DNA from: Methyloglobulus morosus KoM1
GTDB lineage: Bacteria > Pseudomonadota > Gammaproteobacteria > Methylococcales > Methylomonadaceae
Length of the DNA: 64,000 nucleotides
Direction of reading: 5' to 3'
Assembly (NCBI RefSeq): GCF_000496735.2
Contig: NZ_AYLO01000040.1
Location: 1 to 64,000, forward strand
Position 1 is the first letter of the stretch, and the number at the start of each line of letters is the position of its first letter. This document shows, one piece after another, positions 1-64,000 of the stretch. The position numbers and the translations under genes were made by a program. The notes below the pieces were generated by a model. That model made no database searches and was not told the origin of the DNA. It saw only the letters and a list, made by a program, of their open reading frames with translations.

Positions 1-90
1 CCTTGAGCCTGTCGAAAGGCGGTGTGTGCTTCGACAAGGCTCTCCTGAGCTTAGTCGAAGGGCTCAGCACGAACGGTTCAGGCATTAAAA
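1..90. repeat. Dispersed-type palindromic repeat
   Basis: The stretch carries gtcgaa (11-16), cttcgac (29-35) and its inverted partner gtcgaag (54-60), followed by a gctcagcacgaacgg-like tail. It resembles the intergenic repeat with cttcgacaggctcag and gaacgg cores seen in many proteobacterial genomes. No second copy was seen in this window, so the dispersed nature is inferred from memory of the motif. It is cut by the window edge and may be longer. Confidence 0.5.
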
Positions 91-647
91 GGCCGAATCT
101 ATAAGAATCCTTTGGGCAGGGTTCAATGCTTGAATATCCTCCACACACAGTGGCAGATATTTCCTCAATAACGCATTTCGCTAAAACGCCCTTATTCAAC
201 CGGCAAGCCCACCTCAAAAAGTGTGCCATATCACCTACCCGTTGCGGCATATTCGGCACTTTTCCCTGGAAGCCCCAACTGGCGCGGGTTTCAGGGGGTC
301 AAAAAAATTATGCAATTGGGGCATATTCTACACATTTTGCTTAATGTGAAGAAAATGGCGATTTTTTAAGGTGTTTTACGGTCGTTTACTTTAAAAAACC
401 TGTTTTAGAAAACCGCAATATTTCGTTATGCACACGCAGCTATTTAGATAAATAGCAATATATAATCAAATGCTTATATCGATATACTGGAATTTTTGAA
501 GCTCCTCCTCTCACAAATAAAAATCGCCACAAAAGCCCGTATAAATGGCATGAAAAGTGCCTTAACTACGCCGTGACACCTTCGGCTGCCACGTTATAAA
601 TGCATTGCTTTTTACAACAAGACCTATGTCCGAGGAGGACTTCAATA
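91..647. other. Intergenic region upstream of the secreted-protein cluster
   Basis: No convincing gene lies here; a 72-codon open frame at 126-344 has neither a ribosome binding site nor a recognisable product. The right half is AT-rich and probably holds the promoter for the gene at 648. It also holds an 18-bp perfect palindrome at 439-456, listed separately. Confidence 0.5.
439..456. promoter_or_regulatory. 18-bp palindrome, possible operator
   Basis: Arms gctattt (439-445) and aaatagc (450-456) flank a 4-base centre in an AT-rich stretch about 190 bp upstream of the first gene. The size and symmetry suit a dimeric repressor site, but no regulator gene is adjacent, so this is inference. 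Confidence 0.3.
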
Positions 648-1631
648 ATGAAACACACAAAACTAACACTTTGCGCACTTGCGGTAATGTTTGCTGCTGG
701 TCAAGCCTTTGCCCACACGGGTGTACGCGACCAGGTAACCGTAACTGCTACGGCGGGTGCCAACAGTTACAACGGTTTTACCATTACCCACGGTTGTGGT
801 GGCGACAGCGGCGATGCGTATCCAGTTTTAGGTCAATCGGCTGTATTCCCTACGGGTGATCGGGTTGTTTGGCGCGATGCGGCAGGGACTGTTCTCGGAG
901 AAGGCGGTGGTGCAGGAGTCTTCCCGACAATTGTACAAGTACCAGATTTTGACGCTAACGGAAACCCAATCCTAGATGCTAATGGTAACCCGGTAACACA
1001 TCCAGAAGATAAAGGCCTTAACTTAGGCGTAAACGGCTATGGCAGCGTTTCTTCAGCGTTTACTACAGCACAAGAAATTATTGACCCAAATGCGTTAAGC
1101 CCAGGTGTAGTAGAGGGTTTATTCTGGAAAGACGGCGCAATGGAGCCTAAGCTGAACACCATTACGCCATTCAAAGTGGCCGTAACTAAAATCATTGATC
1201 CCTCCGTAAAGCAAGTTAATATCCGTATCGGCGTAATCAATTATTGCGACCTTGAGAAAAATGCGGCGAATGATGCTAGAGGCCCCTATAAACAACCTAA
1301 AGATGCGTTTGAACGCAAGATTCCGCTGTTGGCATCTTCTGCTGCGCCTGACCAAATCAACGTCAATGGTGCGCCCGTATACGTTTCATTGCCTGCAGGC
1401 AACGGCGACAACAACCGCCAAGACTGGTGGTTTGCGGCACCTTACGGCGGTAGTGCGTTATATAACGACCCAGAGCTTATCCAACCAACTTACTGGACAA
1501 CTTTGACGGTTATCAATTCATCTGCCACGGGCTCAAGAGTGGTATCTGTTGAGCCGACTGGTGCGGCGTTTGACGCCATCTTGACTGGCCCAAACACCCG
1601 TCCGTTTACCAAAGGCAATTCAAATCTGTAA
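648..1631 (+). CDS. Secreted protein with predicted N-terminal His (YcnI/DUF1775-like?)
   Basis: A 327-residue exported protein of unknown function. The start at 648 is chosen over an upstream in-frame ATG at 600 because aggagg sits at the right distance. Residues 1-22 form a signal peptide ending AFA, so the mature protein should begin with His23 (HTGVRD). Residues 48-50 are HGC, followed by GGDSGD. An N-terminal His after cleavage together with an HGC motif recalls the copper-binding DUF1775 (YcnI) family, but the rest does not obviously align and I would not assign it firmly. A DANGNP hexamer occurs twice (102-107 and 110-115). It heads the rightward secreted-protein series and a terminator-like hairpin follows it. 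If copper binding is wrong, it is simply a lineage-specific secreted protein. Confidence 0.75.
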   Translation: MKHTKLTLCALAVMFAAGQAFAHTGVRDQVTVTATAGANSYNGFTITHGCGGDSGDAYPVLGQSAVFPTGDRVVWRDAAGTVLGEGGGAGVFPTIVQVPDFDANGNPILDANGNPVTHPEDKGLNLGVNGYGSVSSAFTTAQEIIDPNALSPGVVEGLFWKDGAMEPKLNTITPFKVAVTKIIDPSVKQVNIRIGVINYCDLEKNAANDARGPYKQPKDAFERKIPLLASSAAPDQINVNGAPVYVSLPAGNGDNNRQDWWFAAPYGGSALYNDPELIQPTYWTTLTVINSSATGSRVVSVEPTGAAFDAILTGPNTRPFTKGNSNL

Positions 1632-1700
1632 GCCATCAGGGCTGATTTTTGTTGGTTAAGCGCAAACAAACCGCCTCAACCAACAGACCAATCCTTTCCA

Positions 1701-1741
1701 TCCAGGGTGTTCCGTGCAATGCGGAACGCCTTGGATTTTTG
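1701..1741 (+). terminator. Rho-independent terminator
   Basis: An approximately 14-bp imperfect stem (1701-1714 with 1722-1735, including G-U pairs) and a 7-base loop are followed by five T residues. It lies about 70 bp after the stop of the gene at 648. Confidence 0.7.
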
Positions 1742-1853
1742 CGTTTATAGCGCACTTCGGCACCAAGGCTGGAGCCGATAACTGGCCTTACGTTAACGTT
1801 TCGATAAGTGCCAGGTAAATCGGGTATGGCGGAGATTGTTTTCGTTTGCCCAT

Positions 1854-1913
1854 GCCGTTGGTTTGGGGATGAAACCACGGCTTTTTTATAACAATCCGTT
1901 AGACGACTAACGG
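1854..1913 (+). promoter_or_regulatory. Leader with terminator-like hairpin plus second hairpin before the gene at 1929
   Basis: A stem 1854-1864 / 1871-1881 with one bulged base is followed by six T residues (1882-1887), which is a terminator architecture. A second perfect 7-bp stem follows (ccgttag 1896-1902, ctaacgg 1907-1913) and abuts the gagga ribosome binding site. A terminator only 40 bp before a start codon could be the end of an upstream transcript or a transcription-attenuation leader; the sequence does not decide between them. Confidence 0.45.
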
Positions 1914-1928
1914 CATGAGGAAATAACG

Positions 1929-2357
1929 ATGAAAAAATTAAAAACATTAATGGCTGCCAGTTTGGTCGCGGCAGCAGGTTTTTCCGGCGCAGCATCAGCC
2001 CACGACTATTTAGGTACCTTGGGGACAGCGGCGGCGGCAAAAGACATTTGGTATTTTACCTGTCTAAACCCAAACACGGCTAAAGTCCAGCTTCAAGTTA
2101 AGCGTCAGGCGGGTACGCCCTGTGTTAAGGCTGCACTATCTTCGCCCGCTTTATCTGCAACCAGTTGCAGTACCACCACCTTTACCACGCTTCAACAAGT
2201 GGCAACCGGTTCCGGAAACAAAGTATTTATAGTGAGCAAAAATCCGGCTATAGCGGGTACTCTAAGCTATACCGTCCGGGCGCATTGTATTGACAACACG
2301 GGTGTCCATAACCCAGCCGATCAAACAACGCCACAAACTTATTTGCAAAATCAATAA
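1929..2357 (+). CDS. Small secreted protein with predicted N-terminal His
   Basis: A 142-residue exported protein, not recognised by name. A gagga ribosome binding site precedes the ATG. The signal peptide ends ASA at residue 24, so the mature protein should start with His25 (HDYLGTLG). The mature part reads like one beta-sandwich domain with four cysteines spread from the middle onward. Its layout (aromatic/GxLG start, AA-DI, a Cys, then a repeated hydrophobic strand pattern and a final C-[IL]-D) matches residues 163-265 of the CX3CH protein at 6767, so the two share a domain. A free N-terminal His could act as half of a copper-binding His brace, but a second ligand is not obvious. Likely an extracytoplasmic metal-related protein; function unknown. 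Confidence 0.75.
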   Translation: MKKLKTLMAASLVAAAGFSGAASAHDYLGTLGTAAAAKDIWYFTCLNPNTAKVQLQVKRQAGTPCVKAALSSPALSATSCSTTTFTTLQQVATGSGNKVFIVSKNPAIAGTLSYTVRAHCIDNTGVHNPADQTTPQTYLQNQ

Positions 2358-2381
2358 GTCAATGTTGGTTTGATGTGCCAT

Positions 2382-2412
2382 GGCAGCGCCGGCGTTAAGT
2401 GTCGGTGCTGTC
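2382..2412. other. Stem-loop in the intergenic region
   Basis: A 10-bp stem with G-U pairs (2382-2391 with 2403-2412) sits between the genes at 1929 and 2507. It lacks a T-run, so a processing or stability role is as likely as termination. Confidence 0.35.
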
Positions 2413-2506
2413 AAGGACGTTTTGAAAATGTTGAACACACAGGTATCACAAATACGAACAACGCTGAGTTATCAACCGGAATTACTTATTTAACCATGTG
2501 AAAACC

Positions 2507-3133
2507 ATGAAATTTGACGACCAAAACAAGCGTTCGCTAATCAGTTTAATAATTGTTTCAACTGTAACTTCAGTTGTAACGACAGTGCTATTATTTGCTT
2601 GGATTTTGCCAAACTTTTTCCACAGTGACCCGGTTGGTTGGGGTGCAAATCTCGGTATCAAAGACGCATCGGCGCAAATAGAGCCAAAAGCAGTAAGCTA
2701 TGAGCTTACATCGACAGCTCAAGCTGCGGATCACGTTGCAGCGCAAGCTAAGCCAACCCCACCTTTTGCTGTTACGCCAGCCGAAGATCCCTTGGCAGAA
2801 CGCCAGGATACCGTTGCCTTAACCATCCCGCCCAAGCAAAGCCTGGATTATAGGCTGACAATGGAGCGGGATTACGACCTGGATTACACCTGGACGGCGA
2901 ATGGCAAAACCATTTACGCCGAACTACGCGGCGAAGCCACAGACAGCAAAACGCCCAGCCTTACCTTCGCCAAATTGACCAGCACCAGCGGCAAAGGCTT
3001 TTTTATTATCCCGTTCAATGGCCAATTTGGCTGGCATTGGCAGAATAAATCCGACCAGCTTGTGACGATACGCTTGACCACCAAAGGTACATATCAAGTG
3101 ATCGGGCAGGTTTACGCACCCGCACCAACGTAG
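2507..3133 (+). CDS. Single-pass membrane-anchored periplasmic protein
   Basis: About 208 residues. A hydrophobic segment close to the N-terminus (ISLIIVSTVTSVV region to LLFAWILP) is an uncleaved membrane anchor. The remainder should be periplasmic: a low-complexity Ala/Pro/Gln linker and then a compact domain with YRLTMERDYDLDYTW and FFIIPFNGQFGWHW segments. The start is uncertain: a GTG lies three codons earlier at 2498 and neither has a strong ribosome binding site. It resembles proteins loosely labelled transmembrane anchor protein; no enzymatic motif is visible. Its position between the His-first proteins and the DUF4266/DUF3570 pair suggests the same envelope process. Confidence 0.7.
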   Translation: MKFDDQNKRSLISLIIVSTVTSVVTTVLLFAWILPNFFHSDPVGWGANLGIKDASAQIEPKAVSYELTSTAQAADHVAAQAKPTPPFAVTPAEDPLAERQDTVALTIPPKQSLDYRLTMERDYDLDYTWTANGKTIYAELRGEATDSKTPSLTFAKLTSTSGKGFFIIPFNGQFGWHWQNKSDQLVTIRLTTKGTYQVIGQVYAPAPT

Positions 3134-3236
3134 CATCAGCGCAATGCCAATGCGCCACTAAAACCGCAAACCACACTTTGTAAAAACAACAGGCCAAGGA
3201 AAGGCCATTAAAAAAGAAACAAGAGGTAAAACACGC

Positions 3237-3461
3237 ATGATGATAACAAAACTGACAGCATTAATGCTGTTGCTGATGATGGCGGCAACACTCCCTGCCT
3301 GTTCCACGGTACAACCCTGGGAGCGCGGCAATCTTGCAAAACCACAAATGGCTTTAGACCCACATCCGCTACAAAGCAGCTTAAGGGCGCATAACTATGG
3401 CAGCCGCGAGGCGGCGGCAGGCGGCAATGCGGGACAAGGAGGTGGTTGTGGCTGTTATTAA
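3237..3461 (+). CDS. DUF4266 lipoprotein
   Basis: A 74-residue lipoprotein. The lipobox LPAC places the lipidated Cys at residue 22. The short mature chain has the DUF4266 features WERG, LAKP-M and the glycine/cysteine-rich C-terminus ending GGGCGCY. It may begin at the second ATG (3240). DUF4266 proteins characteristically neighbour DUF3570 outer-membrane proteins, and here its last 14 bp overlap the next gene, whose ribosome binding site lies inside this coding sequence, so the two are translationally coupled. The role is unknown; the cysteine pair at the tail could bind a metal or anchor a thiol, which is inference. Confidence 0.85.
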   Translation: MMITKLTALMLLLMMAATLPACSTVQPWERGNLAKPQMALDPHPLQSSLRAHNYGSREAAAGGNAGQGGGCGCY

Positions 3462-6144
3462 TAAAAACGATAAGGTTTCATCATTAAAAGCGTTAACCGC
3501 GACAGCCTTGTCGTTGCCTGGGATATTGTCGCCAATTGCCCATGCCGCCGACGGTGACGAGGTGGATTTTCAATACAGCCATTACCAGGAAGGGAAAAGG
3601 GATATATCGGTTTCTGAAGTCGATGGATCATCTTCTGGGATTTCTGGTACTAAAAGTTTCAACCCCATCGAAGTGGATAGTCTGCATGGCAGCGCACGGG
3701 TCAGTTTGACGGATCGGGTGAAGTTTGCCTTTAATTACCTGCAAGATACCTGGGGCGGTGCAACGCCTATGGCAACCGTGCCTTACTTGGCATCGGGAAA
3801 TCGTGCCATCAAAAACACAGCCGATGCGTTAACAGGTGCCTCGCCTTATGCGATCGCAGGGGCTGGTTTAAAAAATTTGTTTTTGGGTTCACGCTCAAAT
3901 CGGCTGTTTCAAACCGACCGGGTTGACCCCAACACCGGCCTGCCTGTGTTCAAAAATGACACCAGGCTGACCCATGTGCTGGCGACAGCTTCGCCGGAAA
4001 CCCGTAAGCAAGGGGACTTCAAGCTGAGTTATGACTGGGACAATGCCGCCGTCAGTGTCGGCGGCGGTATTTCCATAGAAGATGACTACGATTCCCGTTT
4101 TGGCAATATCGGCGGACGTTTTGATTTTAACCAAAAACAAACGACCTTAAATGTTGATTTAAGTTATACCAATAGCTACACCCATGCCACGCTAGACCAT
4201 GATGACTATACGAAGAAAAGTCTTCTGCCATCGCGACAATTAACTGAAATCGTAGGTGAAAGTGGAACAACCATTGAAAAGACAATCATTCATGGCACTC
4301 GCCAGGACTGGGCGACTCATTTTGGCCTGACTCAGGTTGTCAACAAGGATGTCTTGCTGGGCGCGGATTTTAGCTATACCCGCAGCACTGGCTACCAAAG
4401 CAACCCTTATAAAGGCGTGGCGATAGCCTTTGTCGATAACAACCCGGATTCCAATACCTACGGCGATTTGCCGCCAGGCGTATTTCCCACTCAAATCGCG
4501 ATGTTTACCGAGCAGCGGCCAGACGTACGCAACCAATATGCTGTGGGTGGGCGTTATGTGCAATATATTAATGCACTCGATGCCGCATTGCATTTTGACT
4601 ACCGCTTTTCGGCGGATGATTGGGGTATTCAGGCGCATACGTTTGAAGGGGATTGGGTGCAGCCCTTGGGCAGCGGCTGGACGGTTACGCCACGTATCCG
4701 TTATTACTCGCAAGATGCGGCTGATTTTTATGCGCCTTTCCTTATTTCGCAACAGCGTTACACATTAGATAGGTTGGTTGACCCGAACAAACTACCCGCC
4801 CATTATTCCAGCGACCAACGCTTGTCCGGCTTTGGCACCCTAAGTGGCGGGTTGACGGTAACGAAACAGTTTGCCAAAGGGCTTGCCCTGGAAACCGGCT
4901 TTGAGTATTACACCCATCAAGGTGGTTTAAAGCTGGGCGGCGGCGGTGAGTCCGCCTATGCCGATTTTGATTATTGGGTAGCCAATGCCGCGTTAAAGGT
5001 CAACCTGAGTGCCTTGGGCAATAGTGGAGCCGGTCATGCCAGTCACGACGGTCATGCGGGGCATCAGCACGGCGCACACGAACCCGCTGGCGTTATGTTT
5101 GCCCATACGCTACCGAAAGCGGGCGACTTTATGGTCGGCTATCGTTACATGTGGAATAGCCAGGGCGGTGACATGCTCAATGGCACCAGTCCGGTGAGTG
5201 ATCAAGCCGTTGTCGACAGGGGATGTACTGAGACCGATACGTTAGGCTGCTTTTTAACGCCGGAGTCCATGTCGATGAGTATGCACATGCTGGATTTGAT
5301 GTACGCGCCTACGGATTGGTTGACCTTGATGTTGATGCCGCAATTTGTGGATATGCAAATGGGTATGCGGGGGCTGGATGGCGCCCAGAGTATTGATATC
5401 ATACCGAACAATTTAGGGCATCATATAACTCACCATATACAAAATCCCCATGAAACGGGCGGCATCGGTGATTTGGGGATGTATGCCCTGGTTAAACTTT
5501 TTGATAACGGGTTGCACCATGTCCATGCGACCGCTGGCTTAAGCGCACCCACAGGCGATGTCGACCTGCAAATCCGCAGGGCTCATGCTAACGATGGTGG
5601 CTATCATGATTACGGTATGCAACTCGGCAGCGGCACCTGGGATTTCAAGCCCAGCCTGACCTACACCGGACAGGTGGATAAGTTCTCTTGGGGCGCACAA
5701 GCCAATGGTATTGTGCGGATGGAAGGCAAAAACAAGTCCGGCTATCGCTTGGGCGATATGTTCCAGGGTATGGCCTGGGGCGGCTATAACCTAACCAACT
5801 GGTTGACGGCGACAGTACGCGGTGTCTATACCGTGCAAGGTTCGATCAAGGGCCAATATAACGGCTCGTCAGTAGGCCAATTTTTTAATCCCAATAACCC
5901 AAAAGAAGAAACTGGTTTTATTAGAGTAAATTCCCAACTTAGATTCGGCCCACAAGACTACCCCAGCAATTATGGCGGTCGGTTTTGGGATGTCGGCTTT
6001 GGCTTAAGCGCTGTTGTGCCATCTGGCGATTTGGCCGGCAACCGTTTCAGTGTGGAATGGCTGCAACCCGTTTATACCGATTTCAACGGCTACCAACTGG
6101 ATCGTGATGGTGCGTTGTCAGCAACCTGGGGTGTGGCTTTCTAA
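3448..6144 (+). CDS. DUF3570 outer-membrane protein with His/Met-rich C-terminal barrel half
   Basis: An 898-residue exported protein starting at GTG 3448, five bases after aaggagg. The signal peptide ends AHA near residue 33. Residues ~36-520 match DUF3570 in style (beta-strand-rich, outer-membrane). Two stretches resemble the ApbE flavinylation consensus D-x-x-S/T-G-A-T/S: DTWGGAT (100-106, with Gly at position four) and DALTGAS (126-132). A linker at 530-544 is His-rich. Residues ~550-898 form a second transporter-like beta domain with a Met-rich stretch (606-640, ten or more Met), HHITHH (658-663) and further His. DUF3570 proteins I know of are roughly half this length, so this appears to be a fusion with a normally separate outer-membrane protein. 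Start overlap with the DUF4266 gene and an apbE 2.7 kb downstream suggest a redox/metal role at the cell surface; that is inference. Confidence 0.8.
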   Translation: MAVINKNDKVSSLKALTATALSLPGILSPIAHAADGDEVDFQYSHYQEGKRDISVSEVDGSSSGISGTKSFNPIEVDSLHGSARVSLTDRVKFAFNYLQDTWGGATPMATVPYLASGNRAIKNTADALTGASPYAIAGAGLKNLFLGSRSNRLFQTDRVDPNTGLPVFKNDTRLTHVLATASPETRKQGDFKLSYDWDNAAVSVGGGISIEDDYDSRFGNIGGRFDFNQKQTTLNVDLSYTNSYTHATLDHDDYTKKSLLPSRQLTEIVGESGTTIEKTIIHGTRQDWATHFGLTQVVNKDVLLGADFSYTRSTGYQSNPYKGVAIAFVDNNPDSNTYGDLPPGVFPTQIAMFTEQRPDVRNQYAVGGRYVQYINALDAALHFDYRFSADDWGIQAHTFEGDWVQPLGSGWTVTPRIRYYSQDAADFYAPFLISQQRYTLDRLVDPNKLPAHYSSDQRLSGFGTLSGGLTVTKQFAKGLALETGFEYYTHQGGLKLGGGGESAYADFDYWVANAALKVNLSALGNSGAGHASHDGHAGHQHGAHEPAGVMFAHTLPKAGDFMVGYRYMWNSQGGDMLNGTSPVSDQAVVDRGCTETDTLGCFLTPESMSMSMHMLDLMYAPTDWLTLMLMPQFVDMQMGMRGLDGAQSIDIIPNNLGHHITHHIQNPHETGGIGDLGMYALVKLFDNGLHHVHATAGLSAPTGDVDLQIRRAHANDGGYHDYGMQLGSGTWDFKPSLTYTGQVDKFSWGAQANGIVRMEGKNKSGYRLGDMFQGMAWGGYNLTNWLTATVRGVYTVQGSIKGQYNGSSVGQFFNPNNPKEETGFIRVNSQLRFGPQDYPSNYGGRFWDVGFGLSAVVPSGDLAGNRFSVEWLQPVYTDFNGYQLDRDGALSATWGVAF

Positions 6145-6193
6145 GAGAGCCGAATCCTATCGTTTGAATAGCAATGAATGTTGAGGTTAAGCA

Positions 6194-6598
6194 ATGAACA
6201 GCATATTTCCAACTTACCGTTTCGCAAGCGTGCTTGGTCTGTTGCTCGCGTTGATAGGCGTTAGTTTAACAGCGTACGCGCAGGGGGCAGACCCAGTGCA
6301 GCAATTAGTAAAAGCCAAAGGGGTGCAAAAAGCCTTGCCATTTTCTTCGCTGTTTCAGGGGCGCGGGGACGGTGTGACGACCTGCCCGGTCACTGGCGAA
6401 AAGATCACGAACAAAAAATTCAAGGCCGATATTTTAGGCCGTACGGTCTTGTTTTGTTGTCACGGCTGCCTGAAAGCGGCCAAGCAAACCCCTGGGAAAT
6501 TTATCAAGGCGACAGTGGCAGAACAGCAAAGCGCCGTTAAGTCTTTCCTTGCACGGGCAACGCAGGCAGCCGATGAAGCAGAGTTTTGTAATGAGTGA
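6194..6598 (+). CDS. Secreted YHS/TRASH-like metal-binding protein
   Basis: A 134-residue exported protein. The signal peptide runs to about residue 29 (AYA). The core carries CPVTGEKI (Cys64) and FCCHGCL (Cys88, Cys89, Cys92), a YHS/TRASH-like treble-clef arrangement used by metal-handling proteins. The C-terminal third is charged and probably helical. A tgagg ribosome binding site precedes the ATG, 49 bp after the DUF3570 stop, so it is probably co-transcribed. Metal identity cannot be read from sequence; copper is plausible given the Met/His-rich neighbour. Confidence 0.75.
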   Translation: MNSIFPTYRFASVLGLLLALIGVSLTAYAQGADPVQQLVKAKGVQKALPFSSLFQGRGDGVTTCPVTGEKITNKKFKADILGRTVLFCCHGCLKAAKQTPGKFIKATVAEQQSAVKSFLARATQAADEAEFCNE

Positions 6599-6655
6599 TG
6601 ATGGTATTTATTCCTGGCATGGTCAGGTTCAGGCCTGTTGCAATAACCGAGTCAA

Positions 6656-6703
6656 GTAGGGTGCATTCCATACACCGTATTTGGTGCGTAAAACGCACCC
6701 TAC
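6656..6703. repeat. 48-bp inverted-repeat element
   Basis: Perfect 9-bp arms gtagggtgc (6656-6664) and gcaccctac (6695-6703) enclose a further ggtgcgt/acgc pairing. The sequence resembles intergenic gtagggtgcg...cgcaccctac repeats common in bacterial genomes. It lies between two genes of the secreted series and could also slow or end transcription, though no T-run follows. Confidence 0.5.
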
Positions 6704-6766
6704 ATTCTAAAAACAACGCATAAGCTGCATGGCCTATGCACTTATAAATCAGAGGGGATAGTTAAA

Positions 6767-7612
6767 ATGTACCACGCAACAAAATTACCTATAGTCATCA
6801 AAACTATAGTGTTATTAACGGGTTTGCTTGCTGCAACAGAAGCTATGGCTGCTACGCCCTTATTTGATAGTAATTGCGCCACTGGTTGCCACGGTGATGG
6901 TAATACTGGAACCAATGTTGAGGGTGTCATTACTCCTCCCGTGCAGGATCGCTCACTTACTGGCATTAGAAATTCCATTATAACTGAGCCTTTGCCTGTG
7001 CCGGAACACTTTGCTACAAGGTTAATTTATGATTTTGGGGGGTATACAGACCAATTCTTTGTTGACATTGTTGCTGAACTTAACCCGCCTTCAGGTTGCA
7101 TACCTCCGCAGGAATTGGTCAATGGCATTTGCACGATACCGACAACACCAAGTTGTACCGCACCCCTAGTTTTAGTCAATGGCATTTGCGCCACCCCACC
7201 ACCACCAGAGTGTGATGACAGCGCCAATACGGCACTTTGTGTCAACCAACTGCACCAATTTGGCAGCTTGGGCAGCGCGGAAACGGCTGCTGACATCTAT
7301 AAGGCCATCTGCGCTAAACCGGCAGTGGCTATCCGTGCGACCATATCAGGGTTGACTGCGGACACTATGGTGAGTGTCCAGGTATCCAAAGGCGGAGTTT
7401 CTACGCCCGTCATCGTGGATGCCACCCCTGGTGACGGTATTGTCAGCGGCAGGCCGGCCCAATTAGCCAAAGGCCCTGGCGTTTATAAGGTAAAGATCAA
7501 TAAATATAACGCGAATGTGCCTGGCATCGTACAGTACGATGCCGCAATAAGCTGCCTGGATAAGAGAAGTAGGCGGGTAGGTGCCAATGTTGTCATCATG
7601 AGGAACCAGTAG
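6767..7612 (+). CDS. Secreted protein with CX3CH heme-like motif and beta-sandwich domain
   Basis: 281 residues with a gagggga ribosome binding site. The signal peptide ends near residue 29. Residues 31-106 look like a small mono-heme cytochrome c, but the motif is C37-A-T-G-C41-H42, one residue longer than CXXCH, and no Met follows within the domain to act as sixth ligand. Residues 111-148 are a Cys/Pro linker with two repeats of the pattern C-x-x-P-x-x-LVNGIC. Residues 163-265 match the domain of the secreted protein at 1929. Thus it looks like an electron-transfer or heme-binding head tethered to the domain found alone upstream. The heme could be covalently held with altered geometry, or the motif may be degenerate; both remain open. 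The upstream AT-rich leader and the repeat at 6656 suggest its own promoter. Confidence 0.7.
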   Translation: MYHATKLPIVIKTIVLLTGLLAATEAMAATPLFDSNCATGCHGDGNTGTNVEGVITPPVQDRSLTGIRNSIITEPLPVPEHFATRLIYDFGGYTDQFFVDIVAELNPPSGCIPPQELVNGICTIPTTPSCTAPLVLVNGICATPPPPECDDSANTALCVNQLHQFGSLGSAETAADIYKAICAKPAVAIRATISGLTADTMVSVQVSKGGVSTPVIVDATPGDGIVSGRPAQLAKGPGVYKVKINKYNANVPGIVQYDAAISCLDKRSRRVGANVVIMRNQ

Positions 7613-7751
7613 CACCGAACGGGCCATTACGATTGGCATTGGGAACAACTTGTCAGGCACTAAAACGGAGCGGCTTTTGTTAAGGCAGTGGTGAGATATT
7701 TTATGCTGTTGCATCCGGTTGTCATCCTGCCAAAGCAATATACCTCTGGCC

Positions 7752-7784
7752 TACGGCGATGAGGATTTGTCGCCGTATTTTTTT
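7752..7784 (+). terminator. Rho-independent terminator
   Basis: A perfect 8-bp stem (tacggcga 7752-7759, tcgccgta 7770-7777) is followed by seven T residues. It closes the transcript of the CX3CH protein gene. Confidence 0.85.
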
Positions 7785-7816
7785 GTTATATAAGTCGCCA
7801 ACTATTTTATAAGCCC

Positions 7817-8683
7817 ATGTATACAAAATTTCCTCTGTTAACGCGTACTTGCCTACTTCGGCATTTGTTGGGCTTAATTATTGTTGGGTTGGCTGGGGCG
7901 GGCATGGCTGCACCAGCGGAAAAGCCTATGGCTGAGTTAGTCATCAGCACCAACAAGGGCAGTGAACTACAACTGGAAGTTAGGCAGATACCTATGGCGG
8001 AAGTGCTGAAAGCGATTACAGCAAAAACTCAGGTGCCGATCCATTTTTCGGTATTACCTGATGGTTTGGTGACGGCGACGTGTGTGGGTTCAACTTTAAA
8101 GCAGGTCTTGGAATGTCTACTGGAAAGAAGGGCTGATTTGGTTGTCCGTTACCCACATATACCCGATAAGTCGGAGAGCAAAGGGCAATTGGCGGAGGCT
8201 TGGGTGCTGGGGTCGCGCCAGGACGGTACGGCCTGTTCGCTAACTGGCAATACGCTGCCCGAGCAAAGCCAGCAAGTGTCCGATACGACAGCGAAACCGA
8301 ATCCTTCCGACACCCTGCTCAAAATGGCGAAATCGAATAATGCTGCCGGACGGGCAGAAGCGATTGGAGCTTTATTGGCGGCTGGCACAAAAGACGACCC
8401 TAAAATTCAGGAAATGCTGGAAGATGCAGTCCATGACGAAGACGCCAATGTTCGGGCGCAAGCCCTGTCGACGTTGACGCATTGGAGTAACGATACGGAA
8501 AGCATTTCGGTGGCGCTTAGTGAAGCCATCCACGATGGCTCGGCAGATGTCCGCCTGATGGCAGTGGACGGCATTACGGACGATGTTGACCTGCTGCAGC
8601 AAGCGGTTAATGACAGTGACGAAGTCGTGCGTACAACGGCTATTACAAAACTAGAATCCCTTATGAAGCAAGCAGCACAGTAA
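7817..8683 (+). CDS. Exported HEAT-repeat protein with STN-like N-terminal domain
   Basis: 288 residues. A signal peptide occupies residues 1-34 (after an arginine-containing n-region, ending GMAA). Residues ~50-115 resemble the short STN/secretin N-domain (LQLEVRQIPMAEVLKAI followed by strands). Residues ~165-285 are HEAT-like helical repeats, recognisable by the recurring D-x-x-V-R-x-x-A pattern (DANVRAQAL, SADVRLMAV, DEVVRTTAI). Such proteins are scaffolds rather than enzymes, here in the periplasm. Placement between the CX3CH protein and apbE suggests it assists assembly of the same envelope system, but no direct partner can be named. Confidence 0.75.
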   Translation: MYTKFPLLTRTCLLRHLLGLIIVGLAGAGMAAPAEKPMAELVISTNKGSELQLEVRQIPMAEVLKAITAKTQVPIHFSVLPDGLVTATCVGSTLKQVLECLLERRADLVVRYPHIPDKSESKGQLAEAWVLGSRQDGTACSLTGNTLPEQSQQVSDTTAKPNPSDTLLKMAKSNNAAGRAEAIGALLAAGTKDDPKIQEMLEDAVHDEDANVRAQALSTLTHWSNDTESISVALSEAIHDGSADVRLMAVDGITDDVDLLQQAVNDSDEVVRTTAITKLESLMKQAAQ

Positions 8684-8812
8684 ATTGATAGCCCACCATA
8701 TTATGGCTGTAAGCGGTCGGTAGGCACTGTGTTTATAATGATTAAACTTTAGCTTGATAATTCCACACGGTTTTACGAATTCCACTATCTGAAACTATTC
8801 GCTGTTCGACGC

Positions 8813-8818
8813 TATAAT
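8813..8818 (+). promoter_or_regulatory. -10 box of apbE, possible leaderless start
   Basis: A perfect TATAAT ends only 6 bases before the ATG at 8825 and no ribosome binding site is visible. A -35 box is poor (tgaaac at 17-bp spacing). If transcription starts at the usual distance the mRNA would begin at or next to the start codon. Alternatively translation begins at an internal ATG at 8870. Confidence 0.45.
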
Positions 8819-8824
8819 GGCCAG

Positions 8825-9745
8825 ATGCAACAAAACAATCTCAAGTACTTTCGCACTGAGTTCAGGGCAATGGGAACACCGTGTGAAATACAATTATTTG
8901 CCCCGACCCAAACAAAAGCGAATAACGCCTTTCTGGCAGTTATCGCAGATGTAGAACGCTTAGAAGCACGGTATTCGCGCTATAAGCCCGATAGTTTTTT
9001 ATCTGCAATCAATCGGGCGGCGGCTATCGGCGGGACAATTAATGTGGATGACGAAACCGCCAGTCTCTTGGATTATGCGGTCACCTGTCATGAACAAAGC
9101 GATGGCCTGTTTGACATTACATCCGGGATTTTGCGACATGCCTGGAAGTTCGATAAAGGGGGGCTGCCAGAACAATCCCTCGTTGATGAATTGCGGGATA
9201 AGGTCGGTTGGCATAAGGTTTCCTGGAAACGACCTGTACTGGCTTTTTCCGTGCCGGGTATGGAAATTGATTTCGGCGGCGTGGTTAAGGAATATGCAGT
9301 CGATCGTGCCGCTTCTTTATGTTACGGCTTGGGCATAAGGCGTGGCGTTATCAACCTGGGTGGCGACATTAAGGTGATCGGTCCCCGTGATGATGGTAGC
9401 CCCTGGCAGGTAGGTATACGCCACCCGCGCAGCAAGGACGCGTTGCTGGATACCGTGCAATTGTACGAAGGGGCTTTAGCCAGCAGTGGGGATTATGAGC
9501 GTTGCATCATGGTCGACGGCGTACGTTACGGTCATGTCCTTAACCCTAAAACGGGGTGGCCGGTGCGGCATCTTGCGGCGGTTAGTGTGGTTGCCGATTT
9601 TTGTGTGGTGGCTGGCAGCGCATCGACGATTGCTATGCTCAAGGAAGATCGAGGGGTCGAGTGGTTACAGGATTTGGGATTGCCCCATCTTTGGGTGGAT
9701 GTTCGTGGCGAGAAAGGCGGGTTTTGGATCAAAAAACAACTATAA
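8825..9745 (+). CDS. apbE: FAD:protein FMN transferase
   Basis: A 306-residue ApbE-family enzyme, which uses FAD and Mg2+ to attach FMN to Thr/Ser of target proteins. The family landmarks are present: AMGTPCEIQLF at the start of the domain, DITSGILRHAW, GGVVKEYAVDRA, and INLGGDIKVIG. Most ApbE proteins are periplasmic lipoproteins, but this one has no signal peptide and no upstream in-frame extension that could supply one, so it should act in the cytoplasm on precursors. It sits downstream of the DUF3570 protein, which carries flavinylation-like motifs and is its most likely local substrate. No NqrC or RnfG gene is present in the window. Confidence 0.92.
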   Translation: MQQNNLKYFRTEFRAMGTPCEIQLFAPTQTKANNAFLAVIADVERLEARYSRYKPDSFLSAINRAAAIGGTINVDDETASLLDYAVTCHEQSDGLFDITSGILRHAWKFDKGGLPEQSLVDELRDKVGWHKVSWKRPVLAFSVPGMEIDFGGVVKEYAVDRAASLCYGLGIRRGVINLGGDIKVIGPRDDGSPWQVGIRHPRSKDALLDTVQLYEGALASSGDYERCIMVDGVRYGHVLNPKTGWPVRHLAAVSVVADFCVVAGSASTIAMLKEDRGVEWLQDLGLPHLWVDVRGEKGGFWIKKQL

Positions 9746-9829
9746 TGTAATCCCCAACTTTTGACCAAAGAACACGGATAAAGTATTTTTAGCGTTAATT
9801 ATGAATGACAAACAAACAGGGAATTAGCC

Positions 9830-11380
9830 ATGGTCGACACCTCTTCAACTAAGCGCGGCAACGCCGGGCTTTACCTGATTGTATTTCTGACCGGCGCATC
9901 GGTGATGGTCATCGAAATGCTTGGTACACGCCTGATCGCGCCATTTTACGGGGCAAGCCTTTATGTGTGGTCGTCCTTGATTTCGGTCACCATGATCGCT
10001 TTAGCGGTTGGTTACTTTGTCGGCGGGCAATGGGCGGATCGGGCGCAACGCATCGGGTTGTCGTTGATTATTGCCTTGGCGGCCTTGTTCACCCTGCTCA
10101 TCCCTTGGGCTACCCGGCCTGTGTTACTGGCGACCGATACGTTGGGGTTGCGCGGCGGGGCATTTGCCAGTGCGTTAGTGTTGTTTTTTCCCAGTTTGAC
10201 TTTGCTCGGTATGGTGGGCCCGTTTGCGATTAAGTTGGCGACATCTGAATTGGATGGCGTTGGCAGCAGTTCCGGCACTGTTTATGCGGTCAGCACCTTG
10301 GGCAGCGTCATAGGTACGTTACTGTTGGGGTTCTTCCTGTTTCCTTGGGTGGGATCGCGGCAAATCCTGGTGAGTTTAAGTTTGATGCTGTTCTTGCTCG
10401 CGGTTGTCGTCGCTGTGTTTGAACAAAAACGCTTTGGCAAGACCGTTGCCGTGCTGCCTTGTACGCTGTTAGCGTTAGCCGGATTATGTTTAGTGCCTAA
10501 GATTGTCGGCGCTGGCCATATCCCGCCTGATGGACGTTTTAACGTCCTTTCCGAGCGCGAGAGCCTGTACGGCTATGTCCGCGTCATTGAACAGCCTGGC
10601 AGGGATTTACGGTTCTTGACTGCCGATGCGTCGATGATAGGCGCGGCCAACATATCCGATGGCACAAACCGCTTGACCTATCAGGATATTGTCGCTTTGA
10701 TTCCGGCATTAAAGCCAACCATCAAAAAAGCGTTGCTGATAGGCCAGGGGGCAGGTCACATGGCAATGACCTTACGTGATAAGTACGGCATAGTCACCGA
10801 TACCTTGGAGATTGATCCTGCCGTAGCCGATGCCGCCAGCAATTATTTCGGCTATAAGCCGACTGGAAAACAGGTCATAGGCGATGCCCGCTATGAAATT
10901 CGGCATTTGACCGGGTCGTATGATTTGATTATTCACGATTGTTTTACGGGTGGCTCCGAGCCGTCTCACCTATTGACTGTGGAAACCCTGGGGCAACTTA
11001 AGGGCTTATTGGCTTCCCAAGGCATCTTGGCACTCAATTTTGTCGCCTTCGGGCAGGGCGAAGGCCAACAGGCGTTAGCTTCGGTTGCTAGGACTGTAGC
11101 GCAAGTGTTTCCGAACCAATCCCTGTTTGTTTCCGAGCCTGGCGAAGATTTCAATGACTATATCTTCCTGGCGAGTAGCCAGCCGATTGACCTGGCTACC
11201 CCTCCGCTCACTACCGGACAAGCCGACTGGCTTAACCAGCGCAAATTCACGGTCGACGCCAGTAACGGCATTGTCCTGACCGATAATCTTAATCCCCTGG
11301 AACATTTGCAAACTCGAAAATCTGAACACTATCGCCATGTTTTAGTCGATTGGTTTGGGAATGATTTGTTGGTGCGTTAA
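9830..11380 (+). CDS. Fused membrane/spermidine-synthase-like protein
   Basis: A 516-residue inner-membrane protein. Residues ~12-230 hold about six to seven transmembrane helices of the MFS-like N-terminal part. Residues ~245-510 form a soluble spermidine-synthase-like fold with the glycine-rich nucleotide motif LLIGQGAGHMA, acidic LEIDPAV at the end of strand two, GDAR, and HDCFTGGSEPSHLLT. This architecture is common and of uncertain reaction; polyamine or other aminopropyl transfer is predicted by fold only. It follows apbE after 84 bp and faces yggS convergently. Another polyamine-type gene (nspC) lies 10 kb away but not in the same operon. Confidence 0.85.
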   Translation: MVDTSSTKRGNAGLYLIVFLTGASVMVIEMLGTRLIAPFYGASLYVWSSLISVTMIALAVGYFVGGQWADRAQRIGLSLIIALAALFTLLIPWATRPVLLATDTLGLRGGAFASALVLFFPSLTLLGMVGPFAIKLATSELDGVGSSSGTVYAVSTLGSVIGTLLLGFFLFPWVGSRQILVSLSLMLFLLAVVVAVFEQKRFGKTVAVLPCTLLALAGLCLVPKIVGAGHIPPDGRFNVLSERESLYGYVRVIEQPGRDLRFLTADASMIGAANISDGTNRLTYQDIVALIPALKPTIKKALLIGQGAGHMAMTLRDKYGIVTDTLEIDPAVADAASNYFGYKPTGKQVIGDARYEIRHLTGSYDLIIHDCFTGGSEPSHLLTVETLGQLKGLLASQGILALNFVAFGQGEGQQALASVARTVAQVFPNQSLFVSEPGEDFNDYIFLASSQPIDLATPPLTTGQADWLNQRKFTVDASNGIVLTDNLNPLEHLQTRKSEHYRHVLVDWFGNDLLVR

Positions 11381-11394
11381 ATTTCATGAGTCTT

Positions 11395-12069
11395 CTAATG
11401 TCGTTCACCAAATAGAGCCGTGCCTATCCTCACTATCGTAGCGCCTTCGCTGATGGCGGCTTTCAGGTCATTTGTCATGCCGAAGGAGAAAGTATCCAGC
11501 TCTGGCCGTTTTAGCGCAGTTACAGCTCGAAAAAGTGCCTTATAAGGCAAGCGTTGTTGTTCGTAATCTTCTTCCGGCGCAGGAATTGCCATGACACCGC
11601 GTAACTTTAATCGGGGAAATTCGGCTATTGCCCCGGACAGTTCCGCTAATTCGTCGGTTGCAATACCGGATTTCGTCAGTTCCTCACTGACATTAATTTG
11701 CAGGCAGATATTCAGGGGCGGCAAATTATCCGGCCTTTGTTCGTTTAAGCGCTTAGCAATCTTTAGGCCGTCAACGCTGTGTACCCAGCTGAAATGTTGG
11801 GCGATCAACTTGGTTTTGTTGGATTGGATAGGGCCTATAAAATGCCATGTTATGTCGTAAGCACCCAGGGCTTGTTGTTTTAGCAACGCTTCTTGGCAAT
11901 AATTTTCCCCAAAATGACGCAGACCAGCCTGATAAGCGATGGCAATATCGGTTGCAGGCCTGGTTTTGCTTACTGCCAGCAGTAAGACAGTTTGCGGATT
12001 GCGGTGGCACGTGTTGCAATACGTTTCAATTTGGTTTCGGATGGCTTTTATTTTTTCGGGGATATTCAT
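11395..12069 (-). CDS. yggS: PLP homeostasis protein YggS family
   Basis: 224 residues, full length for the YggS/PROSC family of single-domain type III PLP proteins, which regulate pyridoxal phosphate and amino-acid balance rather than catalyse. Visible landmarks include LLLAVSKTRP with the PLP lysine, GENYCQEAL, WHFIGPIQSNK and FGMTNDLKAAI followed by VRIGTALFGER. It is transcribed divergently from pilT across 118 bp, the classic yggS-pilT arrangement in gammaproteobacteria. Confidence 0.95.
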   Translation of the reverse strand: MNIPEKIKAIRNQIETYCNTCHRNPQTVLLLAVSKTRPATDIAIAYQAGLRHFGENYCQEALLKQQALGAYDITWHFIGPIQSNKTKLIAQHFSWVHSVDGLKIAKRLNEQRPDNLPPLNICLQINVSEELTKSGIATDELAELSGAIAEFPRLKLRGVMAIPAPEEDYEQQRLPYKALFRAVTALKRPELDTFSFGMTNDLKAAISEGATIVRIGTALFGERH

Positions 12070-12187
12070 TGAGGGAATGTATCAGTAGGTATGGTCGTTT
12101 ATTAAACAATATCGCTTTAAAAAAGCGAAGACTTGAACTATTGTTAGCAGCATAACTAACCTTTCTTTTACGATCCAGGAGTAAACT

Positions 12188-13225
12188 GTGGATATCGCCG
12201 AACTGCTAGCCTTTTCAGTCAAAAATAATGCCTCGGATTTGCATTTGTCAGCAGGCTTGCCGCCCATGATACGGGTTGATGGCGATATCAGGCGGATTAA
12301 TATCCCTGCCCTGGAACATAAGGAAGTCCATGCGCTGATTTATGACATTATGAATGACAAGCAACGCCGCGATTATGAGGAATTTTTGGAAACTGATTTT
12401 TCCTTCGAGTTGCCAGGGATTGCACGGTTTCGGGTGAATGCATTCAACCAGGAGCGTGGTGCGGCGGGGGTGTTCAGGACGATTCCTTCCAAGGTGTTGT
12501 CATTGGAGGATTTAAAAGCGCCTAAGTTTTTCGCCGAGCTGACCACCAAATCACGCGGACTTATTTTAGTGACAGGCCCTACAGGTTCAGGCAAGTCTAC
12601 GACTTTGGCGGCGATGATCAACCACATCAATACCAATGATTATGCCCATATCCTGACGGTTGAAGACCCTATCGAATTTGTGCATGACAGCCAAAAGTGC
12701 TTGATTAACCAGCGCGAAGTCCATCGTGATACCCACGGATTTAATGAAGCCTTGCGATCGGCGCTGCGGGAAGATCCTGATATTATCCTGGTTGGCGAAA
12801 TGCGGGATTTGGAAACGATTCGGCTGGCGCTGACGGCGGCGGAAACGGGTCATTTGGTGTTCGGTACCCTCCACACCACTTCTGCGGCCAAAACCATCGA
12901 CCGTATCATCGATGTATTCCCCGCCGCAGAAAAAGATATGATAAGGTCGATGCTGTCTGAATCGTTACAGGCGGTTATATCGCAGACACTGCTAAAGAAA
13001 AATGGCGGCGGTCGGATTGCCGCCCATGAAATAATGGTGGGCACGCCCGCGATCAGGAACCTGATACGGGAAGCCAAAGTGGCGCAAATGTATTCGGCGA
13101 TTCAAACCGGCCGCAAGGAAGGCATGCAGACCCTGGACCAAAACCTTAAAGAACTGGTCGAACAAGGGCTGATCCATTCCAAAATGGCAATGAGCAAGGC
13201 TGTCAATAAAGATATGTTCCGTTAA
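12188..13225 (+). CDS. pilT: Type IV pilus retraction ATPase PilT
   Basis: 345 residues, starting with GTG seven bases after aggag. A hexameric cytoplasmic ATPase that depolymerises type IV pili for twitching motility and DNA uptake. Walker A GPTGSGKST is at about residues 132-140, then the Asp box with EDPIEF, Walker B VGEMRD, the His box LHTTSA, and the PilT signature AIRNLIRE near residue 287. pilU follows after 15 bp. Confidence 0.97.
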   Translation: MDIAELLAFSVKNNASDLHLSAGLPPMIRVDGDIRRINIPALEHKEVHALIYDIMNDKQRRDYEEFLETDFSFELPGIARFRVNAFNQERGAAGVFRTIPSKVLSLEDLKAPKFFAELTTKSRGLILVTGPTGSGKSTTLAAMINHINTNDYAHILTVEDPIEFVHDSQKCLINQREVHRDTHGFNEALRSALREDPDIILVGEMRDLETIRLALTAAETGHLVFGTLHTTSAAKTIDRIIDVFPAAEKDMIRSMLSESLQAVISQTLLKKNGGGRIAAHEIMVGTPAIRNLIREAKVAQMYSAIQTGRKEGMQTLDQNLKELVEQGLIHSKMAMSKAVNKDMFR

Positions 13226-13240
13226 GAATAGGGAGGAACT

Positions 13241-14356
13241 ATGGATTTTAAAGCCTTATTAGAATTAATGGTTAGGCGCAGGGCGTCTGACCTGTTCATC
13301 ACGGCGGGTAGGCCGCCTACCATGAAAGTTGACGGTTCACTGGTTGAGGTTTCCAATACCGTGTTGACTGCCGAACAATCCATGATGGTTGTAACGGGCA
13401 TCATGGATCAGCGGCAAAAGTCCGAGTTTGAAAACACGAAAGAATGCCAGTTCGCTTTGGGCTACCCTAATTTAGGGCGGTTTCGGGTCAGTGCATTTAC
13501 CCAGCGGGATGCGGCTGGTATGGTGCTGCGGCGAATAGAAAATCAAATTCCAGACTCGGATTCACTGCATTTACCGCCTATCCTAAAGGACTTGATTATG
13601 GAGAAGCGGGGATTAGTCATCTTTGTCGGCGCGACCGGTACCGGTAAGTCAACTTCTTTAGCATCCCTGATAAAACATCGGAACGAAAACAGCAGCGGCC
13701 ATATTATTACCATCGAAGATCCCATAGAATTCCAACATCCGCATTTGGGTTGCATTGTCACCCAGCGAGAAGTCGGGATTGACACGGAATCCTACGAAGT
13801 CGCCTTAAAAAACACCTTGCGGCAAGCGCCTGACGTGATCCTGATTGGCGAAATCAGGACACGGGAAACCATGCAGAATGCGATCACCTTTGCCGAGACA
13901 GGGCATTTATGCCTGTCCACCTTGCATGCCAACAATGCCAACCAAGCCCTAGACCGGATATTACACTTTTTCCCCGACGAAATGCACGACCAATTGTGCA
14001 TGGACTTGTCGCTGAATTTGCGCGGCATCGTCGCCCAACAGCTGATTAAACGCACCGATGGTAAAGGCCGTTACCCCGCCGTTGAGGTATTGTTGAATAC
14101 GCCACTGGCTAAGGACTACATCCGTAAAGGGGAAATCAATAAACTCAAGGAACTGATGAAAAGCTCCCGCGAACAAGGTATGCAAACCTTTGACCAAGCG
14201 CTTTACGACTTGTATATGGCGAACAAGATCAGTTATGAAGATGCCTTGACTTCAGCCGATTCCAGGAATGAAGTCCGCTTGATGATTAAGCTGGGTACGT
14301 CCAAGGGGGATGGTTTTGACAATGATGATATGATTTTGTCCGAGACTGAAAATTAA
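13241..14356 (+). CDS. pilU: Type IV pilus retraction ATPase PilU
   Basis: 371 residues; PilT-dependent accessory retraction motor. Walker A is GATGTGKST, Walker B IGEIRTRET, His box LHANNA. The AIRNLIRE signature typical of PilT is absent, which together with position directly after pilT supports PilU. A ggagga ribosome binding site precedes the ATG. No pilus structural genes are in the window. Confidence 0.95.
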   Translation: MDFKALLELMVRRRASDLFITAGRPPTMKVDGSLVEVSNTVLTAEQSMMVVTGIMDQRQKSEFENTKECQFALGYPNLGRFRVSAFTQRDAAGMVLRRIENQIPDSDSLHLPPILKDLIMEKRGLVIFVGATGTGKSTSLASLIKHRNENSSGHIITIEDPIEFQHPHLGCIVTQREVGIDTESYEVALKNTLRQAPDVILIGEIRTRETMQNAITFAETGHLCLSTLHANNANQALDRILHFFPDEMHDQLCMDLSLNLRGIVAQQLIKRTDGKGRYPAVEVLLNTPLAKDYIRKGEINKLKELMKSSREQGMQTFDQALYDLYMANKISYEDALTSADSRNEVRLMIKLGTSKGDGFDNDDMILSETEN

Positions 14357-14445
14357 GCCCGGAAAGTATTTCCGCCTAATGCCAACGCTATTCGGCCTTG
14401 CCAGGGAAACCAGGAAAAGTCCCCTTGATTGGGGGCAACGCTAAA

Positions 14446-14922
14446 TCAATGACCGGAAAGCTCCGTCAAGGCCGATAAAACCTGTTCGCAATGGCCCTTT
14501 ACGCTTACTTTTCGCCACTCGCGCACCAAAGCACCGTGCGGGTCAATTAAAAACGTACTGCGTTCGATACCCCTAACCTGTTTGCCGTACATGTTTTTCA
14601 TCTTGATGACATCAAATAACTGGCAAAGGCTTTCGTCCGTGTCGGAAAGCAGGTCAAATGGGAATTCCTGCTTGCACTTGAAATTTTCGTGTGATTTGAG
14701 GCTGTCCCTGGAAACGCCCAAGATGACCGCATTTAAGGCGCTAAACCGTTCGATATTATCCCTAAAGTCTTGGCCTTCCAGCGTACAACCAGGTGTGCTG
14801 TCTTTAGGATAAAAATACAAGACGACAAATTTGCCACGATAATCACTGAGTTTGACGGCCTTATCGCCTGTTGCTGGGGCTTCGAAATTGGGCAGCACAT
14901 CGCCAATATGGGGTATGGACAT
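14446..14922 (-). CDS. bcp: Thioredoxin-dependent peroxiredoxin, BCP/PrxQ
   Basis: 158 residues. Reduces peroxides with the peroxidatic Cys46 in STPGCTLEG. The second cysteine five residues later, present in E. coli BCP, is replaced by Gln. Instead Cys83 lies in the next helix, the resolving position described for PrxQ-type enzymes such as that of Xylella. So an atypical two-cysteine mechanism with Cys46-Cys83 is predicted. Follows gcvR in the same direction after 8 bp. Confidence 0.95.
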   Translation of the reverse strand: MSIPHIGDVLPNFEAPATGDKAVKLSDYRGKFVVLYFYPKDSTPGCTLEGQDFRDNIERFSALNAVILGVSRDSLKSHENFKCKQEFPFDLLSDTDESLCQLFDVIKMKNMYGKQVRGIERSTFLIDPHGALVREWRKVSVKGHCEQVLSALTELSGH

Positions 14923-14930
14923 AATTACAC

Positions 14931-15455
14931 CTATCTTTTGATCGGTTCAAGGATTGCATCGATATTCAAATGGTCGCAAAAATCGAGGAACTCTTCACGT
15001 AGCGTTAACAAATGGATTTGCGGCGGCACCAAAATCACGAATTTTGTTGAAAAAACAGAGGCTTGGGCATAAGGCGCTTGATAAGAGCTGCCAGTGATTT
15101 CTTCAATATCAATATCGTGCCCCAACAAAAAAGAGATGATGGATTCAATGATGCTTTCCTTGTCCAAGGAAATGGTTTCCAGTGTGTAGGGGACGCACTC
15201 CTTGACTTTATCTTTGGCTTCGGTGCGTAACGAGTGGACTTTAATCTCCATGCGTTTTTGCAATAAGTCCAAGGCGGTTTCCACTTTGGCGATCTGATTC
15301 CAATTGCCTTGAATTAACAGGTAGCTGCCAGTACACTGGCCTAAGCGTGACGACCTGACTTCCAACACATTGCACTTGCAATCGCGGATAGTGGGCAATA
15401 TTTCCGCGATAAAATGGGTATGAAGTTTTCCTAAAGCGGTAATAGTCAGTTGCAT
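14931..15455 (-). CDS. gcvR: Glycine cleavage system regulator-like ACT protein
   Basis: 174 residues comprising two ACT domains, as in GcvR, the cytoplasmic partner that controls the glycine cleavage activator. The order MQLTITALGKL, VLEVRSSRLGQ, then a second domain from about residue 88 with DIDIEEITGSSY fits the family. No gcv gene is nearby. Location immediately upstream of bcp is conserved in gammaproteobacteria and suggests co-transcription. Confidence 0.88.
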   Translation of the reverse strand: MQLTITALGKLHTHFIAEILPTIRDCKCNVLEVRSSRLGQCTGSYLLIQGNWNQIAKVETALDLLQKRMEIKVHSLRTEAKDKVKECVPYTLETISLDKESIIESIISFLLGHDIDIEEITGSSYQAPYAQASVFSTKFVILVPPQIHLLTLREEFLDFCDHLNIDAILEPIKR

Positions 15456-15582
15456 GGTTTATTTTGTGGTTGTTTTATAAAATTCTATCATCAAAAGAGA
15501 AAAACTTGATTAACAAAGATTATTGCGTGCACAAACGCAATTTAACCGCTATGGTTTTAAGCGATACTTTTACCCTGAGATT

Positions 15583-16485
15583 ATGAAAAAGCAAAAGTTG
15601 GTGGTTGCCGTTTCTTCCCGTGCCTTATTCGATCTTGACGAATCCCATGCGGTCTTTGAAACCCAAGGTAAAGAAGCGTTTTGTAAATATCAGATACAAC
15701 ATGAAGAGGAGATTTTGGCGCCGGGTTACGGTTTTTCCCTGGTAAAAAAATTTCTTGCGCTTAATGGCAATAACCTCAATGAGCCGCTAGTCGAAATCAT
15801 TTTGCTGTCCCAAAACAGCGCCGATACCGGATTGAGGATATTCAATTCCATAGCTTACCATAAGCTCAACATCACGCGTGCCGCCTTTACCAGTGGCGTT
15901 TCGCCTTATGCGTACATGCCGGCGTTTGGCGCCCATTTGTTTTTGTCGGCAAATGCGGATGATGTCGTCAAAACCCTGGATGCCGGGTTTGCGGCGGCGA
16001 CGATTATGAGCGGTTCCGGCACAGCCAACCAAAGCCAACAATTGCGAATTGCGTTTGACGGCGATGCGGTGCTGTTTTCCGATGAGTCTGAACGGATTTA
16101 TCAGGAGCAAGGTTTAGCGGTTTTTGCCGAAAATGAACGCAATGAAGCGAAAAATCCCTTGCCAGGTGGGCCGTTCAAGGATTTTCTGGCGCGATTGCAC
16201 CATATCCAGATGCAGTTTGAACCCGACAGTTCTCCCATCAGGACGGCTTTAGTGACCGCACGTGCAGCACCTGCACACGAGCGCGTGGTCAGGACGCTCA
16301 GGGCATGGGGAATCCGTATCGACGAGGCATTGTTTCTAGGCGGGATGTCCAAGGGCGCATTTTTGAAGGCATTTGGGGCGGATATTTTCTTCGACGACCA
16401 AAAAGGCCACTGCGAATCGGCGGCTGTCCATGTCGCTGCGGCACATGTGCCGCATGGGATTACAAACAAAAAGTCAAAGCCTTAG
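15583..16485 (+). CDS. Cytosolic 5'-nucleotidase (PF06189 type)
   Basis: 300 residues from the ATG at 15583; an upstream in-frame start at 15523 adds 20 residues that do not fit the family. The protein begins KLVVAVSSRALFDLD and contains KFLALN, LLSQNSADTGLRI, AFTSGVSPY, GGPFKDFL, VTARAAPAHERV and LFLGGMSKG, the conserved order of the 5'-nucleotidase family that dephosphorylates nucleoside monophosphates. Stands alone, diverging from gcvR and converging on rarA. Confidence 0.88.
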   Translation: MKKQKLVVAVSSRALFDLDESHAVFETQGKEAFCKYQIQHEEEILAPGYGFSLVKKFLALNGNNLNEPLVEIILLSQNSADTGLRIFNSIAYHKLNITRAAFTSGVSPYAYMPAFGAHLFLSANADDVVKTLDAGFAAATIMSGSGTANQSQQLRIAFDGDAVLFSDESERIYQEQGLAVFAENERNEAKNPLPGGPFKDFLARLHHIQMQFEPDSSPIRTALVTARAAPAHERVVRTLRAWGIRIDEALFLGGMSKGAFLKAFGADIFFDDQKGHCESAAVHVAAAHVPHGITNKKSKP

Positions 16486-16532
16486 ATTTTGTTGGCGTAT
16501 CACTCAGTGGAGCCAAGAATTTACGCATTCCA

Positions 16533-17840
16533 TTACTTACCTGAATTTTTGTCCAGTTCCTTGAGATGCTTTAATTTCTCGGCTATCTTGATTTCCAAGC
16601 CCCTGGCCACCGGACGGTAATACGTACTTCCGGTTAATTCATCGGGGAAATAATTTTCCCCAGCCGCATAAGCTTCAGGTTCATCGTGCGCGTAACGGTA
16701 TTCTTTGCCGTAATCCAGCGATTTCATCAGCTTGGTAGGGGCATTCCTCAAATGGACGGGAACTGACAGGCTGCCATATTGCTTGGCATCGCGCATCGCC
16801 GCGTTATAAGCCAGGTAGACGGCGTTACTTTTTGGCGCACAAGCCAGATAGACGACGGCTTGCGCCAAACTGAGTTCGCCTTCTGGACTACCCAAACGCT
16901 CTTGTGCTTCCCAGGCGTTGATGGCAATCTGCAAAGCCCTGGGGTCGGCATTGCCGATGTCTTCCGATGCCATCCTGACAATTCTACGCGCCAGATAAGT
17001 CAGGTCACAGCCGCCGTCCATCATCCGGCACAGCCAATAGAGTGCAGCGTCCGGTGAACTGCCGCGCACGGATTTGTGCAAGGCGGAAATCTGGTTATAG
17101 AATTCTTCACCCTGGTTGTCGAAACGACGAACGCCACCTGACAGCACTTCGGCGGCACATGGTTCGGCTATCTCCCGTTCGCCATTTGCCAAGGCCAGTT
17201 CGGCAGCAATTTCCAGGAGATTCAACAGCCGTCTGGCATCGCCATCGGCAGCCTGGGCAAATTGTAGCTTGATGGGATCGGCCATCGTTATTTCCAACGT
17301 ACCCAAACCTCTAGCCTTATCGGTCAGCGCTTGTTCCAAAACGACCAATAAATCGTCGGTTGTCAGTGCATTCAGCACGTACACGCGGGCGCGTGACAAC
17401 AAAGCGTTGTTTAAGGCAAACGAGGGGTTTTCTGTGGTCGCGCCGACAAAGTAAAACGTGCCGTCTTCTACATGCGGCAAGAAAGCATCCTGTTGGGATT
17501 TGTTAAAGCGGTGGACTTCGTCCACAAACAACACGGTTGGCCTGTGTTGTTCTTTTTGAGTCTGTTTGGCTTGTGTGACCGCATCCCTAATGTCTTTAAC
17601 TCCCGCAAGCACGGCAGAAATCGGGATGAATTCCGCATCGGAATGTTGGGCGATAATCCGTGCCAGGGTGGTTTTCCCTGAACCCGGCGGTCCCCAGAAA
17701 ATCATGGAATGCAAATGCCCTGATAGGATGGCTTCGTAGAGCGGCTTGCCTTGCTTGAGGATATGTTGCTGGCCGATGTATTCGTCCAATTGCCTTGGAC
17801 GCATCCGGTCGGCTAGGGGTTTTGTTAAATCATCCTTCAT
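16533..17840 (-). CDS. rarA: Replication-associated recombination ATPase RarA
   Basis: 435 residues. An AAA+ ATPase of the clamp-loader family acting at stalled forks. It shows [16 protein letters not shown], Walker [11 protein letters not shown], Walker [11 protein letters not shown], sensor one GATTENPSF, and the C-terminal [15 protein letters not shown] region. Last gene of a leftward mrcB-lolA-rarA series with gaps of 20 and 17 bp; lolA-rarA adjacency is common in proteobacteria. Confidence 0.97.
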
Positions 17841-17857
17841 GGTTACATGAAAGGAAT

Positions 17858-18526
17858 TTAACCATCATTAAAAACATCCGCCCCTTTAGGTGGCTTAAAC
17901 TCAAACAAGGTCTGCTTAAGCGGCGCATTGACGATGACATTGGAGAAATAAATGCGTGTCAACTGACCGAAGTTATCGCTCAACTCCATGCCCGCCAATG
18001 TGCCTTTCGACAAACCGATCAACACATATTTAAAACTGCTGTCCTGGCTTTTGGGCAGTAATTTCACCCATTGCATGTCACCGTCAGTACCTTGGCTTTC
18101 CATCGTGTAGTTGTCTTCCAGGGCGACATCGCCGCTTAATAGCAATGCAGGCGTAGAACCCAGGGATTCATCCACTTTTTTTACGGTGACTTGCTCAAGG
18201 TCCGTGTCGTAAAACCAAACTTTCCCTGTGTTGGAAACAATTTCTTGCTTAAAGGGTTTTTGGTAATCCCAACGAAATTTTCCGGGCCTTTGCAGGTAAA
18301 ACACACCATAACTGGTTTGGGTCGGATTGCCGACTTCATTAATCAGTACTTGCTTAAAATCGGCGGACAGCGATTTTGAGACTTTTAAAAAGACTTGCAG
18401 TTGTATGACTGGCTCATTCTTTCCTTGTTTGGCGGCGTGGGGTTTTGCGTGGGTTTTGGCAAAGCCAGGACCCGCCATTACCAGCAAACACAGCCCGACC
18501 ATAAATAACACTGTACCCCTATTCAT
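17858..18526 (-). CDS. lolA: Outer-membrane lipoprotein carrier protein LolA
   Basis: 222 residues with a cleavable signal peptide ending GFA near residue 23 and a His/Lys-rich stretch after it. Carries lipoproteins from the LolCDE exporter across the periplasm to LolB. The half-open beta-barrel signature includes SADFKQVL, GVFYLQRPGKFRWDY, KQEIVSNTGKVWFYD and LEQVTVKKVD. Located between mrcB and rarA. Confidence 0.95.
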   Translation of the reverse strand: MNRGTVLFMVGLCLLVMAGPGFAKTHAKPHAAKQGKNEPVIQLQVFLKVSKSLSADFKQVLINEVGNPTQTSYGVFYLQRPGKFRWDYQKPFKQEIVSNTGKVWFYDTDLEQVTVKKVDESLGSTPALLLSGDVALEDNYTMESQGTDGDMQWVKLLPKSQDSSFKYVLIGLSKGTLAGMELSDNFGQLTRIYFSNVIVNAPLKQTLFEFKPPKGADVFNDG

Positions 18527-18546
18527 AATTTACCCTTAGTTGAAAA

Positions 18547-20883
18547 TCATTCTGTAAATAAATTATCAAACCAGGATTTATCCTGGTCGATAACCGCTTG
18601 CCCACACGTAGAATACGATGTCGGTGCCGACCCTGGCAGGTAAGGAAGTTCTTTAGCATTTCTGCAAGCTTTGTTGGCGAGTAAGCCATTGCCCATGTCC
18701 ACCCAGGCTGTTGTGATATTGTCGGGTGGAATGAGCGTGACCGGCTGTTTGGAAATCTGTTTCATTAAGTCAATCCAGACTGGCAACGCCCCTGTTGCAC
18801 CCGTTAGCCCGATCGGCTTGTTGTCATCCCGACCTAACCAAACCACTGACAAATAATCCCCCGTATAGCCGGCAAACCAGCTATCTTTGGCATCGTTAGT
18901 GGTGCCTGTTTTTCCTATCAAGCCATAATCTTTGGGGAAATTGTCATAAGCGGAATGCCCCGTGCCTTGGTGCATCACCTCTTGTAACATGGTGTTTACG
19001 ATATAGGTTGCAGAGGGGTCGACTGCTTGCCTGACAACATAGGGATAGCTCTGTAATTGTTTGCCGCCATCAGCAACGACTGCCCGGATACCACGAAGGG
19101 GCGTTAAGAAACCGTCGCCTGCCAGGGTTTGGTACATTTGCGTCACTTCAATAGGTGTCAGGGAAGATGCACCTAACAATAATGAGGGATAAATGTCGAC
19201 CTCTCGTGTAATGCCCATTTCTTTTAACGTCTTTGCTGTCCTGGCAACACCAATTTCCAGCCCGATCCTGACAGTTGCTAGGTTGTAGGACTTTGCCAAC
19301 GCGGTGAGCAAGGAAACATTGCCATGCTCCCTGTGGTCGTAATTTTTGGGACTCCAGGTCGTGCCATTGGGTAAGTTAACCGAAATGTCGGAATCGCTGA
19401 CACGCGTAGAAATCGTGTACTTGTTTGGATATTGCAGTGCCGTCAAATAGACCACAGGCTTCATCAACGAGCCGATAGGCCGCACGGCATCTAAAGCCCG
19501 ATTGAAACCGGAGGCCGATTCTTCGCGTGCGCTTACCAAGGCAGCAATTTCGCCGCTGTCCCTGCGCGTGACCACAACCGCAGCTTCCAGGTTTTTTGCA
19601 CTGGATGATTTCTCCATCTGGCTTAATTGCTTACTGACAGTCTGTTCAAGCGTGTCTTGCACTTGAGTGTCAAGCGTCGTGAAAATCCTAAGCCCGTCTG
19701 AGGTCAAATCTTCTTCGCGGTATTCTTGCTTTAACTGGCGTTTGATTAAATCCAGAAAGCCCGGATAACGGTTTTTTGCCGTATGTGAACGTGGCAGGAT
19801 CACCAGCGGCTTTTGTTTGGCTAGATTTGCTTGTTCTACGGTAATGTATTCCTCATTGGCCATCTCATCCAGCACCAAATTGCGCCGTTCAACGGCACGT
19901 TGCGGATAACGCCGTGGATCATATTGGGAGGGGCCACGAACCAAAGCAACCAAGGTTGCCGTCTGTTCCAGATTAAGGTCTTTGAGTGCTGTGCCAAAAT
20001 AGAATTCACTGGCTAAGCCAAAACCATGAATCGAACTGGCGCCATCCTGCCCCAGGTAAATTTCATTCAGGTAAGCTTCCAGGATTTCATTCTTGCTGTA
20101 CCTGAACTCCAAAATCAGTGCCATAAACACTTCTTGGATTTTACGCTTTAACGAGCGTTCAGGCGTCAGGTAAAAATTTTTGGCCAATTGCTGGGTAATC
20201 GTACTGCCGCCCTGAACAAGGCCGCCTGCCTGAAAATTCGCAAAGATTGCCCGGGCGATACCGCGAAATGAAATGCCGATATGGTTATAAAAATTCCGGT
20301 CTTCGGATGCTAGCAAACCTTTGATGAGTATATCGGGGCATTCCTCCAGCTTAATTAATATCCGGTCTTCTTTGATCGCCGGGTAAAAACTGCCAATTTG
20401 CACCGGATCCAAACGCACAATAGCGATTTCTTTGCCCTCGCTAAAATCCATCACGCTAGCGATGGCGGACTCATTAAAATCGACCGACACTATTCTGCTG
20501 GGTTCATGGCCATCCCAAAAATCAAACGCACGGGTTTTGATGATGTATTGTTGGCCTTTTTTAGTATATGAGCCTTCAACTTGGAGTTGACTGTCTTGGC
20601 GATAGTTTAAGCGCTGGACCAATTCGGCAAATTTTTCGGCAGTCAGGTTTTGTCCTGTGTAAAGCTCAACCGGGCTGGCGAACACATGGGCAGGTATAGC
20701 CCAGCGCTTGCCTTCAAATTGTTCCCTAACGCTGGAATCGAGGTAGCCTAAAAAGCAGAACAGTAAAAACGTGCCTGCAACAAAAACCCGCAACACAGTA
20801 TTCCTAAACCAGTGCGATTTCGGTTGGGTCGGCTTTTTTTGGGCGCCATACCTGGTGTTACGTTTTGTTGTCTTTTCTGCCAT
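18547..20883 (-). CDS. mrcB: Bifunctional penicillin-binding protein 1B
   Basis: 778 residues, inner-membrane anchored by a helix near residues 27-47, with the catalytic part in the periplasm. Builds and crosslinks peptidoglycan. The transglycosylase domain has EDRNFYNH, GGSTITQQL, KIQEVFMAL and EIYLGQ. The transpeptidase has SLMK at the SXXK site, SYN and KTGTT. A UB2H-like region around residues 75-160 supports PBP1B over PBP1A. First gene of the leftward series with lolA and rarA. Confidence 0.95.
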   Translation of the reverse strand: MAEKTTKRNTRYGAQKKPTQPKSHWFRNTVLRVFVAGTFLLFCFLGYLDSSVREQFEGKRWAIPAHVFASPVELYTGQNLTAEKFAELVQRLNYRQDSQLQVEGSYTKKGQQYIIKTRAFDFWDGHEPSRIVSVDFNESAIASVMDFSEGKEIAIVRLDPVQIGSFYPAIKEDRILIKLEECPDILIKGLLASEDRNFYNHIGISFRGIARAIFANFQAGGLVQGGSTITQQLAKNFYLTPERSLKRKIQEVFMALILEFRYSKNEILEAYLNEIYLGQDGASSIHGFGLASEFYFGTALKDLNLEQTATLVALVRGPSQYDPRRYPQRAVERRNLVLDEMANEEYITVEQANLAKQKPLVILPRSHTAKNRYPGFLDLIKRQLKQEYREEDLTSDGLRIFTTLDTQVQDTLEQTVSKQLSQMEKSSSAKNLEAAVVVTRRDSGEIAALVSAREESASGFNRALDAVRPIGSLMKPVVYLTALQYPNKYTISTRVSDSDISVNLPNGTTWSPKNYDHREHGNVSLLTALAKSYNLATVRIGLEIGVARTAKTLKEMGITREVDIYPSLLLGASSLTPIEVTQMYQTLAGDGFLTPLRGIRAVVADGGKQLQSYPYVVRQAVDPSATYIVNTMLQEVMHQGTGHSAYDNFPKDYGLIGKTGTTNDAKDSWFAGYTGDYLSVVWLGRDDNKPIGLTGATGALPVWIDLMKQISKQPVTLIPPDNITTAWVDMGNGLLANKACRNAKELPYLPGSAPTSYSTCGQAVIDQDKSWFDNLFTE

Positions 20884-21213
20884 AAATTCTGACTCGGTCA
20901 GTCGATTCCTGTTGTTACGAGCTGTTTGTCCTTATTATACCGATATTTAATCATGCTGACTTGGCTGGTAAATAGTGTAGTATTTCGATGTGAACGCAAA
21001 ATGAACAGTATTGGGTAAGGGACTTTTTTATAAATTGCCTTGGATTTACGGATTCTTAAAATTCGGTTGTCGACAAAGCTAATTTTCCCGAGAGGTGCTC
21101 AACAGCGATAAAGCGATGTGCTTGGCCTGCATGTTGCAATGGAAATTTATTAAGGCATTAACCCGAATTACTTTCAAAGTGCATCTCTTGGTTGCCTGAT
21201 GGTGAATGCTGAG
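20884..21213. other. Intergenic region between mrcB and nspC
   Basis: 330 bp without a supportable gene. It should contain the leftward mrcB promoter, as a TTATACC-like AT-rich stretch lies within 70 bp of its start codon. No clear terminator for nspC was seen. Confidence 0.4.
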
Positions 21214-22359
21214 TTACTCATCGCTCAGCCATTGTTGCCGATAATCTTGATAAGTGGCGCGTTTTATTCGTCTTGTCTGTTTGCTGTCAGTTATGTATAT
21301 ATCAGGCAAATTGTAGCCGTTAAACCGATTGGCTTTGGACAGGCTGTATGCGCCTACTCGCTTAAACACCAATTTATCGCCCACAGATAAGGGCTGGTTG
21401 AAGCGGTATTCACCAAACAGGTCGCCCGCCAGACAGGTGCTGCCAGCCAAAATAACGGAATAACCCCCGTCAGGATTATGCTCGTACAATTCCGGTTGCC
21501 GCTGGTATTCAAACACTAGTGGATTGTGGTTGACCGAAGTATCCAATACCGCAATGGCTTTACCATCACTGCTGAAGCAATCAATCACAGTAGCCAGTAA
21601 ATAGCCTGCTTTACCCATGATAGCATTGCCAGGCTCGATAAATATATCAAGGTCAAAGTCATTTTTTAACGAAGCTACCTGACTGATAAATCCGCTGCTG
21701 TCAATGATTTGATCGAACAAATAGCCGCCGCCGAGGTTCAGCCAATCTAAAGCGGTTAATTGATTGCCCATTAGGTACTTTAGTTTGTCCAAGGTTTGCA
21801 TCATCGGCGTGAAATCCATAGCGGAAAAAACGGTATGAAAATGCAAACCTTTAGCGTGTTCGGTAAGCCCGGAATCAAGGAAATCGCTTATCTCAACACC
21901 CAATTTCGAATACTGCCGACACGGATCATGGCGCGCATCTTCAGTAAAAGAAAGTTTTGGGTTGATCCGTAAACCCAATGACGAGCTGGTTTTGTCGACG
22001 CTTGCAACTTGCCGGAATTGGCCAAGGGAATTGCAGCTTACGTGCGAACAAAGCACAGTCAACTCGGCTATTTCATCTGGCCTGATTCCCGGTGTCGTCA
22101 AATGAATAGTACCCTGACCAGCCAATGCTTCGCTTGCCAGTCGTGCTTCAAACAACGAACTTACCGAAAAACCGTCGACATAGGGTTTTGCTAGCGCCAG
22201 GACAGCCGACAAAGGCAATGCCTTGATTGAGTATAATACTTTGCAGCCGCATCGATCACGGAGCGTAGCCAATGCTTCTAAAGCCTTCGACACTTCAAGT
22301 TCGTCCACCACAAACGCGGGCGAGCTAAGAATGCCGTCTTTTAATGCCTGAATATCCAT
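21214..22359 (-). CDS. nspC: Carboxynorspermidine/carboxyspermidine decarboxylase
   Basis: 381 residues from the internal ATG; a GTG at 22410 would add 17 residues of doubtful value. A fold-type III PLP decarboxylase that makes norspermidine or spermidine from the carboxy form. PLP lysine is in VLYSIKALPL, the phosphate-binding part is LNLGGGYLF and IEPGNAIMG, and the dimer-interface catalytic cysteine is probably in AGSTCLAGDLFGE. The dehydrogenase that normally precedes it in the pathway is not in this window, so nspC stands alone here. Confidence 0.92.
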   Translation of the reverse strand: MDIQALKDGILSSPAFVVDELEVSKALEALATLRDRCGCKVLYSIKALPLSAVLALAKPYVDGFSVSSLFEARLASEALAGQGTIHLTTPGIRPDEIAELTVLCSHVSCNSLGQFRQVASVDKTSSSLGLRINPKLSFTEDARHDPCRQYSKLGVEISDFLDSGLTEHAKGLHFHTVFSAMDFTPMMQTLDKLKYLMGNQLTALDWLNLGGGYLFDQIIDSSGFISQVASLKNDFDLDIFIEPGNAIMGKAGYLLATVIDCFSSDGKAIAVLDTSVNHNPLVFEYQRQPELYEHNPDGGYSVILAGSTCLAGDLFGEYRFNQPLSVGDKLVFKRVGAYSLSKANRFNGYNLPDIYITDSKQTRRIKRATYQDYRQQWLSDE

Positions 22360-22429
22360 TATCGAAAAGGTATTGTCCTTATGCCAGAAAAGCTGAGCTG
22401 GATAATACACGGAATTGACGTAAAAGTGA

Positions 22430-22589
22430 GTAGGAATCGTCCGTGGTGGAAAGCTAAATCAGCGTTTTGAATGGCAAGGCAAGCAACTCGTTCAGCTACC
22501 CCAACAACCCGGTGGTTATCAGCAGCAACAGACAGGGTTACCCGCAGCAACAAAGCTACCCACCGCAGGGTTATCCACAACAGAATTAA
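22430..22589 (+). pseudogene. Frameshifted fragment encoding a Gln/Tyr/Pro-rich C-terminus
   Basis: One reading frame gives RFEWQGKQLVQLPQQPGGY and then QQQQ; after a one-base shift near 22534 another frame continues QGYPQQQSYPPQGYPQQN and a stop. A low-complexity GYPQQ-type tail split across two frames with no start codon upstream looks like the decayed end of a gene. The identity of the parent is unknown. Confidence 0.35.
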
Positions 22590-22813
22590 TCTGATAAAGG
22601 GATTGCCGGCAAAGATTGCAGGGTGCATAAGCTCTGGCTTATGTATCTTGCAAGGGGTCTGCCTGCCCAATAGGTTTAGCTGTATGGACGGTTCTTGTTG
22701 AGTAGGTGAAGGCGCAAAAATACTCACCAGCCAAACCAGCTAGTACCGTAAAATTTTACTTTGCATGGCTTTGATTAAAGAAACATAATGTTTATCTTAA
22801 CCCTGTTTTGTGA
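22590..22813. other. Intergenic stretch with a long stem-loop
   Basis: A 15-bp imperfect stem (22618-22632 with 22637-22651, including G-U pairs) surrounds a four-base loop. No gene is apparent. The hairpin could be a repeat unit or part of a small RNA. Confidence 0.35.
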
Positions 22814-23079
22814 TGGCACAAGCATCATCGCAATCTCCTAAAAGACGCCAACACTCTTGGTTTCGATAGAGACAAAAATAAAGAATCACCCCATGTGATA
22901 GAGTTGGAAAATTTCGATGCCGCCGAAGAGGAGTTGATATTGCCATCGGAAACCGGGCAGATAAAAAAGTAGTCGTAAGCCGAAAAACCGAAATGTATTG
23001 GGAAAAAAAGCAGCTACAAGGGCAAATAGGCGGCTTTAGCGAGATAGATTTTCTTTTTAAGCGGTGTCGTACGGTTTAA
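22814..23079 (+). pseudogene. Decayed coding region in two frames
   Basis: An open frame 22814-22972 without a start reads NLLKDANTLGFDRDKNKE and ends ELILPSETGQIKK. A second frame, from 22969, continues SRKTEMYWEKKQLQGQIGG and FSEIDFLFKR to a stop at 23079. Both have protein-like composition and their join overlaps, as expected after a frameshift. The parent family is not recognised; coincidence cannot be excluded. Confidence 0.3.
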
Positions 23080-23234
23080 ACTTGTCATGCACAAACTCAA
23101 ACAAATGTTTGTTATACAGACGGTGCCGTTTGGGCGGATTACCACCTGCTGCCTTACCCTCTTATAGAATTGTGCTAATCTTAATCCTGTCGCTTTAGGA
23201 ATAAATACCCCCTTACAACTGTCAACTGTATTTA

Positions 23235-25364
23235 ATGAATCCCACTGATGCCAGCCTGCCGGTTGTGTTGCTTATTGATGATGACCAAACCGTCCATTTG
23301 TGGGCAAACCGTAACTTGTCGGAAGCGGGTTTTAAATTAATATCGCGTTTCAATGGTGAAGAAGGTGTGGAAGCGTTCAAGGAGGAGTCGCCCAATATTG
23401 TCCTGGTTGACATTGAAATGCCGATTAAGAATGGGTTCCAAACCTGCGCCGAAATTCGCAGCCTACCTAATGGTGAAAATATTCCCTTGGTTATCATGAC
23501 AGTAACAGAAGATTCCCAACGGATAGCCCAGGCTTATGCTTCAGGCGCTACAGATTTCGTCGTCAAGCCATTTAACTGGAAAATATTGGCGCAACGCTTA
23601 CTTTACATGGTCAAGGCAAGCAATAATTTGCTTAAGCTTGCAAAAAGCGAACGCCGTTTGTTAAGGGCAAAAAAAATGGCCCGATTGGGCGATTGGGAAT
23701 GGCAAGTCAATGATGAAATGTTGTACTGGTCAGACGAGATCTATTCGATGGTGGAGCTTGATAAGCGCGAATTCAGTCCCAGTACCCATAATTTCAATCA
23801 ATATATCCATAAAGCCGACATCCCTTACGTGGGAAAGCATTTGGCGAATGTCATCAAAACGAAAGGCGCATCCGATTTAGAGTTTCGCATTATAACGTCC
23901 GGGAAGAAAGAGCGTTACGTCTCGCAACATATCGAAGCGGTGGCGGACCATAAGGCTCAACTCACCGGCCTGGTCGGCACAGTCCAGGACATAACCGAAT
24001 TCAAGGCGCAAGAAAACAAAATCCGGCATTTGGCCTATTACGACGAGATTACCCAACTGCCTAACCGGATTTTCTTTCTTAAATTTTTGGCGAAAACATT
24101 AGAACTGGCGCAACGGAACAAACATAATTTCGCCATTTTATTTTTGGATTTGGACGGCTTCAAAGGGATAAACGACACCTATGGCCACCAAGCGGGCGAC
24201 CATCTCTTGATGGAAATATCAAAACGCCTGACAGAGGGTTTAAGGTGTTCCGATTTGGCATCGAGGTATCTTGATCACTTTGACCAAAAAGTCGATGTGG
24301 CAAGGTTGGGGGGTGATGAATTCATTATCCTGTTGAATGATCTTACCCGCCCTGAAGATGCCGCAATCGTCGCTGAACGGATTCAATGCTGGATCACGGA
24401 GCCTATAAAGCTCGGCGACCGACTTGCCTATATCGGTGTCAGTATGGGCATCGCTGTTTATCCTGATGACGGCAAAGATTCTGAGGCCTTGTTGAAAAAT
24501 GCAGATATAGCGATGTATCACGCTAAAAGGACAGGTAAAGGCCAGTATCGGTTTTTCCATGAAACGATGGCAATCAAGGCCAAAAAACGGTTGGAAATGG
24601 AAACCTATATGCACAACGCGGTCGCCAATAATGAGTTGTGTTTATATTATCAACCGGTCATGGAGGTCGCGTCGGGAAGGTTGATTGGTGCAGAAGCGTT
24701 AATGCGGTGGGAAAGTCCGCAATTGGGTTTTTTGCCGCCCAATGATTTTATTCCTTTGGCGGAAGACAATGGCCTGATCAACCAATTTGGCGAATGGGCG
24801 ATTCGCGAAGTGTGCCGCCAACACAAAGCTTGGCAACAACTGGGCTTGGGTAACCTGGCCATCGCCGTCAACTTGAGTAGCCTGCAATTTAACCAAGCAT
24901 CATTCATCCCAATGGTTGCAGGGATCATAAAGGAATTTGGAGGGAATCCAACATTTTTGACTTTTGAGCTGACAGAAAGCATGATTATGGCAGACACCGA
25001 TAATATTCTGGAAAAACTCAATAACCTGAAAGATTTAGGGATAAAGCTGGCACTGGATGATTTTGGTACCGGTTACTCTTCCTTGCGTTACCTCAATCGA
25101 TTTCCCCTGGATACCTTGAAAATTGACCGCTCATTCGTGAAAGGATTGCCGGACAATGCCGATGCTGCCGCCATAGTCAGTGCCATCTTGGCAATGGCTA
25201 AGGCGCTTAATTTGGATACGATTGCGGAAGGGGTTGAAACCCAGCAGCAAAAGGCGTTCCTGCAAAATACCAGTTGCCATGCAGTGCAGGGCTTTTATTT
25301 TTCTAAGCCAATACCGGTAGCGGAATTTCATCGATATTGGGAAAAACAGAAGGCTGTTTCCTGA
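23235..25364 (+). CDS. Response regulator with PAS, GGDEF and EAL domains
   Basis: 709 residues. Domains: REC 8-125 with the phospho-acceptor Asp in VLVDIEMP; PAS ~145-260; GGDEF ~265-440 with an intact GGDEF active site; EAL ~455-705 with EALMRW and DDFGTGYSS. It should turn a phosphorelay signal into cyclic-di-GMP change; both catalytic motifs look intact, so direction of activity cannot be told. The inhibitory RXXD site is degenerate (QKVD), and about 14 extra residues lie just before VARLGGDEF. The hybrid kinase starts right after its stop codon and is the obvious partner. Confidence 0.93.
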   Translation: MNPTDASLPVVLLIDDDQTVHLWANRNLSEAGFKLISRFNGEEGVEAFKEESPNIVLVDIEMPIKNGFQTCAEIRSLPNGENIPLVIMTVTEDSQRIAQAYASGATDFVVKPFNWKILAQRLLYMVKASNNLLKLAKSERRLLRAKKMARLGDWEWQVNDEMLYWSDEIYSMVELDKREFSPSTHNFNQYIHKADIPYVGKHLANVIKTKGASDLEFRIITSGKKERYVSQHIEAVADHKAQLTGLVGTVQDITEFKAQENKIRHLAYYDEITQLPNRIFFLKFLAKTLELAQRNKHNFAILFLDLDGFKGINDTYGHQAGDHLLMEISKRLTEGLRCSDLASRYLDHFDQKVDVARLGGDEFIILLNDLTRPEDAAIVAERIQCWITEPIKLGDRLAYIGVSMGIAVYPDDGKDSEALLKNADIAMYHAKRTGKGQYRFFHETMAIKAKKRLEMETYMHNAVANNELCLYYQPVMEVASGRLIGAEALMRWESPQLGFLPPNDFIPLAEDNGLINQFGEWAIREVCRQHKAWQQLGLGNLAIAVNLSSLQFNQASFIPMVAGIIKEFGGNPTFLTFELTESMIMADTDNILEKLNNLKDLGIKLALDDFGTGYSSLRYLNRFPLDTLKIDRSFVKGLPDNADAAAIVSAILAMAKALNLDTIAEGVETQQQKAFLQNTSCHAVQGFYFSKPIPVAEFHRYWEKQKAVS

Positions 25365-27908
25365 GTGGACATGTTGGGAATAAACCGGATCAAGAATTAT
25401 TTTAACCACGCGTCAATTCGGACAAAATTGACCATGGCGATGGGTTCGTGCGCTATACTGGCATTAGTTTTTGTTGCATCCGCGCTTTCCGTCAGGGAAT
25501 ACGTTACTCGAAGGCAACAAACTGAGCAGGATTTATCCGCCGTTGCCAGCATCGTCGCCTGGAATAGCCGGGCAGCATTGGCTTTTAAAGATTTTGACGC
25601 CGCGAACGAGTCGCTGCAATCGTTGAAAAACTACCCAGGCGTTATCTCGGCATATTTGTACGACAATGACAGTAAATTAGTTGCCGCTTATGTAACCCCC
25701 TATACCGCCTATAAAGGGGACAGGCAGTTCGTGGCTTCGGAAGCTTTGGAACGCGTAAAAAATAATACGTCCCAAACGCTGCCCAACCCTTCCTGGTTGG
25801 AGTCCCTAGTGCAAAGGGTAAAAGTTACCTTCGGTAAATCCTCAAGAAAGCCCCTTCAATCCGGTTATTCGGAAGTGATACTTTACGAGAATGGCCATTT
25901 GCATCTGTTCCTGCCCATTTTTATGGATAGTGAGCTCATCGGCATCCTGCATCTGGTCGATGACCTAAGCCGTTTGTATGCCTTTTTACACAGCTTTTAT
26001 TTGATCACCGCCACCATCGTATTATTTACCTTAGTCGCAGTCTTGTATGCGTCGAGACGGTTGCAACGGTTTTTTTTAGACCCGATGTTCAATTTGATGC
26101 AGGCCATGCGCGCAGTCACACAGGAAAAAAAATTCACCCGCCGTGTCACTAAGACCAACAATGATGAATTCGGCCAAATGCTTGATGTGTACAACGAAAT
26201 GTTGGATGAAATTCATAACAGGGATGAACTGTTAGAATGGCAGCGCGAAAAGCTGGCTGTCCAGGTTCGTGATCGCACTCTCGAATTATCGGAAAAGAAT
26301 GTTGAATTGGAGCAAGTCGTTGCTGAGGCATTGGCGGCCAAAGAAGAGGCGGAAGCGGCCAATATAGCCAAATCACAATTTTTAGCCAATATGAGCCATG
26401 AGATCAGGACACCGATGAATGCTGTCCTTGGTATGGCAGATTTTTTATGGAATAGCGAATTGGGGCTTGAACAGCGGCGTTCCGTCGAGGTGATGAGGCA
26501 ATCTTCGACCTTATTGCTGAGCGTCATCAACGACATTCTGGATTTCTCCAAAATAGAATCCGGTAAGTTGGCTCTTTCCTCGCAAAAATTTGTGTGCCTT
26601 GATTTACTCCGCGACAGTTTTGAATTATTGCAATTGGAGGCTAAATCAAAAGGGTTGAAATACCAACTTCACATTAATACAGAACTGCCGGATGTCCTGA
26701 TTGGGGACTCCATACGCTTAAGCCAAATTCTGGTCAACCTGCTGAGTAATGCCGTCAAGTTTACGGCTCAAGGCGAAGTGACGCTCAGCGCCACTTGCCG
26801 CCCCATGTCGAAAAATAACGTCCGCTTGTATTGCGAAATTACCGATACCGGGATCGGTATCAACCCAGATAAGTTAAACCTTATTTTCCAAGCGTTTTCT
26901 CAAGCCGACAATTCAATGACCCGGATTTACCGAGGTACAGGTCTTGGGCTTGCCATTGCCAAGCAGTTGGTCCAATTGATGCAAGGCCAAATTGGTGTGA
27001 ATAGCCAACCCGGTATAGGTTCAAGTTTCTGGTTTTGGGTATGTCTGGAAAAATCCGAAGGCTCATTAAAGTCCAGTAAGTCAAATGCCAATTACCGCTT
27101 TAAAGCCAAACTGTTAGTGGCCGAAGATTACCCTGCCAACCAATTGGTTGTGCAGCGTTTCCTTGAAGACTTAGGCTGTCAGGTAACGATCGTAAGCAAT
27201 GGGTTTGAGGCCGTCAAAGCATTAAAAAAAGGGCGTTTCGATCTCATTTTTATGGACTGCCAGATGCCCTTTATGGATGGATACCAAGCTACCGAAGAAA
27301 TCCGCCTGTACGAGCTTGGTACGGATTCCGGCAAACATATCCCCATCATCGCCCTCACTGCCCACGCCTTGAGCGAAGATGAAGCCAAATGCAAAGAAGC
27401 GGGGATGGATGAGTGGGTGACCAAACCCTTTACCCGTCAGGATTTGAGCAAGATTTTAAAAAAATGGTTGCCGGAACATTTAATTCTTACAGATCAGCCC
27501 GCTTTAAAAACAGATATTGGGACACTAGCCAAGGCCATTAACGTAGTAGAGGACACTACCGCGATCAATATGGAGTTTTTCACCCAACAATTTAAGATGG
27601 ATAATATTGAAGACGTGGCTTTTATCACGTCATTAACAGAAGCCTTTCAGCAGAATGCTGCCCAAACGCTTAGCAACCTACAATTGTGCATAGAAAACGA
27701 AGATGCCGAGCAAGTCCGCCTTTTGGCACATGGCCTGAAATCGCTTAGCACAAATGTAGGCAGCGGCAAACTCACCGAATTATGTATAACGATGGAACAG
27801 GCCGGAAAAAATAAAAGGCTCGGCAGTACCCAAGCGCTGCTGGAATCCATGAAACAAGAGTATCTAAGGGCGTTGACTGAACTTAATGTGTTGTGTGCAA
27901 GAGCATAG
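25365..27908 (+). CDS. BarA-like hybrid histidine kinase with HPt
   Basis: About 847 residues; start is GTG 25365 or ATG 25371. Two membrane helices (about 20-42 and 205-230) bracket a periplasmic sensor. Then HAMP, a coiled coil ([17 protein letters not shown]), HisKA with [11 protein letters not shown], HATPase with DTGIGI and [11 protein letters not shown] with [11 protein letters not shown], and C-terminal HPt with the phospho-His in [10 protein letters not shown]. Tripartite order matches BarA/TorS-type kinases. Starts immediately after the GGDEF-EAL regulator, so they form a two-gene operon. Confidence 0.92.
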
Positions 27909-27983
27909 CAGGTTTACCTTGTCCATTTGCTATCATTAGTGCGCGTCAATCGCCATTGAAAACTCCCTCTTAGGGCTGGACTT

Positions 27984-28982
27984 GTGCTGATTTCAGAAAA
28001 ACAAAAATCCATTCTTCAGTTGTTGGCCGATGGGCAATTCCACTCAGGTACCGAATTGGCGGAAGCCCTCAATATAAGTCGCTCCGCTATTTGGAAACAC
28101 TTAAACGGCTTGGCTACCGACCTAGGCTTGCAGCATTCTGCTGTTAGCGGCAAAGGGTACCGACTGGAAAGGCCATTGGAGTTGCTGGATGAAAACGAAA
28201 TCTTAAAATCCGTCGATGCGAAGATAAAACCCTTAATAAGCAGGATTGAAATTTTCGACCAAATCCCATCCACTAACACGTATTTGATGGAACGCAACCA
28301 TAACCATGCGCCATCCGGCATGGCCTGTTTTGCCGAACAACAAACCGCAGGAAAAGGACGACGGGGACGGCGTTGGGTTTCACCTTTCGGGAGCAATATT
28401 TACCTGTCGTTACTCTGGCGTTTCCAAGCCAGCCCCTTGGCAATTTCAGGGCTGAGCCTTGTCATCGGCGTTGCCGTCATCCGTGCACTTCAGTCCCAGT
28501 ATGGGGATATTTTTCAATTAAAATGGCCTAATGACATTTACTGCAGGGACAAAAAACTGGGCGGTATTTTGGTTGAGGTTTCGGGCGAATCGGAAGGTCC
28601 GTGCGCGGCGGTCATCGGCTTGGGATTGAATGTCTACTTACCGGAAGCGGAAGCCGCCGAAATTACCCAGCAATGGACAGACCTGTGCCAAGTCACTGGA
28701 CAACCCCGCCATAACAGGAATGCATTGGCGGGTGAATTGCTAAACCAGTTGTTTCTAATCATTTCCGAATTTGAAATACTAGGGATAGCTTCCTACTTGG
28801 ACGAATGGCGGCAATACGATTGCCTCAAAGACAAATCCGCTACGCTGCACATTGGGCAGCACAGTTATCAAGGCATCGTGAAAGGCATTGATGACCAAGG
28901 CTTGTTATTGTTAACTAAGCCCGATGGCAACACCCAGGCTTATGCGTCCGGCGAAGTCAGTTTTAGCGGCGACATCGTATGA
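27984..28982 (+). CDS. birA: Biotin-protein ligase and biotin operon repressor
   Basis: 332 residues, GTG start. N-terminal winged helix-turn-helix (GTELAEALNISRSAIWKHL), central ligase domain with AEQQTAGKGRRGRRW and LKWPNDIY, and a C-terminal SH3-like domain. Attaches biotin to acetyl-CoA carboxylase and represses biotin genes. Its stop overlaps the coaX start by four bases (ATGA). Confidence 0.97.
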   Translation: MLISEKQKSILQLLADGQFHSGTELAEALNISRSAIWKHLNGLATDLGLQHSAVSGKGYRLERPLELLDENEILKSVDAKIKPLISRIEIFDQIPSTNTYLMERNHNHAPSGMACFAEQQTAGKGRRGRRWVSPFGSNIYLSLLWRFQASPLAISGLSLVIGVAVIRALQSQYGDIFQLKWPNDIYCRDKKLGGILVEVSGESEGPCAAVIGLGLNVYLPEAEAAEITQQWTDLCQVTGQPRHNRNALAGELLNQLFLIISEFEILGIASYLDEWRQYDCLKDKSATLHIGQHSYQGIVKGIDDQGLLLLTKPDGNTQAYASGEVSFSGDIV

Positions 28983-29710
28983 ATCTGTTAATCGACATGG
29001 GCAATACCCGGCTCAAGTGGGCAATCGAAAGTAACTTGGATATTGTCCCTGGGAAACCGATCGACAATGCCAAAATCAATCGAAGCGCACTTATCCAGTT
29101 ATGGCGCGACATGGCATCGCCCAACCAATTGGCTATCTCCTGTGTCGGCACCAGCCAACTTTTCGACTTGGTTGTAGTAACGGTCAACGAAATTTGGCCT
29201 AGGATAACGGTTATTCGCGTCCTATCTAAAGCTCAAGGATTTGGTGTTATTAACGCTTACCGAGAACCGGAAAAGCTAGGGGTTGATCGCTGGTTAAGCC
29301 TGATTGCAGGTTACGACCGCTACCGGAAAGCGCTTTGTATTGTCGGGTGTGGTACTGCCATTACTTTGGATAGGGTTGACGCCTCAGGTCGGCACTTAGG
29401 CGGCCTGATTAGCCCTGGCTTGCGCTTAATGAAAGAAGCGCTTGCACTTAACACGGAGAATTTGGGGCTCAATGAAATCCCTTATCCTTTTGGACTTGCA
29501 ACTTTTACCGATGCCGCCATCTATAACGGTGTTTTATCAGCCGCTTGCGGATTTATCGAGCATGCCCTAAAAAGCCAACCTGATGCCCCGCAGCTACTGC
29601 TTACAGGAGGCGACGCCGAAACTATTTCAGCCCATTTGTCCATGCCAGCGATTATCGACCCTGATTTGGTATTCCGTGGACTTTCTTTAACCTTAAGAAA
29701 GCAATCATGA
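28979..29710 (+). CDS. coaX: Type III pantothenate kinase
   Basis: 243 residues; first step of coenzyme A synthesis, potassium-dependent and feedback-insensitive. The actin-like ATPase fold shows LLIDMGNTRLKWA, ISCVGTSQ, GVDRWLSLIAGY, GCGTAITLD and GGLISPGL. Overlaps birA by 4 bp and the next small gene by 4 bp, indicating one operon. Confidence 0.95.
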   Translation: MNLLIDMGNTRLKWAIESNLDIVPGKPIDNAKINRSALIQLWRDMASPNQLAISCVGTSQLFDLVVVTVNEIWPRITVIRVLSKAQGFGVINAYREPEKLGVDRWLSLIAGYDRYRKALCIVGCGTAITLDRVDASGRHLGGLISPGLRLMKEALALNTENLGLNEIPYPFGLATFTDAAIYNGVLSAACGFIEHALKSQPDAPQLLLTGGDAETISAHLSMPAIIDPDLVFRGLSLTLRKQS

Positions 29711-29994
29711 AAACACTTTGCCTGACGGTCATCTTAGCCAATATTTTTCTGCTAATGTGGGAATACAGGAGCGGAGGCTTCACGGAAAACAAGGTAAGCC
29801 CAGAGCAACATGCCACATACGGGAAAGAACAGATCTTTTTACTGCACGAACTAAAAAAGCAGCCGCAACCTCCTGCTGCGCTAAAGCCAATTCGAGATCT
29901 TCAGCCATCTCTCTTTAATCTTAGCAATGACATTAAGGATATCCCCCTAAAAGCGGGCGAACAAAATGAAAATCCCCAAATTAAGCTGCCTTGA
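29707..29994 (+). CDS. Small membrane-anchored protein of unknown function
   Basis: 95 residues starting ATGA-overlapped with coaX. A hydrophobic N-terminal segment (LCLTVILANIFLLMW) is followed by a hydrophilic Gln/Pro-rich tail. In related genomes a SPOR-type or similar small protein often follows coaX; this one lacks an evident domain. Translational coupling argues that it is real. Confidence 0.6.
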   Translation: MKTLCLTVILANIFLLMWEYRSGGFTENKVSPEQHATYGKEQIFLLHELKKQPQPPAALKPIRDLQPSLFNLSNDIKDIPLKAGEQNENPQIKLP

Positions 29995-30019
29995 AATGGC
30001 CTTATTATCGTTTGGCTGC

Positions 30020-30991
30020 TTATGGGGCAGGTTTTTTTGAATACGCCAAGTAGCTATACAAAAAAAACTGCGTCCCAAAAATCAGGTTTGCCATTAACAG
30101 ATGGATAGGTTGCGCCACTGGCGGCATGCCCAGCCTATCAAGCGAAATCCCTGCCATAATGCCAGAAACGATTAGTCCGATAAGCAACAAGTTTACCTTA
30201 TAAACAAGCGCCGTTCGGTCGAATGCCTGGAAGACTTTCCAGGTTAACCAACCGTTGGTCAACAAAATAAGCGAAGAAAAAGAGCGGTGTATATAAAAAA
30301 TAACAGGGAAATCGTCGCGCCAGTACTGTCTGTCGATATAAGCATGTTCGTTGGCGATCATGTCCACTGCCTCCCGGACTTGTGTGCCCATAACCACCTG
30401 CAATAAGGTCATCAACATAGCCACAACCAGCACATTCGTGAACTTATCGGGCAATACACTGATATCCAGGTAACCGTACTGGGCCTTTTGTGAGCGCGCA
30501 AGAATGTAAATAAGCAAGGCAACAATCAATAATGCCAACAGCATGTGCATCGTAATAATCACTGGCTTGAGATTGCTGGCAACTACGGTTGAACCCAACC
30601 AGCCCTGAAAACCCACCACGAAAAACACCGTCCACGACAACCAAAAGATCATTTTGTCTTGGGGGCGATAAACGCGCGAACGCCAAGCCGTCAGAAAGAT
30701 AAGAAAACCGATGGTGACACCGGTCAATCGGTTGAGGTATTCCGTCCAGGTTTTTATGGGATTGAATTGGGTGTTTTCGTAACCGACAGCATATCTCTCG
30801 TGGTAATCCGCAGGCAATTGTGCTTCTTCCGTCGGCGGAACCCATTGTCCAAAACAGGTCGGCCAGTCGGGGCATCCCATACCGGCGCCGGAAGCGCGGA
30901 CGATGCCGCCTACCAATATCAGAAAATAAACGGCACAAACCGTTAAAGTCGCCAATCGCCGAAATGATTGGGCAGCCTGTTGGTCAATCAT
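30020..30991 (-). CDS. ctaA: Heme A synthase (Cox15/CtaA)
   Basis: 323 residues from the ATG at 30991, which overlaps the end of ygfZ by 8 bp; a longer in-frame start at 31150 lies inside ygfZ and is rejected. Oxidises heme O to heme A for cytochrome aa3 oxidase. Eight membrane helices with conserved His in RLTG-region, MHMLLAL, YIHRSFS and QPIHLL, plus GCPDWPTCFG near the N-terminus typical of the Cox15 branch. Implies an aa3-type terminal oxidase elsewhere in the genome. Confidence 0.93.
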   Translation of the reverse strand: MIDQQAAQSFRRLATLTVCAVYFLILVGGIVRASGAGMGCPDWPTCFGQWVPPTEEAQLPADYHERYAVGYENTQFNPIKTWTEYLNRLTGVTIGFLIFLTAWRSRVYRPQDKMIFWLSWTVFFVVGFQGWLGSTVVASNLKPVIITMHMLLALLIVALLIYILARSQKAQYGYLDISVLPDKFTNVLVVAMLMTLLQVVMGTQVREAVDMIANEHAYIDRQYWRDDFPVIFYIHRSFSSLILLTNGWLTWKVFQAFDRTALVYKVNLLLIGLIVSGIMAGISLDRLGMPPVAQPIHLLMANLIFGTQFFLYSYLAYSKKPAP

Positions 30992-31970
30992 GGGCGAAAG
31001 GTATGAGTTTGATTTGTGTTTGCATATCGCCTTGCAAACGAAGGTTATCGCAGGCGGATTCGGTCGTTTGCAGAATAACCAGCAGTTTGCAGCCTTGATC
31101 GTCTTGCTGCGCCAACAACACTTTTCCGATGGTTTCTTGCCCAATGCCATCTTTGTCGATGACCGTTGAATTAGGCTCGGGCACTAGGGAGGATTGACAC
31201 TCGGCAAGCAACATTTCACGTTTAGTTTTACCCAGGTAATGGGTACGGGCAACAATTTCCTGCCCGGTATAACAACCCTTGTTAAAGCTAATGCCGCCTA
31301 ATTTATCGAGATTCAGCATTTGCGGGATAAACTCTTCAGAAGTTGCTGTCGTTAGCCAAGGCATACCTGAGACGATGTCGAGATAACGCCATTCGTCCGA
31401 GCCGGCTTTACGAAAACCCTGATGATCGATTTGCTCCGTCCAAAACTGCATGGCTTGATCCACATTCATTATGGACAGTCTACGTCTTGTTGAGACAGGA
31501 AGATTGACTGAGATCAAATTTTGTTGAATTTCCGAAGTGTTAGGCTGAACGGGCTGCTCCTGCTCAAACAAGCCCAATAAACAGAGGTCGTCAGAACTAT
31601 CCGTAATCTTTACGTCAGAACGCAACACATACATTTGCAATCTTTTCTTTACCGTTTCCAAAAGCTCTGTGGGGAGAACCAGCAAAAACGTATCCGCTTT
31701 CTTCGCCAGCAAAAACGTGGCGATCGCCCTGCCTTTTGGGTTGCACATGGCCGCCAAACTACTGTTGGCTTCGCTTATATCATTGACGTTGCAAGTGACT
31801 TGCCCCTGCAATAATTTCGCTGCATCTTTGCCCGTCACCGATAACACGGCAAGATGAGGCAACGGATAAATACGCTTGCTGCCCGTATTCGTTGCCCCTA
31901 CGAAAGTTATCTTTTCATCTTCCACTGTAGCCAGTTGACCCAGCAAAAAGGTTTTCCAGTTTATGTTCAT
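30984..31970 (-). CDS. ygfZ: Folate-binding iron-sulfur assembly protein YgfZ
   Basis: 328 residues of the glycine-cleavage T-protein-like fold. The family signature KGCYTGQEIVAR with its conserved Cys is at about residues 222-233. Uses tetrahydrofolate and helps certain Fe-S enzymes mature. The Fe-S/heme theme matches its overlap with ctaA downstream. Divergent from ygfX. Confidence 0.93.
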   Translation of the reverse strand: MNINWKTFLLGQLATVEDEKITFVGATNTGSKRIYPLPHLAVLSVTGKDAAKLLQGQVTCNVNDISEANSSLAAMCNPKGRAIATFLLAKKADTFLLVLPTELLETVKKRLQMYVLRSDVKITDSSDDLCLLGLFEQEQPVQPNTSEIQQNLISVNLPVSTRRRLSIMNVDQAMQFWTEQIDHQGFRKAGSDEWRYLDIVSGMPWLTTATSEEFIPQMLNLDKLGGISFNKGCYTGQEIVARTHYLGKTKREMLLAECQSSLVPEPNSTVIDKDGIGQETIGKVLLAQQDDQGCKLLVILQTTESACDNLRLQGDMQTQIKLIPFAHD

Positions 31971-32093
31971 GCGATATGATCTAGCTCCAAGAATCTGCCC
32001 TAATTATATCGCGCTTCATCAGCCATAATGCTTATGTTTGTTAGATACGGTAAAAATGACCGGGCTATTGGGATTTAAAATCTTGGGGTTGCA

Positions 32094-32504
32094 TTGATCG
32101 CAAAAAAACAGGGCGCACCGTTTGTCGCCGAACTTAAGCCTTCAAAAAATTTGCAGCGATTGGTCATCGTCATCCATTTGATCGCCTTCGTTGCGACAGT
32201 CTCCAATGCCTTGCCGCTTGTAACCAAGCTGGCGATAGTCGTTCTCATCGGAGTAAATTTTAGGGTCAATTTTCCCCGGCTTAAAAATGAGCAACGCAAA
32301 ATCAGGCATACTGAAAAGCTAGGCTGGGAAATTTCCGATGGCGGCGATTTTAAAGCGGCTACTATCTTGAAATCAACAGTTGTCACAACATTTCTTATCT
32401 TCTTGCACATTCAAGATAATCCCCCCATCCTCGTTGCCAATGATGCCCTAAGCATGGATGATTACAGGCAGCTTCTCGTCAAGCTGAAAATGACAGAGCA
32501 TTAA
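32094..32504 (+). CDS. YgfX-like inner-membrane protein
   Basis: 136 residues, apparently with a TTG start. Two hydrophobic helices about residues 24-58 are followed by a soluble tail with LGWEISDGG. This matches the YgfX (CptA-like) family in size and helix layout. In E. coli ygfX is paired with sdhE next to ygfZ, but only 123 bp separate it from ygfZ here, too little for sdhE. Function in bacteria is debated (cytoskeleton-related toxin versus accessory to SdhE). Confidence 0.65.
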   Translation: MIAKKQGAPFVAELKPSKNLQRLVIVIHLIAFVATVSNALPLVTKLAIVVLIGVNFRVNFPRLKNEQRKIRHTEKLGWEISDGGDFKAATILKSTVVTTFLIFLHIQDNPPILVANDALSMDDYRQLLVKLKMTEH

Positions 32505-32703
32505 CCCTGTCACCACTTATTCACCCAGATTAGCGTTGGAACTTGTATAATGCCCGGATTTTTCGGAATTCCTAAAATCTCCCCTCGGCGAAGGAGAGAA
32601 TAAGGGCAAGAGGATTATGCCTTCTTGCCAAGCTTATTCTAAAGCACGAGGTTAATTGAAATTTCTACGGATTTCGGCAACTTATCTATTCCCAAGAGAA
32701 CTT

Positions 32704-33795
32704 ATGGCATTACACTGTGGAATCGTTGGCTTGCCCAACGTGGGCAAATCAACCTTGTTCAACGCACTGACCCAAGCAAAAATCGCGGCTGAAAACTACC
32801 CGTTCTGTACTATCGATCCCAATGTGGGCGTTGTTCCTGTACCCGATCCGAGGATGGATAAGTTAGCAGAAATCGTCAAACCGGAACGCATCGTCCCCAC
32901 CACTATCGAATTCGTCGATATCGCAGGGCTGGTTGCAGGTGCATCCAAAGGCGAAGGGTTGGGCAACCAGTTCCTAGCGAATATCCGCGAAACCGATGCC
33001 ATTGCCCATGTCGTCCGCTGCTTCCAGGATGACAATGTCGTCCATGTTGCCGGGAAAATCGACCCGCTTTCCGATATTGAAGTCATCAACACCGAATTGG
33101 CTTTAGCCGATATGGCTTCTGTAGAACGAGCCTTGCTGCGTGTAAGCAAGGCGTCTAAGTCTGGCAACAAGGATGACCTGGCAAAAAAACAAGTATTGGA
33201 ACGCATCTTTCAACAGCTAGATGCCGGATTACCTGCGCGTGGATTGAATTTGGATGATGAAGAAAAAGCTCTCGTCAAAGACTTGTGCCTGCTGACCCTA
33301 AAACCCACCATGTACATTGCCAATGTGCAAGATGACGGCTTTACCGACAATCCCTTGCTAGATAGGGTACAGGCATTTGCGGATAACGAAGGTGCAACGG
33401 TGGTGGCGATCTGTGCCGCCATCGAAGCGGAAATCGCCCAATTGGAAGAAGACGAAAAAAAGGAATTCCTTGATGATCTCGGCCTTGAAGAGCCCGGCCT
33501 AAACCGCGTGGTTAGGGCGGGTTATAGCCTGTTAAACTTGGCCACCTACTTCACCGCAGGCGTTAAGGAGGTCAGGGCTTGGACAATTCCTATTGGGGCG
33601 ACCGCCCCTCAATCCGCAGGTGTAATCCACACCGATTTTGAAAAAGGTTTCATCCGCGCCGAAGTCATTTCCTATCAGGACTTTATTGCTTATAAAGGCG
33701 AGCAAGGCGCAAAGGATGCAGGCAAATGGCGACTGGAAGGCAAAGACTACGTCGTCAAAGACGGTGATGTCGTGCATTTCAGGTTCAATGTTTGA
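32704..33795 (+). CDS. ychF: Redox-regulated ribosome-binding ATPase YchF
   Basis: 363 residues, the usual length, starting at ATG 32704; an upstream in-frame start at 32656 adds a non-family extension. An Obg-like P-loop protein preferring [34 protein letters not shown], then NVQDDG region, and a C-terminal TGS domain ([20 protein letters not shown]). Upstream 199 bp contain no gene. pth, often its neighbour, is not in the window. The tRNA(CAU) gene follows. Confidence 0.97.
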
Positions 33796-33851
33796 CAAAA
33801 TAAGGGGCGATATCTATAATTCCCGGCTCTTTATCGAGAGCCCACTCATCA

Positions 33852-33928
33852 GGCGATATAGCTCAGCTGGTTAGAGCACGGGATTCATAACCCCGGGGTC
33901 GGTGGTTCAAGTCCACCTATCGCCACCA
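33852..33928 (+). tRNA. tRNA with CAU anticodon, probably Met (elongator)
   Basis: A 77-nt cloverleaf including the encoded CCA. Acceptor GGCGATA pairs with TATCGCC; D arm GCTC/GAGC; anticodon CAT in loop TTCATAA; T arm GGTGG/CCACC. The pair at 31-39 is A-C, a mild irregularity. It does not look like initiator tRNA, which lacks a 1-72 pair; a lysidine-modified Ile2 tRNA is the alternative. The 3' half (33882-33928) is identical to a second copy at 37098-37144, since the gene is the integration target of the adjacent element. Confidence 0.93.
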
Positions 33929-33930
33929 AT
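33882..33930 (+). repeat. attL: 49-bp tRNA 3'-end repeat
   Basis: Identical in all 49 bases to 37098-37146; the bases just before (g versus a) and after (t versus a) differ. It covers the anticodon loop to the CCA end plus two bases, so insertion leaves the tRNA intact. Confidence 0.92.
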
Positions 33931-33965
33931 TAAATCAAATAGTTACATGATATTGGTTTGTTGAT

Positions 33966-35006
33966 TTAGTTGTTTAACGTAGCTGAATCGTAGCTGTTTT
34001 GCTCGACATCTACGGAACGTAGCTCAAACAGTTTATCAACGTACCCTGCCAAATGTTCACCGGACAAATGCGCGTATCTCTGAACCATTTCTGCGGAATG
34101 CCAGCCGCCCAGGGATTGCAAGGCATGTAACGGCGTTCCATTCTGAACATGCCAGCTTGCCCAGGTATGCCGGAGGTCATGCCAACGGAAATTTTCTATA
34201 CCTGCCCGTTTTAATGCCAAACGCCATGCTTTAGTATTAACCTGAATGATAGGCTTGCCTTTGTAACTAAACACATAAGAATGATGCTTGCCTATTTGCT
34301 CTCGAATAATAATTACAGCCGTTTTTGAAAGAGGAACTGGTATGGCTTTTCTTGATTTAGCTTGGTCAGCATGAATCCATGCTATGCGCCGAACTAAATC
34401 AACTTGTGACCATTGAAGCCCCGTGGCATTCGAACGCCTTAACCCCGTTTGCAACGAAAATTCTACAATTGCCTTTAGGTGTTCTGGCAATTCAAGAACT
34501 AACCTATCGGCTTCCTCCCTGGTTATCCAACGTATGCGATGATCTGGCTCTTTCAATAGCCTTATCTTGGGTACTTTATCTAGCCACTCCCATTCTATGG
34601 AAGCTCTACGCAAAATAGCACGAACAAGTTGCAACATCCGATTAACTGTAGTGTTACAAACTTTGGTTGCCAGTTTTGATTGAATAAGGCTATCGACCAT
34701 ATCACGATTAATATCATGCAGATAAACACCATTCAAATGCTTGTCCAAAAATCGCAAATGCTTAATGTCATGATCCCTAGATGCCTTATGTTCCGTTTCC
34801 TTAAGCCATCTTAAAACCGCATCCTGCCATAGATACCCAGGCTTAACCCCAAGCCGTACCTGTTCCCAAAGTTCCGTTTTCAGTCGGTCGTGGTATTCTT
34901 GGGCGGCTTGTCTATCCTCAGTCCCAGTGCTTTTCTGTATTCGTCGTCCGTTGACGCTGATCTTAATCCACCACTGGGAACTGTCTTTACGTTTGTAGAG
35001 TGACAT
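33966..35006 (-). CDS. Tyrosine site-specific integrase
   Basis: 346 residues. N-terminal arm-binding-like start (MSLYKRKDSSQWWIKISVNG), core-binding domain ~55-150, catalytic domain ~160-325 with Arg190 (TGLRRSN), His276 and Arg279 (HDLRH), His303 (GGWHS) and nucleophile Tyr311 (QRYAHLS). All tyrosine-recombinase residues are present, so it should be active. It ends 36 bp from attL. Its first 127 bp overlap the end of the excisionase-like gene in another frame. Confidence 0.95.
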   Translation of the reverse strand: MSLYKRKDSSQWWIKISVNGRRIQKSTGTEDRQAAQEYHDRLKTELWEQVRLGVKPGYLWQDAVLRWLKETEHKASRDHDIKHLRFLDKHLNGVYLHDINRDMVDSLIQSKLATKVCNTTVNRMLQLVRAILRRASIEWEWLDKVPKIRLLKEPDHRIRWITREEADRLVLELPEHLKAIVEFSLQTGLRRSNATGLQWSQVDLVRRIAWIHADQAKSRKAIPVPLSKTAVIIIREQIGKHHSYVFSYKGKPIIQVNTKAWRLALKRAGIENFRWHDLRHTWASWHVQNGTPLHALQSLGGWHSAEMVQRYAHLSGEHLAGYVDKLFELRSVDVEQNSYDSATLNN

Positions 35007-35209
35007 AATTTTATCTCCGTTGTCTTATCACCCTGCAACGCTAGCGGGGAGTATTGTAACCGTAGCCAATTCATAAGGTCTACTTCCAGGAATAACCAGC
35101 GTTTGCCTACCTTGGCTGCGGGTAGTTCGCCAGCACGGGCTTTGTTACGCACTGTGACCTTGTGCATCCTTAGAATTCCAGCGGCTTGTTCAAGAGTGAG
35201 CGTTTCCAT
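34880..35209 (-). CDS. Excisionase-like HTH protein
   Basis: 109 residues starting METLTLEQAAGIL. The N-terminal ~55 residues are a MerR/excisionase-type winged helix (LEQAAGILRMHKVTVRNK, ELPAAKVGKRWLF), as used by Xis and helix_turn_helix_17 proteins. The C-terminal tail is basic and unrecognised. It begins inside the stop codon of the preceding small gene (TAATG), and its last 127 bp overlap the integrase start. Likely controls excision or represses the operon. Confidence 0.8.
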   Translation of the reverse strand: METLTLEQAAGILRMHKVTVRNKARAGELPAAKVGKRWLFLEVDLMNWLRLQYSPLALQGDKTTEIKLCHSTNVKTVPSGGLRSASTDDEYRKALGLRIDKPPKNTTTD

Positions 35210-35352
35210 TAGCGACCCCCAAGCTTTGCATTGCACTGGATACAGAGGAAAGACCTGGCCAGGATTTCACCAGTCGGGACGCAGACATAAAACCTTCCGA
35301 TGAATTGGCCGGGCTTGTCAGATTTGAAGTTGCACCATGCACAGGTAATCAT
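35209..35352 (-). CDS. 47-residue zinc-ribbon-like microprotein
   Basis: A short gene found by translating the gap between rep and the HTH gene. Its ATG overlaps the rep stop (ATGA) and its stop overlaps the next ATG (TAATG), so it is coupled on both sides. The protein begins MITCAWCNFKSDKP and ends CIQCNAKLGGR, giving two C-x-x-C pairs about 30 residues apart, a zinc-ribbon pattern. Possible DNA- or Rep-binding accessory; function unknown. Confidence 0.7.
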   Translation of the reverse strand: MITCAWCNFKSDKPGQFIGRFYVCVPTGEILARSFLCIQCNAKLGGR

Positions 35353-36383
35353 GCTGCAACCTCCAATTCTGGATACCAGTAATCATCAAAGGCTTGCAGT
35401 GATTTAGGAGTGCCAACGCGAATTAGTTGATCGATAACCGCGCAATAATCGCCAGCTTCTACACGCATCATGACATCAAAAAGACGACCGAACTGGGTTT
35501 TGGCTTGTTTGACCAAATTGCGGTAAGCAAGCCCCGCCATCTTTTTTACTGTTTTTATCCGTTCCTGGAATTCTGACAAGAATGCAGTGCAGGGGTATGC
35601 ACCCGCGAGATAAAAAGAGGGGTTGGTCAATATTTCCCAGGGGATAACGCGCTTGCCCTTTTTGAATTCAACTTCCAGGCGTACCCAGGGCGATTCCTTG
35701 TCCTTAAGTTGCTTACCTTTCTCATAAATACGGCAATACTTTACTCCTTGCCTTGCACCGACGTACAAAGTCTTCCCTTTGTTCGTGCCTAAATCATCTA
35801 TTAATTTGGGTTGTGGCGGACGACCGCCGTCATGAAATAAGCCTTGTTCAAGCCAGCTTAACCCTTGCGCTATAGAGACTGTCGTTCCCTCGTAATCGTC
35901 ATGGGCAAGGTCACAGCGTGTGATTGTTGCCCCGTAGGACTCACCCCAATACTTGACGGTCAGCCAATCCTTGACTTGGGCGCAACCAGTGGCGTTAAGG
36001 TCAATCAAGACTGTGCCGTTTTGTTTTTCGCCGCCCCATGCAATAAAGCCGTACTCACCAAGCCGGATTGACCAGTCATAAAACTTGTATGTCCTTTTAA
36101 GCGGGGTTAATCGGATTTCAGGGAGTCCGAAAACCTCAAACAGGATGTGATGGATATATTGGAGCTTTTCGGCACGGGAAGTGCCTTTAAATTCAGGATC
36201 GAATTCATCGAAATCGAACGGGCTTAATTCAAATTTGAAGGTGGCGGTAAACCAATCAACGAATGCTGTTTGGCCTTGGGGGGACTTTACCCTCGTATTA
36301 CAGGACGAGGGTAGGTCGAATGCCGACAAGTCGGCATCCTGAATATCGGCAGGACAACAAGGAGTTTGATTATGAATAGACAT
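35349..36383 (-). CDS. Phage-type replication initiation protein (RstA / Rep_trans-like)
   Basis: 344 residues. Conserved features of the filamentous-phage replication family (as in CTX RstA): FVDWFTATFKF near the start, TITRCDLAHDDYEG, GKTLYVGARQGVKYCRIYEKG and SPWVRLEVEFKKGKRVIPWE. Such proteins nick the double-stranded origin and start rolling-circle replication. An aggtga ribosome binding site precedes the ATG. First gene of the element's operon; the 700-bp region upstream is where its promoter and origin should lie. Confidence 0.85.
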   Translation of the reverse strand: MSIHNQTPCCPADIQDADLSAFDLPSSCNTRVKSPQGQTAFVDWFTATFKFELSPFDFDEFDPEFKGTSRAEKLQYIHHILFEVFGLPEIRLTPLKRTYKFYDWSIRLGEYGFIAWGGEKQNGTVLIDLNATGCAQVKDWLTVKYWGESYGATITRCDLAHDDYEGTTVSIAQGLSWLEQGLFHDGGRPPQPKLIDDLGTNKGKTLYVGARQGVKYCRIYEKGKQLKDKESPWVRLEVEFKKGKRVIPWEILTNPSFYLAGAYPCTAFLSEFQERIKTVKKMAGLAYRNLVKQAKTQFGRLFDVMMRVEAGDYCAVIDQLIRVGTPKSLQAFDDYWYPELEVAA

Positions 36384-37097
36384 GTGTCACCTGCAAGATT
36401 TGCAGGCAGCACGTTATGCGGTGTTCAATTTGTTGCATATCGGCATACCTTTGAGGTTACCGATTATGTCCAGATGATAAATCTGGATGTTTTTCTGACG
36501 CCTGTTGACAGTTACAGCAATATGGAGAGCGCCATATAACGCCTATCGCTATCACGATAGCAGGATTATCATAATCGTTGGTTAATGGAATAAAACAGGA
36601 TGGGATTTTAAGAGTATTTTAAGAAATGTCAAGAACATTGTGCCATATAATAAGTCGCCATCGCTTACGGCTGGTCATCGTTCGCTACGCTCTCTCTTCG
36701 ACCTGCGCCGTAAGCTTTGTTCCCAGATAGCGAAGCCCAGGTTCACTCCGATTCCTTTAGCTTAATAACCGTGGTAGGTTCGGCGGTCTGCCCGACCGCC
36801 AGGGGACGCCGGCGGTGCTAATACCGGAAAGGTCACTAAGGAGTGAACCAACGGGATTGGCTAAAGGCTGTACATTTCTTATGCGCCTTTGGTTACCCGG
36901 CGCCGACGGTCAATCGCTTCGCTCGCACCCCTCGCCGCCAGTAACTATAAGCCTATCACGGTATACTAAACGCCGTAGCCAAACCGTAACCTTCGTATTA
37001 TGTTCATCAAATAAAATCAACGCTTTATGTAACTTTGTATTATTGTGCTAGCAATTGCAAGATGTTGATTTTAAATTAGCTAATAGTTTTTATTCAA
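36384..37097. other. Gene-free structured region of the element, candidate origin
   Basis: About 714 bp without a supportable gene; one 78-codon frame (36815-37051) has no ribosome binding site or recognisable product. Paired arms seen: gcttacgg 36663-36670 with 36708-36715; ggttcactcc 36740-36749 with 36840-36849; hairpin ggcggtc/gaccgcc 36782-36788 and 36794-36800; cctttagc 36754-36761 with 36860-36867. The second and fourth interleave. A small gctatc/gatagc hairpin also lies near 36547. Fits a phage intergenic/origin region or a structured RNA. Confidence 0.5.
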
Positions 37098-37146
37098 GAT
37101 TCATAACCCCGGGGTCGGTGGTTCAAGTCCACCTATCGCCACCAAT
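37098..37146 (+). repeat. attR: displaced 49-bp tRNA 3' end
   Basis: Second copy of the attL repeat. It lacks the tRNA 5' half, so it is not a functional tRNA gene but the original chromosomal 3' end left by integration. Confidence 0.92.
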
Positions 37147-37266
37147 ATAGATCAATAAGTTAACGAAATTCGGGTTTGGTTAACACTGCTTTGGGTCAAC
37201 AAAAAAATCAGACAAAATAGCCGCAAAACGGTATTATGTGATTTTTGATTTTTGAACAGGTTTACC

Positions 37267-37746
37267 ATGCAAATCGCCAATAACACAGCCGTTTCTATCC
37301 ACTATACCCTGACCAATGATGCGGGTGAAGAACTTGACAGTACCGTCGGTGGTGAGCCAATGGTTTATTTGCATGGGAGTGGTAATATCATTTCAGGCCT
37401 GGAGAAAGCATTGCATCACAAAAATGTCGGAGACAAATTGAATGTGCGTGTTGAGGCGGCGGATGCTTATGGTGAATTCAGTGATGATATGATTCAAGTT
37501 GTGTCGCGAGAGATGTTTGATGGCATAGACAAGGTGGAAGTCGGTATGCAATTCCACGCCGCCGTAAATTCAGGTTCGGGCATTATCACGGTCATAAAAA
37601 TAGATGGGGACGAGATTACCGTTGATGGTAATCACCCTATGGCCGGTCAGTCATTAAATTTTGACGTAGAAATTGTGGGTGTAAGGCTTGCCACTAAAGA
37701 AGAATTATCGCATGGGCATATTCATGGTGCTGGATGCCATCATTAA
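37267..37746 (+). CDS. slyD: FKBP-type peptidyl-prolyl isomerase, SlyD-like
   Basis: 159 residues from ATG 37267, with agg six bases upstream; a TTG at 37252 is the longer alternative. FKBP halves flank an inserted chaperone flap (about 70-130): VSIHYTLTNDAGEELDST, YLHGSGNIISGLEKAL, then AADAYGEFSDDMIQVV. The C-terminus is His-rich (GHIHGAGCHH), a short version of the nickel-binding tail of SlyD. Cytoplasmic folding helper, possibly in metalloenzyme assembly. Confidence 0.92.
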   Translation: MQIANNTAVSIHYTLTNDAGEELDSTVGGEPMVYLHGSGNIISGLEKALHHKNVGDKLNVRVEAADAYGEFSDDMIQVVSREMFDGIDKVEVGMQFHAAVNSGSGIITVIKIDGDEITVDGNHPMAGQSLNFDVEIVGVRLATKEELSHGHIHGAGCHH

Positions 37747-37911
37747 TTCAACGACCCAATTAAAGGTATAGTCCTACAATTAAAGTTAATAGGGATAACG
37801 TGTGTATTTTAAGGGTTGAAGGGTGACATTGTATCTTTTTGGGTTTGTCTATAAATTCCAAGAATTCTCGGTTGATATATGGGCAAGCAGGTTCTCACAT
37901 TATTATTCAAG

Positions 37912-37939
37912 TTGCTAAACTTAAATCTGTTGTTATAAT
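37912..37939 (+). promoter_or_regulatory. Promoter of tRNA-Val
   Basis: TTGCTA (37912-37917), 16 bp, TATAAT (37934-37939). Transcription would begin about 20 bases before the tRNA. Confidence 0.6.
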
Positions 37940-37965
37940 GTCGGGTCTGAATATGAGATAGTTTC

Positions 37966-38042
37966 AGGCGCGTAGCTCAGTTGGTTAGAGCACCACCTTG
38001 ACATGGTGGGGGTCGTTGGTTCGAGTCCAATCGCGCCTACCA
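37966..38042 (+). tRNA. tRNA-Val (GAC)
   Basis: 77 nt with encoded CCA. Acceptor AGGCGCG pairs with CGCGCCT, anticodon stem CCACC/GGTGG with loop TTGACAT (anticodon GAC), T arm TTGG/CCAA. A terminator follows. Confidence 0.96.
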
Positions 38043-38053
38043 GATTTTATAAG

Positions 38054-38077
38054 GCACTGCTTCGTCAGTGCTTTTTT
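38054..38077 (+). terminator. Rho-independent terminator
   Basis: Perfect stem gcactg/cagtgc (38054-38059, 38066-38071) and six T residues, directly after tRNA-Val and 40 bp before thrS. Confidence 0.85.
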
Positions 38078-38116
38078 ATTTTAGCGTTAGATTAAATTTA
38101 GAGTTAAGTTAGCCCC

Positions 38117-40024
38117 ATGCCCGTAGTTACCCTCCCAGACGGTTCCAAGCGTGAATTCGATCAAGTCGTAACGGTGCTTGATGTGGCGCGCTCTATCGGT
38201 TCTGGATTGGCTAAAGCGACTTTGGCTGGGAAGCTTGACGGTAAAGTCGTTGATGCCAATGCCGTTATCGACAGCGATGTGTCGCTGCAAATCATTACTG
38301 CAAAAGATGAGGAAGGTGTTGACATTATCCGCCATTCAACGGCGCATCTTCTAGCTTACGCAGTAAAGGAGTTGTTTCCTGGCGCACAAGTGACGATAGG
38401 TCCGGTCATTGAGAACGGGTTTTACTATGATTTCTCTTTTGAGCGACCGTTCACGCCAGAAGACCTTGAGGCAATTGAAAGTAAGATGTTTGAGCTTGCC
38501 CAGAAAGACGAGGCAGTAACTCGCGAGGTTTGGGATCGGGACAAGGCCGTGGCGTTTTTCCACTCCATCGGTGAAAAATACAAGGCTGAAATTATTGCCT
38601 CGATTCCTGCGGGTGATGAGATTGGCTTATACCGTGAAGGTAAGTTTGTCGATTTATGTCGTGGCCCGCACGTACCCAGCACGGGAAAATTGCAAGCCTT
38701 CAAATTGATGAAAATTGCGGGTGCTTATTGGCGCGGCGATTCCAACAACGAGATGTTGCAGCGTATTTATGGTACCGCTTGGGGCGACAAAAAGGACTTG
38801 CAGGCGTATTTGCATCGGTTGGAAGAAGCAGAAAAGCGCGATCACCGTAAGCTAGGCAAAGCGTTAGGCTTGTTTCATGCCCAGGAAGAAGCGCCGGGTA
38901 TGGTGTTCTGGCACGAAAAAGGCTGGGCGATATACCAGCAAGTCGAACAATATATCCGCGAAAAATTGCGGCTGAAAGGTTACGGCGAGGTAAGGACGCC
39001 GCAAATCGTCGATCGCTCGTTGTGGGAAAAATCCGGTCATTGGGATAAGTTCAGTGCAGGCATGTTCACGACCCACTCCGAAAATCGTGATTATGCGATC
39101 AAGCCGATGAATTGCCCTTGCCATGTGCAGATTTACAATCAGGGCTTAAAAAGCTATCGCGACTTGCCCATACGTTTGGCTGAATTCGGATCATGTCATC
39201 GAAATGAACCATCAGGTACGTTGCACGGCCTGATGCGGGTACGGAATTTTGTTCAGGATGACGCTCATATTTTTTGCACGGAAAGCCAAATACAGGACGA
39301 AGTCTCTGATTTTATTGACCTGTTATTTGAAGTATACAAAGATTTTGGTTTTGAAGACGTTATCATCAAGCTGTCTACCCGCCCCGAAAATCGGGTAGGT
39401 GACGATGCCAGTTGGGATAAGGCGGAGAGTGCGCTTGAGTTAGCCTTGAATAATAAAAGCTTGGCCTGGGATTTGCAGCCTGGTGAAGGTGCTTTTTACG
39501 GTCCCAAGATCGAATTTTCCTTGAAAGACTGCATTGGTCGGGTCTGGCAATGCGGTACGATCCAAGTCGATTTTTCCATGCCCGGTCGATTGGGCGCAAC
39601 TTATATTGCCGAAGACAGCTCCAGACAAGTTCCGGTTATGTTGCACCGGGCCATATTGGGTTCGTTGGAGCGCTTTATCGGTATTTTAATTGAGCAACAT
39701 GCGGGTACTTTTCCGCTTTGGCTGTCGCCTATCCAGGTCGTCGTGCTGAGCATTACCGATCGACAGGCGGAATATGCCGAAAAAGTGGCACTTGATTTGG
39801 AAAAACAAGGCTTTAGGACAAAAATTGACTTGAGAAATGAGAAGATCGGGTTTAAAATCCGCGAGCATTCCATGCAGCGTATTCCTTATCTTGTCATCAT
39901 TGGAGATAAAGAGCTTGAAAATCAAGCCATAACGGTACGCTCGCAGAAAGGTGAAGATTTAGGTAGTCTGGCAATCAAGGACTTTACTCAACGATTAAGT
40001 CGAGAGATTGAAGACAAAACATAA
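38117..40024 (+). CDS. thrS: Threonyl-tRNA synthetase
   Basis: 635 residues, full length. TGS domain 1-62, editing domain with HSTAH (zinc-binding HXXXH) and HXXXC-type partner later, class II catalytic core with zinc residue in [10 protein letters not shown], motif 2 [11 protein letters not shown], motif 3 [12 protein letters not shown], and C-terminal anticodon-binding domain. No strong ribosome binding site. First gene of the conserved thrS-infC-rpmI-rplT-pheST-ihfA series. Confidence 0.98.
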
Positions 40025-40047
40025 TGTTGTGTTCGGAGGATTGAAAT

Positions 40048-40572
40048 ATCGCTGCTAAAAAAGATGAAACGCGCCTGAACGATGAAATCACCGCCAGAAA
40101 GGTGAGGGTCACAGGTGCTGATGGTGAGGCTTTGGGTATCATGCCGATAGATCAAGCGAGGCAAATAGCGTATGCAGCCGACCTTGACCTAGTCGAAATA
40201 TCGCCAAATGCGGATCCTCCCGTCTGTAAAGTGATGAATTATGGCAAATACCAGTTTGCGTTAAACAAAAAGCTGCAAGAAGCCAAAAAGAAACAGAAAC
40301 AGATTCAAGTCAAAGAAATTAAGTTCCGGCCCGGGACTGATGAAGGCGATTACCAGATTAAATTACGGAGCCTGACCAAATTCCTAAATGACGGCGACAA
40401 GACCAAGATAACCTTACGTTATCGTGGTAGGGAAATGGCGCACCGTGAACTGGGCATGGATGTGCTTAAGCGTATTGAAAAAGATTTGGAAGAATTGGCC
40501 ATCGTCGAGCAGTTTCCAAAAATGGAAGGCAGGCAGATGGTCATGGTCATGGCACCCAAGAAGAAAAAATAG
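40048..40572 (+). CDS. infC: Translation initiation factor IF-3 with AUC start
   Basis: 174 residues. No ATG, GTG or TTG opens the gene; an in-frame TGA lies two codons upstream, and the codon after ggagga (40035-40040) plus seven bases is ATC (40048). The protein then reads [20 protein letters not shown], as expected for IF-3. Rare start codons in infC (AUU in E. coli) let IF-3 repress its own translation, so the AUC start should act the same way. Full N- and C-domains follow, ending [11 protein letters not shown]. Confidence 0.95.
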
Positions 40573-40790
40573 TAAACGGTATGTTTTTGGAAGTGCGGCC
40601 AATCACGGGTTCGTGCTTCAGCAAAATCAGCTTCAGTAAGGCGTTTTCCTTAAATCGAAGCGATACGGTAACCACGGATAGGTTGCCCAAACAGCTGGCA
40701 GTAAGCTGTCATTGATTCTCCAGGGCCATGCATTTTGCCTTGTTGGGTTTAATCTCAAGGATTTTATTTAATTTTTCGGAGTAAAAACAA
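40573..40790 (+). promoter_or_regulatory. infC-rpmI intergenic leader
   Basis: 218 bp without a gene. A stem acagct/agctgt (40691-40696, 40704-40709) and several pairing segments lie before the cggagta ribosome binding site of rpmI. In other bacteria L20 represses rpmI-rplT through structures here or in infC; a similar leader is plausible but not shown. Confidence 0.4.
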
Positions 40791-40988
40791 ATGCCAAAAA
40801 TAAAGACTAACCGGGGCGCTGCCAAGCGTTTCAGGCGGACAGGTAACGGCGGTTTCAAGTGTGGCCAATCACACAAGCGCCATATCCTGACCAAGAAGAC
40901 CACAAAAAGAAAGCGCCAGTTACGCAAACCGGCTGCTGTCCATGCCTCTGATGTACGCATGGTCGCCCGTATGATGCCTTATAGTTAA
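40791..40988 (+). CDS. rpmI: Ribosomal protein bL35
   Basis: 65 residues, the normal length, beginning [20 protein letters not shown] and highly basic. Small structural protein of the 50S subunit. rplT follows 14 bp later in the same transcript. Confidence 0.98.
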
Positions 40989-41002
40989 CCTGGAGAAGCA
41001 AA

Positions 41003-41368
41003 ATGGCTAGAGTTAAAAGAGGCGTTACCGCAAGGGCAAGACACAAGAAAATTCTAAAGCAAGCTAAAGGTTATTACGGTGCACGCAGCCGCGTTTACCG
41101 AGTCGCCAAACAAGCCGTCATTAAGGCGGGTCAGTATGCGTACCGTGACCGCAAACAGAGAAAACGCCAATTCCGACGCTTATGGATAGTTAGGATTAAT
41201 GCGGCATCGCGCATCTATGGCATCTCCTATAGCCGGTTAATCAATGGGTTGACCAAGGCAAATGTAGCGATAGACCGTAAGGTTCTGGCGGACATCGCCG
41301 TTCGTGATATCGAAGCCTTTGGCGAAATCGCAAAAATTGCGAAAGCCAACCAAAGTCCGGTTTCATAA
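41003..41368 (+). CDS. rplT: Ribosomal protein bL20
   Basis: 121 residues: [34 protein letters not shown] and [12 protein letters not shown]. Needed early in 50S assembly and, in other bacteria, the translational repressor of its operon. A tggag ribosome binding site precedes it. Confidence 0.98.
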
Positions 41369-41381
41369 GCCGTAGATATAA

Positions 41382-42509
<1,128 letters not shown>

Positions 42510-42536
42510 GCCTAATGCCCAAGGAAAATTTAACTC

Positions 42537-44912
42537 ATGCAAATTAGTGAAGCTTGGTTAAGGGAATACGTCAATCCAGCCATTTCGACTGAGGAACTGG
42601 TCGCACAATTGACGATGGCAGGGTTGGAAGTTGATTCAGTTATGCCCGCTGGGGCACTATTCAGTCGTGTAGTCATTGGTGAAGTGCTGACTACTGAAAA
42701 ACATCCTGATGCGGACAAGCTAAAAGTTTGCTTGGTTAACATGGGCGGAAACGAACCGTTGCAAATTGTCTGTGGTGCCAGTAATGTCAGGCCAGGATTG
42801 AAAGTCCCGGTGGCTTTGGTCGGAGCAGTATTGCCTGGTGATTTTAAGATAAAGCAATCCAAGCTGCGCGGCGTGGAATCGGCGGGAATGCTTTGTTCGG
42901 AAAAGGAATTGGGGATTGCAGCCGATGCCAGCGGATTAATGGAGTTGTTGCACGATGCGCCAGTAGGTACGGATATTCGCGAATACCTAAGCCTTAATGA
43001 TTCAATTATCGAAATCGATTTGACCCCTAATCGCGCCGATTGCTTGAGCGTTGAAGGCATCGCCAGGGAAGTGGCATTGCTGAATGGTATGGACTGGACG
43101 GCAACTCCAGTTAAAGAAGCTAAAATCAATCATCAAGATAGCCTGCCTATCGTCATCGAAGAAAAGTCCGCTTGCCCCCGTTATCTGGGACGGCTGATCA
43201 AAGGAGTTAACCCCAAAGCGGAGACGCCTTCCTGGATGCAGGAACGCCTGCGCCGCGTCGGGATCAGGAGCCTGGGCGCGGTCGTGGATGTCACGAACTA
43301 TGTATTGATGGAACTGGGCCAGCCTTTACATGCCTTTGATGCGGACAAGCTGGTCGGCGGCATTACGGTACGGATGGCAAGGAACGGCGAGGCGCTGGCT
43401 TTGCTGAACGGGCAAACGATAACATTGGATAACGAAGCATTGCTTATCGCCGATGAGAAACAATCGTTAGCGCTGGCCGGCGTAATGGGTGGCAGTGACA
43501 GTGCGGTAAACGATTCTACGCAAAATATATTCCTAGAGTGTGCTTTTTTTGCGCCACGCGCTATTGCCGGCAAAGCCAGGCGATTTGGTTTGCACACGGA
43601 TTCATCGCATCGTTTTGAACGAGGTGTAGACGCAACATTGCAACATCGGGCAATCGAACGGGCGACCCAGTTGATTATCGAAATAGCGGGCGGTAGTGTC
43701 GGGCCGATTAGCGAAGTTAAAGACGACGCGATATTGCCCCAACGCCCGGCAATTTTGCTAAGGCGGCAACGCATAGTCAAAATGCTCGGCATAACTTTGC
43801 CCGATGATCAAGTGCAGCGTATTTTAGTCCGTCTCGGTATGTGTATTGACCAACATCCAGAAGGCTGGCTTATTACCCCGCCCGGTTTCCGTTTTGATAT
43901 GGCCATCGAAGCGGATCTCATTGAAGAACTGGCAAGAGTCCACGGTTATAACAATATTCCCAACAATAGCCTGTTGATGCGTGCGGAACTGGGCAAAGCG
44001 ACTGAAACCGTTTTGGACATCGATCGAGTTAAAGACCTCTTGGTAGACCGGGGCTATCAGGAAGCCATCACCTACAGTTTTGTTGACGAAGATATTCAAC
44101 AAGCTGTTGTTCCCGAAGATGGGCTGATTAAAATAACTAACCCGATATCATCCGACTTGTCGGTCATGCGTAGTACCTTATGGTGCGGGTTGCTGAAAGC
44201 GGCACTGCATAACCTCAACCGTCAACAAAACCGGTTGCGCTTGTTTGAAACCGGATTGCGGTTTTTAAATGTTAGCGGGCAAATACAACAGCAAAAAATG
44301 TTGTCGGGCTTGATATTAGGCAGTTATTATCCAGGACAATGGGGGGAGAGGCCTCGAAAAGTCGATTTTTTTGATCTAAAGGCAGATGTGCAAGCCTTGT
44401 TTTCTCTGGCTGGTCGCCCTGTCCAATATGTTCCGGCCAAGCATTCTGCCTTACATCCAGGTCAATCTGCCCAAATTTTGTCCCAAGCGGGTGAAAAAAT
44501 AGGTATCCTGGGCATGTTGCACCCCAGCCTTGAGAAGCAGCTTGGTTTTGAAACACAGGTGTTTTTATTTGAGCTTAGTCAGGATTTATTGCTTAACAAA
44601 ACGGTTTCCCGATTTAAATCCTTATCAAAATACCCGTCAGTGAGTCGGGACTTGGCCCTGATCGTCAAAGATACTGTCTCAGCCGACGACATTATTGCCG
44701 CCATAAAGGGCAGCAATGAAACTACGATCCAAGATATCGTGCTGTTTGACCTGTACCGTGGGAAAGGGATAGAAGAAAATCATAAAAGCGTCGCGGTCAG
44801 CATAACAGTGCAAAATTTTTCACAAACGCTTACAGATGTTGAAATAGATGCTATATTTAACAATATATTACAAAAACTGGCCAAGACGATTGGTGCAAAA
44901 CTGAGGGATTGA
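42537..44912 (+). CDS. pheT: Phenylalanyl-tRNA synthetase beta subunit
   Basis: 791 residues, full length. EMAP-like tRNA-binding domain near 40-150 ([13 protein letters not shown]), B3/B4 editing domain ([20 protein letters not shown]), B5 domain, and C-terminal ferredoxin-fold anticodon domain ([17 protein letters not shown]). Forms the alpha2-beta2 enzyme with PheS. ihfA begins 4 bp after its stop. Confidence 0.97.
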
Positions 44913-44916
44913 TTAC

Positions 44917-45216
44917 ATGGCATTGACAAAAGCTGATTTTGCGGAAAGGCTATACGAAGAACTGGGACTAAACAAGCGTGAAGCCAAAGAAATGGTGGAA
45001 TTGTTTTTTGAAGAAATTAAGGGGTCTTTGGCGCATGGCGAACAAGTCAAGCTGTCAGGTTTCGGCAAGTTTGAACTGCGCGACAAAAACAGCCGTCCAG
45101 GTCGGAATCCTAAAACAGGGGAAGAAATACCCATTACTGCCCGTCGTGTGGTAACATTCCGGTCAGGTCAAAAACTAAAAGCCCGAGTAGAAACGTATGC
45201 TGGAACCAAGCAATAA
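44917..45216 (+). CDS. ihfA: Integration host factor alpha subunit
   Basis: 99 residues, normal length. [34 protein letters not shown], and [20 protein letters not shown] with the DNA-bending proline. Its last 20 bp overlap the MerR-type gene. Confidence 0.97.
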
Positions 45217-45550
45217 TAACGAACTGCCCGTCATCCCCGCAAAACGCTATTTTACCATCGGTGAAGTCAGCGAACTTTGTGCCGTCAAGCCGCACGTCCT
45301 GCGCTACTGGGAGCAGGAATTTACTGAACTAAGTCCAGTAAAACGGCGGGGCAACCGCCGCTACTACCAACGTCATGATGTCTTGATGATACGGCAGATT
45401 CGGGCTTTATTGTATGAACAAGGTTATACCATCGGCGGTGCCAGGGCGCATTTGAGCAGCGACAATGCCAAGGAAGATTCCATCCGTACCAAACAACTTA
45501 TCCACCAAATGATTGGTGAACTGGAAGACATCTTGGAATTATTGAAATAA
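45197..45550 (+). CDS. MerR-family regulator downstream of ihfA
   Basis: 117 residues. A winged helix begins near residue 18 ([25 protein letters not shown]) with wing [10 protein letters not shown], then a dimerisation helix. It lacks the effector domain of metal-sensing MerR proteins. Conserved next to ihfA in many gammaproteobacteria, target unknown. Starts within ihfA. Confidence 0.9.
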
Positions 45551-45564
45551 AATCCGTTATTAGT

Positions 45565-45592
45565 GGGTGGGGAAATTTTCATTTCCCAGCCC
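45565..45592 (+). terminator. Terminator-like hairpin of the ihfA-merR transcript
   Basis: Stem 45565-45576 / 45581-45592 has one mismatch and one G-U pair and a four-base loop. It lacks a long T-run; a weak or bidirectional terminator is possible. Confidence 0.45.
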
Positions 45593-45652
45593 AATTATCT
45601 TTGAAGATTGCGTCAGCAATCGCATTCACAAAGCATTTTGATTAAAAACTGT

Positions 45653-45729
<77 letters not shown>

Positions 45730-45814
45730 ATTTAATCGATTAGCTAAAATTTACGTATCAATTAAAAATGGCTATAAACGTATTGCTACGGGATAACCTT
45801 TGTAAAAAACAGGC

Positions 45815-45840
45815 ATAAAAAAGCCGCATGGTTAGCGGCC
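45815..45840 (-). terminator. Terminator of the leftward tRNA-Leu transcript
   Basis: Read leftward, a gccgc/gcggc stem (45823-45827, 45835-45839) is followed by six T residues (A-run 45817-45822 on the plus strand). It lies about 150 bp after tRNA-Leu. Confidence 0.75.
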
Positions 45841-45993
45841 TTGATCAGGTTATTTGTTTGCTGGGCTACGGAATTTATTCTTGGATCAATCATTCATGTC
45901 GATAGGGCGGAGATCGCTTCTTTCGGTGCTATAAACTTCAACATCACGCTGATACCCATATTCTGGCAGGCCACGCCTCTATAATATATGTAA

Positions 45994-46080
45994 TGGTGCC
46001 GAGAAAAGGACTTGAACCTTCACGAGCTTTCGCCCACTAGCACCTGAAGCTAGCGTGTCTACCAATTTCACCACCTCGGC
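45994..46080 (-). tRNA. tRNA-Leu (CAG)
   Basis: 87 nt class II tRNA with encoded CCA. Acceptor GCCGAGG pairs with TCTCGGC, anticodon stem CTAGC/GCTAG with loop TTCAGGT (anticodon CAG), and a long variable arm (GGGCGAAAGCTC region). Confidence 0.95.
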
Positions 46081-46108
46081 AAAGGCGCAGAATGCAAAGC
46101 GAGGGCGA

Positions 46109-46137
46109 AATATACTCGTCACACCTGATTTTGTCAA
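46109..46137 (-). promoter_or_regulatory. Sigma70 promoter of tRNA-Leu
   Basis: On the minus strand TTGACA (46137-46132), exactly 17 bp, TATATT (46114-46109), ending about 29 bases before the tRNA 5' end. Confidence 0.82.
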
Positions 46138-46396
46138 TCGGCTGAATAAGCGTCTTCAAATTTTGCTGTTTGCCTAGCTGTTATCCTTAATAGCTAACCT
46201 AATTTAACACTCTGTCAAAAACTGATGTATATTGTAGAGATGAGATGTCCTTTGCAAAAAATTAGTCGACTATACACGACCTAACTGTTACTTTGAGCAA
46301 AGCAGATTTACACCCTCCTAATTTATTGCTGTCTTTAATCCGCATGCAGTTATTGTTTAGTACAGTTGGCCTGAAGACTCCAAGTTTGGTAACTAA
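46138..46396. other. Upstream region of rnr
   Basis: AT-rich, no gene seen. It must hold the rightward rnr promoter; no clear consensus pair was found. Confidence 0.4.
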
Positions 46397-48652
46397 ATGA
46401 CCTCAAAGTCCAAAAAAGAAGCTGTTTTCAGCACAAAAAAAGATCCCTACATTCAGCGCGAAGCTGAAAAATATGAACAACCCATCGCCAGCCGGGAACA
46501 TATCCTGCAATTGCTTGAACACACCGGCTTACCGCTGCGCCGTGCCGAGATAGCCGACGCCTTCTCGATTACCGAAGATGAGCAACTTGAAGCCTTGCGC
46601 CGCCGATTGCGGGCGATGGAGCGGGATGGGCAATTGCTGTTTAACCGGGCGCAGCAATACTGTGTGGTCAATAATAAAGACTTGATTGTGGGTCGTGTGT
46701 TGGGGCATTCAGATGGCTTCGGCTTTCTCAAACCAGATGATGGCTCTGATGATTTGTTCCTGTCGCCGCGCGAAATGAATCCCCTGTTGCACAATGACAG
46801 GGCGATGGTGCGTATTGTCGGAATCGACCGAAAAGGCCGCAGGGAAGGTGCGGTCGTTGAAATCCTGGAACGGAACACGCACCAAATCGTCGGCAGGTTG
46901 TATAAGGAAGACGGATTTACCTATGTAGTCCCCGACCAGAAAAATATTGCCCAGACGGTATTGATACAAAAAGGAGGGGCGGGAAAAGCTAAACAGGGGC
47001 AAATCGTCGTCGCGGAAATCGTCGAGCAACCCACCAAGCAACGACAGCCGATTGGCCGGATCATTGAAGTGTTGGGCAACCACCTTGCGCCCGGTATGGA
47101 AATTGAAATGGCGATTCGTTCGCACGAATTGCCGCACCAATGGCCGGATGAGTTGTTGCAAGAGATAGAATCATTAACGCCGGAAGTGCCGGAATCCGCA
47201 AAGGAAGGTCGTAGCGATTTGCGGAAAACACCCTTGGTCACGATTGATGGCGAAGATGCGCGGGATTTTGACGATGCGGTGTTCTGCCAGAAAACCCCCA
47301 AAGGGTGGAAATTGCTGGTTGCGATAGCCGATGTCTCACACTATGTCAGGATCAACACCGCGCTGGACAAGGAAGCGCAAAAACGCAGCACGTCGGTCTA
47401 TTTCCCGGAACAGGTCATCCCCATGTTGCCGGAAATCCTGTCAAATGGCCTGTGTTCGCTGAACCCCGACGTGGATCGCCTGTGCATGGTGTGCGAGCTG
47501 CTTATCGATCAGGATGGCAAGGTGACGAAATCGCGGTTTTTTGAAGCCGTCATGCGTTCCCATGCCCGTTTGACGTACACGGAAGTCGCCAAGATATTGG
47601 TTGATGGTGATAAGGAGTTGATCGCCAAATACAAGGCTTTATTGCCGCATCTTAAGCAATTGTACGAGTTGTACCAAGTCATGCGCGTTAGCCGCGAACA
47701 ACGCGGCGCGATGGATTTCGACACCCAGGAAACTCGGATTATCTTCGGCGCAAACCGCAAGATCGAAAAGATCGTGCCCACGATCCGTAACGATGCCCAT
47801 AAATTGATCGAAGAATTCATGATTACCGCCAACATGGCGGCGGCGAAATTCCTGAACACCAAAAAAATGCCCAAGCTATTGCGGGTGCATGACGGCCCCA
47901 GCGTAGACAAGCTGATGAGCCTGAAAACATTCCTGGGTGAATTAGGGTTATCGCTGGGTGGCGGCGACAAACCTACGCCGCTCGATTACATGGCTTTGAT
48001 CGAGTCCGTCAAGGACAGGCCGGATTGTCATTTGATACAGACCGTGCTGCTGCGTTCGATGTCGCAGGCCGTTTACAGCCCGGAATTGAAAGGTCATTTT
48101 GGGTTGGCGCTGGATGCCTATGCCCACTTCACTTCGCCGATAAGGCGCTATCCTGATTTGCTGGTGCATCGCGCTATCCGGCATTGTTTGCAGGGCAACA
48201 AGCCGGAAACTTTCTTTTACGGCTTCCCTGACATGATAACGCTGGGTGAGTCTTGTTCCGCCAACGAACGCAGGGCCGACGACGCGACCCGAGACGTGGT
48301 GAGTTGGCTCAAGTGCGAGTACATGATGGACAAAATCGGTGACGTATTCCCTGGCATTATTTCAGCGGTTACCTCATTCGGATTTTTTGTCGAGCTTGCC
48401 GAAATTTATGTGGAAGGCTTGGTGCATATCAGTAATTTGGGGCAGGATTATTACCATTTCGATCCCACTAGCCACCAGTTAAAAGGCGAGCGCACCGGCA
48501 GCAAATTCCGTATTGGTGATAACGTGATGGTTAAAGTGGCGCGGGTTAGCCTGGACGACAAAAAGATTGATTTTGACCTTGTATTAAAAAACGCAAGTGC
48601 AAAAAAGACCGAAATTGTTGGAAAAACTAACAAAAAAAGCCGTAAAAAATAA
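46397..48652 (+). CDS. rnr: Ribonuclease R
   Basis: 751 residues. A winged-helix N-terminus (LLEHTGLPLRRAEIADAF), cold-shock domains, the RNB exonuclease core with TIDGEDARDFDDAV (metal-binding Asp), and a C-terminal S1 domain (FPGIISAVTSFGFFVELAE) before a Lys-rich tail. Processive 3'-5' exonuclease degrading structured RNA. rlmB, its frequent neighbour, is absent; a DUF1993 gene follows 31 bp later. Confidence 0.96.
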   Translation: MTSKSKKEAVFSTKKDPYIQREAEKYEQPIASREHILQLLEHTGLPLRRAEIADAFSITEDEQLEALRRRLRAMERDGQLLFNRAQQYCVVNNKDLIVGRVLGHSDGFGFLKPDDGSDDLFLSPREMNPLLHNDRAMVRIVGIDRKGRREGAVVEILERNTHQIVGRLYKEDGFTYVVPDQKNIAQTVLIQKGGAGKAKQGQIVVAEIVEQPTKQRQPIGRIIEVLGNHLAPGMEIEMAIRSHELPHQWPDELLQEIESLTPEVPESAKEGRSDLRKTPLVTIDGEDARDFDDAVFCQKTPKGWKLLVAIADVSHYVRINTALDKEAQKRSTSVYFPEQVIPMLPEILSNGLCSLNPDVDRLCMVCELLIDQDGKVTKSRFFEAVMRSHARLTYTEVAKILVDGDKELIAKYKALLPHLKQLYELYQVMRVSREQRGAMDFDTQETRIIFGANRKIEKIVPTIRNDAHKLIEEFMITANMAAAKFLNTKKMPKLLRVHDGPSVDKLMSLKTFLGELGLSLGGGDKPTPLDYMALIESVKDRPDCHLIQTVLLRSMSQAVYSPELKGHFGLALDAYAHFTSPIRRYPDLLVHRAIRHCLQGNKPETFFYGFPDMITLGESCSANERRADDATRDVVSWLKCEYMMDKIGDVFPGIISAVTSFGFFVELAEIYVEGLVHISNLGQDYYHFDPTSHQLKGERTGSKFRIGDNVMVKVARVSLDDKKIDFDLVLKNASAKKTEIVGKTNKKSRKK

Positions 48653-48683
48653 ATCACTAGCCATTACTTTTTGGAGAAAAACC

Positions 48684-49190
48684 ATGTCACTAACGATGTA
48701 CCAAGCATCAATCCCTTCTTTTGTTCGCATGTTAGGCAACTTGTCGACGATACTCGACAAAGCCGCTGCCCATGCCGAAGCCAAGAAAATCGATGCGTCG
48801 ATCTTCATAAACGCTCGTTTAGCTCCTGACATGTATCCACTGAACCGGCAAGTGCAAATTGCCACTGACTTGGTCAAAGGTTGCGCTGCCCGACTTGCCG
48901 GAATTGAAGTGCCGAGTTACGAAGACAACGAAACCACATTTCCTGAGTTGCAGGCGCGTATCGCTAAGACCGTGGTGTTTTTACAAAGCGTGGCTGCCGC
49001 GCAAATTGATGGCAGTGAAGAGCGTGAAATTACCCTGAAATTCGGGAGTAAAGAAGCCCATTTTTTAGGCCAAGCTTATTTGTTGGATTTTGTGTACCCC
49101 AATTTTCATTTCCACCTCACAACGGCTTACGCAATTTTGCGGCATAACGGTGTGGAGATAGGGAAAATGGATTATATCGGCGGTTACTGA
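48684..49190 (+). CDS. DUF1993 protein
   Basis: 168 residues from ATG 48684, preceded by ttggag; the longer in-frame start at 48597 lies inside rnr. Helical four-helix-bundle protein of the DUF1993 family, related to DinB-like folds (MSLTMYQASIPSFVRML, FINARLAPDMYPLNRQVQ, LDFVYPNFHFHLTTAYAILR). Cytoplasmic; function unknown. A His-rich FHFHLTTAYAILRHNG stretch may bind metal. Confidence 0.88.
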   Translation: MSLTMYQASIPSFVRMLGNLSTILDKAAAHAEAKKIDASIFINARLAPDMYPLNRQVQIATDLVKGCAARLAGIEVPSYEDNETTFPELQARIAKTVVFLQSVAAAQIDGSEEREITLKFGSKEAHFLGQAYLLDFVYPNFHFHLTTAYAILRHNGVEIGKMDYIGGY

Positions 49191-49292
49191 GAGGCTGATT
49201 TAGTCGTTATTGAAACTTTCTGTGGTCCTTCGGTTAATCATTTTGAAATAAACATCTGCCCGACTAAAAACTAAGTTTTTTGGAGAAAATTA

Positions 49293-49877
49293 ATGTGGGA
49301 TGAAAGATACAGTGCAGAAGAGTACGTATATGGAACGACCCCAAATAAATTTCTGGAAGAGAATGTCAACTTTATCCCCAAAGGTAAAGTCCTCAGTTTG
49401 GCAGAAGGGGAAGGGCGCAATGCTGTTTTTCTGGCGAAACAGGGTTACTCTGTAACCGCTGTCGATGCATCTCGGGTCGGTTTGGAAAAGGCCAGGAAAT
49501 TAGCTGAAGATAACGGAGTTGTTATTGAATTTATTTATGCGGATTTAGAAGAGTATGACATCGGTGAAAACAGGTGGGACGGGATTGTATCTATTTTTTG
49601 TCCTGTGCCCTCGGTGTTAAGAAAGGAGTTGCATAAAAAAGTAGTGGCTGGACTTAAACAGAACGGTGTTTTACTGCTTGAAGCTTATACCCCCAATCAA
49701 TTGAAGTATGGCACCGGCGGTGGGGGTTCGGAAGACTCGATGATGTCCAAAGAATCGTTAAGCCTTGAACTGGCTGACTTAAAGTTTAGTCATCTCATAG
49801 AGCTCGAGCGTGATGTGGTAGAAGGTGTTTACCATACGGAATTGGGCGCAGTAGTCCAGGCCATCGCTTCGAAATAA
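49293..49877 (+). CDS. Class I SAM-dependent methyltransferase
   Basis: 194 residues. Motif I LSLAEGEGRNAVFLA and acidic VTAVDASRVGL at the end of strand two define a SAM-binding Rossmann fold; IFCPVPS takes the motif IV place. Resembles the TehB/small-molecule methyltransferase group. tggaga precedes the start. No adjacent gene suggests a substrate. Confidence 0.88.
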   Translation: MWDERYSAEEYVYGTTPNKFLEENVNFIPKGKVLSLAEGEGRNAVFLAKQGYSVTAVDASRVGLEKARKLAEDNGVVIEFIYADLEEYDIGENRWDGIVSIFCPVPSVLRKELHKKVVAGLKQNGVLLLEAYTPNQLKYGTGGGGSEDSMMSKESLSLELADLKFSHLIELERDVVEGVYHTELGAVVQAIASK

Positions 49878-49926
49878 ATATAACGTAACACGATACTATC
49901 CCGGTTAACCATGACGTTAAGCGCCA

Positions 49927-50613
49927 TCAATTTCGCTCAGATTCTTTCTTGGCAACCTTATCCCGCAAATAAATGGGCATTGCGTGTTCGGCGATAACTG
50001 TCAGGCCGTGATTAAAGCCATCAAATCCTAAGCGGGCAACAGCCCTAGCCCTGGGTAGATTATCGGCTTCATATCGGATAATGCGGTGGGATAGACGGGC
50101 TGACAATTCCTGGTGATAAACCCTCCATCCCGTGCCTAACCCAACGCCAGCCACATCAGGAAATACAATTTCACTTGCAGCCAATACGGCCTCTTTCCCC
50201 AACAATTCAGCAAAACCTAAAAGACCGCGTTGATAAACACCCCAGTAAACCTGATTCATCCGCGCGTCCATAGCGACGAAAACAAGGTTGTCGTCATTAT
50301 GGTCGAAAAAATCTTGTGCAACTGCCGCCAGATTGGATACGGGTACGACAGGCAAGCCAAGTGCAAATGCGATGCCTTGGATAACCCCTGTCGCTATTCG
50401 CACCCCTGTAAATGAACCTGGGCCGCAACCGAACGCCAGGCCGTCAAGGTCGGAAGGTTGCAGGTTTGCTTCAGCCAATAAGGCATCTATCATCGGCAAG
50501 ATCAGTTTGCTATGACCATTTGCGGTCAACGTGAATTGCTCGGCGATTTCGCCGTTTATCATCAAGGCGGCGGAACAGGCCTCTGTTGCGGTTTCAACGG
50601 CAAGTAATTTCAT
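49927..50613 (-). CDS. tsaB: tRNA t6A37 synthesis subunit TsaB
   Basis: 228 residues of the ASKHA fold: LLAVETATEACSAAL, LAFGCGPGSFTGVRIA, and AMDARMNQVYWG. Inactive homologue that scaffolds TsaD in making threonylcarbamoyladenosine. Starts within the end of the helicase gene (ATGA overlap), the same pairing as yoaA-tsaB in E. coli. Confidence 0.95.
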   Translation of the reverse strand: MKLLAVETATEACSAALMINGEIAEQFTLTANGHSKLILPMIDALLAEANLQPSDLDGLAFGCGPGSFTGVRIATGVIQGIAFALGLPVVPVSNLAAVAQDFFDHNDDNLVFVAMDARMNQVYWGVYQRGLLGFAELLGKEAVLAASEIVFPDVAGVGLGTGWRVYHQELSARLSHRIIRYEADNLPRARAVARLGFDGFNHGLTVIAEHAMPIYLRDKVAKKESERN

Positions 50614-52553
50614 TGGACGAGTTCTTCGGGCTTATCTTTAGTTCCTTCCGCGTGGAAAAAGGCACGGACATCCGCAATATCGCGGGTGCGTTTCATGGCG
50701 GGTACGCTATCCAAAAAAATTTGCCCATAACTTCTTTTCAACAGGCGCGGATCGCACACCATCAATACGCCACGGTCGGTTTCGTCGCGGATCAAGCGCC
50801 CTATGCCTTGCCGTAAGGCGATGACGGCGTTGGGCAATTGGTGTTCAAAAAAAGGGTTGCCGCCGTGTTCGGTTATCGCGTTCAATCGTGCCTTAAGTAC
50901 GGGGTCGCCGGGTGAGGCGAACGGCAGCTTGTCGATAATCACGCAGGATAAGGCCTCGCCCCTGACATCCACACCTTCCCAAAAACTGGCCGTGCCGAGC
51001 AAGACCGCATTGCCTTTGCGCGTGAACTGTTCTAAAAGTTGCGCCTTGGGTTTTGTGCCTTGGATTAATAAGGGATAGCTAATGCGATATTCCAGCAATT
51101 CTGCCGCCTGTTTGAGTGCGCGGTGGCTGGTGAAGAGGAAAAACGCCCGGCCTTTGCTGGCTTCCAGCACAGGAATGACAAATTCGACAATCGCTGGGAT
51201 AAAATTGGCGTCATCCGGTTTCGGCAACCCTTTGGGATGGTAAAATAAGGATTGGTTGGCGTAATCGTAAGGGCTGCCCCATTGTTTGCTGGGGATATCC
51301 CCCAAACCCAAGTTGTTGGCAAAATGGTCGAACTTGTCCGCCACGCTCAACGTTGCCGAGGTAAAAATCCAGGTTGCCTTATGTTGCTGCATAAACGTAC
51401 TGAATTCCTTGGCAATATCCAGTGGAGTACGGCTTAAGGTGAAGGTTTTTCGATGTGTTTCGTACCAGCGGATCCACTGTCCGGACTTGTCATCAATAAT
51501 ATCGTGTAATTGCAGGGAAATGTTTTCCGCTCGCTGATAGCACAAATCCAGTTCCTTGGTTTTGACCGATGCCAGCTTGAGTTGTCCGGTCAAGTGTTGC
51601 AACTGTTCCGTGACCGCCCTTAAACCCGACATCACCTTAGGGTTGTTTTTGATCTCTGCCCAATCGCCGCGTTTTAGTTCGATGCCAAATGCCAAGCGCA
51701 AGTCCTTGGTTTCACGTTCCAAACCTTCACAGGCTGCCCTGAGTTCCGGTAAGTCGGTGGCATCTTTGTGATACTCGATTAAGGTATCTTTAGCCAAGTC
51801 AAGCAATTGCTTGCCGCCGACATGAATGCCGAGAAAGTTGGATGCAGTTTCCGCCAGTTGGTGCGCTTCATCGACAATGACCACCTCCGCATTGGGCAGC
51901 AATTCGCCGAATCCGTTTTCCCGTATTGACCAATCGGCACATAGTAAATGGTGATTAACGACTAACAAATCGCACTCTTGGGCTTTTTTCCGGGCTTTCA
52001 TCAAGAAGCATTCGTTGTAATCGGGGCAATCCTGCCCCAGGCAATTTTCCACCGTGGAAGTGGCCATATACCAGATCGGGTCGCCCTCGTTAAGGTCGGA
52101 CATTTCCGCAATATCACCGATTTTAGTGCGTCCTGACCAGGACTTGATTTTGCCCAAGGCAGCGGCTTCTTCTTTGCCAAAACCGAAAGTCGAATCCAAT
52201 GAATTTTGCAGTCGGTACTTACATAAATAATTGCTCCTGCCCTTGAGCAATGCCGCGACAAAAGGCGTTTTCAAGGCTTTGCGGATAATCGGCAAATCCT
52301 TGTTGAAGAGTTGGTCTTGTAAGTTTTTGGTGCCCGTCGAAATGACCACTTTTTTGTCCGATAGAATCACGGGAACCAGATAAGCAAAGGTCTTGCCCGT
52401 ACCCGTACCGGCTTCTGCAATCAAGTTTTGGTTTTCTTCGATGGCATTGGCGATGGCTTCAGCCATTTCAGCTTGCGCTTCGCGAGGCTGGTAGCCTTCC
52501 AAAATGTTGGCCAATGCGCCGTTGCCGCTGAAAAAAGACCTGAATTCGTTCAC
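50610..52553 (-). CDS. yoaA: YoaA/DinG-type Fe-S DNA helicase
   Basis: 647 residues, XPD-like superfamily 2 helicase. Walker A AEAGTGTGKTFAYL, DEAH box VVIVDEAHQLAE, an iron-sulfur domain with Cys in YLCKYR, NCLGQDCPDYNECF, and C-terminal motifs GTASFWEGVDVRGEAL and ALRQGIGRLIRDETDRG. Linked to repair of damaged forks in E. coli. Forms a two-gene unit with tsaB. Confidence 0.93.
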   Translation of the reverse strand: MNEFRSFFSGNGALANILEGYQPREAQAEMAEAIANAIEENQNLIAEAGTGTGKTFAYLVPVILSDKKVVISTGTKNLQDQLFNKDLPIIRKALKTPFVAALLKGRSNYLCKYRLQNSLDSTFGFGKEEAAALGKIKSWSGRTKIGDIAEMSDLNEGDPIWYMATSTVENCLGQDCPDYNECFLMKARKKAQECDLLVVNHHLLCADWSIRENGFGELLPNAEVVIVDEAHQLAETASNFLGIHVGGKQLLDLAKDTLIEYHKDATDLPELRAACEGLERETKDLRLAFGIELKRGDWAEIKNNPKVMSGLRAVTEQLQHLTGQLKLASVKTKELDLCYQRAENISLQLHDIIDDKSGQWIRWYETHRKTFTLSRTPLDIAKEFSTFMQQHKATWIFTSATLSVADKFDHFANNLGLGDIPSKQWGSPYDYANQSLFYHPKGLPKPDDANFIPAIVEFVIPVLEASKGRAFFLFTSHRALKQAAELLEYRISYPLLIQGTKPKAQLLEQFTRKGNAVLLGTASFWEGVDVRGEALSCVIIDKLPFASPGDPVLKARLNAITEHGGNPFFEHQLPNAVIALRQGIGRLIRDETDRGVLMVCDPRLLKRSYGQIFLDSVPAMKRTRDIADVRAFFHAEGTKDKPEELVQ

Positions 52554-52756
52554 AAGTCAGATTTTCCTGGGGGAAAGAAGTCATTTGAACGCATGTGGAT
52601 TCTTGGGTTGGTCATTCAATAAAGTATTCTAACTGGAATTATAGGTGATGTCCGAGAAGAGGTTTGGGCAGTTTATAGCGTAATCAAAGGCTAGGGGAAA
52701 GAATGGCAATCCCCTCACTATTGAGAGTTTTAATGAAACGGTTATGGCGTGACGGC

Positions 52757-55687
52757 TTATACTTCGTCCAGTTCTTCCATGGAAAGGGCTGATTTGTTCC
52801 AACCGTAATTAGGTGCAATACTAATCAACAAGGTGATTAATGTGGCAATATAAGGCACTGATTGCACCGACAATACGGCGACCCACAAGTGACCGCTAAG
52901 GTTGTCGAAATGTTTGGCGTGACTCATAAATACAATTGACGAAACCAAAAGAAAAAGCAAAAGCAACTCTTCCCTGATGGTCATCAGGCCGGTAAATAAG
53001 GGGCCTTGCTTTTCGTATTTAGGGGTACGCATGAAAGGCTTGCCGTTGATGAACAATCCTTGAATAGTGCCTTTTGCAACCGTATGGGTTAAAGACAAGC
53101 CTGCCAAGGACGCGCCGATGGAATGCCAAACAGAGCAGGGGACACGGACTTGATAAAGCCATAAGCTACGGATTATTTTAAAACTGAACAAGCCGATGGT
53201 GGGCAATAGGAAAGCCGTGATTGGCAATTCTATGTTGGGTTTGTTGCCTTCGATTTCAAAGTCATGAATGAACAACCGATCTAAGAAAGTTAACACCTGG
53301 TCGACGAAAAAAAACACCCGATCTTGAATAAGAGCGGCATCAACGTTATTCAATTGTTGCATTAAGATGTCAAATAAAGGCCCTAATTTAACGCCATACC
53401 AAATAAAGCCCGTCAATATTAAGCTGGCTGTGGTAAATAAAAGTGCCAGCGCATCGGAAAACCAAGGCAACCAACCGGCTACAAAATAATAGCGTTGGGC
53501 CGATGTTAATGGCGATTTTTTGGTCGGTATAAAGCTGCGCCAATGTGCCTTGATAATCTGCATCGCTCCGTATACCCAGCGATAACGCTGGGTCATATAG
53601 CCGGACATCGTGTCCGGCATCAGTCCCTTACCAAAGGAGTCTTTGCAATACACGGAATCATAACCCGCCTCATACAGCCTTAGCCCCAGCTCGCTGTCTT
53701 CGCAGATGCACCACTGCGCCCACTTTCCGACTTCGATGAGTGCCGATTTCCTGACCATCGTCATCGTGCCATGTTGGATGATGGCATTGTATTCGTTGCG
53801 TTGCACCATGCCGATATTGAAGAAACCGGCATATTCCCAGTAACAGAATGACTTGAACGCGCTAATATGCAAGTCGCGATAATCTTGGGGCGATTGTACG
53901 AAGCCGACATTCTCGTTGTCGAAATACGGCACCATGCGTTTCAGCCAGTCTGGCGAGAGGATGTAATCGCTGTCGATAACGGCGATGATTTCCGCATCGC
54001 TGGCGGTCTGCTCCAGGGCGTGGTTAATCGCCCCCGCCTTAAAGCCCGGCCAGTTTTCCAGGTGGAAAAAGCGGAATTTCGGTCCCAGACGTTTGCAGTC
54101 TTCTTCCACAGGCTGCCAAACGGCGGGGTCTTTGGTGTTATTGTCCATCACCAGGACTTCAAGGTTGGGGTAGTCCACGTTCGCCAATGCTTCCAGGGTT
54201 TTTCTGACCATCATCGGCGGTTCGTTATGGATGGGCAGGTGTAGCGATACTTTGGGATATTTAAAATCCGGCCCCGGTTCTAGGGGCTGGAATGTCCGGG
54301 CCGTTTTACGGTGCCAAACGACCTCGGCAATTTCCAGGCTTTCGATGAGCAATATGACGAGCGCCATGATTTGCATCAGTACAATGAGGATCCAGAACGT
54401 AATGGTTATACTGGTTTGGTATTGCTGTGCGCCGATAGACACTGTCCAAAAGATAAACGATGCCGCGAGATTGGCAACCACCCCGAAGAATAATATGCCG
54501 GGTAGCTTGATTGTGTTACGGGTGTATAAGAACAACCCCATGATAAGAAGACTGAAAACTGCCGCACCAACTGCCCAGTGTTCCCAAGAGGGTAAGGTAA
54601 TGACATCGCCGTCCATCGGGAATTTGAGCTGCCGGTCGGCGTTGAAAAGTCCCCAATAAGCACCTGCTGAGCCTTCATCCGTCCGTTTCCAGGGTTGGTC
54701 GAACGCTTCAATGACATAATAAGTCAGCTTTTCTTTAGCGGCGCGATTCAAGAATTGGCGTAAAAATTTGGCTTGGTTGGTTTTCGAAGCGATTGCATGT
54801 ATTTTAGGTTGCCCATCCGAAGGCCAGCCGACTTCAGTAATGACGATGGGTTTATCGGGGAATGCCATCTGCATTTGATGGTAACGGTCGAATACATAAT
54901 CGACGGCCTCATCGACCGATATGCCTTCCCAATAAGGCAGGATATGGACGCCGATATAATCGACTTCCTTGGCAATTTCCGGATTAGCCAGCCACCTGTC
55001 CCACGTTTCCGAGGTACTGACGGGACGTCGAGTGTGTTTTTTGACTTCACGGATATAGTCGATTAATAATTCTTTTGCAACATCGGGGTTTTTTAGTTTT
55101 CGTTCCCAGGCTACCCAAATGGGAGAGAATGGGATAGGGAATTTGTTGTCTTGGGCAACCCGTTTAAGTTCTTCCTTAGAAAACTTAATATATTTTTCTA
55201 AAGATGAAACACTGAGTTGTTTCGAACTTTCTTTGAGTCCGGCACGGGTAGCGTCTTTACGCAGCAACACCTCATTGCCTACCATCAGTCGGATGATCCT
55301 GTTATTATCCTGGTTGCTGAGTTGAATGAGTTCCGCTATTTCTTGGTTATTTTCTTCGAGATCGCCGTCAATCCAAGCGCCTAAAGTGACGTTAAGGTTG
55401 TGCTTGGCAGCCAATTCCGGGACTTTATGCATCCCTTTTAACACCTTATAGGTGCGGACAGCGTGGAATTTTCCCTCTAATAACGCTAAATCCTTATCAA
55501 TGTCCTCTTCGGAATGGGTTGTTTTAGTCCGTGGATTTTCATCTTTTTTTGTGGGGTCAAATGTGACGCCCAGCGTGGTGTTGGTCCACGGCTCCAACTG
55601 GAGTGGGTTGTTGATGTAGCTCCAGATACTGAAATTGATGGCGACCAGCAGGGCAAGAGACAGGATTATGGCTAACGTTCTTATCAT
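52757..55687 (-). CDS. Membrane GH17-GT2 fusion, probable beta-1,3-glucan synthase
   Basis: 976 residues. After a membrane helix (~4-24), residues ~30-350 form a GH17-like glycosidase domain with GNEVLLRKD (acid/base Glu) and TEVGWPSDGQP (nucleophile Glu). Membrane helices ~375-450 lead to a processive GT2 domain with VIDSDY, CEDSELGLRL and QRYRW (QXXRW), then several C-terminal helices. It resembles NdvB-type cyclic beta-glucan/glucosyl transferases of pseudomonads and rhizobia, where the GH17 part remodels the product. Lies 67 bp after lpdA in the same direction. Confidence 0.85.
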   Translation of the reverse strand: MIRTLAIILSLALLVAINFSIWSYINNPLQLEPWTNTTLGVTFDPTKKDENPRTKTTHSEEDIDKDLALLEGKFHAVRTYKVLKGMHKVPELAAKHNLNVTLGAWIDGDLEENNQEIAELIQLSNQDNNRIIRLMVGNEVLLRKDATRAGLKESSKQLSVSSLEKYIKFSKEELKRVAQDNKFPIPFSPIWVAWERKLKNPDVAKELLIDYIREVKKHTRRPVSTSETWDRWLANPEIAKEVDYIGVHILPYWEGISVDEAVDYVFDRYHQMQMAFPDKPIVITEVGWPSDGQPKIHAIASKTNQAKFLRQFLNRAAKEKLTYYVIEAFDQPWKRTDEGSAGAYWGLFNADRQLKFPMDGDVITLPSWEHWAVGAAVFSLLIMGLFLYTRNTIKLPGILFFGVVANLAASFIFWTVSIGAQQYQTSITITFWILIVLMQIMALVILLIESLEIAEVVWHRKTARTFQPLEPGPDFKYPKVSLHLPIHNEPPMMVRKTLEALANVDYPNLEVLVMDNNTKDPAVWQPVEEDCKRLGPKFRFFHLENWPGFKAGAINHALEQTASDAEIIAVIDSDYILSPDWLKRMVPYFDNENVGFVQSPQDYRDLHISAFKSFCYWEYAGFFNIGMVQRNEYNAIIQHGTMTMVRKSALIEVGKWAQWCICEDSELGLRLYEAGYDSVYCKDSFGKGLMPDTMSGYMTQRYRWVYGAMQIIKAHWRSFIPTKKSPLTSAQRYYFVAGWLPWFSDALALLFTTASLILTGFIWYGVKLGPLFDILMQQLNNVDAALIQDRVFFFVDQVLTFLDRLFIHDFEIEGNKPNIELPITAFLLPTIGLFSFKIIRSLWLYQVRVPCSVWHSIGASLAGLSLTHTVAKGTIQGLFINGKPFMRTPKYEKQGPLFTGLMTIREELLLLFLLVSSIVFMSHAKHFDNLSGHLWVAVLSVQSVPYIATLITLLISIAPNYGWNKSALSMEELDEV

Positions 55688-55754
55688 CGGTGTACTCGGT
55701 GTTCGAATTTTTCAAAGAAGTGGGAGCTATGCCTTAATGGGCTCGATGAACAAA

Positions 55755-57239
55755 TCAGCTCTTCTTGACGTAAATATCCGTAATCGTGCCGATTATCATT
55801 TCGGCGGCAAAACCTAAGGTTTCAGACAAGGTTGGATGCGGATGGATAGTCAGGCCTACATCTTCGGCATCGGCACCCATTTCCAAAGCCAGGACGGCTT
55901 CGGCAATCAATTCACCTGCGTTGGTGCCGACAATGCCAGCGCCCAAGACCCGCCCCGTGCCTTTTTCGCAGATCAGTTTGGTGATACCTTCCTTGCGGCC
56001 GATGCTTAATGAACGCCCGCTGGCCGCCCAAGGGAAAGCGGCCTTGTCGTATTCGATGCCTTGTTGCTTGGCCTGGATTTCGGTCAGTCCCATCCAGGCG
56101 ATTTCGGGGTCGGTATAAGCGACGGAAGGAATCGTGAGCGCGTCGAATGCCGCTTTATGCCCTGCGGCTACTTCCGCCGCGACTTTCCCTTCGTGTGTAG
56201 CCTTGTGTGCCAACATAGGGTTGCCGACTACGTCGCCAATGGCAAAAATGTTTTTGATGTTCGTACGTTGTTGCTTGTCTACGGTAATAAAGCCGCGTTC
56301 ATCGACGTTGACGCCTGCCAGGTCTGCACCAATGGTAAGGCCGTTGGGTTGCCTGCCCACGGCGACTAGAACAGAGTCAAACACTTCGGATTCCGGTGCG
56401 TCTTTCCCTTTATCGCCAGGGATGGTGTGTATGCCGCTAGCCGGTATGGAATCGGCGCGGTCAAAAGAAACTTTAAGGCCTTTGGCTTGCGCTTGGATAG
56501 AGCTTACTTTGGTTTCCAGCCAGATATTCTTGTATTGCTTTTTAATGCGGTTATGTAAAGGGCGAATCAAGTCCTTATCGCAACCAGGGATGATCTGGTC
56601 CATCAACTCGACCACACTAATTTCCGAACCCAAGGCGTGGTAGACCGTCGCCATTTCCAGGCCGATGATGCCACCGCCAACAATCAACAGTTTTTTGGGG
56701 ATTTGCTTAAGTTCCAACGCATCCGTCGAATCCATTAAGCGCGGGTCGCCATAAGGGAATGTGGGGATTTTAGTAGGATGCGATCCAACCGCGATAATGG
56801 CTTGGTCAAATTGTACGCTTGTTGTCGAGCCGTCATTAGCGGCAACTGAGATTGTATTGGCGGAAGTGAATTTCCCTAAGCCGTAAACGACAGTGACTTT
56901 CCGCTGCTTAGCCAAGCCCGCCAGTCCGTCATTTAAGGTTTTCGTAACCCCTGCTTTCCAGCTACGCACTTTGTCGAGATCAATTTTGGGTTTGCCGAAG
57001 GTGATGCCGTTATTCCCGAATTCTTCTGCTTCATGAATGACTTGTGCGATATGCAGCAAGGCCTTAGAAGGGATGCAACCGACGTTTAAACAAACCCCGC
57101 CAATAACAGGATAACGCTCAATCAATACAACTTGCTTGCCTAAGTCTGCGGCACGGAAAGCGGCAGTATAGCCGCCGGGTCCGCCACCCAACACAACGAT
57201 TTCGGTTTTTAGGTCATTATTTTTGGGGGTTTCAGCCAT
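55755..57239 (-). CDS. lpdA: Dihydrolipoyl dehydrogenase (E3)
   Basis: 494 residues. FAD-binding GGGPGGYTAAFRAA, redox disulfide GGVCLNVGCIPSKALL, NAD-binding VGGGIIGLEMA, and the C-terminal catalytic HPHPTLSE His. Third gene of the leftward aceE-aceF-lpdA operon, 16 bp after aceF. Confidence 0.97.
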   Translation of the reverse strand: MAETPKNNDLKTEIVVLGGGPGGYTAAFRAADLGKQVVLIERYPVIGGVCLNVGCIPSKALLHIAQVIHEAEEFGNNGITFGKPKIDLDKVRSWKAGVTKTLNDGLAGLAKQRKVTVVYGLGKFTSANTISVAANDGSTTSVQFDQAIIAVGSHPTKIPTFPYGDPRLMDSTDALELKQIPKKLLIVGGGIIGLEMATVYHALGSEISVVELMDQIIPGCDKDLIRPLHNRIKKQYKNIWLETKVSSIQAQAKGLKVSFDRADSIPASGIHTIPGDKGKDAPESEVFDSVLVAVGRQPNGLTIGADLAGVNVDERGFITVDKQQRTNIKNIFAIGDVVGNPMLAHKATHEGKVAAEVAAGHKAAFDALTIPSVAYTDPEIAWMGLTEIQAKQQGIEYDKAAFPWAASGRSLSIGRKEGITKLICEKGTGRVLGAGIVGTNAGELIAEAVLALEMGADAEDVGLTIHPHPTLSETLGFAAEMIIGTITDIYVKKS

Positions 57240-57255
57240 TTAATTTTATCTCCAT

Positions 57256-58575
57256 TTAAAGCAATAATCGCCGAATATCGCTCAGGTTTTGTTTGATATG
57301 GGCCATAAATCGTGCGCCTTCTGCGCCGTCAATGACACGATGGTCGTAAGTCAAATCGAGCGGTAACATCAGTCGAGGGACAAATTCCTTACCATTCCAA
57401 ACCGGCTGCATTTTTGCACGGGTTACCCCTAGGATTGCGACTTCGGGTGCATTGACGATAGGGGTAAATGCCGTGCCGCCGATGCCGCCCAAGCTGGAAA
57501 TGGTGATACAGCCGCCTTGCATATCGGTTGGCATGAGCTTGCCTTGCCGTGCCTTGTCGCTTTTTTCGGCCAGTTCGTTAGCCAGTTGATTGATGCTTTT
57601 GCTGTCAACATTACGTAAGACGGGCACGACTAAGCCATTGGGCGTGTCTACGGCGATACCGATATTGCAGTATTTTTTGAGGATCAGGTTCTCACCATCG
57701 GCGGACAGGGAGGCATTGAAGCTGGGAAATTGCTTCATCGCGGCAACCAATGCCTTGATAATGAACATCAAACCGGTAATTTTCACTTCATCCTTGGCTT
57801 TTTCTGCATTTAATGTCACGCGGAAAGCTTCCATTTCGGTAATGTCGGCCTCTTCATGGTAAGTCACCATCGGAAGGTTGAGCCAGACACGGCTGAGGTT
57901 TTGGCCTGTCAACCGTTTAATTTTACTGAGTTTCTGCGTTTCGATGTCACCGAATTGGGAGAAATCAACGGCGGGAATGGGCGGAATGCCAGCGCCGCCT
58001 TGCGGCGCACCTTCACTCATGATTCGTTTGACGTAGGCTTGGACATCCTGTTTTAGGATGCGGCCTTTACGGCCATTGCCCACCGTTATTTTGGCGATGT
58101 CTACACCTAATTCCCGCGCAAACAGGCGTATGGAAGGTGAGGCGTGCGCTGCCACAGGAACGCCATGGTCAATCGCGATAGCTGGGGTTGTTGGGAGTGG
58201 GGCGGGTTTTACGGATTCTGGGATGTTGGTGGGGGCGGTTTGTGTTTGTGCAACGGGTGCAGGTGTCGGCACTTCGAATGTTGCCGTAGTCGCTTCGGGC
58301 TTTGCTGCTGCGACGGGTTGGGTGACATCGGAGCCATTTATCAATACCGTTGCCACCAAAGAACCTTCAGCCACTTTATCGCCGGGTTTGATATGTACTT
58401 GTTGGACGGTTCCACCTGCGCTGGCGGGTAATTCCATACTGGCCTTGTCGGTTTCCAACGTGGCAATGGACTGGTCTAATACCACGATATCACCGGGCTT
58501 AATCAACACTTCCACCACGTCTATACTGGCAACGCCACCCACATCAGGGATTTTTATTTCGATTACATCAGCCAT
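57256..58575 (-). CDS. aceF: Dihydrolipoyl acetyltransferase (E2)
   Basis: 439 residues: one lipoyl domain (1-75, lipoyl Lys in ETDKASM), Ala/Pro linker, E1/E3-binding domain (~145-185, SPSIRLFARELGVD) and catalytic domain with the active His in DHRVIDGAEGARF. E. coli has three lipoyl domains, so this is the short form. Core of the pyruvate dehydrogenase complex. Confidence 0.97.
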   Translation of the reverse strand: MADVIEIKIPDVGGVASIDVVEVLIKPGDIVVLDQSIATLETDKASMELPASAGGTVQQVHIKPGDKVAEGSLVATVLINGSDVTQPVAAAKPEATTATFEVPTPAPVAQTQTAPTNIPESVKPAPLPTTPAIAIDHGVPVAAHASPSIRLFARELGVDIAKITVGNGRKGRILKQDVQAYVKRIMSEGAPQGGAGIPPIPAVDFSQFGDIETQKLSKIKRLTGQNLSRVWLNLPMVTYHEEADITEMEAFRVTLNAEKAKDEVKITGLMFIIKALVAAMKQFPSFNASLSADGENLILKKYCNIGIAVDTPNGLVVPVLRNVDSKSINQLANELAEKSDKARQGKLMPTDMQGGCITISSLGGIGGTAFTPIVNAPEVAILGVTRAKMQPVWNGKEFVPRLMLPLDLTYDHRVIDGAEGARFMAHIKQNLSDIRRLLL

Positions 58576-58620
58576 TTTTATTGTTATCCTGTTTTTGTCA
58601 TCCCAAGTTAGCCCACTCGA

Positions 58621-61296
58621 TCAAGTTAACCAAGGTGCTGTTATGTCGGTGGCAATGCCGTATTTGGTGAGCGCTTCGGCCACTTTGGATTTATCCAATT
58701 TGCCCAAATCAGCCAAGCTTTTTAAGGCTGCAATAGTAATGTGGAAACGGTCAACTTCAAAGAATTTGCGGAGGTTGCTGCGGGTGTCGGAGCGACCAAA
58801 GCCATCTGTGCCCAGCACGGTATAAGGGACAGAAATATAGGCACGAATCTGTTCGGCAAATGTTCGGGTGTAATCGCTAGCGGCAATCACAGGTCCTTCG
58901 GCGTTGTTTAAACATTTGGCGACATGCGATATTTTGGGCGATTCCAGCGGATGCAAGCGATTCCAGCGTTCACAATACTGTCCTTCCCGCGCCAATTCGG
59001 TAAAGCTTGGGCAACTCCAGAGGTCGGTTTCCACACCCCAGTCATTACGCAACAGTTCGGCCGCAAATTCGACCTCACGGAAAATAACGCCGGAACCTAA
59101 TAGTTGAACGCGAGGTGCTTTCGATTTTGCCCCACGCTTAAAGCAATACATGCCTTTTAATATATCGGATTCCGCGCCTTCAGGCATGGCAGGGTGAGCG
59201 TAATTCTCATTCATTACCGTGATGTAATAAAAGATGTCTTCCTGTTCGACATACATACGGCGCATCCCGTCTTGAATGATGACAGCCAATTCATAGGCGA
59301 AAGTCGGGTCGTAGGAGACGCAATTAGGCACGGTGGCGGACATCAAATGGCTATGACCGTCCTCATGCTGCAGGCCCTCGCCGTTTAATGTCGTCCTGCC
59401 CGCCGTGCCGCCCATCAGGAAGCCTCGGGTGCGTTGGTCAGCGGCAGCCCAGATCAAATCGCCAACCCGTTGGAAGCCAAACATGGAGTAATAGATAAAA
59501 AACGGGATCATCGGCACATTGTTGGTGGAATACGACGTACCCGCCGCGATCCAGTCGCACAATCCACCGGCTTCGTTGATGCCTTCCTGCAGCACTTGGC
59601 CGTGCTTATCTTCCTTATAAAACATCAATTGCCCAGCATCCTGGGGGGTATACAACTGGCCGACTTGCGACCAAATGCCAAGTTGCTTGAACATGCCTTC
59701 CATGCCGAACGTCCTGGATTCATCAGGGACAATGGGTACGATGCGCTTGCCGATATTTTTGTCTTTCGCGAGGATGTTGAGCAGGCGCACAAACGCCATC
59801 GTGGTGGAAATTTCACGGCCTTCGCCGCTGGCTTCAAGTAAGGATTTGAATTCGCTAAGCGCTGGAATTTCAAGGGTGTAGGATTTCGTACGGCGCGAAG
59901 GGAGATGCCCACCTAAGGTTTCTCTTCTTTGGCGCATATATTTGATTTCTTTTGAGTCTTCTGGGAAGGTCAGGTAAGGCAAGTCATGGAGTTGTTCGTC
60001 CGTTACCGGCAGTTCATAACGATCCCTGAAATGCTTTAAGGACACATCATCCATTTTTTTCGCCTGATGCGCGGTATATAAGGCTTCCCCCGCCGCCCCC
60101 ATGCCATAGCCTTTAATGGTCTTGGCAAGGATAACGGTCGGTTGGCCTTGATGGTTGATTGCCGCATGAAAGGCCGCATAGACCTTTTCGGAATCATGCC
60201 CGCCGCGATTGAGTTCCCAGATGTCGCGGTCGGACCAGTCGGCAACCATCGCCTTCAGTTCTGGCGTGTTAAAGAAGTGTTCCCGCACATACGCACCGTC
60301 TTTGGACTTGAATGCCTGGAAATCCCCGTCCACGCAAGTCATCATCCTCGCCGCTAACAGGCCATCCTTGTCACGGGCGAGCAGGGCGTCCCAACGTTGC
60401 CCCCAGATGACCTTGATGACATTCCAACCCGCACCACGGAATTCGCTTTCCAATTCCTGGATGATTTTGCCATTGCCGCGTACCGGGCCGTCCAGCCTTT
60501 GGAGATTGCAGTTGATGACGAAAATCAGGTTGTCCAGTTTCTCGCGTCCTGCCATGCCGATGGCGCCCAATGATTCCGGTTCGTCGGTTTCTCCGTCGCC
60601 CAGGAATGCCCACACTTTGCGTTCGGAATTGTCGGCAAAGCCCCGGTCTTGCATATAACGCATGAAACGGGCTTGGTAAATCGCCATGATAGGGCCCAAG
60701 CCCATGGAAACGGTAGGGAATTGCCAGAACTCGCTCATCAGCCAAGGATGGGGATAAGAACACAATCCGTTGCCGCCTACCTCTTGACGAAAATTATTCA
60801 ATTGCGCTTCAGTCAGTCGACCCAGCAAAAAAGCCCGTGAATAATCGCCCGGTGCGGAATGACCCTGGGTGAAAATCAAGTCCCCAGCGAATTGGTCAGT
60901 CGCAGCGCGCCAAAAATGATTGTAGCCGACATCATATAAGGTCGCCGCCGAAGCAAAGCTGGCGATATGTCCGCCCACATTGGTGTTTTTGTTAGCACGT
61001 AACACCATCATCATGGCATTCCAGCGTACGTAAGAGCGAATGCGTTGTTCAATGGCAAAATCGCCCGGAAATTGCGCCTGTTGCGCGACCGGAATAGTGT
61101 TGATATAGGCCGTATTGGCGCTAAAAGGAATGTCAAACCCAAAATGGCGTGTTACCGCGACCAGCCGTTCAATCAGAAAATGGGCTCGTTCGCTGCCTTC
61201 AATTTCCAAAACGGATTGTAACGCCTCGATCCATTCCTGTGTTTCTGCAGGATCAATATCTTCCTGACCGGTAATTTCCGATAATAAGTTGCTCAT
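58621..61296 (-). CDS. aceE: Pyruvate dehydrogenase E1 component (homodimeric)
   Basis: 891 residues from ATG 61296 (MSNLLSEITGQEDID), preceded by agga; a start at 61440 would add 48 non-family residues and is rejected. TPP-binding GDGETDEPES, NCNLQRLDGPVRGNGK, and the C-terminal transketolase-like GTDGFGRSDTR. Converts pyruvate to hydroxyethyl-TPP. Heads the operon. Confidence 0.97.
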   Translation of the reverse strand: MSNLLSEITGQEDIDPAETQEWIEALQSVLEIEGSERAHFLIERLVAVTRHFGFDIPFSANTAYINTIPVAQQAQFPGDFAIEQRIRSYVRWNAMMMVLRANKNTNVGGHIASFASAATLYDVGYNHFWRAATDQFAGDLIFTQGHSAPGDYSRAFLLGRLTEAQLNNFRQEVGGNGLCSYPHPWLMSEFWQFPTVSMGLGPIMAIYQARFMRYMQDRGFADNSERKVWAFLGDGETDEPESLGAIGMAGREKLDNLIFVINCNLQRLDGPVRGNGKIIQELESEFRGAGWNVIKVIWGQRWDALLARDKDGLLAARMMTCVDGDFQAFKSKDGAYVREHFFNTPELKAMVADWSDRDIWELNRGGHDSEKVYAAFHAAINHQGQPTVILAKTIKGYGMGAAGEALYTAHQAKKMDDVSLKHFRDRYELPVTDEQLHDLPYLTFPEDSKEIKYMRQRRETLGGHLPSRRTKSYTLEIPALSEFKSLLEASGEGREISTTMAFVRLLNILAKDKNIGKRIVPIVPDESRTFGMEGMFKQLGIWSQVGQLYTPQDAGQLMFYKEDKHGQVLQEGINEAGGLCDWIAAGTSYSTNNVPMIPFFIYYSMFGFQRVGDLIWAAADQRTRGFLMGGTAGRTTLNGEGLQHEDGHSHLMSATVPNCVSYDPTFAYELAVIIQDGMRRMYVEQEDIFYYITVMNENYAHPAMPEGAESDILKGMYCFKRGAKSKAPRVQLLGSGVIFREVEFAAELLRNDWGVETDLWSCPSFTELAREGQYCERWNRLHPLESPKISHVAKCLNNAEGPVIAASDYTRTFAEQIRAYISVPYTVLGTDGFGRSDTRSNLRKFFEVDRFHITIAALKSLADLGKLDKSKVAEALTKYGIATDITAPWLT

Positions 61297-61429
61297 TTTT
61301 ATTCCTGTTGGGGCGGGGCTTGCAATGTTCATGGTCGATTGGCGAGATGAAGTTGCTTGAATGTTACAAACTGACGGGTTCTGTATAGAAGCCAAAGCGA
61401 AATGATCCTGAATACGTTCATTGCTTGGT

Positions 61430-61460
61430 ATTATATACAAAATTCCGTTAGGGATGTCGA
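61430..61460 (-). promoter_or_regulatory. Putative aceE promoter
   Basis: On the minus strand TATAAT (61435-61430) and TCGACA (61460-61455) with a 19-bp spacer, longer than ideal. It would give a leader of about 125 nt. Confidence 0.45.
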
Positions 61461-61601
61461 ATGACGCTTGAGGTGATAAAATTTTGTACTAGTTATGATG
61501 ATTAGTATTGCCTAAATCTGAGTTAGGCTGCTCTTCGGCAAACGAACTCAAACCATTCAGTCAGTTGAAACTATCGAAATTAGTACAGTAACCAGCTAAA
61601 A
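61461..61601. other. Divergent region aceE / ccmA
   Basis: No gene; TTGAAA near 61565 may be part of the ccmA promoter but no good -10 was seen. Confidence 0.35.
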
Positions 61602-62225
61602 ATGCACCCCAAATCATGCCATAAGTTGGAAGGCCAAAATCTAAGCTGCACACGCGACGACAGGGAATTATTTGCAGGCCTTGGGTTTGCTGTCCATCCA
61701 GGCCAGGTACTGTTACTGGAAGGCAACAATGGCAGCGGTAAGACTTCTTTATTACGAATAATCTGCGGATTTCGTGAGCCTGATACCGGCACTGTTTCAT
61801 GGGGTGAGGAAGCAATTCCGCATTACCAGTATTATTCGGATATGGCTTATGTCGGCCATTTGGACGGCATTAAAAAAGAATTGACGGTGTTGGAAAACTT
61901 AAAGCTGTCGCAGGCGTTGAGCCAATCGGGAAGGTTAACAATCCAGCAAGCATTGGACAAAGTTCGGCTATCGGGTTATGAAGATACCTTAATCCAAGCC
62001 TTGTCGGCAGGACAAAAAAGGCGTTTGTCACTGGCGCGGCTGTTGATTACCCACAATGTCTTGTGGATATTGGACGAACCTTTTACCTCATTGGACAAGC
62101 AAGGCATAACCCTGATGGAATCATTAATGGCCGAACATTGCGCCAATGGTGGCATGATCGTCATGACATCACACCATGACATTGACTTAAATGGCGTTGA
62201 TGTGCAGCGTATAAGGCTGTCTTGA
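61602..62225 (+). CDS. ccmA: Heme exporter ATPase CcmA
   Basis: 207 residues, the ABC subunit of the CcmABCD machine for cytochrome c maturation. Walker A EGNNGSGKTSLLRI, signature LSAGQKRRLSLARLL, Walker B LWILDEPFTSLD, and switch His in MTSHHD. Its TGA shares a base with the ccmB ATG. Confidence 0.94.
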   Translation: MHPKSCHKLEGQNLSCTRDDRELFAGLGFAVHPGQVLLLEGNNGSGKTSLLRIICGFREPDTGTVSWGEEAIPHYQYYSDMAYVGHLDGIKKELTVLENLKLSQALSQSGRLTIQQALDKVRLSGYEDTLIQALSAGQKRRLSLARLLITHNVLWILDEPFTSLDKQGITLMESLMAEHCANGGMIVMTSHHDIDLNGVDVQRIRLS

Positions 62226-62902
62226 TGGCTTTGTTTGATGCGTTTACGGCAATTGTTCGCCGCGACTTGGTATTAGCCTTGCGGCGGCGTTCGGAGTGTG
62301 CCAATCCCGTGTTGTTTTTTATCTTGGTTATTACCTTGTTCCCGTTGGGAATAGGGGCGCAGCCCAAATTATTGCAAGCGATTGCGCCTGGCATCATCTG
62401 GGTTTCGGCTTTGCTGGCGACGATGCTTTCCTTAGACAGCCTTTTCCGTTCCGATTTTGATGACGGCTCTTTGGAGCAGATTTTGTTAAGCCCCTATCCA
62501 ACATCCATCCTGGTTTTAGGCAAGATAACCGCCCATTGGTTGACGACGGGTTTGCCGTTGCTGATCGTTGCGCCGTTGCTCGCCGTTTTTCTAGGCCTGC
62601 CTAATCAGTCCTTAAGCATCTTGTTGTTAACATTAGCGTTAGGTACGCCCATATTAAGCTTGATCGGTGCAGTCGGCGTTGCCTTGACCGTAGGGTTGCG
62701 CCGTGGCGGCATGATCTTGTCTTTGTTGGTGTTGCCCTTGTACGTACCCGTCTTGATCTTTGCCAGCAATGCCGTCGAGATGGCGGGCAGCGGCTTGCCT
62801 GTGGCTGCGCAAATTAATATCTTGGTATCGATGCTATTGATGGCTTTGGTGTTGGCGCCTTGGCCGACGGCAGCCGCATTAAAAATGAGTATAAATTCAT
62901 AA
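62225..62902 (+). CDS. ccmB: Heme exporter permease CcmB
   Basis: 225 residues with six predicted membrane helices. Opening FDAFTAIVRRDLVLALRRR and LEQILLSPYP are family features. Starts at ATG 62225, overlapping ccmA by one base. ccmC, the usual next gene, is not present; an unrelated di-iron-type protein follows. Confidence 0.94.
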   Translation: MALFDAFTAIVRRDLVLALRRRSECANPVLFFILVITLFPLGIGAQPKLLQAIAPGIIWVSALLATMLSLDSLFRSDFDDGSLEQILLSPYPTSILVLGKITAHWLTTGLPLLIVAPLLAVFLGLPNQSLSILLLTLALGTPILSLIGAVGVALTVGLRRGGMILSLLVLPLYVPVLIFASNAVEMAGSGLPVAAQINILVSMLLMALVLAPWPTAAALKMSINS

Positions 62903-62949
62903 TATCCCGTAAAATGTGAAAAATAAAGACCAACAAAGAGCAATGCACT

Positions 62950-63843
62950 ATGACTTCTGGCAAATACCTTTCCGTTTTTACCTTGGCAACCAAACAGCAA
63001 AGAAAAGAGAATTTTGAGGATTACTGGCGTTTTACCCAGCAGCATGGTGGCGAGTTATACGAAGCAGAGCAAGATTTGGCAAAGAAACGTGCAAAACTCA
63101 AATATTTTAAGGATAACCCCGTCAAACTGCACAAGCCGCTGGTCGATCCTGATGCGTTTTATCGCAACTACATAGAAATGAAGGATGACCCTAAATCCCT
63201 GGATCGTCTTACCATAATGTTAACAGGTATGTACAAGTTTGCCCGGCATGAATGGGTAGGCATTAAAGGTGCTTGGGATGTCGTCCCCGATATGGCGAAT
63301 TCCCATTCGCTGGAAGATAAAATCAGCCGCATACATTTGGCCGAAGAGTTTTGTCATTGGCGCTTGTTTGATGAGATGTTGCGGACTTGTGGTTTAGATA
63401 AGGTTGAATGGATGCCCTTGTCACCGTGGAAAGAATGGGTTTACGAACAATTCCCTAAAGTTCCCGGTTTCTTGATGGATACACCGGCATTTGTCACTGA
63501 ATTGATGGGGGTCACCTATTATTTCCATTTGCATCGCTTGTTTGATGACATCTTGGCGGATGAGCCTGAAGTCCGCCAACGAATGAAAGAATTGTTGGAT
63601 GAAATCACTATTGATGAAGTGGCCCACGTAGGTCAGCGCAGAAATTTCATTGGGCCTATCGGTATGAAAATTTCAAAGTGGATGGTAAAGCCTTTATATA
63701 CCCTGTTCTTTAATGACATCCCTGAAGTTGGACAATTGTTCGATGTGAAGCAAATGATTAATGATGGCGAAGCCTTTGATTTTAATGAAGTGCCAGACTA
63801 TATGATCGAACGGACTTGGATACCTTCTTATTGCAAGGCTTGA
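62950..63843 (+). CDS. Putative di-iron ferritin-like protein
   Basis: 297 residues, helical, no signal peptide. The ligand set of a carboxylate-bridged di-iron centre can be placed in order: Glu101 (ARHEW), Glu133-x-x-His136 (EEFCHW), Glu184 (VTELMG), Glu223-x-x-His226 (DEVAHVGQRR). The spacing suits a four-helix bundle as in ferritin-like oxidases and oxygenases. The family is not recognised by name. It begins 47 bp after ccmB and may be co-transcribed; an oxygen-dependent reaction near heme/cytochrome genes is possible. Confidence 0.72.
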   Translation: MTSGKYLSVFTLATKQQRKENFEDYWRFTQQHGGELYEAEQDLAKKRAKLKYFKDNPVKLHKPLVDPDAFYRNYIEMKDDPKSLDRLTIMLTGMYKFARHEWVGIKGAWDVVPDMANSHSLEDKISRIHLAEEFCHWRLFDEMLRTCGLDKVEWMPLSPWKEWVYEQFPKVPGFLMDTPAFVTELMGVTYYFHLHRLFDDILADEPEVRQRMKELLDEITIDEVAHVGQRRNFIGPIGMKISKWMVKPLYTLFFNDIPEVGQLFDVKQMINDGEAFDFNEVPDYMIERTWIPSYCKA

Positions 63844-63972
63844 TAAACAGAATAATTTTAAATGTAAGCCAAGGATATAAAGCTCCCTTTTAGAGTCAAT
63901 TGAATGCCCTTTGTGCCTTGTACCTTCTGCATTGAGCCTAATCATTTATGTTTTTAGTCCCTGACCCGGTTG

Positions 63973-63990
63973 TCCGGTTTTTCCACCGGA
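63973..63990. other. Short hairpin at window edge
   Basis: tccggt (63973-63978) pairs with accgga (63985-63990) across a six-base loop. The 157 bp after the last gene hold nothing else. Confidence 0.3.
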
Positions 63991-64000
63991 TGGCATCACC

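Follow-up and report, generated by a model that had tools for sequence, protein, structure and literature searches.

The DNA analysed here, referred to as the window, is a whole stretch of 64,000 nucleotides from Methyloglobulus morosus KoM1 (contig NZ_AYLO01000040.1). It carries a gene for a DUF3570 protein together with a DUF4266 gene and apbE, arranged as follows:

3237..3461, + strand: DUF4266 lipoprotein of 74 aa that has the lipobox LPAC and ends in GGGCGCY (PF14086, E=1.4e-22)
3448..6144, + strand: DUF3570 fusion protein of 898 aa with two predicted outer-membrane barrels, GTG start at 3448
3550..5004, + strand: barrel 1 (DUF3570), residues 35-519, 16 predicted strands (AlphaFold model)
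3745..3765, + strand: flavinylation site 1, DTWGGAT, residues 100-106, where strand 3 ends; acceptor Thr106 (codon 3763-3765)
3823..3843, + strand: candidate flavinylation site 2, DALTGAS, residues 126-132, in a loop insertion; acceptor Ser132 (codon 3841-3843)
3979..3993, + strand: LATAS, residues 178-182, before PETR; degenerate counterpart of the canonical second site SGAS-I-x-E-x-R
5005..5127, + strand: His-rich linker between the barrels, residues 520-560
5128..6141, + strand: barrel 2, 12 predicted strands, Met-rich, COG4313-channel-like (AlphaFold model)
6194..6598, + strand: exported, Cys-containing YHS-like small protein between DUF3570 and apbE (sub-threshold Pfam match)
8825..9745, + strand: ApbE of a DUF3570-linked clade (PF02424)

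A first-pass annotation of the window had described two flavinylation-like motifs in a DUF3570 protein near apbE. Translation from the GTG at 3448 indeed places DTWGGAT at residues 100-106 and DALTGAS at 126-132. A Pfam search of the window protein matched residues 14-510 to PF12094 (DUF3570, E=1.9e-118), and ApbE (PF02424, E=5.3e-73) is encoded on the same strand ~2.7 kb downstream, in keeping with the annotation. DUF4266 lies directly upstream, its 3' end overlapping the start of DUF3570; at window 3436-3448 its GGGCGC codons hold AAGGAGGT, a ribosome-binding-like sequence shortly before the DUF3570 GTG. The hydrophobic stretch of the DUF3570 signal peptide (window residues 16-25, LTxAALxLPG) shows more conservation than is usual in signal peptides, and may have a role beyond export. 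Further upstream, two exported proteins (645-1631 and 1929-2357) match no Pfam family above cut-off; their homologues are found near fused DUF3570 clusters in several methanotrophs.

Flavinylation of DUF3570 is an already established idea, not a new one. Two conserved [S/T]GA[S/T] motifs were described in 228 ApbE-associated DUF3570 proteins (Meheust et al. 2021, PMC8238504). Co-expression of Chlorobium luteolum DUF3570 with its cognate ApbE led to its flavinylation, which was abolished only when both acceptor Ser residues were changed to Ala (PMC8238504). The protein made in E. coli was recovered mostly in the pellet and purified under denaturing conditions, yet it was flavinylated, and the partners reported for DUF3570 clusters are DUF4266 with its CxC tail, thioredoxin and DsbD (PMC8238504). 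The annotation's premise that ApbE attaches FMN to DUF3570 is thus borne out by experimental precedent in C. luteolum; judging from its sequence, the window protein would be modified likewise. The window system resembles those systems in its Pfam family, in site 1 and in its ApbE and DUF4266 partners, and many of its relatives share the thioredoxin. It differs from them in the fused second barrel, the His-rich linker, a second site in a loop insertion, the lack of an adjacent thioredoxin or DsbD gene, and an ApbE that has neither a signal peptide nor the catalytic Asp. Such a signal-less, Asp-less ApbE was not found stated in the main text of PMC8238504. The new elements here are the fusion, the apparently relocated second site and the unusual ApbE.

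We gathered DUF3570 proteins from 81 related genomes, fetched their loci and added named genomes. Alignment shows that site 1 of the window protein is homologous to the canonical, family-wide DUF3570 site. The acceptor is S or T in 157/157 aligned proteins having the site-1 column, so that the first motif passes the conservation check proposed in the annotation. Among the 89 fused proteins D, G and A of site 1 are invariant and the acceptor is T in 88 and S in 1. Position 4 is S in 66 of them, G in 21 and A in 2; GGAT at site 1 is therefore a normal variant. A literature search found no report testing a Gly substitution at position 4 of the flavinylation motif. In the window DUF3570, two matches to D-x-x-[STG]-GA-[ST] in one protein were obtained in 0 of 2000 shuffles (mean 0.02), and plain [ST]GA[ST], observed once, is not rare (mean 0.18 in 2000 shuffles). 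Conservation is a better argument against chance than shuffling, and it is on family-wide conservation that we reject a chance motif.

The second motif fared differently. Single-barrel DUF3570 proteins carry SGAS-I-x-E-x-R at the canonical second site, whereas most fused ones have xAS-P-E-T-R, with the Gly lost; [ST]GA[ST] occupies this position in 0/89 fused proteins, while AS-x-E-x-R is kept in 82/89. The window protein likewise has LATAS-PETR there, with no [S/T]GA[S/T], and has TGAS instead in the upstream loop insertion, which the alignment places between site 1 and the canonical second site. We examined DALTGAS as a homologue of the canonical second site and rejected it, the invariant Arg anchoring that site at LATAS-PETR. 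DUF3570 is a broad family in which many members vary at this position, and the departure seen in the window marks a variant rather than exclusion from the family. GA[ST] is present in the loop insertion of 78/89 fused homologues, and [ST]GA[ST] in 45/89. Conservation of the second motif is thus confined to the fused subfamily, and its position is not that of the canonical second site. These alignments suggest that in the fused subfamily the second site has shifted to the loop insertion.

A different reading is that only Thr106 is flavinylated and that DALTGAS, lying in a variable loop, fits the motif by chance. Most single-barrel homologues indeed carry no DALTGAS-type motif here, and the loop varies in length and is modelled with low confidence (pLDDT ~55). 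Yet the fused homologues hold GA[S/T] in the loop at the frequency given above despite that length variation, and a 7-residue motif within a surface loop can serve as an ApbE substrate, at lower yield (PMC12052999). We consider modification of Thr106 alone unlikely, though a serious contender.

We modelled the window fusion protein with AlphaFold from 108 natural sequences. The model (pLDDT 85.4, pTM 0.81) displays two barrels, the first of 16 and the second of 12 strands, joined by the His-rich linker. Barrel 1 matches known outer-membrane barrels over ~residues 34-520 (VIA-align); comparison of DUF3570 with solved structures by sequence gave nothing significant. A single-barrel homologue (L142) is modelled as the same 16-strand barrel (pLDDT 89.5), with Ser81 after strand 3 and Ser101 before strand 4. 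The outer-membrane location suggested by the annotation is thus backed by two confident barrel models. Strands were counted with the N-terminus taken as periplasmic. Loops on the acceptor side have medians of 2-29 residues and reach 88, and those on the opposite side have medians of 2-6 and at most 7 residues. In outer-membrane barrels the side with long, variable loops is as a rule extracellular. Since the strand 3-4 loop is on that side, the acceptors are predicted to be extracellular and exposed on the cell surface.

The linker contains at least 4 His in 89/89 fused homologues (median 7). Met content is 5.5% in barrel 2 and 0.8% in barrel 1. Barrel 2 gave no Pfam match up to E=5; its distant tblastn relatives are annotated 'transporter'. 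Structurally it resembles the COG4313 outer-membrane channel of Pseudomonas putida F1 (4rl8), likewise a 12-strand barrel (Z=23.1, rmsd 2.8, 253 residues), but it is only 15% identical to that channel, is fused behind a DUF3570 barrel and is Met-rich. Fused and single DUF3570 proteins largely split into two groups on the tree, the exceptions being for the most part ORFs truncated by a contig end or a frame break. At one locus (L034, 7839-10653, - strand) the DUF3570 barrel and the second barrel are two adjacent ORFs, which may be an unfused pair or may result from a frame break.

Partner genes recur across the loci. A C-terminal CxC is found in 96/97 DUF4266 homologues adjoining DUF3570, making DUF4266 a candidate thiol partner. 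A TlpA-like thioredoxin gene lies upstream in 44/76 fused and 38/42 single DUF3570 loci; in the window no thioredoxin or DsbD gene adjoins DUF3570. apbE lies <=300 bp downstream in 54/133 DUF3570 loci.

The number of DUF3570 genes is expanded in the genus. Three Methyloglobulus congeners have 15, 13 and 9 DUF3570 matches. Most of these copies are fused, and they are often arranged in tandem together with DUF4266 genes of their own. Tandem arrays of fused genes are found at L032 (G001:C92), L033 (G001:C80), L034/L035 (G007:C18) and L036 (G006:C165); many of these genes have their own DUF4266 and no additional ApbE. The close relative with 15 matches has a single ApbE of the DUF3570-linked type, apart from the arrays. 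At L253 (5089-8158, G001:C69) a DUF3570-type apbE, away from its arrays, adjoins a gene for a small exported protein (6729-7148) resembling window 6194-6598. As in the window, a spermidine-synthase-like MFS gene also lies next to this congener apbE.

The window ApbE starts MQQNNLKYFRTEFRAMGTPCE and has no hydrophobic leader. Signal peptides were judged by a hydropathy and lipobox heuristic, not by SignalP, and a few control ORFs in a wrong neighbouring frame were left out. By this heuristic no DUF3570-linked ApbE of the set has a lipobox. These proteins start directly at the domain, with ~ten residues preceding the AMG[ST]PC segment, and a Cys close to their N-terminus is near-invariant; most of the other ApbEs of the same genomes begin with a hydrophobic leader, which usually includes a lipobox. 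A mis-called apbE start is an unlikely explanation, as many homologues abut the DUF3570 stop codon, leaving no room for a leader.

Scores obtained with the window ApbE as query fall into two groups, >=286 bits (plus three contig-edge fragments) and <=126 bits. Over the 81 genomes the high-scoring clade and DUF3570 are both present in 47 and both absent in 30. The discordant 4 comprise three with DUF3570 only (one incomplete genome and two fragmentary matches) and one with an ApbE fragment only (Fisher p ~1e-17, not corrected for shared ancestry). Two Hymenobacter (Bacteroidota) plasmid loci (L257, L258) differ from this clade: the ApbE linked to DUF3570 there carries both a signal peptide and the Asp, which rules out that DUF3570 is always paired with a signal-less ApbE. 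The signal-less type holds for the sampled Proteobacteria and Myxococcota. The Hymenobacter plasmid DUF3570 reads YSSAS in place of SGAS at site 1; at L257 the ApbE frame is broken, and at L258 the annotation divides DUF3570 between two frames.

The Hymenobacter enzymes bear on the alternative that an ordinary lipoprotein ApbE flavinylates Thr106 and Ser132 in the periplasm, while the signal-less ApbE acts on a different protein in the cytosol. A lipoprotein ApbE with a lipobox is present in the genome (G000:C21), and in Hymenobacter the DUF3570-linked ApbE is itself exported. It is, however, the signal-less clade that tracks DUF3570 across the 81 genomes and is often encoded by the next gene downstream, whereas the lipoprotein type is found whether or not a genome has DUF3570. 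Periplasmic flavinylation by a lipoprotein ApbE hence seems to us improbable.

The clade is further set apart by its active site. The position of the catalytic, Mg-binding Asp is Gly in 78/79 DUF3570-linked ApbEs, in contrast to Asp in 24/24 control ApbEs. In the window ApbE it is Gly264 (codon 9614-9616), and the Ser-His-Asp triad is incomplete, with Ser and His kept; in the alignment to 1vrm, TADALST stands against VAGSAST. In all 79 clade members the Gly that follows a conserved Lys in the controls is replaced by Glu (Glu156 in the window). In Listeria FmnB the Asp coordinates both Mg ions, and replacing Mg ligands by Ala left little or no activity (PMC8906456); the corresponding residue of V. 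cholerae ApbE is Asp285 (PMC12052999). The window ApbE resembles V. cholerae ApbE and L. monocytogenes FmnB in its PF02424 domain and in the triad Ser and His. It differs from them in having no export signal, Gly at the equivalent of Asp285/Asp301, the invariant Glu after the conserved Lys and the near-invariant N-terminal Cys. By analogy with FmnB, where the Asp is a Mg ligand, the Asp-less clade might be weakly active or catalyze another reaction.

It could be asked whether GA[S/T]-P is kept for barrel structure, by kinking strand 3 where it ends, in a subfamily that is no longer flavinylated because its ApbE has lost the catalytic Asp. The near-universal Gly at that position would fit such a history, as would the loss of the second, loop motif in several DUF3570 paralogues. 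Against it, the triad Ser and His are strictly conserved, as is the ApbE domain at large, the genomic linkage of DUF3570 to ApbE is retained, and Glu156, invariant in the clade, is a possible replacement for the lost Mg ligand, though this is a guess. We regard loss of flavinylation as very improbable.

We favor the following reading, which we consider likely: a dedicated, signal-less ApbE flavinylates Thr106, and probably Ser132, of the outer-membrane DUF3570 before export, and the surface flavins pass on electrons derived from thiols. The ApbE would move FMN from FAD to these residues. As the DUF3570-linked ApbE has no export signal, transfer would most likely occur in the cytosol, on the unfolded DUF3570 precursor; flavinylation thus probably precedes export, the compartment being judged from the enzyme's sequence. 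The flavinylated precursor would then pass through Sec and into the outer membrane, placing its flavins on the strand 3-4 loop, predicted to face outward. The flavinylation of a pellet-recovered DUF3570 in E. coli (PMC8238504) is compatible with modification of an unfolded chain. SecYEG is reported to open to ~22 Å (PMC5963308), a pore compatible with export of a flavinylated chain.

We infer the electron route as follows. Electrons would enter from a periplasmic thiol chain, through a TlpA-like thioredoxin where present and then the CxC tail of DUF4266. They would leave via the flavins, possibly reducing a metal handled by the His/Met-rich second barrel; the sole hint of a metal substrate is the abundance of His and Met in the second half. 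MtrAB-type porin-cytochrome conduits, which also place redox centres at an outer-membrane barrel, offer a possible functional analogy. It is an analogy only, for MtrAB conduits use haems, whereas the DUF3570 system would use flavins and has no cytochrome partner shown. In this scheme DUF3570 as an ApbE substrate rests on experiment elsewhere, and conservation, co-occurrence, the ApbE features and the barrel models on computation. More tentatively, and short of an even chance in our estimate, proteobacterial DUF3570 proteins in general may be flavinylated in the cytosol by the Asp-less ApbE clade and exported loaded with FMN, their paired surface flavins forming a haem-free electron conduit that has multiplied in methanotrophs.

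Its compartment, the type of enzyme and the side of the membrane go beyond what was known of DUF3570 flavinylation. That a signal-less, Asp-less ApbE tracks DUF3570 across genomes raises the question of whether a covalently flavinylated chain can be exported via Sec and fold as a barrel. If the acceptors are extracellular, DUF3570 would be a cell-surface flavin carrier, which would bear on extracellular electron transfer or metal reduction in methanotrophs.

Follow-up and report, generated by a model that had tools for sequence, protein, structure and literature searches.

Di-iron oxygenases catalyse C-H and N-H oxidations that rank among the hardest. In acyl-ACP desaturases, the metal ligands follow the order E / ExxH / E / ExxH, and a Thr lies three residues after the third Glu. 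In the R2 subunit of class I ribonucleotide reductase, the radical Tyr lies four residues after the His of the first motif. A set of four Glu and two His ligands is described for Mn/Fe proteins, as is the binding of a fatty acid by R2lox (PMC4118035), and one R2lox protein, GkR2loxI, has been reported as an alkane hydroxylase (PMC10867098). In AurF, CmlI and DnfA, a His located four residues ahead of the last Glu serves as a seventh ligand, and the di-iron enzyme DnfA of Alcaligenes oxidises hydroxylamine, yielding N2 (PMC9478400). Here we describe a gene, Q, whose product has the four-Glu, two-His set and is best explained, on the strength of its conserved ligands and predicted fold, as a soluble R2-like protein. 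Q is strongly conserved, has no name, and is nearly confined to methane consumers and some ammonia oxidisers, with signs of transfer between them. If active, Q would add a family of enzymes, together with a metabolic step that is so far unexplained and is shared by two groups of importance for greenhouse gases.

The window that we analysed is a stretch of 64,000 nucleotides from Methyloglobulus morosus KoM1 (contig NZ_AYLO01000040.1, positions 1 to 64,000). Q occupies positions 62950..63843 of the + strand and encodes 297 amino acids from an ATG start. A sequence-only reading of this DNA had singled out the ORF for its complete set of di-iron ligands, and all of these residues are where that reading placed them: E101 (codon at 63250..63252), E133-x-x-H136 (63346..63357), E184 (63499..63501) and E223-x-x-H226 (63616..63627), the last within a conserved block resembling DExAHVGQRRN. 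On the same strand, upstream of Q, are a gene for an ABC ATPase (61602..62225), which we read as ccmA from its position ahead of ccmB, and ccmB itself (62222..62902; Pfam CcmB, E 3.1e-78), which stops 47 bp before Q. The same reading had remarked that Q follows ccmB at the place expected for ccmC. Q does indeed come directly after ccmB, but ccmC has not been replaced: a gene that we read as ccmC (contig positions 63948-64715; Pfam Cytochrom_C_asm) comes next, after a gap of 104 bp and just past the window end, with CcmE and CcmF following. Hence, Q is an insertion, and ccmC is not missing.

Do the six residues represent a genuine metal site? By itself, the motif is weak evidence: when Q was shuffled 20,000 times, the order E / ExxH / E / ExxH with loose spacing arose in 2.2% of shuffles, and two ExxH motifs arose in 16%. 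However, all six ligands are invariant in an alignment of 38 close relatives with 71–91% identity to the window protein (38/38), and they are kept in 22 of the 23 sequences of a wider set with identity down to 51%. The lone exception is L131 (positions 7477-8427 of its stretch, genome G724), a decayed copy with Lys at 223 and Arg at 226 in place of E223 and H226; the same genome has a second, intact copy, L132 (7793-8695). In a third set, from which L131 was left out, the ligands are kept in 48/48. Invariant positions account for 14 of the 33 Glu and His residues in Q, and the probability that all six ligands would land among these 14 by chance is ~0.003. Comparison of Q with seven named relatives gave pS values of 0.76–0.90, such that synonymous sites are saturated, while pN is only 0.05–0.14, indicating strong purifying selection. 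We take the di-metal site to be real because of this conservation and the fold described below, rather than because of the motif alone. Q thus represents a real, conserved family for which the metal-site reading is well supported and metal binding is predicted.

AlphaFold models of Q had a pLDDT of 89.1 with the 38-sequence alignment, and a pLDDT of 95.1 and pTM of 0.92 with the 48-sequence alignment. The ligands sit mid-way along four long helices (residues 86-111 for E101, 121-146 for E133 and H136, 173-201 for E184, and 206-233 for E223 and H226), at distances from the shared turn of 10 and 12 residues in one helix pair and 17 and 17 residues in the other. From these helix positions and the structural look-alikes of Q, the six ligands are predicted to cluster. 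Q therefore has two features of the carboxylate-bridged di-metal (R2-like) superfamily, namely four conserved carboxylates and two His arranged as E-(n)-ExxH-(n)-E-(n)-ExxH and, in the predicted model, their location on the core of a four-helix bundle. Foldseek found no significant match to either model in the PDB (best E 0.14 for both; TM about 0.35 for the 48-sequence model). Among the non-significant matches, R2, R2lox and acyl-ACP desaturase chains ranked highly, and R2-type chains made up most of the top rows, the others including a few from Dps and ferritin. VIA-align, run on the candidates from Foldseek, gave R2lox 6f6f as the best match to the 48-sequence model (Z 14.3, rmsd 3.8, 220 residues aligned), and the best 50 matches listed were R2lox, ribonucleotide reductase R2 or ACP desaturases throughout. 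The first, 38-sequence model aligned best with a putative R2 (Z 14.1), and two of its listed matches came from bacterial multicomponent monooxygenase subunits. Helical bundles may reach a Z near 14 without kinship; nonetheless, the uniformity of the VIA-align list leads us to read Q as R2-like. AurF chains are absent from the VIA-align rows, and it may be that the comparison did not include any. BFVD structures gave no significant match to Q.

Q belongs to an unnamed R2-like family of more than 100 members that lies outside the families of Pfam and NCBIfam. The sequence-only reading had called the protein an orphan, a description that has to be given up given the distribution set out below. 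Nothing in Pfam scored above its cut-off against Q, nothing in NCBIfam matched it, and 23 members of the family gave only chance-level matches to NCBIfam. Searches of PHROGs and PADLOC found no match, and a PDB sequence search with Q and with profiles A1 and A2 returned only unrelated molecules (best E 0.59, 0.11 and 0.14, respectively). An hhalign comparison with AurF-like proteins, two further ferritin-like groups and a desaturase gave no match; with only 4, 4, 3 and 1 sequences in these sets, this negative result carries little weight. Among the open PMC papers listed by our searches, none described the family or its function. Conservation, predicted fold and family searches hence uphold the earlier view that a complete ligand set occurs in an unnamed family; where that view specified two irons, the metals could be Fe/Fe or Mn/Fe. 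DUF455 (PF04305), whose function is listed as unknown in Pfam, may be the nearest Pfam family on sequence grounds. It touches two members of the 23-sequence set, and its match to L140 is in register (residues 78-234, E 0.0028), but the score of 17.7 bits is well short of the cut-off of 34.3 and the model is not listed for the window protein. Acyl-ACP desaturases (FA_desaturase_2, PF03405) have the same ligand order as Q and are tied with R2lox within 1 Z unit (Z 13.3 for 4v0j). In contrast to these enzymes, Q has Gly187 at the position of the desaturase Thr (48/48), PF03405 is not listed for any of the 38 and 23 members, and hhalign of Q against the single full-length desaturase found nothing.

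Q is nearly absent outside the Methylococcales and one family of ammonia oxidisers. Its own genome has one copy, a second stretch being at chance level (E 0.31). Contigs from named species yielded 37 loci in a scan that requires exact eight-residue patterns and so misses divergent members; 34 of these are from Methylococcales or untitled proteobacteria, and the other three are from Nitrosomonas sp. Nm84, Nitrosospira sp. Nsp14 and a Gloeobacterales MAG. With fragments counted, Q matches occur in 93 of 221 genomes of the order Methylococcales (87 near full length) and in 32 of 125 genomes of the Nitrosospira family of ammonia oxidisers (29 near full length). In the window's own family, 90 of 151 genomes have a match, 82 with a near-full-length copy. 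None of the remaining 397 genomes in the phylum sample has Q. The Nitrosospira order, sampled with 300 genomes, has Q in just two, both from the Nitrosospira family, and 321 genomes of the window's class yielded M. morosus itself, one chance-level stretch and one real relative from another family (G1214), in which all six ligands are present. Within the cyanobacterial class (116 genomes), Q is found only in the Gloeobacterales MAG. No relatives of Q were found in viral contigs, plasmids or phages, and a search of plasmids with a divergent member was likewise negative.

A tree of Q places the ammonia-oxidiser copies in two clades and the cyanobacterial copy on a single line, all inside the Methylococcales radiation. 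The branch that holds all of these copies is strongly supported (SH-aLRT 97), but the branches that would fix the direction have lower values of 81–88. This nesting suggests that Q has been transferred between methane oxidisers, ammonia oxidisers and a cyanobacterium, and the placement fits the transfer of a self-contained enzyme. Loss has also occurred repeatedly, as indicated by broken remnants of Q in several genomes, including G001, G074, G055 and G654. Matches to PF02461 (ammonia monooxygenase) occur in 67 of the 125 Nitrosospira-family genomes and in 19 of the 32 that have Q, and we saw no link between Q and the presence of ammonia monooxygenase across these 125 genomes. Draft assemblies often do not include amo, and hence this co-occurrence says little.

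The neighbourhood of Q differs between groups. At 23 of the 37 named loci, with those clipped by contig ends taken as they stand, ccmB or ccmC lies within 1.3 kb of Q, and at 14 loci both lie within 700 bp. At 14/37, ammonia oxidisers among them, neither gene is nearby. The association with ccmAB that was suspected from the window is therefore seen at many loci but is far from general, and because of the loci where it is absent, we consider it weak evidence of function. In 8 of 20 ammonia-oxidiser stretches, folE (GTP cyclohydrolase I) is directly upstream of Q on the same strand, at a distance of 177–297 bp; Pfam identified the gene in L035, and in the rest it was recognised through clustering or BLAST. 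A membrane fatty-acid desaturase gene is located near Q at 3 of the 20 ammonia-oxidiser loci and is directly upstream in two of these; with gaps of 335 and 510 bp, the desaturase gene and Q do not form a tight operon. We saw no reductase or ferredoxin gene travelling with Q, and a scan of the ccmA-ccmF region for promoters and terminators gave no sites above shuffles. Since no neighbour is constant, it is probable that Q works without a dedicated partner and draws on a general electron donor. Nitrosomonas europaea has a self-sacrificing p-aminobenzoate synthase of the CADD type (PMC11965152). For this reason, and because folE adjoins Q in Nitrosospira, we considered a similar activity for Q; this was set aside since the CADD type has a heme-oxygenase-like fold, the fold of Q is R2-like in the models, and just 2 of 38 members show any match to Haem_oxygenas_2.

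Could Q simply be a class I ribonucleotide reductase R2 subunit, or R2lox proper? These are its top structural look-alikes: the fold matches R2 with a Z of 13–14, and R2lox, which is of similar length (about 285), is the best structural match of all. However, Q has only 8% identity to R2lox over that match, neither the protein nor either profile finds these proteins by sequence in the PDB, and no ribonucleotide reductase model is present among the Pfam matches. Furthermore, the radical Tyr position is occupied by Phe140 in 48/48 sequences. R2 sequences without the radical Tyr do exist (PMC4118035), so Phe140 on its own does not decide against an R2; together with the other differences, it makes membership of either group highly improbable. 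We consider it very unlikely that Q is an iron-storing or peroxide-scavenging relative of ferritin or rubrerythrin. The superfamily fold is ferritin-like, one member touches Ferritin_2 (E 0.016), and in one genome (L168) a gene for a Fur-type regulator lies upstream of Q, but Q has about 300 residues and extra helices of the R2 type, and no ferritin is among the best 50 VIA-align matches, just as R2-type chains outnumber ferritins at the top of the Foldseek list.

The host range of Q invites a different reading, that of an N-oxygenase or hydroxylamine-handling di-iron oxidase, which would work in the manner of DnfA or AurF in hydroxylamine-producing bacteria. The known conversion of hydroxylamine by DnfA favours this, as does the fact that AurF (PF11583), which has the same motif order, is the only Pfam model touched by most members: 37 of 38 and 18 of 23 have sub-threshold matches (best E 0.0016 and 0.00027, respectively). 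The window protein scores 15.6 bits and the best-scoring member, L168, 23.2 bits (E 4.4e-5), against a cut-off of 29.6. Yet these matches are out of register, with the first ExxH of Q aligned to the second ExxH of the profile, near position 189. The seventh-ligand His of AurF, CmlI and DnfA is Ile219 in Q (48/48), and hhalign with the AurF-like set fails. On these grounds we reject membership of the AurF family. Neighbourhoods read by eye also showed nothing like dnfB or dnfC next to Q, and most of the ammonia-oxidiser family is without Q. With the residue and profile evidence, these points leave a role in nitrogen chemistry unlikely. Participation in the assembly of cytochrome c or copper monooxygenases, as the position of Q between ccmB and ccmC might imply, seems to us improbable. 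The hosts of Q are rich in c-type cytochromes, and the ccm genes are frequent neighbours; against this, the ccm genes are missing from the vicinity of Q in more than a third of named loci, ammonia-oxidiser copies instead adjoin folE or a desaturase gene, and many Methylococcales are wholly without Q. The residues at positions 140 and 219 appear to speak against both a classical tyrosyl-radical R2 and a seven-ligand N-oxygenase of the AurF type.

By analogy, the likeliest role for Q would be that of an O2-activating oxidase or oxygenase. We propose that Q is probably an R2-like two-metal protein that activates O2 and oxidises an organic substrate, a mechanism modelled on R2lox, class I R2 and the acyl-ACP desaturases. 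E101, E133/H136, E184 and E223/H226, on their four long helices, would bind two metal ions, either Fe/Fe or, as in R2lox, Mn/Fe. Once reduced by electrons from an unlinked donor, the centre would take up O2 and form a peroxo or high-valent intermediate, which could then hydroxylate or desaturate the substrate. Several observations count against this proposal: the lack of a significant Foldseek match, Z values that helical bundles can reach by chance, the negative hhalign comparisons, the failure to see a reductase or ferredoxin gene travelling with Q, the loose spacing of the desaturase gene, and the presence of folE or ccm neighbours at loci other than those with a desaturase gene. As to the substrate, our tentative first guess is an acyl or lipid molecule, as for R2lox and the ACP desaturases; fatty-acid binding by R2lox, the alkane-hydroxylating R2lox and the occasional desaturase neighbour all point this way, and we regard it as possible rather than probable. 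Type I methanotrophs have unusual monounsaturated fatty acids, and we know of no report of the desaturase responsible. A more speculative extension, and a long shot, is that Q founds a new family of R2-like oxygenases exchanged between methane and ammonia oxidisers, one that modifies lipid or acyl groups for membranes densely filled with particulate methane or ammonia monooxygenase, these fatty acids being one example.

Other features of Q and its surroundings are also of interest. Near the C-terminus is a motif, W290-x-P292-S293-Y294-C295 (63817..63834, + strand), whose W, P, S, Y and C are invariant in the alignment (48/48), yet the tail beyond it varies. The ORF upstream of the decayed copy L131 matches an integrase core (Pfam rve) below threshold. 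Remnants of Q in Methylococcales are L144, L145, L146, L148 and L149 (from G074, G001, G029 and, twice, G055); the two copies in G055 are alike, and each has an internal TAG. The remnant in G654 is from an ammonia oxidiser. In Methylovulum (L006, L009, L019 and L020), a gene of ~250 aa on the opposite strand lies between ccmB and Q; the one scanned, in L019 (2922-3683), has no Pfam match. At L133 and L135 (G705 and G693), the start of Q is at most 5 bp from where a gene for an ABC-2 type exporter permease ends, an apparent operon. Lastly, at L037 (7998-11160), Q of the Gloeobacterales MAG is in a stretch of low GC content (0.43 versus about 0.50–0.53), where it is closely followed by metallo-beta-lactamase, nitrilase and PhyH genes, as if in one operon, with folE 3.1 kb further on.
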